Positions 1 to 41,126 of a stretch of DNA of 41,126 nucleotides are shown here, piece by piece (within the stretch, counting starts at the first letter, position 1; each line of letters starts with the position of its first letter). A program made the position numbers and the translations under genes. A model generated the notes under the pieces. That model searched no databases. It was not told where the DNA came from and saw only the letters and a program-made list of their open reading frames with translations. Origin of the DNA: Nitratidesulfovibrio liaohensis. Lineage in GTDB: Bacteria; Desulfobacterota; Desulfovibrionia; Desulfovibrionales; Desulfovibrionaceae. The DNA lies in the NCBI RefSeq assembly GCF_011682075.1, contig NZ_VSMK01000550.1, positions 1 through 41,126 of the forward strand, in the 5' to 3' direction.

Positions 1-2
1 GC

Positions 3-62
3 AGCCAGGACGACCTCAAGGCCCTGCTGCCGCAAGGCATGTCAAAGAACAACCCGGTCTAA
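3..62 (+). CDS. C-terminal tail of an unidentified protein (partial)
   Basis: An open frame enters from the left edge and ends at TAA 60-62, giving 19 residues that finish in KNNPV. It is too short to assign. It may be the end of a real upstream gene or a chance open frame; no start is inside the window. Confidence 0.3.
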   Translation, partial: SQDDLKALLPQGMSKNNPV

Positions 63-105
63 GCCAGTTCACTGATGTCTACTTGATGACCGCTCGCCTG
101 AAAAG

Positions 106-786
106 GTGGGGTTGTCTGGACGGTTACTTATCTCCCAAGTCTGGGGCATGGCCCGGAATCATGAAATCGTGAGCGGAGAGTGCCCCTGCACGCGCATCAA
201 GAAACCTCGCAAGGACAACAGGCGGATGCGCTTCCTGACGGAATCCGAAGCAAGCACCCTACTCGCGGAGCTCAAGAAAAGATCGCAGGACACCCACGAC
301 AGCGCCCTACTCTCCCTCTTCTGCGGCCTCAGGGCCGGTGAAATCCATGCGCTCACCTGGACGGACCTCAACTTCACTGCAGCGACCATCTACATCCGCG
401 ACCCCAAGAACAAACACAGCAGGCATGCGTACATGACCGACGAGGTCCGGGCGATGCTCACGGAGCGCTCCCAGGTCCCGAACGGCACAGAGTACGTCTT
501 CCCGGCCCAGAACGGAGCCAAGCGCAACTGGGTATCCGACACCTTCGAGCGCGTCGTCGAGCAACTTGGTCTCAACGAAGGGGTCAGCGACACCAGGCAA
601 CGCGTGGTCTTCCATACCCTGCGCCACACGTTCGCCAGTTGGCTCGTGCAAAGCGGCACACCGCTGTATACCGTCGCCGAACTCATGGGGCATACCACGC
701 TTGAGATGACCAAGCGTTACTCGCACCTCAGCCCCGATACTATCAGGGCCGCAGCGATGAGCCTACAGGGCAGACTCAGCAAATAG
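106..786 (+). CDS. Tyrosine recombinase/phage integrase, N-terminally truncated
   Basis: This is the catalytic domain of a tyrosine site-specific recombinase, the enzyme that inserts and excises prophages and integrative elements through a covalent 3'-phosphotyrosine. Visible active-site residues are Arg76 (GLRAGEI), His170-x-x-Arg173 (HTLRHTFASWL), His196 (ELMGH) and nucleophile Tyr205 (KRYSHL). The catalytic half is complete and ends normally. Family members are usually well over 300 residues; here the arm-binding/core-binding N-terminus is mostly missing, because the frame has a stop at 73-75 and the only start is a GTG at 106 without a clear ribosome site. The upstream sequence in other frames does not restore it. 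I infer a decayed integrase left by an old integration event, probably unable to recombine. No tRNA or att site is visible beside it. Confidence 0.85.
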   Translation: MGLSGRLLISQVWGMARNHEIVSGECPCTRIKKPRKDNRRMRFLTESEASTLLAELKKRSQDTHDSALLSLFCGLRAGEIHALTWTDLNFTAATIYIRDPKNKHSRHAYMTDEVRAMLTERSQVPNGTEYVFPAQNGAKRNWVSDTFERVVEQLGLNEGVSDTRQRVVFHTLRHTFASWLVQSGTPLYTVAELMGHTTLEMTKRYSHLSPDTIRAAAMSLQGRLSK

Positions 787-824
787 CCCCCTCCTCGGCT
801 TACCCGCGCACCTACCTGCCAATT

Positions 825-858
825 GCTAGAGCCTTCCCCTAAAGGGGAAGGCTCTAGC
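825..858. terminator. Perfect 16-bp stem-loop after the integrase
   Basis: Arms 825-840 (GCTAGAGCCTTCCCCT) and 843-858 are exact reverse complements with a 2-nt loop. There is no U-tract, so it may be a bidirectional or Rho-assisted terminator. The position 40 nt after the integrase stop fits transcription termination. Confidence 0.6.
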
Positions 859-1180
859 TAGACACACCCAAAAACTCCCAACACAGCGTTTTCATTGAAA
901 AATTGAAACGATACTCAACCCATGACGCCAAGCCCTGCCAAGACGTCTAACACACTGAAATTACAGATACAGCCAACAGAACCCACGACTCGTCAAGTCT
1001 GCCTGCCACGCCTCGACACCGTCAACTCGTCGGTCAAACGTGGCAACATGGCATCACCTGCGGACCACACACCTCCGGTCCTTTGCCCCCCCAATTGCTT
1101 GTCCGGCTTCCCACAGGCAAGACAGGGGCAAGTGAATGCCCCCCGCACGCTCAGCGAGAGGCACGTCCCCCTTAACGCCT
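859..1180. other. Non-coding stretch
   Basis: No convincing gene is seen. A 103-codon open frame crosses it, but it has no ribosome site, an unusual composition and no recognisable domain, and it runs into the end of the toxin gene on the other strand. Confidence 0.5.
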
Positions 1181-1558
1181 TCAAATTTGGAGCGCCAGCG
1201 GCGTGTAACTGGAGAGCACCGTGTCGCCGGTAATCAGCCGCATGGGTTCGGCCATAGCCTGGGAGACCAGCATATGGTCAAAGGGGTCGTTGTGGTGCCT
1301 CGGAAGGGTCGCGAGCATCTCTGCATGCGCACCAAGAAGGGGAAGCTCAAGGAAGCCGCTCTCCTGCGCTGCGGCACGAAGCACGGACAACTCGGCATCA
1401 AGTTTGCCGATGCGTGTCTTGATGGCGATCTCCCACCAAGACACGGAACTGACAAAGACCTCGTTCTCATCAGCAAGCAACAGCTCCCGAACAGGCTCAA
1501 TGCGCGGGGAATCGGTCAACGCCCAGAGCAGCGCGTTGGTGTCCAGCAACAGTCTCAT
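1181..1558 (-). CDS. vapC: PIN-domain ribonuclease toxin (VapC family)
   Basis: A 125-residue PIN-domain protein, the usual VapC length. VapC toxins are Mg2+-dependent RNases that stop translation by cutting tRNA or rRNA when not bound by their antitoxin. The acidic cluster is present: Asp6 (LLLDTNALLWAL), Glu43 (WWEIAIK), Asp94 (DPFDHML) and Asp112 (TGD). Its start overlaps the antitoxin stop by 4 nt (ATGA), typical of translational coupling. All catalytic residues are present, so it should be active. The exact RNA target cannot be read from sequence. Confidence 0.9.
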   Translation of the reverse strand: MRLLLDTNALLWALTDSPRIEPVRELLLADENEVFVSSVSWWEIAIKTRIGKLDAELSVLRAAAQESGFLELPLLGAHAEMLATLPRHHNDPFDHMLVSQAMAEPMRLITGDTVLSSYTPLALQI

Positions 1559-1797
1559 TCCTCGCTCCCTTCAAACGCCGCGAGAAGTTCCGGCGGCAGA
1601 GGAGTGTCGAAATCGTCGGGGACTTTCAGCTTGCCCTTCAGAAGACCAAGGCGCTTTTTAGGCTTAGCACTTGCGGCCGACTTAAGGACGGCCTCTGCTC
1701 GACCATAGCTGCCGATGAAAATGGTTTCACCACCTGCCGCACGTTTTACCAACTGCGACAGAGAGCTCTTGGCCTGATGCATGGGGACGATATTCAT
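1555..1797 (-). CDS. Antitoxin of the VapC toxin (Phd/YefM type)
   Basis: A protein of about 80 residues whose N-terminus (MNIVPMHQAKSSLSQLVKRA) is the Phd/YefM fold signature: a DNA-binding N-terminal half followed by a basic, Pro-rich C-terminal toxin-wrapping tail. I choose the ATG at 1797 because a GGAGG lies 6 nt upstream; a longer frame reaches 1827 without a ribosome site. It should bind and neutralise the adjacent PIN toxin and repress its own promoter. The Phd-type antitoxin with a PIN toxin is a common mixed pairing. Confidence 0.85.
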   Translation of the reverse strand: MNIVPMHQAKSSLSQLVKRAAGGETIFIGSYGRAEAVLKSAASAKPKKRLGLLKGKLKVPDDFDTPLPPELLAAFEGSEE

Positions 1798-1830
1798 AGC
1801 CACCTCCATACGATACTCCTTGTCCATTTA

Positions 1831-1859
1831 GACTTAGCTAGAGCTTAGTCCGAAGTCAA
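1831..1859 (-). promoter_or_regulatory. Predicted promoter with overlapping operator of the VapC toxin-antitoxin pair
   Basis: Reading the minus strand, TTGACT (complement of 1854-1859) is followed after 17 nt by TAAGTC (complement of 1831-1836). The spacer contains a near-palindrome, GACTTAGCT (1831-1839) and AGCTTAGTC (1842-1850), with one mismatch. Antitoxins of this type bind such palindromes to autoregulate. The -10 match is weak; the assignment rests on spacing and position. Confidence 0.5.
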
Positions 1860-1926
1860 GAAAAGCTCTCCCGGTGCCGGACGAGTCAGCAAGCCCAAAA
1901 TAGCTATCGACCCTCCGGTGGGGGTT

Positions 1927-3285
1927 GGTAGTGTCCAGAATTTTGCGCACTTTCAGTAGCCGCCAGTTGGCGCGGTGTTGTCTCTTCTTTTCACTCCTGC
2001 AACAGGCGCATATTGAGGTATCGTTCCGTGCCCCACTTCTGGCCTGACATGTAGCGCAATCGGGCCGCCACAAGCATGAGGGCGGCGTGACCATCCGGAA
2101 AACTGCCAACCACGCGGGTGCGGCGTCGGATTTCCCGGTTCAGGCGTTCCAGAGGGTTGTTCGTGCGGATATGGCGCCAATGTTCCGGAGGAAATCCGTA
2201 AAACGGCAGGGTTTCATCGCATCCGTCTTCCACGATCCGGGATGCCTTTTCAAGCCGCATGGTACGCAGTTTGTTTACGACTTCCGCGGTCTTTTGCCGT
2301 GCGGCCTCCTTGTCTTCCTGGGCATGGATGGCCTTGAGCATGCGCGCCACATCCTTGGCCTTGCCTCGTGGCACGGTGTGCAGCACGTTCCGGTAGAAAT
2401 GCACGATGCAACGTTGCCATTGCGCTTCGGGATAGAATTCGCCCAAAGCCTCCAGCAACCCAAGGCTTTTGTCGGACACCAACAAGCGGATCGTGGTGAG
2501 GCCGCGACTGCGCAAACCACGCAAAAATTGTCGCCAACTCTCGGCGTCCTCTCGTGCCCCTTCGGCCACGCCAAGAATTTCGCGATATCCGTCGGTCGTG
2601 ACGCCGATGGCCACGAGGACCGACACATTTTGAACCTCGCCACCCCATGAGCGCTTCAGCCAGATGCCGTCCACGAAGACATACGGGTATTCGCTAACCA
2701 GCGGGCGGTTGCGCCAGGCATCCACGCGCTCGAAAACCTTCTGGTTCAGATCGCTTATGGTGCTCGGGCTGACACGGCTGCCCCACAGAGCTTCCGTGAT
2801 GTCCTCGACCCGGCGCACGGAAACGCCTGCCAGATACATCTCCACCAGAGCCTCTTCCACGGAACTTTCACGGCGTCGATAACGCTCTATGATGGCGGTT
2901 TCAAACGGCACGTGGCGCAGCTTGGGCACCTTGAGACGGACGGTTCCAGCCGTGGTCTGGAGTTCGCGCTGATAGCTTCCCGACCGGGTGCTGGCCCGCT
3001 GCGCATTGCGTTCGTAGCGCCGGGCCTGACACAAGGCGTCGGCCTCAGCATCAAGAAGGCCGTTCAGGGTGTCCTCCACGCTCTGCCGGACAACCTCAGC
3101 CACATGCCCCCGCAATTCTGCCTCATCCACGGCGAGCACGGACAGTTTCTTTTTACCCTGCTCCTTGGTACTGCTCATCTCGTAGCCTTCCTTGGTGGTA
3201 TGGTGGTTGATTGGTCTTGACCAACCTTACCAACTTGGCGGGCTACTTCCATTTTTTGAATGTGCGAAAAATTCTGTACGTTATC
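1927..3285 (-). mobile_element. Complete IS256-family insertion sequence
   Basis: Ends 1927-1951 and 3261-3285 are imperfect inverted repeats (19 of 25 positions match, core CCAGAATTTT/ACAGAATTTT). They enclose a single full-length transposase and are flanked by an exact 8-bp direct repeat. The element looks complete and potentially active. It landed about 20 bp from an older IS481-type end at 3303-3342. Confidence 0.92.
1991..3178 (-). CDS. IS256-family (mutator-type) transposase
   Basis: A 395-residue DDE transposase of the Mutator/IS256 family, full length. Visible landmarks are the VDGIWLK segment with the first catalytic Asp, LLVSDKSLGL with the second Asp, the CIVHFYRNVL helix, and the C-terminal HIRTNNPLERLNREIRRRTRVVGSFP block that is diagnostic of the family and carries the catalytic Glu. 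No stop or frameshift interrupts it. The ATG at 3178 follows a purine-rich AAGGAAGG. It is the only gene in its IS. Confidence 0.95.
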   Translation of the reverse strand: MSSTKEQGKKKLSVLAVDEAELRGHVAEVVRQSVEDTLNGLLDAEADALCQARRYERNAQRASTRSGSYQRELQTTAGTVRLKVPKLRHVPFETAIIERYRRRESSVEEALVEMYLAGVSVRRVEDITEALWGSRVSPSTISDLNQKVFERVDAWRNRPLVSEYPYVFVDGIWLKRSWGGEVQNVSVLVAIGVTTDGYREILGVAEGAREDAESWRQFLRGLRSRGLTTIRLLVSDKSLGLLEALGEFYPEAQWQRCIVHFYRNVLHTVPRGKAKDVARMLKAIHAQEDKEAARQKTAEVVNKLRTMRLEKASRIVEDGCDETLPFYGFPPEHWRHIRTNNPLERLNREIRRRTRVVGSFPDGHAALMLVAARLRYMSGQKWGTERYLNMRLLQE

Positions 3286-3302
3286 TGGGGGTTACACCAA
3301 AC

Positions 3303-3342
3303 ACGGCAGCAGTGTCAGGCGAATACCATCTCTGTATACACA
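3303..3342. mobile_element. Orphan end of an IS481-type element
   Basis: The segment CACGGCAGCAGTGTCAGGCG through TCTCTGTATACA closely matches the ends of the IS481-type copies at 23.1 kb (reverse orientation) and 40.97-41.0 kb. No transposase sequence adjoins it, so it is a relic of a third copy that was deleted up to its end. Confidence 0.65.
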
Positions 3343-3667
3343 GTATGTAAAAAATAAGTCTGACAAAAAACCATCATACAAAAACTTCAGCAGCAATCTA
3401 TTTTAAACACATAAACACCAAATATATCGATTTTATATTCCACAACTACACATGCTAAAATGGTATTATCTCTCTTATATCTATATATTATTAATAGTAT
3501 TAATTACATATCTTACTTAATACATAAACACAACTTACCATTATCACATACATAAAAATATCAACACTCATACATATACATATAAACAATGATCAGCAGT
3601 TAAACACACGCACTAATCCCAAGCAATATCAACACATCAACAGCTAGCCAAATCTAGCCATAGCAAG
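3343..3667. other. AT-rich, G-poor non-coding stretch upstream of the HUH gene
   Basis: About 325 nt with very few G residues on the plus strand and many repeats of the type TACATA/ACATAAACAC. No reading frame is supported. It could be a long leader, a promoter region or an origin for the replication-type protein encoded downstream; none of these is shown. Confidence 0.5.
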
Positions 3668-3698
3668 AGCCGACATCACAAGTGTCGGCTTGTTTTTG
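3668..3698 (+). terminator. Rho-independent terminator-like hairpin upstream of the HUH gene
   Basis: Arms AGCCGACA (3668-3675) and TGTCGGCT (3683-3690) with a 7-nt loop are followed by TGTTTTTG. It lies 50 nt before the TTG start of the HUH gene. It may end an upstream transcript or act as an attenuator for the gene; the sequence does not decide. Confidence 0.7.
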
Positions 3699-3750
3699 TG
3701 TAACAAATAACACATCTCATTAATTCAATAGCCAAACAAAGGAGTACACC

Positions 3751-4347
3751 TTGTTTATCACAGAAAATACCTACAGAGGCTACCCAGTTCAAGCATATGA
3801 CGACAAACCCTGTCGTCGTGATATCCTCGATGCCATCATTGACCGCATTGAATACATGACGAGTAGATTCAGCAGAGTGCTCTTCATTCGCTTTGACTTA
3901 CGATATCCGAGAGACTTCTATTCATCCCGTGGAAATGACGACATTCAGCGTTTTTTCAACAGCTTTACACGCTATTTATCCCGCAAGGGGATAGCCTTCC
4001 AGTACGTCTGGGCACGTGAACAATCCAGAGAAAAACACCAGCATTACCACGTAATGCTGCTGCTAAATGGAAATCTCACATGCCACAGCTGGAACCACAT
4101 GGAGAAGGCTGATGCCCTTTGGCAGAGAGCATTGGGGATCAATTATCCTGGATTATTAAAGAGATGCAACAGAAGCAGAGATGGTAGCTCACATCCTGAC
4201 TTCATCCACCTGGATCGTCATGATGCCTGCTATGAACGAGACATCGAGAGATGCGTGGAGTGGGCCAGCTATCTGGCCAAGACGAGGACCAAGGGCTATG
4301 CCCCCTTAAACGTGAGAGAATGGGGAGCGAGTTCATTGCCAACTTAA
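3751..4347 (+). CDS. Inovirus Gp2/YagK-YfjJ-like HUH protein
   Basis: A 198-residue protein resembling the YagK/YfjJ C-terminal domain, also called inovirus Gp2 family, found in filamentous phages and P4-like satellites and thought to act in replication initiation. An HUH-type motif is visible at His96-x-His98-x-His100 (KHQHYHVMLL), and a candidate nucleophile helix at Tyr174-x-x-Lys177 (ASYLAKT). The start is TTG at 3751 with AAAGGAG 8 nt upstream; no ATG lies nearby. The AT-rich composition differs from the IS-rich flanks. Phage-like neighbours are absent, so it is probably a fragment of an integrated filamentous phage or satellite. Nicking activity is inferred from the family only. Confidence 0.75.
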   Translation: MFITENTYRGYPVQAYDDKPCRRDILDAIIDRIEYMTSRFSRVLFIRFDLRYPRDFYSSRGNDDIQRFFNSFTRYLSRKGIAFQYVWAREQSREKHQHYHVMLLLNGNLTCHSWNHMEKADALWQRALGINYPGLLKRCNRSRDGSSHPDFIHLDRHDACYERDIERCVEWASYLAKTRTKGYAPLNVREWGASSLPT

Positions 4348-4545
4348 TGGTGAACAACCGAAAAAAGCCCATGCGAGGGCAAGGTCAACAGGACCCACTT
4401 TGCATACATGCTGAAATAAGCCTGTCTAGTTGCAGGCCTCAATCACTTTGGCACTCAATGGAGAAACAAGTATGACAAATCGGCGAGAAACACTTCCAGC
4501 GCATGCTGTGCGGGCCGAGAGTCGCTTTTGGAAGAGATGCAAAAA
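4348..4545 (+). other. Short possible gene start (4472) after the HUH gene, apparently cut
   Basis: An ATG at 4472 follows TGGAGA and opens a frame beginning MTNRRETLPAHAVRAESRFW; after about 25 codons the sequence changes character where a minus-strand frame begins to overlap. In phage satellites a small regulator often sits in this place, but no helix-turn-helix can be recognised. A small hairpin (GCCTG...CAGGC) lies near 4420-4437. Confidence 0.3.
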
Positions 4546-4758
4546 TCAACCAATATGTGCCCAGCCGTATGCATCTTCAAGCAGTGTTTTAATCTTCTTA
4601 GCCAAATTTTCTTTATTTTCTACATGATACACATGTATTATATCTGACATTTCATCGATTGGTGTGACTTTGTTTTTTGAACATATGCTCACGATGTCAC
4701 CATGGTCAAAGACAATGACGTCGTACACAAAGGCAATATTAAGATATTCATCGTGCAT
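4546..4758 (-). CDS. Hypothetical 70-residue acidic protein
   Basis: An open frame of 70 codons with an ATG at 4758 and TGA at 4546. It has a mixed acidic/hydrophobic composition and ends in a plausible helix (ENLAKKIKTLLEDAYGW). No family is recognised and no Shine-Dalgarno sequence is seen upstream. Amino-acid use looks protein-like rather than random, so it may be a small orphan such as an immunity-type protein or the tail of a larger one; this is a guess. Confidence 0.35.
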   Translation of the reverse strand: MHDEYLNIAFVYDVIVFDHGDIVSICSKNKVTPIDEMSDIIHVYHVENKENLAKKIKTLLEDAYGWAHIG

Positions 4759-5045
4759 TAATGTTTTTTATACGCACATGGCTATCGTGGCGAGAAACCA
4801 TGGAAGCGAAGGTACAGCATGCGTAAGGACGTTGCCAAAAATGAGCGCGCTGTGGCTTTATAGATATTGTACCGCTATTGATTTGCACATCGAACGTGAC
4901 ACCGATTACGTCTTGTTGCATTTGTATTTACACCACTTCGGCTTGTAGCTGATTTTCTGGACTTATCATGTAGCTAGCTTGCCAGAAAACCCTATAGAAA
5001 TCGGTTGCTCTTGTCGCGGGAATTTCAACTCATGGCCCTTAATCT
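4759..5045. other. No supported gene
   Basis: Short open frames exist on the plus strand but none has a ribosome site or recognisable domain. The stretch ends at the inverted-repeat end of the ISL3-type remnant. Confidence 0.45.
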
Positions 5046-5083
5046 GGCTCTTCCGGGTTTTCCGTGGGTAGCTGACCGGCTAA

Positions 5084-5101
5084 AGTCCTCCACGGAGGAC
5101 T
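5084..5101 (+). promoter_or_regulatory. Hairpin hiding the ribosome binding site of the ISL3 transposase
   Basis: Arms AGTCCTCC (5084-5091) and GGAGGACT (5094-5101) pair exactly and enclose the Shine-Dalgarno GGAGGA, 5 nt before the ATG at 5105. Sequestering of transposase ribosome sites against read-through transcripts is known in several ISs. The role here is inferred. Confidence 0.5.
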
Positions 5102-5104
5102 CCC

Positions 5105-5499
5105 ATGAAGGACACAGTCCTGTATTCGCGGATTCTCGGCTTGGCCGAGCCATGGTTTGTCGAGGCTGTTAAACTGGACACGTTCGAAGGCCGGGTGGAC
5201 ATCCGAGTTGAGCGCAGCCATGGAGTCCGATATGCGTGCCGATTTGCGGACGGGGTCTGACTTGCCGCGACCATGCCGAGCCACGGACCTGTCGTCATCT
5301 GGACACGTGCCAGTTCAAGACGTTCCTGAGCACACGGATTCCGCGAGTGGACTGCCCTGAGCACGGCGTGCTGCAGGTCAAAGTGCCATGGGCTGAGAGC
5401 AAAGGCCGTTTCTCCTTGCTTATGGAACTGTTGAGCATCAACGTGTTGACCGAATGCGCAACCGTCACGGGAGCTCGGCGCATCCTGCGCATCACCGGG
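5105..5499 (+). pseudogene. ISL3-family transposase, N-terminal fragment with frameshift
   Basis: The ATG at 5105 starts MKDTVLYSRILGLAEPW, the usual ISL3 N-terminus, and runs to a TGA at about 5258-5260. The next part continues in another frame: CRHLDTCQFKTFLSTRIPR and DCPEHGVLQVKVPWAE are the zinc-ribbon region of the family, ending in GARRILRI at the junction with the IS3-type element. A frameshift near 5250 and loss of the DDE domain make it inactive. Confidence 0.85.
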
Positions 5500-5525
5500 T
5501 GACCTGCCGGGTTTCTTCGGACCAC

Positions 5526-6262
5526 TCAATTCTTGAGGGTTTCCCCACGGTTCAGGTTTTTTCCCTGCTGCCGACAAAAGTGTTCGGGCGTCATGTTGTT
5601 CAGGCTTGAATGTTGGCGAACGGAGTTGTGGTGCCGCCTCCATTCCTCGATCACTACGCACGCCTCGGCCCGACACCGGAACCATTCCATTGACAGGCAT
5701 TCGTCGCGAAATTTGCCGTTAAAACTCTCGTTCAAACCGTTCTACCAGGGCTTGCAAGGCTCAATCAGAGCCAGATTCAGAGACTCCCGAGCCGCCCATT
5801 TGAGCAGAGCCTTCGACAGGCGGGACAGCACCTCAATCACCCGGCCCGACCTGATGCTCCCGGCAACGTCTATGGCCAGGCATTCGCGAGTGTATTCGTC
5901 CACCACGGTCAGGCATTTGATCTGCAGACCATTTGCACAGGCGTCGTAGACAAAGTCGTACGCCCACAGTTCGTTTGCACCCATCGGCAGTTGTGGTCGC
6001 AGACGGGACGCTGCAATCCGCTTCCGAGGCCGCTTCCTGGGTACCTGTAACCCGGCCTTGCACCAAAGCCGGAACGCCTTGTCGGCACCCATGACATGAC
6101 CCAGACGCTCCATGAACACGTTGATCCGGCGATATCCAAAGCGCTGATACGTCGCAGCTAGACCTGACATCGCCGCCATCAGGGACTTGTCCCGAGCCTC
6201 CAGCCGTGACTCGCAGTGGAGCGACGACCGGGAAGTGGATGACAGCGCACACTCCTGCGTTG
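5526..6262 (-). pseudogene. IS3-family transposase OrfB, inactivated
   Basis: The DDE integrase-core part of an IS3 transposase. Blocks in order: RFGYRRINVFMERLG, the MGADKAFRLWCKAGLQVPRKR linker region, NELWAYDFVYD with the first catalytic Asp, and in the last part FNESFNGKFRDECLS with the Glu. Two lesions are clear. An in-frame TAG near 5742 replaces the Gln expected after EPCKPW. About 15 residues including the DNGPEF motif with the second catalytic Asp are missing between VLSRL and KALLKWA. The 5' end has no normal start. It cannot make an active enzyme. Confidence 0.85.
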
Positions 6263-6315
6263 TGAAAGTCCGCGACTCCTAGCGTATGCCACCTGGATGC
6301 GTCGGACGGGTGGGC

Positions 6316-6579
6316 CTACCATTTTTTTGCAGCGATTTCCTTCATGACCTCGATTTCAAGGTCCCGTTCCGCAAGTATCTTCTTCAGCCGCGTGTTCTCT
6401 TGTTCCAGCAAGCGTAGCCGCTTCACGTCATCGGCGGACATGCCTGCGAACCGCTGGCGCCACGCGTAGATCGTCTGCTCGCTGATTCCATGCTTCTTGG
6501 CCACCTGGGCCACTGGACTACGGTCAGCTTCTCGCAGAATGCCGACCATCTGCTCTTCGGAAAATCGTCCCTTTTTCAT
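6316..6579 (-). CDS. IS3-family OrfA (helix-turn-helix subunit)
   Basis: An 87-residue protein with the IS3 OrfA layout: KKGRFSEEQMVGILREA, an HTH around VAKKHGISEQTIYAWRQRFAG, and a leucine-rich coiled coil (LLEQENTRLKKILAERDLEIEVM) ending in AAKKW. It would supply DNA binding and multimerisation to the OrfAB transposase, but the OrfB half is dead. It is intact itself and could act only as a repressor. Confidence 0.9.
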   Translation of the reverse strand: MKKGRFSEEQMVGILREADRSPVAQVAKKHGISEQTIYAWRQRFAGMSADDVKRLRLLEQENTRLKKILAERDLEIEVMKEIAAKKW

Positions 6580-6649
6580 CGGTTCCCTCGTGGTTGAGGG
6601 AGAAAACTATCTCAAGTTTCGGCCGGTCTGAAAAGTGCCGGGCAGGTCA

Positions 6650-6864
6650 GTGGGCAAGTTCATTCCTCCCTTCGTGGATATGCGACAATGCGATGAAGGC
6701 CGTTCTCGACGCGGGCGGCAAGATCATCTTTCCAATCGTTCACGATGCAGTCCGCATGCGCGAATGTCTGTTGATTCATTGACTTCATGCAGGTCAGTGA
6801 ACAATTCTCCACAGGGGGGGCGAAGCAATAATCCGTGCTATGTCACACAGGTTGTCGACGCAGG
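6650..6864. other. Edge region between the IS cluster and the polysaccharide locus
   Basis: No recognised gene. A 39-codon minus-strand frame (6660-6779, starting MNQQTFAHADC) has no clear ribosome site. A plus-strand frame crossing the same DNA also has none. The 10-mer CAGGTCAGTG found at the IS3 end (6643-6652) recurs at 6788-6797, and a run of seven G begins at 6814. Confidence 0.35.
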
Positions 6865-7059
6865 CTAACGCTTTTGAAAAATGTCTTTGCAAAAAGCTAC
6901 AATTCTTCTCCAAAAGACGCCTACCCCAAGTAAGCCCGCAGCCAAGCCCTGCAACAGCATACTACCCGTTCCAGGGTCAATGTACGCGTGGGCAGGTGTT
7001 GCCATGACAAAACAAGCCGCAACGGCGTAGACAGTAGATTTGAAAGCGAGAGTAGGCAT
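6865..7059 (-). CDS. Small secreted/membrane protein with YIDPGTGSMLLQ motif
   Basis: 64 residues: an N-terminal signal peptide (hydrophobic VYAVAACFVMATPAHA, likely cleavage after AHA) followed by YIDPGTGSMLLQ, a hydrophobic stretch (GLAAGLLGVGVFW) and a basic tail. A ribosome site AGGAG precedes the ATG at 7059. Short proteins with this Y-I-D-P-G-T-G-S motif recur beside membrane sulfatase/phosphotransferase genes in polysaccharide loci, as here, 60 nt after the stop of such a gene on the same strand. The function is unknown; a membrane partner of the sulfatase-like enzyme is the natural guess. Confidence 0.75.
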   Translation of the reverse strand: MPTLAFKSTVYAVAACFVMATPAHAYIDPGTGSMLLQGLAAGLLGVGVFWRRIVAFCKDIFQKR

Positions 7060-7119
7060 ATTATTCTCCTGTATTTTGTGAAGCTTTTATCAGCTGCCTT
7101 ACGTTGTGACAGAGGTGCA

Positions 7120-9237
7120 TCAGTTGCTGAGTAGGGTCACATCTCTAAAAAAGACACTAACTTTGCCGTCAAAATCCCACATTCCAAGAATTTTTGGCGA
7201 AACAGCATCAAGGGCTTTGAAAGTTAACAATATTTTCCCTTGTGCAGATTCGAGTATAGAAGAGGGAAGCGTGATTTGAGCTTTTGTCATCCCAGTACTA
7301 ACGCGCATCTCCACGAGTGAGGTTCCATTTGCTTCAACCTGAAGTCGTTGCATTGGGTGTTGTGGGTTCACCAATGGTTCGATAGAAAATGCCAGTATGG
7401 CATCAGTGCTTTTGGGGTGTTGGGAAAGATCCAGAGCCATGTCGCCACGATCGCCGTGAATCCACGCACCGCCGGGTTCTTTCGCAGTCAATCCTGAAAA
7501 GGTTTGGATGTTTTGCAATGGAAGAGTTTGGGCTGGCGCAATTCTTGTGTAATCGATAATTGCGCGTTTTGGATCACACATCAGCGCTGGAAGAGAGCTC
7601 AAGCCATCTACCACCTCCGTAAGATGATGACTTGCAGCAGAGAAGAAAGGAGACAATTTTGCGTTAGGATCTATTAAGGCAACTACAGGAATCCCGGCAT
7701 TCTCAAGGGGCATCTCGGGCAAACCAAGCTCCTTTCGGATAATCTTTCTGGCAACTAAAGTTGTTTGTGTGCTTCGCGAAAGATTCGCAGGTGTATTCTC
7801 TGCGCCGGGACGCTTGACAAATATAGCAGAGTTATATTGCTGGCCTGGCTGTCTCCAAAAAACGTTTTTTTCGCCATCAAAGTCGTCTGTTGATGTAATG
7901 CCAGCATATTTGAGATACGTTCCGTGATCTGCTACAATGATAATCAAAGAATCGTTATAAATCCCAAGTTGCTGGAGGTGAGAACACAGATCACCAAGTT
8001 GCTGTACAAAAAAGCGGATTTCTTGGATGTAAGTTTCTTGTCCCTCTTGCTGTGCTGGTTGCCAAGTCACTCTTCCATTGGCCTTTTCCCATATAACGCT
8101 TGGAGCATGTGGAAGAAGGTTGTGCTGGAATATAAGCTTATTTTCGACATGTCCGATCGATTGCTTTAGAAGTTTGTTGAAGCCATATGCACCTTGCTCT
8201 TTCCATTTAAGCACTTCTGATGAAATGCGTATACTAAAAGCATCAAATCTGAAAAATTTTTTCCTGAAATTACGTAACATGCTCAAATCAATCACATGTG
8301 CGAGGTACTCGAAGCTTAATTCCCAAGGATTTTCGCTTCTTACCCGGATATGTGATAAGTGCATAAAGCCAAGTTCAAGCAAATCATAACCGACCTTCTG
8401 CGCATCCGTGATAAAGGAATCTGCGTGTGCGGCATTAAGATTTTTTCTGAATGTGGGCACTTCTTCGTCAGAAGCGTATACTTTGCCACTGAGGATGGCC
8501 GGTAGAGCGAAGCTTGTAAAAGGAAAGGGACTTATAGCCCTCGTATAAGCCGTAAAGCCGGGGAGTTGTTCTTTCAACTCTGGATACAACTCCAGAACTT
8601 TTTCCACTGATGTGCCTTGAAGCATATCCGCTACAATAACGATAATATTTTTTTTGCTCCCAAAAGAAAGATCTGTTTCTTCAGAAAGGTAGGTGATTTG
8701 GCTTTCCTGATAAACTGTTATTGCAGCTACATAGGTGCTCAGGCCAAAACAAAACAAACCAGCCATGAACGCAAGGCGTCGGAGCAGAGCCGCTTGCTTA
8801 AGAGCGAAGACGGTGGTTGCAAAAATAGCGATGCCATATCCAATGTACAACGAGAGCATATCAAGAACAGTTGGCTCGGTCGCTGTGGAACCATCCTGTA
8901 GAGGGCTGGCTTGAGGATAAAAAACTGTTGCAAAGAAAAAAACAACAAAGCAGGCTGACAGGAATGCTTGGGCAACATGCGTTACAGCCCTGCCTTTCCA
9001 TCGATACAGGCCAAATTGTAAAGGAAGAAGAGTTACAGACAAACCCAGCGCGGTTGCAAGTCCTATTCCCAGCAAATTCATCCAGAACGAAGCTGCAAGG
9101 GGATATAAGTCTTGTTGAAAAAAGATTAATGCTGGATTGAACACCGTAAATAGGCAGCAAAGCGGTATCGCCACGCCCAGAAGGCGAGCAAATAGGCGAA
9201 CCCATTCAGGCACTCGTTCGTAAGACTTATGCAACAT
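7120..9237 (-). CDS. Membrane-anchored sulfatase/alkaline-phosphatase-superfamily enzyme
   Basis: A 705-residue protein with about five predicted membrane helices in residues 15-175, then a large periplasmic domain of the sulfatase/phosphoethanolamine-transferase type. Metal-site landmarks are NIIVIVADML at about residue 200, a Ser/Thr-rich nucleophile segment PFPFTSFALPAILSGK at about 250, and IIIVADHGTY at about 435. The C-terminal 150 residues are beta-rich and unassigned. Such enzymes add or remove phospho-substituents on lipids or polysaccharides outside the inner membrane; here modification of the exported glycan is likely, with substrate unknown. The ATG directly follows the TAA of the upstream methyltransferase (TAAATG), so the two are translationally coupled. 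The classical sulfatase C/S-x-P-x-R motif is not seen. Confidence 0.75.
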   Translation of the reverse strand: MLHKSYERVPEWVRLFARLLGVAIPLCCLFTVFNPALIFFQQDLYPLAASFWMNLLGIGLATALGLSVTLLPLQFGLYRWKGRAVTHVAQAFLSACFVVFFFATVFYPQASPLQDGSTATEPTVLDMLSLYIGYGIAIFATTVFALKQAALLRRLAFMAGLFCFGLSTYVAAITVYQESQITYLSEETDLSFGSKKNIIVIVADMLQGTSVEKVLELYPELKEQLPGFTAYTRAISPFPFTSFALPAILSGKVYASDEEVPTFRKNLNAAHADSFITDAQKVGYDLLELGFMHLSHIRVRSENPWELSFEYLAHVIDLSMLRNFRKKFFRFDAFSIRISSEVLKWKEQGAYGFNKLLKQSIGHVENKLIFQHNLLPHAPSVIWEKANGRVTWQPAQQEGQETYIQEIRFFVQQLGDLCSHLQQLGIYNDSLIIIVADHGTYLKYAGITSTDDFDGEKNVFWRQPGQQYNSAIFVKRPGAENTPANLSRSTQTTLVARKIIRKELGLPEMPLENAGIPVVALIDPNAKLSPFFSAASHHLTEVVDGLSSLPALMCDPKRAIIDYTRIAPAQTLPLQNIQTFSGLTAKEPGGAWIHGDRGDMALDLSQHPKSTDAILAFSIEPLVNPQHPMQRLQVEANGTSLVEMRVSTGMTKAQITLPSSILESAQGKILLTFKALDAVSPKILGMWDFDGKVSVFFRDVTLLSN

Positions 9238-10635
9238 TTACTCTCCCTTTGCGCACACACGTAAAAGGTAGAGTGTGCGGTGTGCGTCGGTTATCTGATG
9301 TGAGAATTCAATGGTGAAAAACTCTTGGGCACATTGTTCAAAGCCCTGTTGTGTATATTGCGGGAAAATATCTGGCCTATTGCACAGCAATCGTTGCACC
9401 TGCGAATCTTCCTTGCTCACAAATTCTACAATCCATACTGGAGCCAAGCGGCGTAAACACTTGAAGACGCTAGTAAGCGGAACATTGTTGCCAACAACGA
9501 GATGGTGTACCAAGGCTAGCGCCATACCGCAGTCGGCCTGCATGCGTTCAAAAAACGATGCACGCTCAGCACCATTCCATCCAATGCCCGGTGATGGTGT
9601 GGTAATATCTGCAAGAACAGGGTGAATGCGCGTGGAACTTTCTGCAAAGCATCGCTGTGTATTTGCATCAACGGCTATGGGATCGATGTCGACAGACAGA
9701 ACTTCCTGGGCATGGTCTGCTGCAACCCGGCTATAGAAACCGTCATTACTACCCAAATCTAGCACTCGCGTTGGATTTAACCTTTGCAACCATCCAGTTA
9801 TAATGGTTTGTTTTTGATTTGCTTGAGCCTCTGAATAATTAGTATCGCTATAGTAGCTGCTCCACTCGGTCTTCACCTTTGGTGTTTTCAAACCAAGAAT
9901 CAGGTGATGGAGGCTCTCAAAAAGGTTACTCAGCGTTTTCTTACTGACAGTAACAGCGACTTTTTTTCTGGTATCTGCATTCTTGCTTTGTAACGAAGCG
10001 TGGGCATGAATATGCAAAGCCAGCGATGGGGATAGTTTTGTATGCCAAGGCAACAGTTTGACAGCTAAATCAAGAGGAATGCCATCTAGGTGTCGCAAAA
10101 ATAAGGAGTTACACCGCATATCTGTATGGTGCATCAGCGCAAGTGGTGCAAGAAAATGCGAACAAAACTGCCTGTAACCTGCCCAAGGTTGGCCTTCATT
10201 ATAAACCGTGAATGAAAGTGTATCCAAAAAGATCATGCGACCATGATGCCAGGTTACATTATAAGCGGATGCATCTTTCAGTGTGAGGTTATGCGCAAGG
10301 GCCAACTGAAGGATTTCGAGCGTACACAGGGCAGCGGATCGAAGTTGGCTGAAGCTCCATTCATAAGGATAACTGACACAGGAAATTTGCTCTGGGAGCA
10401 AAACTTTTTCACCCTCAGCACACGCAAATGCAACACTTACATCTTCATGGGGAAGCAAAAGTTTTTGTTCAATGCATGCTGCATAGCAGCCACTCTCCAT
10501 CAATGCGGTATAAGTTGCGGCATATGAAGCGGACACGAGGCGATAATAGATCCCATTTTGTTCAAAAACATATCCATCAGGGTCACGAAACGAAGCTGGA
10601 TGGGGTTTGCAGATGCGCTGAGTGCTATTAAACAT
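9238..10635 (-). CDS. SAM-dependent methyltransferase (NoeA-like), two-part protein
   Basis: 465 residues. The C-terminal half is a class I methyltransferase: SAM-binding motif I RVLDLGSNDGFYSR at about residue 290, followed by VLSVDIDPIAVD. The N-terminal half contains segments such as DASAYNVTWHHGRMIFLDTLSF, a kinase-like D-x-x-x-x-N arrangement seen in host-specificity NoeA-type proteins. It probably methylates a sugar of the surface glycan or its lipid-linked precursor. It ends directly before the sulfatase gene. The start ATG at 10635 lacks a strong ribosome site. An IS3-type element sits 50 nt upstream and separates it from the rest of the operon, so its present promoter is unclear. Confidence 0.75.
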   Translation of the reverse strand: MFNSTQRICKPHPASFRDPDGYVFEQNGIYYRLVSASYAATYTALMESGCYAACIEQKLLLPHEDVSVAFACAEGEKVLLPEQISCVSYPYEWSFSQLRSAALCTLEILQLALAHNLTLKDASAYNVTWHHGRMIFLDTLSFTVYNEGQPWAGYRQFCSHFLAPLALMHHTDMRCNSLFLRHLDGIPLDLAVKLLPWHTKLSPSLALHIHAHASLQSKNADTRKKVAVTVSKKTLSNLFESLHHLILGLKTPKVKTEWSSYYSDTNYSEAQANQKQTIITGWLQRLNPTRVLDLGSNDGFYSRVAADHAQEVLSVDIDPIAVDANTQRCFAESSTRIHPVLADITTPSPGIGWNGAERASFFERMQADCGMALALVHHLVVGNNVPLTSVFKCLRRLAPVWIVEFVSKEDSQVQRLLCNRPDIFPQYTQQGFEQCAQEFFTIEFSHQITDAHRTLYLLRVCAKGE

Positions 10636-10689
10636 TATGATTATCCGTATATGAAAAAGTTAAAAGTATTGTAAACCTCCCCAAGTTAG

Positions 10690-11848
10690 TGCCATGCAAA
10701 AGTAGAGACTTCCTTGGGTGAATTTTTCATGAGGAACTCTGCCGGGGCAAATCGCCAAGAGATTCGTGGGGTCGCTCCTCGTTGTACTGCCGCAGCCAGT
10801 TCTCCGTAATTTCCTTCACTTCTGTAAGGGATTTGAACAGGTAGAAGTCCAGAACCTCTTCCCGATAGGTCTTGTTGAACCGCTCAATGTACGAATTCTG
10901 TGTGGGCTTGCCTGGCTGGATGAACTCCAATGCCACGCCGTCCTTCTCGGCCCAGTCGGCCAGCAGCACGGAAACCAACTCCGGCCCGTTATCCATTCTC
11001 AATTTGGCAGGCAGCCCGCGCCAAGCCACTATTCGGTCCAAAACCCGCAAGACTCTTGCCGCTGGCGAATTCGTATCAACTTCGATCGTCAAACACTCAC
11101 GGCTGAAGTCGTCCAGCACGTTGAAAGTCCTAAACCTTTGACCGCTAGCCAATGCGTCATGCATGAAGTCAATGGACCAGCAGACATTCGCGCATGGCGG
11201 AACCGCCAGTGGTTGCGGGTTTCGCGAGGGCAGGCGCTTCTTGCCTTTGCGCCGGAGGTTCATCTTTAAAAGACAATATACCCGGTAGACGCGTTTATGG
11301 TTCCAGCGAAAACCGTGTCGGCGCAATACCGCGAACAGCTTGCCGAAACCGTAACGAGGATACCTGTCGGCCAGTCCCAGGAGCGCTTCAATGATCGGCG
11401 AATCATCTCTCGGTTTGAGCTCATACCGGTACACTGTCCGGCTAAGCCCCAGCGCAGCGCATGACCGCCGCTCACTGAGGCCATGCTCGCTGTGCATGAA
11501 ATCCGCCAGATCGCGCTTCTCGGCTGGCCTCAAAGCTTTTTTTGCAATGACGTCCTTCAAGGCCTCGTTCTCGAGGCTGAGATTGGCGAACATGCGCTTG
11601 AGCTTGCTGTTCTCTTCTTCAAGCTCCTTGAGCCTGCGGATATCCGAAGCTTCCATGCCGCCGAACTTGGCCTTCCACTGGTAGTAGTTGGCTTGGCTCA
11701 CGCCGTTTTCACGGCAAATATCAACGACCTTGCGACCGCCTTCGGCTTCTTTCAAAATCCGAATGATTTGGCTTTCTGAAAATCGAGACTTCTTCCTCGT
11801 GCCCTCCGTGAGGCAATCTTGATCAGAAATCTCTATTTTTCAATGGAC
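10690..11848 (-). mobile_element. IS3-family insertion sequence
   Basis: Imperfect inverted repeats face inward at both ends (10690 onwards CCATGCAAAAGTAGAGACTT; from 11848 on the opposite strand CCATTGAAAAATAGAGATTT). They enclose one long transposase frame. Boundaries are approximate because no convincing target duplication was found. It separates the glycosyltransferase at 12.1 kb from the methyltransferase at 10.6 kb. Confidence 0.8.
10727..11755 (-). CDS. IS3-family transposase with OrfA and OrfB in one frame
   Basis: An HTH/coiled-coil OrfA part (GVSQANYYQWKAKFGGM, then a leucine-rich stretch) is joined in frame to the OrfB integrase core: SIDFMHDAL (first Asp), LRMDNGPELVS (second Asp), GKPTQNSYIERFNKTYREEVLD (Glu). 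The OrfA-OrfB join falls on an A7 run (about 11536-11542, minus strand) of the kind used for programmed frameshifting. The protein-like frame continues upstream of the TTG at 11755 (SESQIIRIL preceded by RKKSRF), to about 11800, where the codon in the usual start position is ACG; no ATG is available. Either start-codon loss or a non-standard start is implied. Catalytic residues are complete. Confidence 0.88.
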   Translation of the reverse strand: MKEAEGGRKVVDICRENGVSQANYYQWKAKFGGMEASDIRRLKELEEENSKLKRMFANLSLENEALKDVIAKKALRPAEKRDLADFMHSEHGLSERRSCAALGLSRTVYRYELKPRDDSPIIEALLGLADRYPRYGFGKLFAVLRRHGFRWNHKRVYRVYCLLKMNLRRKGKKRLPSRNPQPLAVPPCANVCWSIDFMHDALASGQRFRTFNVLDDFSRECLTIEVDTNSPAARVLRVLDRIVAWRGLPAKLRMDNGPELVSVLLADWAEKDGVALEFIQPGKPTQNSYIERFNKTYREEVLDFYLFKSLTEVKEITENWLRQYNEERPHESLGDLPRQSSS

Positions 11849-12071
11849 CTATTCTAGGGGAGGGCTACAATTTGTACTGGCAAAAAGGACATGAAAGCGA
11901 TGTGCATTTTTCATCGACCCGCGATACGCAACTTTGGCGTATCCAGAAAAGCGCTTGCCTATCACTAATGGATGCCCACCAGATGTGCAATGTGTTGGGG
12001 TGCCCATAACGAATGGATTTCTCACGGGCAGCCGCGTTGATTTTGTCCAGCAGGAGGCAACTTCGATAAGT
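11849..12071. other. Gap between IS and glycosyltransferase, no gene supported
   Basis: A minus-strand open frame covers it but overlaps the end of the glycosyltransferase and shows no domain. It may hold decayed 3' sequence of a gene lost when the IS arrived. Confidence 0.4.
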
Positions 12072-14426
12072 TCAACTAATTGAGAGGCTAAATCTGTGCA
12101 AATTCCTGAGAGATTGAAGACAGCCGGCAGCATCAGGGGTTGGAGCAATCAGCCCCTTGACATAGTTACGCGCCCTCACTGCTTGAGCACCCAAATCCAA
12201 GCAAACCAAGGGCAGTCCCAGCATCTCGATTTCCTGCGCCACATAGCAAAAGGTCTCCGGTAAGGGAGAAGGTACCAGGCATGCGGAAACGCCGTGCTTG
12301 ATAAGCAAGTCCGGCAGATCATCATGATTATAAGTCCCTGTCACGTGTAATAGGGGATGACGCAAGGAGCTTTCTAGCACTCCTATGACAACCACGCGCA
12401 TGGGTACTGCTTGCTGCTCCATGAGGCGTACCAAGTCTTCCACCAGTCCCGCCCCCTTGGGCCTTGTAATGTTTCCAATCACCCCCACCACAGCTTCTTT
12501 TTTAATTTTCTGCTCTGGAAGGGGCAACCAATCGCATAAAGGAGAATGCGGCACAATAAGGATTCGCTCCGCACTGTTCGGGTACACCTTGTCAAACAAT
12601 GCCTGCACACTGGCATCGGGAGCAATGATGCATTGCGCCTTATCTAGAAAGGGAGCCCACATAGCACGCCATTTTTCGATTCTGGTGTCCCTGTGGGCCA
12701 TTGCAGAAATCTGGCAGGGCAAACATGTGTCACAGCGAGACATATCCGAAGGCACTCCACAGAATGCTCCAGACACATCAAGAAGCTGATAGGCAGGGCA
12801 CAAAATGAAATAATCATGGAGAAATATTTCCAACTGTGTCGAGCCACGACATAAGTTTACCACGCCCTGCAGCGTATCGCCCAATCTGGGCCAACCAGCC
12901 ATGTTGTTAAAAAAAATCTTTTCGGGAGTAGCGGCTTCAATAAAAAGCAAAGCTTGCTCAAGGTGTCGTGCGCGAAAGGTGCACACTTTCTGCTGCAAAC
13001 GCCATGTAAAAAGGTAGCCCCCAACTCCCACCATATACTGCCAAAGAAGCACTGCATGGCCTTGCTGCAAAAGGCTTTCTGTCATGCGCTGACGATAGGC
13101 TGTGGCGCCGCCACCAGCATCATGATCGATAATAACACACAGTGGAGCATGTCCCCTGAAAGGGATGCTCCGCGGAACAGCCGACGAAGCTAGAAGCATG
13201 CGGCGTACTCTGCCCAAAACGCGTTTCACGTAAGCTCTGGCCTTTATGAAAGTGGCATAGTATCCGGAGGTTGCAACAGCATGCTTCAACCTCGACAGGG
13301 CCTCCTTGGGCTTTTGAGGATGAAGAACAGCGCTATAACCTTCAGCATAGAGCTGTGCCTGGCGCTGCGGTTGCAGGGTCAGCGAAAGTTTTTTGTGCGC
13401 GAGGACAGTTTTTGCAATTGCTGATGCCCGATTATGCTTCACAAAATTGATATGTTCAGCAAGATGCATAAAATCCAGTGGATCATGCAGCAAACCGTAA
13501 CGTCCGTGCTCAAGTGTTTCTGCTATGCCTTGCGTATTGCTGCCAATAACAGGCACATGCAAGGCAATGGCTTCTAATAGCACAAGACCTTGGGCCTCAT
13601 GAAGAGACGGCAGGCACAGAACGTCAAAAGCTTTAAAATAGCGTGCTGCATTGGGCAACATTCCTACAAAGCACGGTGCAATTCCCATATCGGCTGATTG
13701 CCTGCGCAGTGCATCCATCTGGCTTCCATCACCAATAATAACAAGAAGTGCGTCAGGAACATGCGCCATCGCACGAAGCAATGTTGTAACATTTTTTTCC
13801 GGCTCCAACCGACCACAGTATCCGACTACAAAGGCATCATCAGGAATGTGCAAAGCGCGCCTTGCATCAGTGGCCGAAAGCGGACAATCCACCAAACGCA
13901 TGGCATTGGGAATTACTGCGGAGGAAATTTTTGCAACCTGGCGCATACGCTCTTGCAAAGAGGCTGAGACGCAGAAAAATTGTTTTGTAGAGCGGCGCAT
14001 TAGTGGAAACAAGAAGCGTTTCCACAGAAAGGAAGTATAAAAATCTGCGTATCCGTGAATTGTTTCGACCACGTACGGGCAGGAGGCCATCAGATCTGCC
14101 ACCCGCCCCACCTGAGCCGCAAGAGGCAAGTGAAGATGAACAATCCCCTGGCGGCGCGGGCGTAGCTCTGCCGCGATGCAACGCGCCATGCGAATTTTTC
14201 CGTCCACGTTGCATGGCAATACCCCCTGCTTCTTTTCTACAACGACATGGGGTATTCCAGCCTGAATAAAGAAATCCACATTATGGCGATTGGATGCAGC
14301 AAGGATGAGGACACACAGCACATCATGCCCTTGCAAATGTTGCGTATGGGCAAGAGTCTGCACAACAGTTTCCGCCCCGCCAAAGGCCGCTTCAATGATA
14401 TGCGTAATACAAAGACAATGCTTCAT
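12072..14426 (-). CDS. Double-domain GT4 glycosyltransferase
   Basis: 784 residues, about twice a normal GT4 enzyme. Domain 1 (about 1-380) is a GT-B glycosyltransferase: glycine-rich FGGAETVV near the N-terminus, VVGYCGRLEPEKNV at the start of the donor half, and HEAQGLVLLEAIA, the family E-x7-E motif. Domain 2 (about 425-784) is a second GT-B fold with HDYFILCPAYQLL, a Cys cluster (FCGVPSDMSRCDTCLPC) that may bind zinc, and a donor half with GVIGNITRPKGAG and SPLPETFCYVAQEIEMLG. The pair probably adds two consecutive sugars to the repeat unit or an adaptor. It overlaps the upstream GT2 gene by 4 nt (ATGA). Sugar specificity is not readable. Confidence 0.85.
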   Translation of the reverse strand: MKHCLCITHIIEAAFGGAETVVQTLAHTQHLQGHDVLCVLILAASNRHNVDFFIQAGIPHVVVEKKQGVLPCNVDGKIRMARCIAAELRPRRQGIVHLHLPLAAQVGRVADLMASCPYVVETIHGYADFYTSFLWKRFLFPLMRRSTKQFFCVSASLQERMRQVAKISSAVIPNAMRLVDCPLSATDARRALHIPDDAFVVGYCGRLEPEKNVTTLLRAMAHVPDALLVIIGDGSQMDALRRQSADMGIAPCFVGMLPNAARYFKAFDVLCLPSLHEAQGLVLLEAIALHVPVIGSNTQGIAETLEHGRYGLLHDPLDFMHLAEHINFVKHNRASAIAKTVLAHKKLSLTLQPQRQAQLYAEGYSAVLHPQKPKEALSRLKHAVATSGYYATFIKARAYVKRVLGRVRRMLLASSAVPRSIPFRGHAPLCVIIDHDAGGGATAYRQRMTESLLQQGHAVLLWQYMVGVGGYLFTWRLQQKVCTFRARHLEQALLFIEAATPEKIFFNNMAGWPRLGDTLQGVVNLCRGSTQLEIFLHDYFILCPAYQLLDVSGAFCGVPSDMSRCDTCLPCQISAMAHRDTRIEKWRAMWAPFLDKAQCIIAPDASVQALFDKVYPNSAERILIVPHSPLCDWLPLPEQKIKKEAVVGVIGNITRPKGAGLVEDLVRLMEQQAVPMRVVVIGVLESSLRHPLLHVTGTYNHDDLPDLLIKHGVSACLVPSPLPETFCYVAQEIEMLGLPLVCLDLGAQAVRARNYVKGLIAPTPDAAGCLQSLRNLHRFSLSIS

Positions 14427-15385
14427 TTACGCTCACCACGCTCATTTTCCGCAATAATTCTTCTTCTTGATCTCCACTCTTGTACTTTATACAAAATGCC
14501 GCAGTGATACATGATTTCCTTGAGCAAAACCTGTGGCTTCAAGCGCCAAAGCCAGCGCTCTCTTGCTGTGGCACGTGACCATGCATGGCAGTAGGCAGCC
14601 CTGCACGCCATGCTCCCATACACCTTTCCCATATGTGCAAAAAAAGTCTCTTCTGAGTCTTCAAAAGCGCATATTTCCTGAGGAGTAATGTCATGCAACA
14701 AGCGCAACCAAAGCACATCGGCCTCCTGCCGTGCCGCTTCCGTGCGAAAACCCTGACTGTCATGCAAACGTGATAATACGGTTATTTCAGGAGAGTATAT
14801 GAATTTTGCCCTACGTGCCATGCGAAACCACATGTCATAGTCCTGAGTTGTGGGAAGGGCTTTGAAAAGTCCAACACTGGAAAACAGGTCTCTATGAATA
14901 AGCACGGTACAGCCGTTGATACACTGTTGAAAAACAGCCAGCATGGGATGTATATTTTGGGGCACTGTGCCCTCATGCGCAGGCCACAAGTGCTGACCTT
15001 GGGCCGAAATATAGGCGAAATTGGAAAACACAAAGGCTTGTTCGGGGGGGGACGACAGGCGACTGAGCAAATCGATCTGATGTGACAACCTTTCAGGCAT
15101 GTACACATCATCATGCGAAAGCCATGAAAAAAAATCGCCACGCATGTTCTCAATACCCATGTTCAGTGCTGAGGCTACCCCTCCATTTTCCTTGACAAAA
15201 TAGCGAATTTGCTCGCCATAGGACAAGGCTATGGCTTCGGTGGCTCCACCATCGGTGGAGCCATCATTGACAACCAATATTTCGCAGTGTGGGTAGGTCT
15301 GTGCAAGCGCCGATTCAATGGCCTCGCGCAGATAGTTGGCCCCGTTGTATACTGGAATGACAATGGAAACCAAATGCTCGGACAT
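14423..15385 (-). CDS. GT2-family glycosyltransferase
   Basis: About 320 residues, GT-A fold. Motifs: VSIVIPVYNGANYLREAIESA at the N-terminus, VVNDGSTDGG (nucleotide binding), SWLSHDDVYMP (metal-binding acidic pair) and TTQDYDMWFRMARR (likely catalytic-base region). The C-terminus is basic with a hydrophobic stretch. I use the ATG at 15385, which follows the TAA of the methyltransferase by 2 nt; a TTG 12 nt upstream is possible. It transfers a sugar in O-antigen/capsule assembly at the cytoplasmic face; donor unknown. Confidence 0.88.
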   Translation of the reverse strand: MSEHLVSIVIPVYNGANYLREAIESALAQTYPHCEILVVNDGSTDGGATEAIALSYGEQIRYFVKENGGVASALNMGIENMRGDFFSWLSHDDVYMPERLSHQIDLLSRLSSPPEQAFVFSNFAYISAQGQHLWPAHEGTVPQNIHPMLAVFQQCINGCTVLIHRDLFSSVGLFKALPTTQDYDMWFRMARRAKFIYSPEITVLSRLHDSQGFRTEAARQEADVLWLRLLHDITPQEICAFEDSEETFFAHMGKVYGSMACRAAYCHAWSRATARERWLWRLKPQVLLKEIMYHCGILYKVQEWRSRRRIIAENERGERK

Positions 15386-15387
15386 GA

Positions 15388-16221
15388 TTATTTCCAAAAC
15401 TTCACGAGCCGCCAGAGCTTGCGTTGCACCCGAATAATAGGCTTATTGAGCACCAGCTGTGCATCAGCAAAAGCTGCCTGTGTAGTGGCAAGCTCGGCTT
15501 GGGTGGCGGCAAGCTCGGCTTGGGTAATGTTTAATACAGAAGTCACACGGTCGAGTTCAATTTCTGAAGGAAGAGGGCGTCGAATATTGATAATATTTTC
15601 AGCTTTTGGCTGTAACTTGTGTGTGAACGTTTTAATGGCAAACATGGCTCCGTATGGTTGATCCAGTTTTCGCTGACGAAAATCATAACTATGGAAATCC
15701 TCGCAAATATGAAAATCCCATGTCTCACCAAAATCTTCAGGAAGCCATCCCGAAAGGTGATCCTGATATGACACACCACTAAGCCCCCATCCGTCTGTTT
15801 CTCCCGCTTCTGCATGCTGGGGCATAAATCCTAGTGGCGTAAAGACAATGACTTGTTTTCGAGCAATACGCTCCAAGTGGCGCAATACATCAAAACCGTC
15901 ATGCTTTTCAAAGTGTTCAATAACATCAAGAAGAAATACCGTATCCACAGAATTATCACTAAAGCATTTCAGCGTCTCTTGTGCTTTTCCGCATAAAACA
16001 AGAATGCTTTTATCGTCTTTATGGCGCTCAAGCAAAATATCTGAATATTCTTTATATGGCTCAAGCATAATGTGCAGTGCTGGCCGAAAATAATTCATTG
16101 GCACAATACCACATCCAACATCAAGAACAACATCCGTATGCTCAATATGTGCTGCAACTTCGCCCCAAAAAGAATCAACAGAATACCATTTAATCTTTTT
16201 ATTTAACACAACTGCCTCCAT
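15388..16221 (-). CDS. SAM-dependent methyltransferase with C-terminal coiled coil
   Basis: A class I methyltransferase: TDVVLDVGCGIVPMN (SAM motif I), VDTVFLLDVIEHFEKHDG (motif II/III region) and VIVFTPLGFMPQ. After the catalytic domain come three heptad-like repeats (TQAELAA, TQAELAT, TQAAFAD) predicting a coiled coil, then a basic tail. In ABC-exported O-antigens, methyl groups or coiled-coil terminators (WbdD-like logic) can cap the chain and set its length, so a capping role is plausible but unproven. The start is ATG 16221 or, better spaced from GGAGG, GTG 16209; both overlap the end of wzt. A longer frame from 16281 lies inside wzt and is not needed. Confidence 0.8.
   Translation of the reverse strand: MEAVVLNKKIKWYSVDSFWGEVAAHIEHTDVVLDVGCGIVPMNYFRPALHIMLEPYKEYSDILLERHKDDKSILVLCGKAQETLKCFSDNSVDTVFLLDVIEHFEKHDGFDVLRHLERIARKQVIVFTPLGFMPQHAEAGETDGWGLSGVSYQDHLSGWLPEDFGETWDFHICEDFHSYDFRQRKLDQPYGAMFAIKTFTHKLQPKAENIINIRRPLPSEIELDRVTSVLNITQAELAATQAELATTQAAFADAQLVLNKPIIRVQRKLWRLVKFWK
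15484..15525. repeat. 21-bp tandem repeat inside the methyltransferase
   Basis: GGCAAGCTCGGCTTGGGT recurs with a 21-bp period, encoding the TQAELAx heptads. Unit changes would keep the frame and alter coiled-coil length. Confidence 0.75.
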
Positions 16222-17536
16222 ATAATAAACTCCGAGTACACTTTGCAGCCACAATGGTTCCATCATTTTCAGATGAAACAAAATTCAAAACAAATGCGTC
16301 ATGAATCCAATGTAGTTGCCGATGCATCTTTAACGTACCTTCAGCAATGGCTAAAGTGACGACATATTCCGACGTTAGCAGATCTGGAAATGAAAACTCC
16401 ATAACTGCTGCGTATATTTTATTTGCGTCACACGCCCAGCTTTTTACAGTCCGGTACGAATTAGTACCAAAAATACTATTTCCCATTCTGTCTTTTAGAA
16501 TAAATCCAGTTATAACATTGCTCAACTGTTTGCGTGTCCTAAACACTATGGTCAATCGACATACATCACCACATGTGAATATAACAGTATCTTTTGTCGT
16601 ATTTTCAACAATACAGCGCATGATTTCTGCGTCGCCATCGCCGAAGTTATCTTTATCAGAGAAATCAGACTCCGTTAAAAGAGAGACTTCATGAATGTGT
16701 TCTTTTGCACGTATCCCTGCATCAGTCTCTCCCTGTACTTCCTGAAATGCATCAGCTTGGACTTCCTTGGCTACTTCTTCGCGGATTGCATTTTCATCAG
16801 CAAAATTTGACGAGTAGCTTGAAGCCATATAGTGTTCGCAAACTTCTCTTGCCGGGCCAAACTCTTTTACACGCCCATGCTCCAACCAAAGAACATTGGT
16901 GCATAGCTGCATGACCGATGCGGTGTCGTGACTCACAAAAAGTACAGTTCCCTGCTCCCTGTATCCATGCATCTTCCGCAAGCATTTTTGTTGAAAAAAA
17001 ACATCACCAACTGCCAATGCTTCGTCTACGATCAGAATATCCGGTGTATGCGAGACATTCATCCCAAATGCAAGGCGTGCGAACATACCACTGGAGTAAG
17101 TCTTCACTGGCTGATTTATAAAGTCTCCGATTTCAGCAAAGGCCTCAATATCACGCACTATCTGTTCGTTGCGTGCGTCATCAAAGCCCAGAAGCGATGT
17201 GAGAAAGCGGACATTTTCCCGACCTGACATTTCAGGGTTAAAGCCTGCACTCAATTCCAACAGAGCTGCAACACGACCTGTTACCGAAACAGAGCCACTA
17301 GAAGGAGACAGTACACCTGTAAGAATCTGCAATAGAGTTGATTTTCCGGCACCGTTGACGCCAATAATGCCCAAGTGCTCCCCCTTGCGTACGCTGAAAG
17401 AAACATCTGCCAGAGCGTGAAAGAGGGTGTGTCTGGACCTGAAAGGCCAAATGGCCTCTTTGAGCCGGTCAGACGGATTTGTGTATAGACGATAACTTTT
17501 TGTCAGGTGTTGGACAGAAATGATAGTTTCACTCAT
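16199..17536 (-). CDS. wzt: O-antigen/polysaccharide ABC exporter ATPase Wzt
   Basis: 445 residues. The N-terminal ATPase domain has Walker A GVNGAGKST (59-67), the degenerate ABC signature YSSGMFARLAFG (about 150) and Walker B ILIVDEALAVGD (about 170), followed by the switch His in LFVSHD. The C-terminal half (about 250-445) is a beta-rich domain like the Wzt carbohydrate-binding domain, which recognises the finished chain end. It powers export of lipid-linked polysaccharide through Wzm. The ATG at 17536 overlaps the wzm stop by one base (TAATG). The extended C-terminus suggests terminus-dependent export, matching the adjacent methyltransferase. Confidence 0.93.
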   Translation of the reverse strand: MSETIISVQHLTKSYRLYTNPSDRLKEAIWPFRSRHTLFHALADVSFSVRKGEHLGIIGVNGAGKSTLLQILTGVLSPSSGSVSVTGRVAALLELSAGFNPEMSGRENVRFLTSLLGFDDARNEQIVRDIEAFAEIGDFINQPVKTYSSGMFARLAFGMNVSHTPDILIVDEALAVGDVFFQQKCLRKMHGYREQGTVLFVSHDTASVMQLCTNVLWLEHGRVKEFGPAREVCEHYMASSYSSNFADENAIREEVAKEVQADAFQEVQGETDAGIRAKEHIHEVSLLTESDFSDKDNFGDGDAEIMRCIVENTTKDTVIFTCGDVCRLTIVFRTRKQLSNVITGFILKDRMGNSIFGTNSYRTVKSWACDANKIYAAVMEFSFPDLLTSEYVVTLAIAEGTLKMHRQLHWIHDAFVLNFVSSENDGTIVAAKCTRSLLYGGSCVK

Positions 17537-18312
17537 TACAGCACATCCGCAAAATGTGGTCTTGTTCTCTTGTACAGCAAAACACTAACTCTACTCATTA
17601 GCATGGCAAAGAGCCAAAAAATAGAAGTTTCGAGCGGGCGCTCCCAAAAGAATATACCGCCAAACAACGAATCACGATATCCTTGCAATATATAGTTGAA
17701 TGGACTCAAAAGCAGCCAGCGAAACTTGGTCTCGGCAATCAAGGCAGGATTCCAAAATATGGGAGTGGCCCAGAACAACAGTTGTAAAATTACACCAACT
17801 ATATTCATGACATCCCGCACAAATACCATCAATGTAGCAGTGAGAAGGGCTATTGAAGTGCATAAGATACAAGCACAAAACAAATAATACACAAGTTGCA
17901 ACCAAGTCCTAGGATCTCCCTCGCCACCCACAAGCAGCGTGACCAGAAAAAAACACATAAGCAACAAATGCACAGGCAAGGCCGAAAATACCTTGGCAAT
18001 GGGCAAGGTCCATACAGGGAAAACGACCTTGGTAACAAGGTAGCTGCTTTCCAAAATTGAATTACATCCAAGGCTGATTGCTTCGCTGATAAAAAACCAT
18101 GCCAGCATGGCAGGGACAAACCAATTGAGGAATGAAACATTTCCCATCATGCCTGTTTTCAAGCCAAAGGCAAAAACGAAATAAATGAGTGCAATCGTAG
18201 TAAGGGGCGACAGAATCGCCCATATGCCACCAAGGAGCGTGCCAAGAGTTCTTTTTTTCAAGTCCATCAAAGCTTGGCGGAGAATGACTTTCAATGTTTT
18301 TTTGTTTAACAT
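17536..18312 (-). CDS. wzm: Polysaccharide ABC exporter permease Wzm
   Basis: About 258 residues of the ABC-2 permease type with six predicted membrane segments. The N-terminal cytoplasmic helix carries RQALMDLKKRTLGTLLGGIWAILSPL, typical of Wzm/KpsM/RfbA proteins. It forms the inner-membrane channel for the polysaccharide with Wzt. I prefer the ATG at 18312 (MLNKKTLKV); a TTG at 18330 overlapping the stop of the upstream gene is the alternative. It is directly coupled to wzt. Confidence 0.92.
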   Translation of the reverse strand: MLNKKTLKVILRQALMDLKKRTLGTLLGGIWAILSPLTTIALIYFVFAFGLKTGMMGNVSFLNWFVPAMLAWFFISEAISLGCNSILESSYLVTKVVFPVWTLPIAKVFSALPVHLLLMCFFLVTLLVGGEGDPRTWLQLVYYLFCACILCTSIALLTATLMVFVRDVMNIVGVILQLLFWATPIFWNPALIAETKFRWLLLSPFNYILQGYRDSLFGGIFFWERPLETSIFWLFAMLMSRVSVLLYKRTRPHFADVL

Positions 18313-18326
18313 GTGTTTATTGTTTC

Positions 18327-20588
18327 TCAAAATTTCGTGATTATTTTTTTTATTGTTTGCCTAACCCCATGAGACTTGTAGTGCGCTACAATTTTATGAG
18401 CAGAATCAATGGACTTATCTAGCACCCCTTTAACCCCATCTGCATCATAATAAGTTTTGAGCTTTGCATATACATTTTCTATTCTGCTTTTCTTTGTGCA
18501 ACGGCAATTTACACTTGCAGCATTTAAAACTTCGGGCTGTACCCTCGCATCTGATCCGAATTGATAAATCTGATCCATTAGATGCATTTTTTCTTCAGAT
18601 TGTTCGAACTGAGCAATCACCTCCTCGTAAACACCTATAATTCGCTTGATATATATATCTTTATTGTATTCCTTTGTCGCAAACTCTAAAGAACGCATAC
18701 TTCTTTCACGCAGCTCATCCTTGTTGCTACAAATCCTTTGCAGTTCATCAGCATACTTTTCTTCTGTGGTTGTTATGCCGCAAAACGGAGCATTTATAAC
18801 ATCATGCAGTGACGTGCCACCAAGTGCCAAAACCATTTTCCCACAACTCATGGCTTCAATAGCCATCAATCCAAAAGCTTCTTGTTCAGAGGGCATAAGA
18901 AAGATATCCGATGCCTGATAAAGCTTTGCCAGCAAGCCATCATCCTGCAACCAACCAAACTCTTTATGTATAAAATGACTCGGCAAGTCGTGAAGCAGGC
19001 CATTTTCTCCTACAGTCAGCAACACCACTTCGCCGCTTAGCTGTAATCGATTCAACGCGTTCTGCAATATATGAAGCCCCTTAAAATGACGCTGGGTGCG
19101 CGCAAAGATGACGAAGGCCGAAGGCGAAATTTTCAATTCATCACAAGCTATATTTTTTTCACAAGGCTTAAAAATACCCTGGTCAATACCAAATGGAATC
19201 AAAGAGACTTCTTTGCCACGCCAAATGGGAGATTCTTCCACCTTGGCCTGCATCCACTTTGAAGCCACAATTGCTCTGATGTTTGCGTTTGAAAGCGCCG
19301 TCTTTTTTATAGCAAACTCGAAAGCGGTTGAGTCTTCGTTGATGGAAAAAGGAACATCAAGGTATCTACAGGTACCGCAATGACTTTTCCATTTTATGCA
19401 GTCATGGTGATAAATGCAGCGACCTCCCAAGCTCCATGGGTCATGAAGTGTCCATACTACGGGCTTGTATTTTGATAAGAATGGTAAATGTTGAATATCA
19501 AACTTTGTATTATGAATAAGGTGCAAATGTAAAATGTCTGATTCAGCAAATTGCTTTGTAAAAAAAACACTTTTAAGCAAAGAGTTGCTAGATGTATTAT
19601 CAAATTGATATGTTATATTGCTTGACGATTGCTTGTTTGCTACAAAGTGACTAGTCTTTATACCATTTTCATTCAAATAAATGCTCAAATCATGACCATT
19701 GAATTTATTACCTGTTAAGTCAGTATCACCTAACTGCATACAGGTTAGCTTCTCATCCTTTATTATTTTTCTGTCTGAAAGTTTAATTTTTAATTTTTTT
19801 TTATCTGAGAGTGATAAATTTGAATTGTCCAAAAGTTCATTATAATATGCATTTAACCGCTTTCTGACTTTTGACTTGACCGCTGCCACTTCGGGAGCAA
19901 GCGTGGACTGTGAAAAATACTTTTGGAACCAATCTTCACACTCTGGAATAGCAAGATGTCTCGCTGCCGAGATTTGCCCAGGATGCATGCGCCATGTGGC
20001 AAGCACTTGTGGCACATGCAGGAAATCTCCTTGCAACGCAAGGTTCCAGTACATTTCCACATCGTTTATATGCTTATACCCCTTTCTCTTAATGTTTTTT
20101 AGATGCGAAAGTGCGGATCGCCGTAATACTGTCCCAGGACACGCAGCTTCACAGCTAAATTCGGATAGATTTCGCAAAAAATCCCATGCACGTCCCTTTG
20201 TAGTTTGCGTGATCTCTCCATTTTCATTAATAAAATCAAAGTCTGGATAGGCAAGAATTTTACTGGGGTTATCGTCAAGAACTTTTAACATTGTTTCCAG
20301 AAAATTTGGATATACTGGGTCATCAGAATTTATCTGAGTAAAATATTCGCCCTGAGCAAGTTCCCATCCTCTATTCGCGGTTTCAGCCTCACCTCTGTTC
20401 TCATGATAGTAATATCTTACTCTACTATCCGATAAATAAGGCTTAATCACCTGAGAAGTGGCATCGGTTGAACCATCATCAATGATGAAATATTCAAAAT
20501 CCGTGAATGTTTGTGCTAATACGGATTCAATCGTTTCTGGCAAAAGTGATGCTCTATTATAAGTCGGAGTAATAATTGTAAATTTCAT
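18327..20588 (-). CDS. GT2-GT4 fusion glycosyltransferase
   Basis: 753 residues with two catalytic domains. Residues 1-about 270 form a GT2 (GT-A) enzyme: FTIITPTYNRASLLPETIES, IDDGSTDATS, QINSDDPVYP (acidic pair) and a HINDVEMYWNLALQGDF segment near the usual catalytic base. Residues about 280-640 form a GT4 (GT-B) enzyme: ILHLHLIHNTKF, HDPWSLGGRC with a Cys cluster (YHHDCIKWKSHCGTC), LIPFGIDQGIF, and the donor-site PSEQEAFGLMAIEAMSCGK. The last 100 residues are helical and unassigned. The fusion should add two different sugars in order. Its ATG lies about 30 nt after the original stop of the interrupted acyltransferase gene. Confidence 0.87.
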   Translation of the reverse strand: MKFTIITPTYNRASLLPETIESVLAQTFTDFEYFIIDDGSTDATSQVIKPYLSDSRVRYYYHENRGEAETANRGWELAQGEYFTQINSDDPVYPNFLETMLKVLDDNPSKILAYPDFDFINENGEITQTTKGRAWDFLRNLSEFSCEAACPGTVLRRSALSHLKNIKRKGYKHINDVEMYWNLALQGDFLHVPQVLATWRMHPGQISAARHLAIPECEDWFQKYFSQSTLAPEVAAVKSKVRKRLNAYYNELLDNSNLSLSDKKKLKIKLSDRKIIKDEKLTCMQLGDTDLTGNKFNGHDLSIYLNENGIKTSHFVANKQSSSNITYQFDNTSSNSLLKSVFFTKQFAESDILHLHLIHNTKFDIQHLPFLSKYKPVVWTLHDPWSLGGRCIYHHDCIKWKSHCGTCRYLDVPFSINEDSTAFEFAIKKTALSNANIRAIVASKWMQAKVEESPIWRGKEVSLIPFGIDQGIFKPCEKNIACDELKISPSAFVIFARTQRHFKGLHILQNALNRLQLSGEVVLLTVGENGLLHDLPSHFIHKEFGWLQDDGLLAKLYQASDIFLMPSEQEAFGLMAIEAMSCGKMVLALGGTSLHDVINAPFCGITTTEEKYADELQRICSNKDELRERSMRSLEFATKEYNKDIYIKRIIGVYEEVIAQFEQSEEKMHLMDQIYQFGSDARVQPEVLNAASVNCRCTKKSRIENVYAKLKTYYDADGVKGVLDKSIDSAHKIVAHYKSHGVRQTIKKIITKF

Positions 20589-20617
20589 CTTACATGCACC
20601 TATAGTTTGTAATATAG

Positions 20618-20683
20618 TTATCCGAGCAGCGCCGAAAGAATCTTGTTAACTTTTGGAAGGCGGGCAGTGACTTTAAGTGGAAT
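20618..20683 (-). pseudogene. Cut-off 3' end of the acyltransferase gene
   Basis: If the IS2-group element and one copy of its 5-bp target repeat are removed, the acyltransferase frame runs on through this segment as PLKVTARLPKVNKILSALLG and stops at TAA (20618-20620). It is now separated from the gene body by 1.3 kb. Confidence 0.85.
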
Positions 20684-20697
20684 TGGAGTTGCCCCTG

Positions 20698-21540
20698 CTA
20701 AACCGGACACCCTGCGGTTGCTGATGCGCGGATAAATTCTCTGGGGGATTTCATCCGCAAGCCCTTGTGAGGGTGCCTCTCGTTGTAGTCCTCGAACCAG
20801 CCGGGAAGCTGGGCCAGAACCGTTGCCGCATCAGGGCGGGCGTGTATATGCACGTAATCCCGCTTGAAGGTGTTCACAAAGGCTTCGGCCATGCCGTTGC
20901 TTTCCGGACTGCGCACCGGCGTGAAGCGCGGAAGCAGGCCTAGCAGTGTCGCAAACGCCACTGTTTCCCTGGCCGTGTAGCAGGAACCGTTGTCCGAGAG
21001 CCATTCGACGGGCTGTGGGGCCTTCACGGCCCCAAACCGCTTCTCCACGCACTCCAGCATCAAGTCCTGCACCATCTGGCCGCTGATGCCCGCCGTGGTC
21101 GCAATTGCCCCCATGGCCTCGCGGTCGCAGCAATCAAGGGCGAAGACTACCCTCACCACCTCGCCACTGTCGCAATGAATTTCAAACCCATCTGAACACC
21201 AGCGAAGATTACTTTTGAGGGTGATGACCTTGCCGTCGTGACTGCGGTCTGGCCGGTAGCCCTTGTGCCTGGCCAAAAGCAGGCCATGAAGGCGCATGAT
21301 CCGATACACGCGCTTGTGGTTGACGCGCGCATGACCATCTAGGACCAAGCGACGATTCAGCATCGCGCAGACCCGGCGGTAGCCGTAGGTCAGCCGATGG
21401 TCGATGATGTCGCGAATCAGGGGCAACAGCACCTCGTCCTCAGCCTTGGAGTAGTGGGGTGGACGTCCCCGAGCGGCCTCTTTCACCCGTTCGGCTAGTC
21501 TGGAGCGCGAGACCGTCAGCGCCTCGGCGACACGCTTCAT
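20698..21540 (-). CDS. IS2-group transposase OrfB
   Basis: 280 residues. HTH-like N-terminus, RLTYGYRRVCAMLNRR, WCSDGFEIHCDSGEVVRVVFALDCCDRE in place of the usual first-Asp block, EWLSDNGSCYTA with the second Asp, and SPESNGMAEAFVNTFKRDYV with the Glu. The N-terminus overlaps orfA by 4 nt in another frame, as expected for IS2-type elements, which join the products by frameshifting. No lesion is seen. Confidence 0.93.
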   Translation of the reverse strand: MKRVAEALTVSRSRLAERVKEAARGRPPHYSKAEDEVLLPLIRDIIDHRLTYGYRRVCAMLNRRLVLDGHARVNHKRVYRIMRLHGLLLARHKGYRPDRSHDGKVITLKSNLRWCSDGFEIHCDSGEVVRVVFALDCCDREAMGAIATTAGISGQMVQDLMLECVEKRFGAVKAPQPVEWLSDNGSCYTARETVAFATLLGLLPRFTPVRSPESNGMAEAFVNTFKRDYVHIHARPDAATVLAQLPGWFEDYNERHPHKGLRMKSPREFIRASATAGCPV

Positions 21541-21935
21541 CGGGAACCGTCCTCCCAGGGCAACGGAGTGCGCGAGATCAGTTTTTTTTCGCGCGCAATC
21601 TCCAACGCCTCCTGAAGGATTTCGACCTCCATGGTCTTCTTGCCCAGCATCCGCTCCAGATCGCGTATACGCTTCTTGAGCGCCCGAACTTCCCCGGCGC
21701 CGACGACCTGGTCATCCGCTTGGACAGCGGTCTTGCCTCCGTCGCTCATGAGCTTCCTCCAGCGAAACAACTGGCTGGGAGAGAGGCCGTTTCTGCGGGC
21801 GACGTACGAAACGTTCATCCCCGGTTGCAACGACTCCTGGACCAGTTGAACCTTCTCCGCCACCGTCCAACGTCGACGCTGGGCTGTGGTCAACACTTCC
21901 ACCACTGCTCCCCCGTTAGCACTAGGCTTGGACAT
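21537..21935 (-). CDS. IS2-group OrfA
   Basis: 132 residues: an HTH segment (MNVSYVARRNGLSPSQLFRWRK) followed by a heptad-rich region (VRALKKRIRDLERMLGKKTM) and EILQEALEIAREKK. It provides end-binding and represses the IS promoter; fused to OrfB it forms the active transposase. The ATG at 21935 opens the element. Confidence 0.92.
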   Translation of the reverse strand: MSKPSANGGAVVEVLTTAQRRRWTVAEKVQLVQESLQPGMNVSYVARRNGLSPSQLFRWRKLMSDGGKTAVQADDQVVGAGEVRALKKRIRDLERMLGKKTMEVEILQEALEIAREKKLISRTPLPWEDGSR

Positions 21936-21975
21936 AGGGCTAGACCTATCTCCTATCGTTGGCGGGGTGTCCGGT

Positions 21976-22935
21976 TCAAATGGGGGCTACTCCAGGAATA
22001 TATATGCACACTGCGCTGGCACACAAGGCTGAAAAGCAAATCGCAACCCCAGAAACAAGAGTATTGAGTGAACCATGCAGCCCGTACAATTGCTCTAAAA
22101 ATAAAGGGTGGATGAAAAATATCCCATAACTATGCTGACTTAAGAACATTTTCATTCTATGAGCACTTTGTGAATTTAAAACAGAAAAAACCTGAAAGTG
22201 TTTTAGCATTACAAATGCTAATATACTCATCACAACTACGTTAAAATGAAGATATGAAAAATAAGTTTCATCGAACACTTGTTTTTTTAGCGAAAGGTAT
22301 ATTGTCATTGCATATGTAAAAACAACAACACATACGTATGCCACAAAAAGATTCTTTACAGGAAATGTTGCTGTGATGGTATTTTTTCTCAAAAAATACC
22401 CTGCAACAGGGTATCCCATATACAAGAAGTAGGGATTATTGCTAAAAATTGTAACTTGAGGAAAAAAATTACTCAGAAGGACACATAGAAACCAAAGGCA
22501 GATAAAATAAACCAGCAACGATGGTGATTGTTCCATTGCAACAACACATTGCCTAAATAATGGATACAGCAAATATATTGTGATTATAATACCAACAAAT
22601 GCAAAGTGATAGCATATTGACATCGGATTCGACAATGAAGCGTTGGCATTCCAATAAAAATAAGCATAAAAGCAATACGGAACAAAAAGTCGTAATAGTA
22701 CTTTATCGATAAAAAAAGTTTTGAGCGAATAGTCCTTCGCAAGCATTACTGCGCCACTTGCCATCAAAAAAAGTGGGACTGCAGGACGAACCATAGAGTC
22801 GTAAAAAACAGCAACAGACCAATCAAAAGTTGTAATGCTTAATTGTTGATAACATAAAACTGAATAACTATGTAGAAATACGACCATCACTGTAGCTAAA
22901 GCTTTCACGTCATCTAAAAATTCTATTCGTTGCAT
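21976..22935 (-). CDS. Acyltransferase-3 family membrane protein, C-terminus replaced by IS sequence
   Basis: An OafA/WbdX-type acyltransferase with about ten membrane segments that would O-acetylate (or otherwise acylate) the glycan. The family N-terminus RIEFLDDVKALATVMVVFLHS is visible, as is PAVPLFLMASGAVML. The start ATG is 22935, preceded by AGGAG; a longer frame reaches 22974 without support. The IS2-group element inserted near the end: residues after CIYIP now read GVAPI from IS DNA. Rebuilding across the IS gives a protein of about 333 residues instead of 319. Only the last 19 or so residues are lost, so partial activity cannot be excluded. Confidence 0.88.
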   Translation of the reverse strand: MQRIEFLDDVKALATVMVVFLHSYSVLCYQQLSITTFDWSVAVFYDSMVRPAVPLFLMASGAVMLAKDYSLKTFFIDKVLLRLFVPYCFYAYFYWNANASLSNPMSICYHFAFVGIIITIYLLYPLFRQCVVAMEQSPSLLVYFICLWFLCVLLSNFFPQVTIFSNNPYFLYMGYPVAGYFLRKNTITATFPVKNLFVAYVCVVVFTYAMTIYLSLKKQVFDETYFSYLHFNVVVMSILAFVMLKHFQVFSVLNSQSAHRMKMFLSQHSYGIFFIHPLFLEQLYGLHGSLNTLVSGVAICFSALCASAVCIYIPGVAPI

Positions 22936-23051
22936 AACGTTGCTCCTGATGCAAGCCAAAGTAAACATTGACATATTAAAATATATACAACTGTTTCAAT
23001 GGCAATTAGAGGTAACCACAACTTTAGCTTCACGCTCATTTACAGTGAACT

Positions 23052-23097
23052 TGAGATTACTTGGAGCGCTACAAATTAAACGCTCCAAGTAATCTCA
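23052..23097. terminator. Long perfect hairpin upstream of the acyltransferase gene
   Basis: Arms 23052-23068 (TGAGATTACTTGGAGCG) and 23081-23097 are exact reverse complements over 17 bp with a 12-nt AT-rich loop. There is no U-tract on either strand. It adjoins the IS481-type element, whose 7-bp target repeat overlaps its outer edge. A terminator, RNA-processing site or IS target are all possible. Confidence 0.5.
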
Positions 23098-23100
23098 GTA

Positions 23101-24252
23101 TGTACAGAGATAGTATTCAGCTGACACTTGCCGTACCCGGCTGGGGCGCTGATCAGGCTGCGTAGTGTCCTTCGTTATCTTCTTTCGGCTGCCCTTCGGG
23201 ACGGCTATCAAGGAAGGCTTGATAGGGTGTCCGACCGTTCATGTTTCTGCCTTGGTGCGCACGCTCGTGGTTGTAGTGGTGCAGATAAGCGTTCAGGTCT
23301 GCCTGCATTTCGTCCAAGGACTCGTACCAGTTTCTGCGCCCCTGAATCCTGAAATGCTCGTCGAGCAATGTCCTGTGCAGCCGCTCCACAAAGCCGTTGC
23401 TTTGCGGACGTCTGACGCGGGTTGTCCGATGCTCGATATTTTCCAGTTGCAGGAATAGCTCGTAGGGGTGCCTGTCAGGACGCCTGCAGAATTCCCGGCC
23501 ATTATCCGAAAGCACTGTGCCGACCGGCGTGTCGTGCTCCTCGAAAAAGGGCAGCACAGACTCGTTGAGCATGTGTACCGCCGTAACTAGATTTTCCCCA
23601 CGCCCTTCAGCGTGCCTACGAAAAACGTATCCACGGCCACCAGATCGCCGCTGCACCGGGTTTCGATATGGCGCTCCCGGAATTCCGGGCTGAATCGCTC
23701 CAAGGTGCGAACCTGGTCGTCATTCCGGGCGATTCCGGTATCTCGCACATGCCGCTCCAGGCGCAGTAGCCGTTCATGTCGGGTCAGCATCCCGTTGCGG
23801 CTCCAGACGCCCCGCACGCCCCCGGAACTGACCTGAACACCTTGCAAAACCAACTGTTGGCCACGCGGACAGGGCCATGCGTCGGGAATTCAAGGCTGTA
23901 CGCCAGAATCCTTTCCGACGTCGCCTCGTCCACCCGGTTCGGGTGCGGTTCTCGTGGCCCCGGCAGGCGGTCCACAGGCCCTTCTGCGCCAAACGTATGG
24001 TAATTGCAACGGATTTCATAAAACTGCTGCCGCGAATATCCCATGATGCGGCACGCCTTGCTCACGTTGTCGAGTTCGCTTGCAAGCTCTAGCAGGCTCA
24101 ACTTCCTTCGTGCTACCTTCTTGCCTGTGGTCATGTCGGACTCCTTGCTGGTGGTTGATGAAGTTTCGCAACCTCATCGCTACCCCAGTCGGGAACGGCA
24201 TGACCACTTCCTTTTGAAGGGCCAACTGTCAGGTAATAACTAGCTCAGCACA
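23101..24252 (-). mobile_element. Decayed IS481-type insertion sequence, copy A
   Basis: The ends TGTACAGAGATAGT (23101) and TGTGCTGAGCTAGT (opposite strand from 24252) are inverted repeats, followed inward by CTGACA...TTGCC-like blocks. CTCAGTA is repeated at 23094-23100 and 24253-24259, a 7-bp target duplication. The transposase inside is broken by frameshifts. Confidence 0.85.
23153..24134 (-). pseudogene. IS481-type transposase, copy A, frameshifted and internally deleted
   Basis: From the ATG at 24134: an HTH part (KLSLLELASELDNVSKACRI, SRQQFYEIR) in one frame, then VLQGVQVSSGGVRGVWSR to VAVDTFFVGTLKGVGKI (first catalytic Asp) in a second, then TAVHMLNESVLPFFEEHDTP, LSDNGREF (second Asp) and SNGFVERLHRTLLDEHF (Glu) in a third. 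By comparison with copy B at 40.4 kb, 67 bp are missing after GVGKI, which causes the last shift. It cannot encode a full enzyme. Confidence 0.88.
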
Positions 24253-24416
24253 CTCAGTAGGCCATCGGCCTTAATTAAAATAACTAGCTTTTCTGTGGAC
24301 TCTTTGGCGCAACTCGCCTTAGCGTGGCAAAACAACTGTCTATTTCTATGACTTGCAATTCGCTACCGGATAAGCAACGGGGTAGCATTGACACACTATA
24401 CATCACATAAATGTGC
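24253..24416. other. Short gap without a gene
   Basis: About 160 nt between the IS and the epimerase stop. It contains a small palindrome (GGCCATCGGCC, 24260-24270) and no supported frame. Confidence 0.4.
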
Positions 24417-25496
24417 TCAACGCCGATACCCCAACAACAAGTTCCCCACAACCTTACTGACCTGCGTTTCGTCGTATTCGGCAGGCACGCTCCATTCCCC
24501 TTCACGGCCAAGCACCAAGGCAAGGCAGCGCAGGATTTCCTCACGACCGCAACCGCTGAGTATGTTTGAGCCACACTCCAAGGTTTCTGGTCTTTCGGTT
24601 ACATCGCGCAAGGTTACAGTGGGACGTCGCATGATGCAGCCTTCTTCCTGCACCGTGCCACTGTCTGAAAGCAGGGCTTTCGCATGTTTTTCAAGGTGCA
24701 CAAAGTCGAAGAAGCCCGGCGGATCGATGAAGCGCACCGCCTCACTGACCTTATAATTGCCATCCGCAAGGCGTGACCGCGTTCGAGGATGGAGTGAAAG
24801 CAGTGTTGGAATGCCATAGCGTTCGCTCATGGCACCAAAGGCGTCCATGAATGAGTGAAGGCGTTCGGCCATGTCCACGTTTTCCGCCCGGTGCAGTGTC
24901 ACCAGAAAATACCCTTGAGAGGTAACGCCAAGACGTGAAAGCACATCACTGGCATCAATCTGTGGCGCGTAATGCTCCATCACTTCCCTGATGGGGTTGC
25001 CTGTCACATACACACGATTGGGGTGGAAGCCTTCACGCAACAGATGATCTCGGCTGCGGTTTGTGTAGGGCAGCAGAATATCCGAGGAGTGGTCAATCAC
25101 ACGACGGTTGACTTCTTCAGGTACGCGATCGTCATAGCAGCGATTGCCAGCTTCCATGTGATACACAGGGATACCGCGACGCTTGGCGCATTGGGCAGTC
25201 AAGGCCGAGTTGGTGTCGCCAAGCACCAGAAAGCGATCTGGACATTCCTTGGCGAGTATGGCGTCGGTTTGAGCAAGAATGTTGCCAATCTGCGCCCATG
25301 TGCTGTCTGCCTTGGTGTCAAACCAATAATCTGGCTTGCGCACTTTCAACTGATCAAAAAACAGTGTTGAAAGATTGGCGTCATAGTTCTGCCCGGTGAA
25401 CACCAATACGTGTTCACAAAGTTCATCAAGCAGTGCAATGACACGCGACAGGCGTATGATTTCCGGACGAGTGCCCAGAACAGTCACTATCTTCAT
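24417..25496 (-). CDS. wecB: Non-hydrolysing UDP-N-acetylglucosamine 2-epimerase family enzyme
   Basis: 359 residues, GT-B-like fold. Family motifs: VTVLGTRPEIIRL at the N-terminus, LGDTNSAL, HMEAGNRCYDDRVPEEVNRRVIDH (catalytic acid/base and UDP contacts), LVTLHRAENVD and LLSDSGTVQEE. Beside a WbjB-type dehydratase and an RmlD-like reductase, it most likely acts as the last step (WbjD/WbvD/CapG role), epimerising C2 of a UDP-2-acetamido-2,6-dideoxy-L-hexose, and not UDP-GlcNAc itself. It overlaps the dehydratase gene by 4 nt. Confidence 0.9.
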   Translation of the reverse strand: MKIVTVLGTRPEIIRLSRVIALLDELCEHVLVFTGQNYDANLSTLFFDQLKVRKPDYWFDTKADSTWAQIGNILAQTDAILAKECPDRFLVLGDTNSALTAQCAKRRGIPVYHMEAGNRCYDDRVPEEVNRRVIDHSSDILLPYTNRSRDHLLREGFHPNRVYVTGNPIREVMEHYAPQIDASDVLSRLGVTSQGYFLVTLHRAENVDMAERLHSFMDAFGAMSERYGIPTLLSLHPRTRSRLADGNYKVSEAVRFIDPPGFFDFVHLEKHAKALLSDSGTVQEEGCIMRRPTVTLRDVTERPETLECGSNILSGCGREEILRCLALVLGREGEWSVPAEYDETQVSKVVGNLLLGYRR

Positions 25497-26560
25497 GCCA
25501 GCAATTCCTCATCAACTTCAGTGCGCCCTTCTGAGTAGAGCAAATTATACTTGCGTAGCAGCTCTTCCGTCTCTGCGTAGGTCATGACACTGTCATTGGA
25601 GCCGTATGACTTGCCGCGTGGCGCGGTTTCTTCCTTGCGTTGTATCTCGGGCAGCATGGGGGCAATGGCATAGAAATCCCCACGATCATAGGCACGTACA
25701 CCCTCTTCGTAGGAAATCATCAGCTCATGAATCTTCTCGCCGGGACGAATGCCAATAACTTTCATGTCAATGGCTCTGTCACCGATAATGGCTTTGGCAA
25801 CGTCGGTAATGAGTGCCGCAGGAATTTTTGGTATATATGTTTCACCAGGATAGGCATTTTTAACGGCGGTGGCGATGGTTGTTACTGCATAGGACAAGGG
25901 CAGGAGGAAGCGGGTCATGTCCGTGGTAGTAATGGTAACAGGGCCGCCTGATGCTATCTGCTCGTAAAACAAGGGAATCACAGAACCACGCGAGGCCAGC
26001 ACATTTCCGTAACGGGCGCAGATGAAACGCGTATCCGGGCAAGAAATATTGCCCGCAATGAACATGCGTTCCTGCAAGGCTTTGGTCATGCCCATGGCAT
26101 TGACGGGCAAGCAGGCCTTATCCGTGGTCACGCCCACCACCGTCTCAACGGGCAGACGATTTTCTTCAATGGCACGCACAATATTGGCAGCGCCCGTGAT
26201 GTTTGTCTGGCAGGCTTCATTAACAAAGTATTCGCAAGAAGGTACTTGCTTCAACGCAGCCGCGTTAATGATAATGTCTACATCATGCAAAGCCCCGCAA
26301 AGGGAAGCATAGTTTCGCACATCACCGATGCGGAACGTCAGCAAGCGACGAAAGTTATCATAAATAATTTCATCAGTAGGATTCTTCACCGTGGAATAGG
26401 CCACGCGCATAAAGTGCTGTTTGGCTTCATCACGCGAAAAAACAATTATTTTTCGGGGCAATCCATAGGTTCCTGACAGCAACTGACGTGTGAGAGTTTT
26501 GCCCAATGAACCTGTTCCACCAGTGATAAAGATTGACTTGTCCTTAAACACATTTTGCAT
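25493..26560 (-). CDS. wbjB: UDP-N-acetylglucosamine 4,6-dehydratase/5-epimerase (WbjB/CapE type)
   Basis: 355-residue extended short-chain dehydrogenase. NAD(P) motif ITGGTGSLGKTLT at residue about 12, RIGDVRNYASL, and the active-site region GVTTDKACLPVNAMGMTKALQE, where Met replaces the usual Tyr of YxxxK and Asp-Lys precede it, as in the WbjB/CapE/FnlA group. It starts conversion of UDP-GlcNAc to L-configured 6-deoxy amino sugars. It overlaps the epimerase gene downstream and follows the reductase gene by 13 nt. Confidence 0.92.
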   Translation of the reverse strand: MQNVFKDKSIFITGGTGSLGKTLTRQLLSGTYGLPRKIIVFSRDEAKQHFMRVAYSTVKNPTDEIIYDNFRRLLTFRIGDVRNYASLCGALHDVDIIINAAALKQVPSCEYFVNEACQTNITGAANIVRAIEENRLPVETVVGVTTDKACLPVNAMGMTKALQERMFIAGNISCPDTRFICARYGNVLASRGSVIPLFYEQIASGGPVTITTTDMTRFLLPLSYAVTTIATAVKNAYPGETYIPKIPAALITDVAKAIIGDRAIDMKVIGIRPGEKIHELMISYEEGVRAYDRGDFYAIAPMLPEIQRKEETAPRGKSYGSNDSVMTYAETEELLRKYNLLYSEGRTEVDEELLA

Positions 26561-26573
26561 TTTTGACTCCTAA

Positions 26574-27446
26574 TTATGCTTTTAAATTTTGAGTAGATAC
26601 ATACAAATGCGCTTCGCGCATGGCAGGTATCATCTCTTCCCACGATGGGGCTTGGTAGCCAGTGATGGTATGGAATGCTGCTCCAGAAAGACGTTTGTCT
26701 TCGACGACGGTATCGTCTTGAATTATATCAATTTTTTTTCTATAAACTGCGGCAATCAGGTGCAAAAGATCGTATTTTGAAATAGGTTCTCCCGAAACCT
26801 GATACAGCCCATGAATGCCGGGATTGGAAAGTATATGCTTTGCCAAAATGGTAGCATGTTCGTTGGTCGGAAGACCTGTATAAATGGCCTTTGTATATCC
26901 CTTGACGCTACCTTGCTGTGCCAGAAACCATTCCACAAGCGAATGTCTGCCACGCAGTTCTGGGCCGATGATGGATGTGCGGATGGTCAGCGCGCCCTCG
27001 CCTGCAATTTCACCTAAAAACTTGGTCAAACCATAAATGTCAGAAGCAGTAGGGCGATCCTGCTCCGTGTAAGGCCGTCCAAGCTTACCATCAAAAACAC
27101 AATCCGTACTATAATGTATGCAACGCATATTCCTTTTGCGGCATGCCTCCAAAAGCTTGTGGGGAAATTCTGCATTAATTTTGATGCAGCACAAAGGATC
27201 GCGACCTTCCGGAAGATGCCGTATAAGCCCAATGGCATTGATGACCACGTCAGGAGAAAGTGCGTCCAATGCCTGTAAAACACTCGAAAAGTCTGTGGCA
27301 TCAACCCCGGCAACTATACGTTGCAGAGGGGGAATCATTGATGAAGAACTACGAACGGTCCCGTATACATCAAAGCCCATTCTTTGCAGCTCATAAAATA
27401 ACATGTGGCCCAGCATTCCGGACGCGCCCAATATGCATATTTTCAC
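26574..27446 (-). CDS. RmlD-like NDP-sugar reductase
   Basis: 290 residues, dTDP-4-dehydrorhamnose-reductase family. ICILGASGMLGHML (cofactor), VINAIGLIRH, HYSTDCVFDGKLG and YGLTKFLGE (Tyr-x-x-x-Lys) are all present. It lacks the extra C-terminal cupin domain of WbjC/CapF (about 370 residues), so it matches the WbvR type, which reduces the 4-keto group to give the L-rhamno product that the neighbouring 2-epimerase turns into UDP-L-QuiNAc. The alternative, UDP-L-FucNAc, would normally need the larger enzyme. Confidence 0.85.
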   Translation of the reverse strand: MKICILGASGMLGHMLFYELQRMGFDVYGTVRSSSSMIPPLQRIVAGVDATDFSSVLQALDALSPDVVINAIGLIRHLPEGRDPLCCIKINAEFPHKLLEACRKRNMRCIHYSTDCVFDGKLGRPYTEQDRPTASDIYGLTKFLGEIAGEGALTIRTSIIGPELRGRHSLVEWFLAQQGSVKGYTKAIYTGLPTNEHATILAKHILSNPGIHGLYQVSGEPISKYDLLHLIAAVYRKKIDIIQDDTVVEDKRLSGAAFHTITGYQAPSWEEMIPAMREAHLYVSTQNLKA

Positions 27447-27476
27447 GGCTTGATCCTGAATTTACTGATTTAAATT

Positions 27477-28439
27477 TTATGCGACAGACCTTGCGCCCAC
27501 AATTCTACGCCACGCCATGCGCAAGGCGGCATAAGCAATGCTCAGGCAAACTGTGGGTAAAGCCTCAGGAGTATGCTTCCAAGTGAGCAGCAATCGGCTA
27601 CGGGTGAGATGCCATAAAAGACGGACATTTAATTTTTTGTACGAAAAGCCCGTACTTGCGCCTTCCTTGTGGTACACTAGGGCATCAGGAGCGTAAGCAA
27701 GGTCGAACTTCCCGGCAGCACTGTATGCCCAGTCCTGCTCTTCGCAGTACAAGAAATACCTTTCATCCATAAGGCCAACGTTTTCAATAAAAGCCCTGCT
27801 TACCATGACACTGGCACCGTAGATAAAATTGATGCGTTTTTCGACAGCATCCGGATCCGCCAAAAGTGCAGTAGTGAGGTTTTCCTTGTTCCCGTCCAAC
27901 ACTGACAACCCCGTCCACTTGTTGGTGAATCCACCTCCCCGACATTGCACAATGGCATCACTTTCAAGGTAGCTGACCAATGCCCCACAAAGGCCTGGGC
28001 GGGGTTTGGAAAAAAGCCTGTTGCTCATGGCCCCCAGCGCATTTTGATCCACCACGGTATCGTTATTCAAAATCCAGACAGCATCTGCACCCGCTTGCTT
28101 CAACAAACGTATCCCAGCATTATTGCCGGAAGCATAGCCGTTATTCTGCTTCAGGCGCAGCAGCACAACACTGCCCAGGGGAATATCAAACGATTCCGTT
28201 TCATCTACATCGTGCAATGCCACAGGCTTGACACAGGGTGAGAAAACTCCCAATTCGGAAAGAGCAAATTCCATATTGCCTATGGCCCAATGGCGTAACC
28301 AGCGCGCAGAGTCATTGGTGGATCCATTATCAACGATGATAATCCAGGCAGGAGATGTTCTACTAGCCAACACAGACTCGACGCAGGCGATCGTATCCTG
28401 CCATCCATTGTAGTTGAGGATAACAACGCCAATTTTCAC
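27477..28439 (-). CDS. GT2-family glycosyltransferase (rhamnosyltransferase-like)
   Basis: 320 residues, GT-A fold of the WbbL/rhamnosyltransferase subgroup: VVILNYNGWQDTIACVESVL, IVDNGSTNDSA, NNGYASGNNAGIRL, VWILNNDTVVD (metal site) and GLMDERYFLYCEEQDWAYSA. A deoxy-sugar donor fits the three sugar-nucleotide genes that follow directly. It is the first gene after the predicted promoter. Confidence 0.9.
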   Translation of the reverse strand: MKIGVVILNYNGWQDTIACVESVLASRTSPAWIIIVDNGSTNDSARWLRHWAIGNMEFALSELGVFSPCVKPVALHDVDETESFDIPLGSVVLLRLKQNNGYASGNNAGIRLLKQAGADAVWILNNDTVVDQNALGAMSNRLFSKPRPGLCGALVSYLESDAIVQCRGGGFTNKWTGLSVLDGNKENLTTALLADPDAVEKRINFIYGASVMVSRAFIENVGLMDERYFLYCEEQDWAYSAAGKFDLAYAPDALVYHKEGASTGFSYKKLNVRLLWHLTRSRLLLTWKHTPEALPTVCLSIAYAALRMAWRRIVGARSVA

Positions 28440-28493
28440 ACAAACGACTCCTTGTCGACTTAAAACGGGGTACGCTCAGAACATTTATGTTGC

Positions 28494-28523
28494 ATAAAAA
28501 GCTCTTTATGAGGCAAGTGTCAA
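28494..28523 (-). promoter_or_regulatory. Predicted sigma-70-type promoter of the polysaccharide operon
   Basis: On the minus strand, TTGACA (complement of 28518-28523) is followed after 18 nt by TTTTAT (complement of 28494-28499). It lies 55 nt before the first gene of the cluster and points into it. Confidence 0.5.
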
Positions 28524-28666
28524 GTAAGTCAGTGGTAGGAATCCGAATTCCTATAGGTCAGGATGAATTTCTGGATTTTCAAAGCGCCATTGTCGTGAGG
28601 AGCATCATTCATCATTTTTTCAGATATATATTACAGTAATGAACCTAGGGAATTATTCCCGCCACT

Positions 28667-28700
28667 AGCCCTGATTCCGCGTTTGTCAGGGCTTTTCTCT
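28667..28700 (+). terminator. Hairpin with T-rich tail upstream of the ERF gene
   Basis: Arms AGCCCTGA (28667-28674) and TCAGGGCT (28686-28693) are followed by TTTTCTCTTT. It precedes the ERF start by only 16 nt, so it may be an attenuator or a read-through barrier at the module edge. Confidence 0.65.
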
Positions 28701-28715
28701 TTCCAAGGAGTAGCC

Positions 28716-29429
28716 ATGGACAGCCTTCAGTACACCTCCCCAGAGGTCATCGACCTCGCCAAGGCCCTCATCGCCGTTCAGCACACCCTGCAACCGGCCA
28801 TTAAGGACCGTGAGAATCCGTTCGCCAAATCGCGTTACGCCACACTCAACTCCGTCATGGATTCCTGCCGCGACGCGCTACTGACCAACGGCATCTGGGT
28901 GACCCAGTACCCGGTCCCGGCAGAGGCTGGGCACCTCGGCCTCGTCACCAAACTCACGCACGCGGAATCCGGCCAGTGGCAGTCGTCGCTGCTGGTCATG
29001 CCCCTGCCCAAGGCCGACCCGCAGGGATACGGCAGCGCCATGACCTATGCCCGTCGGTATGCGCTTTCGGCCATGCTCGGCATGGTGACGGAAGAAGATG
29101 ATGACGGGGAGGCTGCATCCCGTGACAGGCCCGCACGGCAGAGAACGCCTCGCCAGCCACGGTCTCAGCAGCCTTCAGTCGTCTCAGCCCGACAAGCCAC
29201 GCCCGCCGCCCCTCCACCTCAGCCCAAGCCCGCAGAAACAGCACATCCAGCCCTGGCGTCACTGCCACGGCTGGATGGAGTCAGCTACACGACGGCCACC
29301 GCCCAGGATGGCCGTCTTTGCATTCTGGCGTCGGGCAACACGTCTGCCCGCAAGCAACTGCTCTCGGCTGCCGGGTTCAAATGGAACGCCGAGCGCAAAG
29401 TCTGGTGGCGGTACGCCGAGACCGCCTGA
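28716..29429 (+). CDS. ERF-family single-strand annealing protein
   Basis: 237 residues. The ERF domain (about 1-125) has ALIAVQHTLQPAIKDRENPF and the family signature GSAMTYARRYAL at 106-117. ERF proteins coat single-stranded DNA and anneal complementary strands in phage and plasmid recombination. A Pro/Gln/Ala-rich linker follows, then a small C-terminal module ending FKWNAERKVWWRY, seen on several phage and plasmid DNA-metabolism proteins. The start is ATG 28716 with AAGGAG 6 nt upstream; a longer frame from 28683 is unsupported. The gene next door encodes the partner-type exonuclease, giving a Red-like pair. Confidence 0.9.
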   Translation: MDSLQYTSPEVIDLAKALIAVQHTLQPAIKDRENPFAKSRYATLNSVMDSCRDALLTNGIWVTQYPVPAEAGHLGLVTKLTHAESGQWQSSLLVMPLPKADPQGYGSAMTYARRYALSAMLGMVTEEDDDGEAASRDRPARQRTPRQPRSQQPSVVSARQATPAAPPPQPKPAETAHPALASLPRLDGVSYTTATAQDGRLCILASGNTSARKQLLSAAGFKWNAERKVWWRYAETA

Positions 29430-29456
29430 CCCACCCACCACGCCAAGGGCGGAGAT

Positions 29457-29473
29457 TCCCCCGCCATGGGGGA
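29457..29473. terminator. Small hairpin between the ERF and nuclease genes
   Basis: TCCCCC (29457-29462) and GGGGGA (29468-29473) pair around a 5-nt loop. There is no T-tract; it is possibly an RNA stability or attenuation element. Confidence 0.35.
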
Positions 29474-29499
29474 GCCTCGTCCACTCGATGGAGCCCCCC

Positions 29500-30756
29500 A
29501 TGACAAAGCCCCCGCAATCCACCATGTCTCCGGCACTGCCGGATCCTCTCTCCCTCCTCGCCGAATCCCTGCTCGCGCACGAAGTCCACACCACGCAGTC
29601 CCAACTGGGCGACCGAAGCACCTACGTCGGCATGTCCGACATCGGCGCCGCAGCGGAATGCCTGCGCTCGGCGGTTGCCCGCAAGTTGATATCACCCGGC
29701 ACCCAGCCCCACACCATCCCGCCTCAGCATGTCGGTTCCATCCTGAAGCGGCATCTCCCCCTGCACCGAGGCCACTGGCAGGAAGCCGGGATCACCGACG
29801 CCCTCACCAGAAGCGGCCACCGCCTCATCCCGCAACTGGAAATCAGCGCTTCCTTCCACGGCGTGCCCATCAAGGCCCACCTCGACATCACCCTCGTCCA
29901 CGAAGCCCCGACACCCGTCATCCGGGTGCTGGAGCTGAAAAGCAACGAACACCTGCCCGAAACCCTCTACACCTCCAACGAGGTGCAACTCTACGGGCAG
30001 ATCGGCTTGCTGGAGAGCACCTGGCATCGCCCGTGCTGTTCGCTTCGGGACGAGGACGGCCAGCCGGTCTTCACCCGCAAGACCTTCCCGGAGGCGGCCC
30101 GGCTGCTCTTCGGCATCGACTTGCCGGACACTCCGGAAGGCGTGACCATTGAAGGCTGGGTGCTCTCCATTTCCATGGCCGACGCCAAGGCCTTCGGACC
30201 GTACACGCCCAACCGGACCATGCTCGGCATCTGCTGCAACACTGCCGCCGACCTCTGGCAAGCCGTCAACGCCGTCAAGGCAGGGCAGTTGACGCTTGAC
30301 GACCTCCCGTACTGCCAAGGGTTTCACCCCCTGTGCGACTGGTGCGACGCCAACGCCACCTGTCCCAAGTTCCGACCCATGCGGGTTGACGGCATGCCCG
30401 TGGACCTTGGCCCCGCCCATGCGGCGGACCTCGACCATCTCGCCAGCCTGAAGGAGCGCAAACTCGCCATCGAGGGCGATATCGCAGCGATTGAAGGGCG
30501 CATCCGCACCGCCTTCCAGCGCATCGCGGCGGTAAGCGACAGCATGGCCCGGGATTGGATAACCGCGGGCAGGCACCGCTTTCGGGTGGCATCCATGCCC
30601 GGCAGACAGACCATCGACCAGGCGGCCCTGCAGGAGGAACTGCAGGCCCTGACCGGTGATCCCCAAACGGCAACGGACATCCTGGACCGGGCTCGCAAGA
30701 CCGGCCAGCCTTATGAACGGCTGTTTATCAGCCCCATCAACGGAAAAGGAGAATGA
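29500..30756 (+). CDS. Cas4/RecB-like PD-(D/E)XK nuclease with Fe-S cysteines
   Basis: 418 residues. Nuclease motifs are HLD (Asp129), ELKS (Glu145-x-Lys147) and QLYGQ (Gln163). Four cysteines in the Cas4/AddB arrangement are present: Cys54 before the core and Cys279-x2-Cys282-x5-Cys288 after it, predicting a 4Fe-4S cluster. A coiled-coil-like C-terminal extension follows. Cas4-type enzymes resect DNA ends; beside ERF it should make the single strands that ERF anneals. The frame is open back to 29098 but overlaps ERF; I choose ATG 29500, 7 nt after GGAG. No CRISPR genes are nearby. Confidence 0.85.
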   Translation: MTKPPQSTMSPALPDPLSLLAESLLAHEVHTTQSQLGDRSTYVGMSDIGAAAECLRSAVARKLISPGTQPHTIPPQHVGSILKRHLPLHRGHWQEAGITDALTRSGHRLIPQLEISASFHGVPIKAHLDITLVHEAPTPVIRVLELKSNEHLPETLYTSNEVQLYGQIGLLESTWHRPCCSLRDEDGQPVFTRKTFPEAARLLFGIDLPDTPEGVTIEGWVLSISMADAKAFGPYTPNRTMLGICCNTAADLWQAVNAVKAGQLTLDDLPYCQGFHPLCDWCDANATCPKFRPMRVDGMPVDLGPAHAADLDHLASLKERKLAIEGDIAAIEGRIRTAFQRIAAVSDSMARDWITAGRHRFRVASMPGRQTIDQAALQEELQALTGDPQTATDILDRARKTGQPYERLFISPINGKGE

Positions 30757-30758
30757 CC

Positions 30759-31118
30759 ATGGGATACTACAGCGAAGTCGCCCTGTGCCTGTCCGACAAT
30801 GGGCGGGCACGGCTCGATGCCGCGATGCACGAGGCACGGCAGCATGCCACGAACCCCGGCGATATCGAACTGTTCCTGCAAAACGGCCTCAGGCAGGACG
30901 CGCCGGACTCCAAGGGCGTGCTGTACTACTGGGAAGGCGTCAAATGGTACGCAGATTTCGAGGAAGTGCGGTTCATCACCGACATCATGGATGAACTTGA
31001 CGTTGACGACTACCTCTTCCTGCGCATCGGTGAGGACATTGACGATGCCGAGATTCTCGGCGGCTGGTGGGACAACCCCTTCGACGCGCGGCTGTTCCGA
31101 ACCATCGACTTCGGCTAG
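30759..31118 (+). CDS. Small acidic phage-type protein of unknown function
   Basis: 119 residues beginning MGYYSEVALCLSDNGRARL, strongly acidic toward the end (DIMDELDVDDYLFLRIGEDIDD). Proteins with this MGYYS start are found in phages and plasmids without known role. The ATG at 30759 is spaced 7 nt from AAGGAG; an ATG at 30753 is too close. The nuclease stop overlaps this ribosome site, so the genes are coupled. It runs tail-to-tail into the ParE-type toxin gene with 3 nt between stops. Confidence 0.7.
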   Translation: MGYYSEVALCLSDNGRARLDAAMHEARQHATNPGDIELFLQNGLRQDAPDSKGVLYYWEGVKWYADFEEVRFITDIMDELDVDDYLFLRIGEDIDDAEILGGWWDNPFDARLFRTIDFG

Positions 31119-31121
31119 GGG

Positions 31122-31403
31122 CTACCACTGCCGTCGCTGGTGAATAACGCGCAATATCTGCACCTCGCCATCGCGGACACGATAGGCGAGAAAGTAGGGC
31201 AGACCGGGCAGAACCAATTCGCGCGTGCCAAACAACCGACCAACCCGCCCACGCTCTGGAGCCACAGCCAAGGAACGAGCAGCCTCCCAGATGCGTGAGG
31301 CGACGTTCCGCGCGGTCTCCGGATCATCCTTCGCAATGAAGGTTGCAATGTCTTTCAGGTCACGCAAGCTCTTGCGCAGCCAGCGTACCTGCCTAGTCGA
31401 CAT
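31122..31403 (-). CDS. parE: ParE/RelE-superfamily toxin
   Basis: 93 residues with the ParE fold pattern: VRWLRKSLRDLKDIATFIAKDDPETARNVASRIWEAARSL, PERGRVGRLFGTRELVLPGLPYFLAYRV, and a C-terminal IHQRRQW with the Arg/His usual for the family. ParE toxins poison DNA gyrase, RelE types cut mRNA; the spacing favours ParE. The gene overlaps the antitoxin gene by 11 nt. It lies antisense to the mobile module genes and would help keep the element in the cell. Confidence 0.88.
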   Translation of the reverse strand: MSTRQVRWLRKSLRDLKDIATFIAKDDPETARNVASRIWEAARSLAVAPERGRVGRLFGTRELVLPGLPYFLAYRVRDGEVQILRVIHQRRQW

Positions 31404-31632
31404 TCACACCCCACTCGCCAAATGCCTGCCTGACTTCCTCATCGGAAGCGAAGTCGCCTGCATCCGCCAGACGGACGCCCTCCGCAATGGCGGCAATCTG
31501 CCAATTCTCTTCCTCAATGTACCGACGCACGGCATCTGCCACCAACCAGGATCGTGAACGGTCCATGGCCTTGGCCAACGCTTCGAGTTTGTCGTGCGTT
31601 TCGGGGTCGAGTCTCGTGGTCACCGTCGCCAT
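31393..31632 (-). CDS. Ribbon-helix-helix antitoxin (CopG/ParD type)
   Basis: 79 residues. The N-terminal ATVTTRLDPETHDKLEALAKAMDRSRSWLVADAVRRYIEEE is a clear ribbon-helix-helix DNA-binding domain; the acidic C-terminus (DAGDFASDEEVRQAFGEWG) would bind the toxin. The ATG at 31632 follows GGAGG. A longer frame upstream has no ribosome site. Confidence 0.88.
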   Translation of the reverse strand: MATVTTRLDPETHDKLEALAKAMDRSRSWLVADAVRRYIEEENWQIAAIAEGVRLADAGDFASDEEVRQAFGEWGVNVD

Positions 31633-31653
31633 GTCGCACCTCCTTACGCAGAC

Positions 31654-31682
31654 AATGTACGCATTGCACACAAGCGTGTCAA
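31654..31682 (-). promoter_or_regulatory. Predicted promoter of the ParDE-type pair
   Basis: TTGACA (complement of 31677-31682), 17-nt spacer, TACATT (complement of 31654-31659), 22 nt before the antitoxin ATG. A direct repeat-like GTGTGCAATGCGTAC spacer could hold the antitoxin operator. Confidence 0.65.
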
Positions 31683-31708
31683 AACCCCTCTTCCATAAGG
31701 AGCACCCC

Positions 31709-32686
31709 ATGCCCCATACCGATTCGGGCCTGCACGTGTTGCAGCCCGTCGATCTCGACGCTGGCGCCGTGTTCAGCGGCACCCCGTCGGGCCGCATGAT
31801 CAAGGGCTACCGCCAGCCCTCGACGTATACCCCCAAGACCGACCCTGACTACATCTTCCACGAGACCACGCGCGACATCGTGGTCTGGCTGATGACCGCA
31901 TCCGATCCGCTCTACGTGTTCGGCCCCACCGGCAGCGGAAAGTCCAGCGCCATCCGGCAACTGGCCGCCCGGCTCAACTACCCGGTCTTCGAGGTCACCG
32001 GACACGGCAGGCTGGAGTTCCCCGACCTGATGGGCCACCTGTCCGTGCATCAGGGCTCCATGGAGTTCCGGTACGGACCGCTGGCGCTGGCCATGAAGCA
32101 TGGAGGAATCCTGCTCCTCAACGAGCTGGATTTACTGGAACCCGCTACGGCCACGGGGCTCAACGGCATCCTCGACGGCCAGCCCCTGTGCATCCCGGAG
32201 AACGGCGGCGAACTGATCACGCCGCATCCCATGTTCCGGTTCGCGGCCACGGCCAACACCAACGGCGGTTCCGACGAAACGGGCCTCTACCAGGGCACCC
32301 TGCGCCAGAACCTTGCCTTCCTCGACCGGTTCTGGCTGTGCGAGATGGGCTACCCCGAACCCGCAGCGGAAGAACGGTTGCTGGAACGCATCGCGCCGCA
32401 ACTCCCTGCACCCCTGCGGCGCACCATGATCGACTACGCCAACGAGGTCCGGCGTCTGTTCATGGGCGAATCGGGCACGGCGCATGGCGCTTCCATCGAG
32501 GTGACCTTCTCCACCCGCACCCTGATCCGCTGGGCCGACCTGACCCAGCGGTTCCAGCCACTGGCCCGGCAGGGCATCCAGCCCGTGGCCTACGCCCTCG
32601 ACCGGACGCTCGGCTTCAAGGCCACGCGGGAAACCCGAACGCTTCTCCATGAGATCGCCCAGCGCATGTTCCCCACGGGGGAGTGA
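31709..32686 (+). CDS. MoxR/CobS-like AAA+ ATPase
   Basis: 325 residues. Walker A GPTGSGKS (72-79), Walker B ILLLNELDLL (about 135-144, Asn-Glu in place of Asp-Glu), sensor-1 region FRFAATANTN (about 178), and an EFPDLMGHLSVHQG insert typical of MoxR proteins. MoxR ATPases remodel or load metal into partner proteins together with von Willebrand A proteins; CobS of cobaltochelatase is the best-known relative. The partner here is the vWA protein at 34.6 kb. No corrin or chlorophyll gene is nearby, so a true chelatase role is unlikely. The start is ATG 31709 with AAGGAG; a longer frame from 31487 overlaps the antitoxin and is unsupported. Confidence 0.88.
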   Translation: MPHTDSGLHVLQPVDLDAGAVFSGTPSGRMIKGYRQPSTYTPKTDPDYIFHETTRDIVVWLMTASDPLYVFGPTGSGKSSAIRQLAARLNYPVFEVTGHGRLEFPDLMGHLSVHQGSMEFRYGPLALAMKHGGILLLNELDLLEPATATGLNGILDGQPLCIPENGGELITPHPMFRFAATANTNGGSDETGLYQGTLRQNLAFLDRFWLCEMGYPEPAAEERLLERIAPQLPAPLRRTMIDYANEVRRLFMGESGTAHGASIEVTFSTRTLIRWADLTQRFQPLARQGIQPVAYALDRTLGFKATRETRTLLHEIAQRMFPTGE

Positions 32687-33087
32687 ACGGGGACGCCGCT
32701 ACCGCGCCGAACACGTCCGATCCGGACACCCTCGGCAAAGATGCCGCGTCTCCCCGAATTCCCTGCAATACCGGCCTGGTGCTCCAGTTCATGGATTCCT
32801 TGCTCGCCCGTCAGTCTCTTGATCCCGCCTTCTTCGCCTCCCTCCCTTCGCCTCCCTGGCTGCGCCTCGAAAAGGACACGCCTTCCGGCGGCAAGTTCTG
32901 GTCCTGCACCATCCAGGAGCACGGCATCGACCTCAGTTGGGGCAAGCGCAACACGCAGGGGCAACGGCTTGCATTAGCCATCACCCGGTGCAACCGAGGC
33001 AACCCCATCCGCGAAGCGCGGTCACGCGTCTTCGGCAAGCTCAAGGAAGGCTACCGGCTCGTCTCGTCATACGGCCCCCTCCCGTAA
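32683..33087 (+). CDS. Small WGR-like domain protein
   Basis: 134 residues starting at GTG 32683, which overlaps the AAA+ stop (GTGA) and follows GGGGGAG. The C-terminal half (KFWSCTIQEHGIDLSWGKRNTQGQ, then EARSRVFGKLKEGYRL) has the WGR pattern: a Trp-Gly-Lys/Arg strand, a Gly-x-Gln turn and a final K-x-x-GY. WGR domains occur in PARP1-3 and in bacterial conflict and DNA-repair proteins, where they bind nucleic-acid ends or partner proteins. The N-terminal 50 residues are disordered-looking. The assignment is by eye and needs profile confirmation. Confidence 0.65.
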   Translation: MNGDAATAPNTSDPDTLGKDAASPRIPCNTGLVLQFMDSLLARQSLDPAFFASLPSPPWLRLEKDTPSGGKFWSCTIQEHGIDLSWGKRNTQGQRLALAITRCNRGNPIREARSRVFGKLKEGYRLVSSYGPLP

Positions 33088-33163
33088 CCGCGATTTCCCT
33101 CCCGACGATTCCGCATTCTGGAACGACTCCGACCTACACCGCACCCACGAGGAGCACACACTC

Positions 33164-33451
33164 ATGAAAGCGACATCCGCCATGCGCATCTTCCCCTTCT
33201 CCCGCAGCATCCACCTCGTCCGGGATATCCACACCAACGGCGTCCGCCACCACTGGAAGGCGGAAGCGGAACTCTACCTCCTCAAGGTCCGCACTTGGAC
33301 CGGGGATGACGAGGAACCCCATCCCTCGCGGATCACGGTCCACACCATCGGGTGGGGCCGGTGCATCGACGAAGACCCGGTGCAGGAAATGTGGCGACAG
33401 GCCGTGGAAAAGATCGAAAAGGACCACTACCACTTCCACAACGGAATCTAG
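33164..33451 (+). CDS. Hypothetical 95-residue protein
   Basis: GAGGAG precedes the ATG at 33164. The protein has an aromatic, charged composition (SIHLVRDIHTNGVRHHWKAEAELYLLKV, then a Trp-rich C-terminal half ending HYHFHNGI) and no recognised domain. It sits between the WGR-like and DUF3150 genes and is followed at once by a terminator-like hairpin. Confidence 0.65.
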   Translation: MKATSAMRIFPFSRSIHLVRDIHTNGVRHHWKAEAELYLLKVRTWTGDDEEPHPSRITVHTIGWGRCIDEDPVQEMWRQAVEKIEKDHYHFHNGI

Positions 33452-33452
33452 G

Positions 33453-33483
33453 ACGCCCCTCCCCCGAGGGGCGTTCCGCTTTT
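33453..33483 (+). terminator. Terminator-like hairpin inside the module
   Basis: ACGCCCCT (33453-33460) and AGGGGCGT (33467-33474), then CCGCTTTT. It lies between the 95-residue gene and the DUF3150 gene, so it may attenuate the distal genes. Confidence 0.65.
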
Positions 33484-33496
33484 ATGGAGCACGCAC

Positions 33497-34522
33497 ATGA
33501 AGGACACCATCCTGAACTGCCTCATGGCCATCAACCTCGACGTGAACATCTGGACCGCCCGGCGCAAGCTGACCCCGGCGGACTTCGGCGGCGCGGACCT
33601 GCCGCCGGAGGAACTTGCCTCGCTCGGCAGCAAGCGCATCTGCGACCCCGAGGAACTGAAGATCTTCGGCACGCTGAAGGCGCGAGCGGTGAACCTGCTC
33701 GATCGCCACGGCGTACGCTTTCTTGGCGGTTGGGGCATTCCGGAGGAAAAAGCCCCCATTCTTGTGGAAGAACTCGACCGCATTCGGGCCGAATTCCTGG
33801 CGGCCAGGGATACCTTCCTCACCCGGTACGATGACGCCGTTCGGGACTGGATAGCCCGGCACGGCGAGTGGGAGCGCATCATCGCCGACTCCACCGTCAG
33901 CGCGGACTACGTGCGCAGCCGCATGGGCTTCCGTTGGCAGGTCTACCGCATCGTGCCGCCCACCCAGAACGATGTGGAGCCGGTGGCCCAGGGGCTTGCT
34001 GAAGAGGTGAGCGGGCTTGGCCGGACCCTGTTCGACGAGGTAGCCAAAGCCGCCACCGAGGCCTGGCACAAGTGCTATGCGGGCCGCAGCGAAGTGACCC
34101 ACAAGGCGCTATCTCCCCTGCGGACCATCCACCAGAAGCTGGCCGGGCTGACCTTCGTGGAACCGAGGGTGGCCCCGGTGGCGGACCTCATCGGTACGGC
34201 CTTCGCCAACCTGCCCAAGCGGGGCAAGATACAGGGGGCGCACCTGCTCATGCTGCAAGGGCTGGTGGCCCTGCTGCGCGATCCGTTCGCGCTCATGGAG
34301 CACGGGCAACAGATTATCGAGGGGCATCGCCCGTCCGATCTGCTGGATGCCTTGCTGCGGCAGGATGGGGATACGGGAAATGGACAGGTAACGTCCGAGG
34401 ATGAACCTGAAGGTGGAGAGGACGACATGCCCGACCTTGGGGACGAGCTTGCGCTCGGCGCCATTCCCCGCGAGGTCATGCCCGACCTGCAACCTGTCCT
34501 GCCCAACTGCGGTTTGTGGTAG
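33497..34522 (+). CDS. DUF3150-like protein of the AAA+/vWA set
   Basis: 341 residues, mostly helical and acidic. Features that recall the DUF3150 family are LMAINLDVNIWTARRKLTPADF near the start, followed by long helices (EELDRIRAEFLAARDTFLTRYDDAV) and a low-complexity acidic tail (DEPEGGEDDMPDLGDE). In integrative elements of the SXT/R391 type, a gene of this family lies with CobS-like and CobT-like genes; its biochemical role is unknown. The ATG at 33497 has GGAG 8 nt upstream. It is probably the third subunit or substrate adaptor of the AAA+/vWA complex. Confidence 0.75.
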   Translation: MKDTILNCLMAINLDVNIWTARRKLTPADFGGADLPPEELASLGSKRICDPEELKIFGTLKARAVNLLDRHGVRFLGGWGIPEEKAPILVEELDRIRAEFLAARDTFLTRYDDAVRDWIARHGEWERIIADSTVSADYVRSRMGFRWQVYRIVPPTQNDVEPVAQGLAEEVSGLGRTLFDEVAKAATEAWHKCYAGRSEVTHKALSPLRTIHQKLAGLTFVEPRVAPVADLIGTAFANLPKRGKIQGAHLLMLQGLVALLRDPFALMEHGQQIIEGHRPSDLLDALLRQDGDTGNGQVTSEDEPEGGEDDMPDLGDELALGAIPREVMPDLQPVLPNCGLW

Positions 34523-34598
34523 GGATTCCATTTCCCCATCCATTGGCGGTACTATCAAACGGACCCACCACTACGGGCCGCCCCTGCGGGAGGACAAC
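34523..34598 (+). other. 76-nt gap before the vWA gene
   Basis: No gene; ends with GGGAGG, the ribosome site for the ATG at 34599. Confidence 0.5.
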
Positions 34599-36194
34599 AT
34601 GCTGGACACACGCTCCGTGATGCGCTCGCTGCCGCTGGTGGCGAGCGTACTCGGCAGGAAATACGGCGTCACGGTGACCATCGGGGGGACGGAGGCCTAC
34701 ACGGACGGTAGCGCGATCCATCTCCCCGCACTGCCGGTGGACGTGCCCGACACCTTCCTCGCATTGGCCCGTGGCTACATCGACCATGAGGCCGCCCACC
34801 TGCGGGATACCGACTTCGCAGCATTGAAGGCCGCAAACCTTACCCCGCTTGAGCACCATGTGTGGAACTCCCTAGAGGACTGGAGGGTTGAGAACCGGCT
34901 GGTCGCAGCCTTTCCCGGCTGCCGGGGCAACTTCGACTGGCTCATCGGCCATTTCTTCGGCGGCAAGGCGACCAAGACTGCGGACGATCCTGCAGCCATG
35001 TTCCTGAACTGGCTGCTGCTTACGGTCAGGGCATGGGACGTCCCGGCCATCGGAAAGCGCCGCGACACCATCGCGGTACATCTCGATAAACTCTGTCCGG
35101 GCCTGCTTACCCGCATGGCCTGCGTTGTCGAGGCGGTACGCACCTCGTGTGCATCTACTGTCGAGGCCATTTCCCATGCGCGGGCCATTGTCGCAGAACT
35201 GGGCAAGGCCACGCAAACGCCGCCACCCGCGTCAGGTAGGAATCCGGACGCCAATCAAACTGGTGGCGATCCGGAGGGTGGGTCTGGCAATGGCAACCAG
35301 CCCACGGCATCACCGTGGGAACGGATACGGAACCTGCTGCATGCCCAGGAGGACGAACTTCCGCAGGAATTCGGCGCAATCCTTGGTGAGGCCCTGAAAC
35401 ATGAGGGTCCTGCCCGGGAAGGGTTGCCCGTGAGCGTAGCCACCGTCACCCACAAGGCCAGTTCGGACCTGCACCCTGATGACATCGTCGAGGCCAGGCG
35501 GGCATCAACGGCCCTGCGGACGCGGCTTCATGGCCTGTTGCAGGCTGCGACCATCAGCCGGACCCACGGGGCACGGAGCGGGAGACTCGACCCGCGCAGG
35601 CTCCACCGCATCGCCACGGATGACGCCCGCGTCTTCATGCGCAAGGGAACACGCGTCGGCATCAACACCGCCGTGCATCTGCTTCTCGACTGCTCCGGGT
35701 CCATGACCCCGAACATCAGGCTGGCCTGCACGGCCTGCCATGCCGTGGCTTCGGCCCTTGAGACCATCGGCATCAACGTGGCCATCACCGCTTTTCCGGC
35801 CAGCCATGATCCGGCGTCAACGGAACAGAAAACCGTGGGCCGCCTGGTGCGGCACGGGCAGCGGGTACATCCGGGACTGAAGGTGGCAGCCGTGGGAACC
35901 ACCCCACTGGCTGAGTCCCTGTGGTGGGTGATGCAGGAAATGTTGCCCCTGTGTGAGGCCCGCAAGCTCATTCTGCTGCTGACCGATGGCGATCCTGATA
36001 CGCCGACATGCGCCCTAGAAGCCATCCGGCATGCGGAACGGCTGGGGTTCGAGGTCTACGCCATCGGCATCGGCGCGGTGAACATCCTGCAGCACCTGCC
36101 GGGACGGCACAGGACGATCAACACCATGGCCGAACTTGCCCCGGCGATGTTCGGCCTGCTCCAAGGCGCGCTGGTCGGAAGGCGCGCGACATGA
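34599..36194 (+). CDS. CobT-like von Willebrand A protein with HExxH motif
   Basis: 531 residues. An N-terminal domain carries His63-Glu64-x-x-His67 (GYIDHEAAH), a zinc-metallopeptidase-type motif, followed by SLEDWRVENRL, an acidic segment that could give a third ligand. A Gly/Asn-rich linker lies at about 205-245. The C-terminal vWA domain has a complete MIDAS: DCSGSM (364-368), Thr434/435 in GTTPLAES, and Asp463 in LLTDGD. This is the CobT-like partner expected for the MoxR ATPase. The complete metal site suggests Mg2+-dependent ligand binding. The start is ATG 34599 with GGGAGG. Whether the HExxH is proteolytic is open. Confidence 0.88.
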   Translation: MLDTRSVMRSLPLVASVLGRKYGVTVTIGGTEAYTDGSAIHLPALPVDVPDTFLALARGYIDHEAAHLRDTDFAALKAANLTPLEHHVWNSLEDWRVENRLVAAFPGCRGNFDWLIGHFFGGKATKTADDPAAMFLNWLLLTVRAWDVPAIGKRRDTIAVHLDKLCPGLLTRMACVVEAVRTSCASTVEAISHARAIVAELGKATQTPPPASGRNPDANQTGGDPEGGSGNGNQPTASPWERIRNLLHAQEDELPQEFGAILGEALKHEGPAREGLPVSVATVTHKASSDLHPDDIVEARRASTALRTRLHGLLQAATISRTHGARSGRLDPRRLHRIATDDARVFMRKGTRVGINTAVHLLLDCSGSMTPNIRLACTACHAVASALETIGINVAITAFPASHDPASTEQKTVGRLVRHGQRVHPGLKVAAVGTTPLAESLWWVMQEMLPLCEARKLILLLTDGDPDTPTCALEAIRHAERLGFEVYAIGIGAVNILQHLPGRHRTINTMAELAPAMFGLLQGALVGRRAT

Positions 36195-36226
36195 TGCAAC
36201 TACGAAAAACACCGGCAACGAACAAC

Positions 36227-36256
36227 GGGGAGGCACCACGCCTCCCCTTTCTCTTT
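36227..36256 (+). terminator. Rho-independent terminator after the vWA gene
   Basis: GGGGAGGC (36227-36234) and GCCTCCCC (36240-36247) with a 5-nt loop, followed by TTTCTCTTT. Confidence 0.85.
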
Positions 36257-36279
36257 CAACACCCCGACAAGGAGGTCGT

Positions 36280-36399
36280 ATGCGTTGGATGTACCTGTGC
36301 CGGTTCTGGCCGTGGAAGAGGTGCCTTCTGCCGCCTGCGGAATGCGTCCTCTTTGCGGACTGTCCGAAGGTCCGCATCCCAAGGAGGATAAAGATATGA
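36280..36399 (+). CDS. 39-residue Cys-rich micro-protein
   Basis: The ATG at 36280 follows AAGGAGG at ideal spacing. The product begins MRWMYLCRFWPWKRC and has four cysteines and many aromatic and basic residues. Not recognised. It overlaps the next micro-ORF by 4 nt, and the strong ribosome site is the main support. Confidence 0.5.
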   Translation: MRWMYLCRFWPWKRCLLPPAECVLFADCPKVRIPRRIKI

Positions 36400-36467
36400 A
36401 CTGGGGATCAATCCTCGCCATCGCCATCGCGGTACTTAACATCGTCAAGGAGAGCATCGATGACTGA
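36396..36467 (+). CDS. 23-residue hydrophobic micro-protein
   Basis: ATG 36396 with AAGGAGG 8 nt upstream. The sequence MNWGSILAIAIAVLNIVKES plus an acidic end forms one possible membrane helix. It could be a small membrane peptide or a leader that couples translation to the next gene, which overlaps its end by 8 nt. Confidence 0.5.
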   Translation: MNWGSILAIAIAVLNIVKESIDD

Positions 36468-36642
36468 CCACGAACCCGAGGACGAGGGAATGAACAGGGT
36501 CTGGGTGTTTCTTGGCGGCTGCCTAGCCGGTGTCGCTGGCGTGTTCGCTGCTGCCATATTGTCGGAGACAGGCACCACGAAAACGAACGATTGCGAGGAA
36601 GAACCGTTGGCGCTGCCTGAAGGCCGTCCCCAAGAGGAGTAG
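36460..36642 (+). CDS. 60-residue single-span membrane protein
   Basis: AAGGAG precedes the ATG at 36460. Acidic N-terminus, one membrane helix (VWVFLGGCLAGVAGVFAAAIL), then a polar acidic tail. No family is recognised; small phage- or plasmid-type membrane proteins often look like this. Confidence 0.6.
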   Translation: MTDHEPEDEGMNRVWVFLGGCLAGVAGVFAAAILSETGTTKTNDCEEEPLALPEGRPQEE

Positions 36643-36645
36643 TCC

Positions 36646-36687
36646 ATGAAGGAGGGGGGAGACTGTCATCCCCCCACAACCGAGTAG
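36646..36687 (+). CDS. Possible 13-residue peptide
   Basis: An ATG after GAGGAG encodes MKEGGDCHPPTTE and stops. An internal hairpin (GGGGGGA...TCCCCCC, about 36654-36676) overlaps it. It may be only a chance frame within a terminator region. Confidence 0.2.
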   Translation: MKEGGDCHPPTTE

Positions 36688-36716
36688 GGGGAGCGTCACA
36701 GGCGCACTCCCCCCCC
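36686..36716 (+). terminator. GC-rich hairpin ending the micro-ORF group
   Basis: GGGGGAG (about 36688-36694) pairs with CTCCCCC (about 36706-36713) around a short spacer; a T-tract is absent nearby. Confidence 0.4.
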
Positions 36717-36872
36717 CGGACGCACTAGCCCACCATGCTGGCATTACTATTTTTTTCTTTTTAACTCTCAATTTTTCACCGATTTGCGGTGTATAACCAC
36801 CGAATCACCGGTGCATTTCGCGGCACAACCCCGGCGCATCGCGGTAAAAGCACCGCGCATGGCCGGGCATTT
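36717..36872. repeat. Palindrome-rich intergenic block between convergent genes
   Basis: Several short inverted repeats built on CACCG/CGGTG lie at 36780-36865: CACCG...CGGTG, CACCGGTG, and a hairpin CGCGGT-AAAAGC-ACCGCG near 36840-36855. They lie between the plus-strand module and the RepA-like gene. No gene is seen. They could be terminators, protein-binding sites or origin-associated repeats. Confidence 0.45.
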
Positions 36873-36909
36873 CAGAAAAAGGAAGGGTGCCCCGTATGCT
36901 GAGGCACCC
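36873..36909 (-). terminator. Rho-independent terminator of the RepA-like gene
   Basis: On the minus strand GGGTGCC (complement of 36903-36909) and GGCACCC (complement of 36885-36891) form a stem, followed by TTCCTTTTTCTG. It lies 30 nt after the stop. Confidence 0.85.
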
Positions 36910-36938
36910 GTTCAAGACGGAATCGCTTGCAAGCAGCA

Positions 36939-39413
36939 CTACACACAACGGTAGTAGGTGGCCTTGCCGTTGCCTTCCTTTACGATAAGCCCTCGGTTCT
37001 TGAGCTTTCGGAGTATACCCCCAAGCTTGTCCGCTTTGAGGCTGGTCCGTTTTTCCAGTTCAGACCTACGGCTCTTCTGCTTTTTCAACTCATTGAACAC
37101 CTTTTCCTCGTCTGGCGACAGGGAACTCATGTCAACATCCCGGGTGGGAACAACGGGAGACTCCATTGCCATCGGCTCGCTGCTCAACCCTTCAGACATA
37201 GGCGATTGCCCGACGTCTGCGAGGAAGCCCTCGATATGACGCCACCCACCACCTACCGGAAGGTGGTAGGTGCAGGCTGTCTGTTCAAGCTGAGGCAAAG
37301 CTTTGCATTTCTCGACGAACAGTCGGACAACAAGGCCACTGGCTCGGCAAGCCTCGTCCACCTCAGCACTTCGACCTTCCTGGCTTGCCAACTGGTCGCG
37401 CCCCTCCAGTCTAATGACGTTCTGGGACAAACTGGCGAGATCGGATGGGCCTTTGAAGTTTGTTCCATCCTTGCCGGAGTGATGAACAATGACGACAGCA
37501 ACACCTGCTCGCTGCACTTCACGGACGAACTTGAACAGTCCATCGGCATTGCTCTTTGCCGCGCTCGGAGCCAACGCCAGCAGGTTGTCGATGACAAGCA
37601 CATCAGCCTTCACGTTACGGAGTTGTTCGATTATTGTCTGCCCTGTTGCCTCTTCCAGTATGTTCGAGCCTGGCAGGGACAACACGCGCAAATTCTGCCC
37701 CACATTCTCTCGGTCATCCGAATTCTCTTGAAGGAGTTGCTCGCAACGGGCCTTGAAGTCTCCTTCTCCGGCCTCGCCATCCAGGTAGCAAACTCGGCGG
37801 GGAGACATCGCGGGGAGCCCGAAAGCTGTGCCCCCAGTTGCCAAGGCAAGTGACAACTGAATAGCGACAAAACTCTTGCCCACATTAGTGGGTGCCCAAA
37901 TCAGCGTTGTGTACCGATGCGTGATCAGGACACCCAGGGTCAAGGCGCGTACATCGCCGCGCCCTTCATCGACAATGTTGTCAAATCTGGTGAACTCCAT
38001 GGAGAAGTCGCGAGCATTGCTCTCCTCCGCAGGCACGGAGACGAGGCCCATGGACTTCATCCTGCACCTATAGTCCGCAAGCGGGATAGCCTCATGGCAC
38101 ACGTCCCGAGCAAACTTTGAGGGCAATTCAATGCGGTCAAGGTACACCGCCCTCCCCCACAGCTCCTTTTCCCACGATTCAGGGGGACAAGATTCATCAA
38201 TGGCCGGTACACCGGGGGCAATGATGGGCCACGGGTAGACTCTCACGTTCGCGGCGCCTTCCCTTACGCAACGTTTCGCCCAATCTTCAGCCCCCTTCAC
38301 CCCCTCGCGAGTGGAGTCGGGGATAATCACGACAGGATGCCCGGCCAGGTCTTTGTAGTGCAGGGCGTCAAATGCGGTTGCCCCCCCAAAGCATCCAGAG
38401 GCAATGATGCCTGCCCGCTCAAGCAGCCTACCCTCCCGTGCCTTCTCCCGGAAGTGCATGGCCACCCGCATATCAAGGCAGAGCAGCACGGGAGCCTTCC
38501 GATATCTCGCCATCTTCGTGCGTGAATACAGCCAGGCAGAGGCCGGAGCCGCGCCGATACGCAGTGCAGGTTCGCCGTCTCTCTCGACTCGGCTCGCGAG
38601 CACAAAAAAATCATCATTGCCGTTGGTATAGCGGCAAACAGCCTGCTCTTTGAACCCGCGGAAGTCATGCAGATAGTCCACATCTTCGAGTTGGTAGGAG
38701 CGCCCTCGAACGTTGAGTTGCTTCGGGATATACTCCTCAATGATGCTGGTGCGCGTTGGCAGGGGGGGAGGGGTATTGCTCCCAGCCGGAAACGTACGGA
38801 AGCAGTATTCCGGCTTCAAGCCGAGCAGCCCTCCCACGACCTGAGCCGCTTCGAGTGGGCCTCTATTCAGGCTTGAAGACGCCAGGGAAATGATGCTCTC
38901 ATCCCCCTTGTTACTCTTGGGATTCCCGCCTCGGCGAAGCAACAAATGCCTGTCAACGTCAATGCCAAGCGCCGTAAGCAGGCGCTCGCGACGGTCAGCG
39001 GCGAGCTTTGCAAATTCCCACTCGACCAGCGAGCTGAATACTTCCGCATTTGAATCCGCCGTGAGGACAGACGGCAGATTCGAGCCGTCAATCCCGGCCA
39101 GCATCCGCTTAACCTTGGGTGATATTACAGGAAAGTCATGATCCGTATTTGTTTTATAACTCGGCTTGTTATACGACAGATGCGGGACCGGTGATGTTCG
39201 GGACCGCGCCCATGGGGCCTCCCGTTGCCATCGATGGGGCGAACTGGGCTGCGGTAACGAAGGGGCCTGTGGGGGAGTAACGTCAATGACAGGAGACTCA
39301 CCATGTAAAGCTGGCTCCCCAAGCATGCAGGAACTGGTTACCGGTTGCCTCGTTTTGCACGCTGTCTCGATCATTTTTTCAATGCTCGAATCTTTCATGC
39401 TCAAATCTTTCAT
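36939..39413 (-). CDS. RepA-like replication protein: toprim-like region plus RecA-type ATPase
   Basis: 824 residues. After a Pro-rich N-terminus, residues about 290-390 include APVLLCLDMRVAMHF and HPVVIIPDSTREG, which resemble the toprim strands of primase/RepA proteins. An AAA_25/RepA-type ATPase follows: Walker A APTNVGKSF (about 505), VCYLDGEAGEGDF, Walker B DVLVIDNLLAL (about 605) and VVIVHHSGKDG. The last 75 residues look like a winged helix (KSRRSELEKRTSLKADKLGGIL). Such proteins are hexameric helicases for plasmid or integrative-element replication. AAGGAG sits 5 nt before the ATG. It runs convergent to the AAA+/vWA genes and downstream of two small regulators. Confidence 0.85.
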   Translation of the reverse strand: MKDLSMKDSSIEKMIETACKTRQPVTSSCMLGEPALHGESPVIDVTPPQAPSLPQPSSPHRWQREAPWARSRTSPVPHLSYNKPSYKTNTDHDFPVISPKVKRMLAGIDGSNLPSVLTADSNAEVFSSLVEWEFAKLAADRRERLLTALGIDVDRHLLLRRGGNPKSNKGDESIISLASSSLNRGPLEAAQVVGGLLGLKPEYCFRTFPAGSNTPPPLPTRTSIIEEYIPKQLNVRGRSYQLEDVDYLHDFRGFKEQAVCRYTNGNDDFFVLASRVERDGEPALRIGAAPASAWLYSRTKMARYRKAPVLLCLDMRVAMHFREKAREGRLLERAGIIASGCFGGATAFDALHYKDLAGHPVVIIPDSTREGVKGAEDWAKRCVREGAANVRVYPWPIIAPGVPAIDESCPPESWEKELWGRAVYLDRIELPSKFARDVCHEAIPLADYRCRMKSMGLVSVPAEESNARDFSMEFTRFDNIVDEGRGDVRALTLGVLITHRYTTLIWAPTNVGKSFVAIQLSLALATGGTAFGLPAMSPRRVCYLDGEAGEGDFKARCEQLLQENSDDRENVGQNLRVLSLPGSNILEEATGQTIIEQLRNVKADVLVIDNLLALAPSAAKSNADGLFKFVREVQRAGVAVVIVHHSGKDGTNFKGPSDLASLSQNVIRLEGRDQLASQEGRSAEVDEACRASGLVVRLFVEKCKALPQLEQTACTYHLPVGGGWRHIEGFLADVGQSPMSEGLSSEPMAMESPVVPTRDVDMSSLSPDEEKVFNELKKQKSRRSELEKRTSLKADKLGGILRKLKNRGLIVKEGNGKATYYRCV

Positions 39414-39462
39414 ACAAACTCCTTTGCATGGGCTGGGAGGTATCCCCCCCAGCCCATGCTAA

Positions 39463-39648
39463 TTACCGCTTCGGGATAATCGTGATATCCATGCGAGTTG
39501 CGATGACAGGAACGAGCGATATCTGGATAGCTTCGACCTGCGCAAGATCCTCTGGCGAGGTTTGGAGAGCTTCCCTGATTCGCTCGGCAAGAGCACTGAC
39601 ATCGGCCTGCGACACCATGGGAACGCAAGGATCTTCTGTAGTATGCAT
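39463..39648 (-). CDS. Hypothetical 61-residue protein
   Basis: The ATG at 39648 follows GAGAGG. Product: a helical segment (DVSALAERIREALQ) and a beta-like end (ISLVPVIATRMDITIIPKR). It lies just upstream of, and in line with, the RepA-like gene. No family is recognised. Confidence 0.55.
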   Translation of the reverse strand: MHTTEDPCVPMVSQADVSALAERIREALQTSPEDLAQVEAIQISLVPVIATRMDITIIPKR

Positions 39649-39765
39649 ATGTACCTCTCATGAGTTGACTGTTTGCAGCCAGAAGTCTGCCGCATTGGTG
39701 GACAACGCAGTCAACCGGCCTACGAAAAATCGACTCTGTTCGCCTGAATGAATTGGGATATGTCT

Positions 39766-39810
39766 ATTGGCCGCGCTACACAAAGCATTACTAGGAACAA
39801 CGCGGCCAAT
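39766..39810. promoter_or_regulatory. 10-bp inverted repeat upstream of the 61-residue gene
   Basis: ATTGGCCGCG (39766-39775) and CGCGGCCAAT (39801-39810) are exact. This lies between the AlpA-like stop and the next gene; operator or terminator without U-tract. Confidence 0.45.
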
Positions 39811-39822
39811 CACAGGGCACGC

Positions 39823-40131
39823 TTAGCCTACTCCAAAACCATCAGTAAGATAGCCAAGCACCTCAGCGCTCCGGCTTTGGGAGGCAGATTCGCCGCCCCG
39901 GATGGTTTTGGGTTCAGGCACCTTCACCCGACTAGCGAACCATTCCATGAACGAATCCCGCTCGTAGAAGACTCTTCGTCCCACGCGCCAACGCTTGCTG
40001 GGGCCTAAGCCAAGACTGTCTAGGTTGGCCAAGGTTTTGGGATGGATAATGCCCTCCGTAAGTTCACCAATGCTTGATCGCGGGAAAATTGACGGCAAGC
40101 CCATCTGCACAGAGTTAAGAATCTCACTCAT
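39823..40131 (-). CDS. AlpA/excisionase-like DNA-binding protein
   Basis: About 102 residues. The middle part, HPKTLANLDSLGLGPSKRWRVGRRVFYERDSFMEWFASR, fits the MerR-like winged-helix fold of AlpA/Xis-type regulators (an HTH_17-like helix, then RRVFY...SFMEW). Such proteins bind att or promoter DNA in mobile elements. The ATG at 40131 follows AGGAGG; a longer frame to 40161 is less likely. It is first in the minus-strand group leading to the RepA-like gene and may control it or excision. Confidence 0.7.
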   Translation of the reverse strand: MSEILNSVQMGLPSIFPRSSIGELTEGIIHPKTLANLDSLGLGPSKRWRVGRRVFYERDSFMEWFASRVKVPEPKTIRGGESASQSRSAEVLGYLTDGFGVG

Positions 40132-40311
40132 CCTGCTCTCCTCCTGTAAAAATGAAAGCAAGTGAATTATAATTTATTAAAAAATTAAAGTACTAATTTT
40201 AATCTAAGTAATTTATTCACCACATAAGTGGAATACATAGCAATAATAGTTAAAATTTATTCTTTAACAACTCGAGACGTTAATTATCTGCCAGCACAAG
40301 CTACACAAACA
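40132..40311. promoter_or_regulatory. AT-rich region with candidate promoter for the AlpA-like gene
   Basis: A perfect TATAAT on the minus strand (complement of 40166-40171) lies 35 nt before the start; the -35 is unclear. The rest is AT-rich and without a gene. Confidence 0.4.
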
Positions 40312-40999
40312 AACAGTGCACAATCCCAAAAAAGAGGTCATGCCGCGCCACCTAGAGCAGCGATGAGGCCATAAAGCTTCATCAACCACTAGCAAGGAGG
40401 CCGACATGACCACTGGAAGAAGGTCACGGAAGGGCGTGGGGAAAATCTATCTGCAATCGGCCATCGACTGCCACAGCCGCTACGCCTTCGGCAGGCTGTA
40501 CACCAGCAAGCTGCCGGTTACGGCGGTACACACGCTCAACGAGTCCGTGCTGCCCTTATTCGAGGAGCACGACACGCCGGTCGTCACGGTGCTTTCGGAT
40601 AATGGCCGGGAATTCTGCGGACGCCCCGACAGGCATCCCTACGAATTTTTCTTGCAACTGAAAGACATCGAACACCGGCAACCCGCATCAGACGCCAGCG
40701 AAGGAACTACTTCGCGGAGCGGCTGCACAGGACATTGTTCGACGAGCATTCAGAATTCAGGGGCGCAGGAACTGGCACGAGTCCCTGGATGAAATGCAGA
40801 AGGACCTCGACGCCTACCTGCACCACTACAATCACGAGCAGGCGCACCAAGGCAGGAATATGAACGGTCGGACACCCTACAAAGCCTTCCTTGATGGTCT
40901 TCCCAAGGGCCAGCCGGAAAAGGACAACGAAGGGCAGCAGGCAGCCCGATCAGCACCCCGCTAGGCACGGCAGTGTCAGGTAAATACTATCTCTGTACA
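40312..40999 (+). mobile_element. Decayed IS481-type insertion sequence, copy B
   Basis: The right end GTGTCAGGTAAATACTATCT through CTCTGTACA matches copy A (opposite orientation). The left leader (CTTCATCAACCA, AGCAAGGAG, CCGACATGACC) also matches. The left boundary is approximate because the terminal repeat is poorly preserved. Confidence 0.75.
40406..40964 (+). pseudogene. IS481-type transposase, copy B, N-terminal part deleted and frameshifted
   Basis: The ATG at 40406 keeps the first codons (MTTGRR), then jumps directly to KGVGKIYLQSAIDCHSRYAFG, so about 0.5 kb containing the HTH and the first catalytic Asp is missing. LSDNGREF with the second Asp is present. A shift near 40680 moves the rest (ERLHRTLF, LHHYNHEQAHQGRN) to another frame, ending about 40964. 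Inactive. It preserves the 67 bp that copy A lacks. Confidence 0.88.
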
Positions 41000-41093
41000 C
41001 TCTGTACACTTCTTGTTCACACAGCTACGCATCACTGCTTTTTGACTTCTGACCTTGTAAATTCTTCACATTCGTAGGAGGCATTGGCAAATT

Positions 41094-41126
41094 ATGAGTC
41101 ATAGCGTAATCTGTAATTTTATTCTT
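41094..41126 (+). CDS. Possible gene start at the window edge
   Basis: AGGAGG at about 41076-41081 precedes an ATG at 41094 that opens MSHSVICNFIL and leaves the window. The spacing is long, so this is tentative. Confidence 0.25.
   Translation, partial: MSHSVICNFIL

Follow-up and report, generated by a model that had tools for sequence, protein, structure and literature searches.

Genes and features of the locus

The window, by which we mean the whole stretch of 41,126 nucleotides that was analyzed, is contig C443 of a draft assembly of Nitratidesulfovibrio liaohensis (4.24 Mb in 813 contigs, 86.84% complete). It contains an acyltransferase-3 gene whose 3' end is separated from the rest of the gene by an insertion sequence of the IS2 group (Table 1). 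On one side of the gene are sugar-nucleotide genes (24417-27446), of which the epimerase was assigned by Pfam and the other two by reading of the sequence; on the other are a glycosyltransferase and an ABC exporter (16199-20588). The acyltransferase probably decorates a surface sugar.

Table 1. Features of the interrupted acyltransferase gene, the inserted element and the downstream genes. Coordinates are positions in the window.
Feature	Coordinates	Strand	Basis
Acyltransferase-3 gene, remaining part	21995..22935	minus	PF01757; ATG at 22935, frame stays open into the insert and stops at 21976
Target-site repeat GGAAT, copy 1	21995..21999	none	sequence
IS2-group insertion sequence, 1311 bp	20684..21994	minus (transposase)	ends, protein identity to IS2, copies elsewhere
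Left inverted repeat, upstream of orfA	21962..21994	minus	sequence
orfA, 132 aa, HTH transposase protein	21537..21935	minus	PF01527, E 3.6e-18; 51.7% to IS2 InsC
A8 run (coding strand), probable -1 frameshift site for an orfAB fusion	21582..21589	minus	sequence, frame check
orfB, 280 aa, integrase-core transposase protein	20698..21540	minus	PF00665, PF13276; 51.1% to IS2 InsD over 278 columns
Right inverted repeat	20684..20715	minus	sequence
Target-site repeat GGAAT, copy 2	20679..20683	none	sequence
Detached 3' end of acyltransferase gene with original stop codon	20618..20678	minus	junction rebuild; C-terminal motif test
Two-domain glycosyltransferase gene	18327..20588	minus	PF00535 and PF00534; 53% homologue in genome G158
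Wzm-like ABC glycan exporter gene	17536-18330	minus	PF01061/PF00005/PF14524 for the exporter pair
Wzt-like ABC glycan exporter gene	16199-17536	minus	PF01061/PF00005/PF14524 for the exporter pair

The insertion site and the rebuilt reading frame

The first-pass annotation had read this region as an acyltransferase gene cut by an IS2-group element that GGAAT flanks exactly, and both statements held. The interrupted protein matches PF01757 (Acyl_transf_3) over residues 5-310 with an E-value of 2.6e-17 (63.3 bits against a cut-off of 31), the transposase proteins are about 51% identical to InsC and InsD of IS2, and a copy of GGAAT abuts each end of the insert. The present product is 319 amino acids long and consists of 314 native residues followed by GVAPI, which is encoded by the insert; the 319-codon frame is otherwise unbroken.

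When the insert and one GGAAT were removed, the frame ran open through LKVTARLPKVNKILSALLG to a stop codon whose lowest base is 20618. Between this stop and the ATG at 20588, where the glycosyltransferase gene starts, there are 29 nt, as had been claimed. The lost tail is basic and, as also claimed, has 19 residues; the string of 20 letters that had been quoted for it is one too long, its first P still being present in the broken product.

Classification and copies of the element

The insert ends in TGGAGT...ACTCCA, with imperfect inverted repeats, and both of its transposase frames are intact. The orfB frame is -1 relative to orfA and is open across the A8 run, where a -1 frameshift may produce an OrfAB fusion. 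Three reference elements (IS2, IS3 and IS150) were compared with it, besides fragments from the window. Identities to the IS3 proteins were 29.6% (InsE) and 21.3% (InsF), and those to the IS150 proteins 20.7% (InsJ) and 21.9% (InsK). With about 51% identity of its proteins to InsC and InsD and only 20.7-29.6% to the IS3 and IS150 counterparts, the element is, on protein identity, a member of the IS2 group of the IS3 family. As a rule, elements of this group duplicate 5 bp of their target. A 5-bp duplication, GGAAT, was found here, and the ends of the insert are IS2-like when compared by eye.

The IS2A copy of Escherichia coli MG1655 resembles the window element in its orfA plus orfB layout, in its length (1331 versus 1311 bp) and in its ends (TGGA[G/T]TTGCCCC at one end), but the two are different species of element. 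That copy (L048, 1845-3873) is annotated inside yaiX, a fragment of a 'putative acyltransferase', beside the putative glucosyltransferase gene yaiP; the parallel is probably coincidental.

Seven full-length copies of the element or a close relative were read at both ends, and exact 5-bp repeats were present at five of them (GGAAT, GGACG, TGATG, TCCAG and GAGGG). The copies were those in the window, in contig C68 of the same genome, in the genomes G006 and G003, in a Desulfovibrionaceae metagenome-assembled genome (MAG; L084), in a Humidesulfovibrio MAG (L085) and on a plasmid of Nitratidesulfovibrio vulgaris (67% identical); those of G006 and L085 lacked an exact repeat. For relatives, reading of ends was tried at six of 80 loci, and four gave no end pair to the pattern used. 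By orfB, the closest named relatives were in the Desulfovibrionaceae MAG (89%) and the Humidesulfovibrio MAG (86%).

Six of the eight genus genomes, among them its own, contain at least part of the element, three of them as partial matches only, and the element is apparently resident in the genus. Of the 1311 sites, 23 distinguish the window copy from that of G006, which is another species, but 63 distinguish it from the second full copy of the source genome. Since the own-genome copy is the more diverged, the two resident copies appear to have arrived separately or to be an old pair, as far as site differences can tell. In genome G005, ten matches of 117-119 bp each (L011, L014, L016, L019-L024 and one without a locus) all lie at contig ends; a multi-copy element seems to have broken up this assembly. 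A literature search for the IS2 group and IS3 family in Desulfovibrio found nothing.

Comparison of the rebuilt C-terminus with homologues

Homologue C-termini unlike the rebuilt tail had been named in the first-pass annotation as evidence that would speak against the reconstruction. The comparison was run on 23 rows and did not overturn the reconstruction. In most of the 23 homologues a C-terminal motif follows a few residues past the last helix: Pro in 18/23, K/R two places before it in 17/23, and R/N/K three places after it in 23/23. For this set, five of the 23 initial translations were dropped and five others added (from Azospirillum, Aureibacter, Priestia and a Vibrio phage, and E. coli WecH). 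The dropped rows, left out of both tests described below, were three fragments (L027, L046 and L047), L041, with 86 residues only, and L043, which starts inside the domain. The end of L041 carries the motif; that of L043 does not and counts against the tail reading.

Against the whole-family profile, the read-through protein scored 148.7 bits, the protein as it stands in the window 147.1 and the native part alone 146.5. Shuffled tails averaged 147.7 bits with a maximum of 153.1, and 68 of 500 scored at least as high as the true tail; the two wrong frames gave 146.8 and 150.0, one of them above the true tail. This profile therefore failed to tell the true tail from shuffled ones. A 12-column motif profile, made as a block from the homologues only and run after the whole-profile result, gave the rebuilt tail 12.9 bits, a score that is post hoc and block-dependent. 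Shuffles averaged -1.6 bits with this profile and were as good in 20 of 20,000 cases, the wrong frames scored -12.4 and 4.3, and the next best place in the 333-residue rebuilt protein scored 2.9. The homologues' own scores were 14.3-26.0, not leave-one-out. By the motif test, there is moderate support for the rebuilt tail as the native C-terminus of the acyltransferase.

Conserved residues and predicted structure of the acyltransferase

H22 in TM1 and H276 are each invariant in the alignment (23/23 homologues), and both are retained in the clipped product. Among the hallmarks of acyltransferase-3 (AT3) proteins are R-X10-H in TM1 and RxxR at TM3 (passages of PMC9833829). At the first of these positions the window protein has K11-X10-H22, where the 23 homologues have Lys (11), Arg (11) or Thr (1). 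At TM3, V79 stands in place of the first Arg of RxxR, the second being R82; the first Arg was present in 16/23 homologues as read from the printed alignment. In OacB mutants, replacement of either RxxR arginine abolished function (excerpts of PMC8952252). Because of these results and of V79 at the first of the two positions, it is uncertain whether the protein would have been active even before the insertion. Like OafB, Oac/OacB and WecH, the protein belongs to PF01757 and has the invariant TM1 histidine; it differs from them in the Lys of R-X10-H, in the Val at the first RxxR Arg and in having no SGNH domain.

The predicted structure of the 319-aa product had a mean pLDDT of 84.5 and a pTM of 0.87, with the last helix at residues 293-316 and pLDDT below 50 at residues 317-319 only. 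A sequence search for a solved relative returned none at E-values up to 1. The best match among solved folds, by Foldseek, was HGSNAT (probability 0.96, with a weak E-value of 0.19), a protein that has a related transmembrane acyltransferase fold (excerpts of PMC12423673).

Search for an uninterrupted relative

An uninterrupted homologue in related strains had been proposed as a check on the reading, and no close one was found in the collections searched. Neither an insert-free allele nor an empty site was seen in the genomes searched, which covered the genus, the order and a sample of the phylum. At the level of the order, 21 of 348 genomes matched, the source genome included, and the other matches listed were 24-31% identical. 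The phylum sample gave three of 395 genomes, again with the source genome, and the other two were 27% and 34% identical over partial stretches. Pattern searches for a close relative gave 24 matches in the genome contig collection and one in viral contigs, none of which was confirmed. Nine plasmid records and five phage records were only 21.3-26.4% and 22.5-27.2% identical to the acyltransferase, respectively.

Setting of the gene in the locus and the genome

The acyltransferase gene was matched in one of eight congeneric genomes, which was its own, and in none of the seven others, two of which are drafts (590 and 820 contigs; one of them is only 75% complete). GC content is 34% in 22001-23000, which is mostly acyltransferase, versus 61% in 21001-22000, which is mostly insert. 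The low GC and the missing match in the seven other congeners point to a foreign gene, probably horizontally acquired, that was struck by a resident element.

Thirteen window genes were compared with G158, a genome of the same family; six of them have homologues there (53-82% identity), and their order is conserved. In this collinear cluster (L064, 11331-13502) the acyltransferase and the two flanking insertion sequences are replaced by other genes, which by sequence reading encode a radical-SAM-like protein and a methyltransferase. Since other genes hold its place there, the acyltransferase slot of the glycan locus looks variable.

Several other repeats and mobile elements were observed in the window. 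Just upstream of the acyltransferase gene, at 23052-23097, is a perfect inverted repeat whose 17-bp arms enclose a 12-nt loop. Folded as RNA this hairpin gave -32.9 kcal/mol (z -7.36, 0/200 shuffles as good), and it is followed by no T run. A search with its inner 12-nt arms as an exact pattern matched one of the eight genus genomes, at this place only. Adjoining the hairpin is a second, decayed insertion sequence (23101-24255) with integrase-core fragments and AGTA on both sides, which, judged against copies in G001 and at other places of the source genome, appears about 67 bp short near 23588. A further insertion sequence of the same locus, at 10668-11871, is bounded by 18-nt end repeats and contains a transposase-like frame that is open over 342 aa, and at least two more transposase regions were recognized by reading (1991-3178 and 5742-6579).

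Discussion

The account that we favor, and hold to be very probable as a whole, is that an IS2-group element entered the last codons of a probably acquired acyltransferase-3 gene. An apparently genus-resident element of the IS3 family inserted in the acyltransferase gene of a surface-glycan locus served by an ABC exporter, presumably by ordinary transposition, and duplicated the 5 bp GGAAT. Translation now gives the 314 native residues and GVAPI, and the basic tail of 19 residues, located where the last predicted helix ends, is lost. The insertion with its limits, the truncation and the family of both partners are established. The junction is not a chance arrangement, since exact 5-bp repeats occur at five of the seven full-length copies and the tail carries the family motif. 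The source is an 813-contig draft in which the element has another full copy, so that contig pieces might have been joined wrongly at the repeat; we regard such an assembly artefact as extremely unlikely, because the target-site repeat is exact, the frame continues into a family-like tail, and two copies that differ at 63 of 1311 sites are easily distinguished. It is also very unlikely that precise excision makes the insertion a reversible on/off switch, as the first-pass annotation had suggested. The perfect 5-bp repeats and a joining that would restore the frame are in favor of a switch, and enhancer-aided excision of IS3-family members is documented in E. coli, but precise or simple excision is rare in bacterial cells according to excerpts of the same source (PMC9397093), and the genomes searched held no insert-free variant.

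The effect of the insertion on the enzyme and its neighbors is less certain. Because the predicted model keeps the last helix (293-316) and the core, the cut at residue 314 would remove the tail and not the domain. Loss of acylation from such a truncation is plausible in the light of the model, and we consider it somewhat probable that loss of the tail weakens or abolishes acylation. The glycan is a putative antigen and the acyl group a putative acetyl group. We give less credence to the clipped enzyme being fully active, with the insertion tolerated as a mere exchange of the cytosolic tail for five residues. That would fit the retention of the membrane domain in the prediction, the survival of the invariant histidines, and the position of the insertion at the extreme 3' end of a frame that is otherwise intact, but most of the 23 homologues share the tail motif although they belong to several phyla, and this suggests that the motif is important. 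The main effect might instead lie downstream, with the genes for the glycosyltransferase and the ABC exporter expressed less through polarity or more through read-through from the transposase promoter. Insert and operon are co-directional, and orfB ends 14 nt from the edge of the insert, with 109 nt between it and the following start codon; nevertheless, scans that detect consensus sites only found no promoter-like match on the same strand at the exit of the insert and no terminator-like match within it, and we think a mainly downstream effect unlikely. It is improbable that the event was a tail swap rather than a knock-out, leaving a working enzyme and downstream genes transcribed from the transposase region. 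If it was, a single event would retune glycan decoration and export together.

An insertion sequence in the acyltransferase gene of a surface sugar is an already known kind of event, of which the window provides a new example. IS1301 is not known to belong to the IS2 group. It disrupts meningococcal cssF (oatWY) (excerpts of PMC3647402), and an IS4-family element disrupts Salmonella oafA, in a study whose analysed isolates with mutated oafA were devoid of acetylation (excerpts of PMC9426603). In both, as in the window, an insertion sequence breaks a surface-glycan O-acyltransferase gene. The oafA case differs in the family of its element; the window gene loses its last 19 residues only, and is known from sequence. 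Excerpts of an AT3 review (PMC9558356) make no mention of insertion sequences, truncation, the C-terminus or disruption, and a literature search for a Desulfovibrio insertion sequence in an O-antigen acyltransferase led only to a paper on iron deficiency in Bacteroidetes.

The locus offers a clean example of an insertion sequence, common in its genus, that reshapes a foreign-looking surface-sugar locus. It also cautions against equating insertion with loss of function, since what is missing is no more than the tail where the last predicted membrane helix ends. These points would be relevant chiefly to the reading of strain differences in glycan acylation within this group of bacteria, phage receptors being one example.
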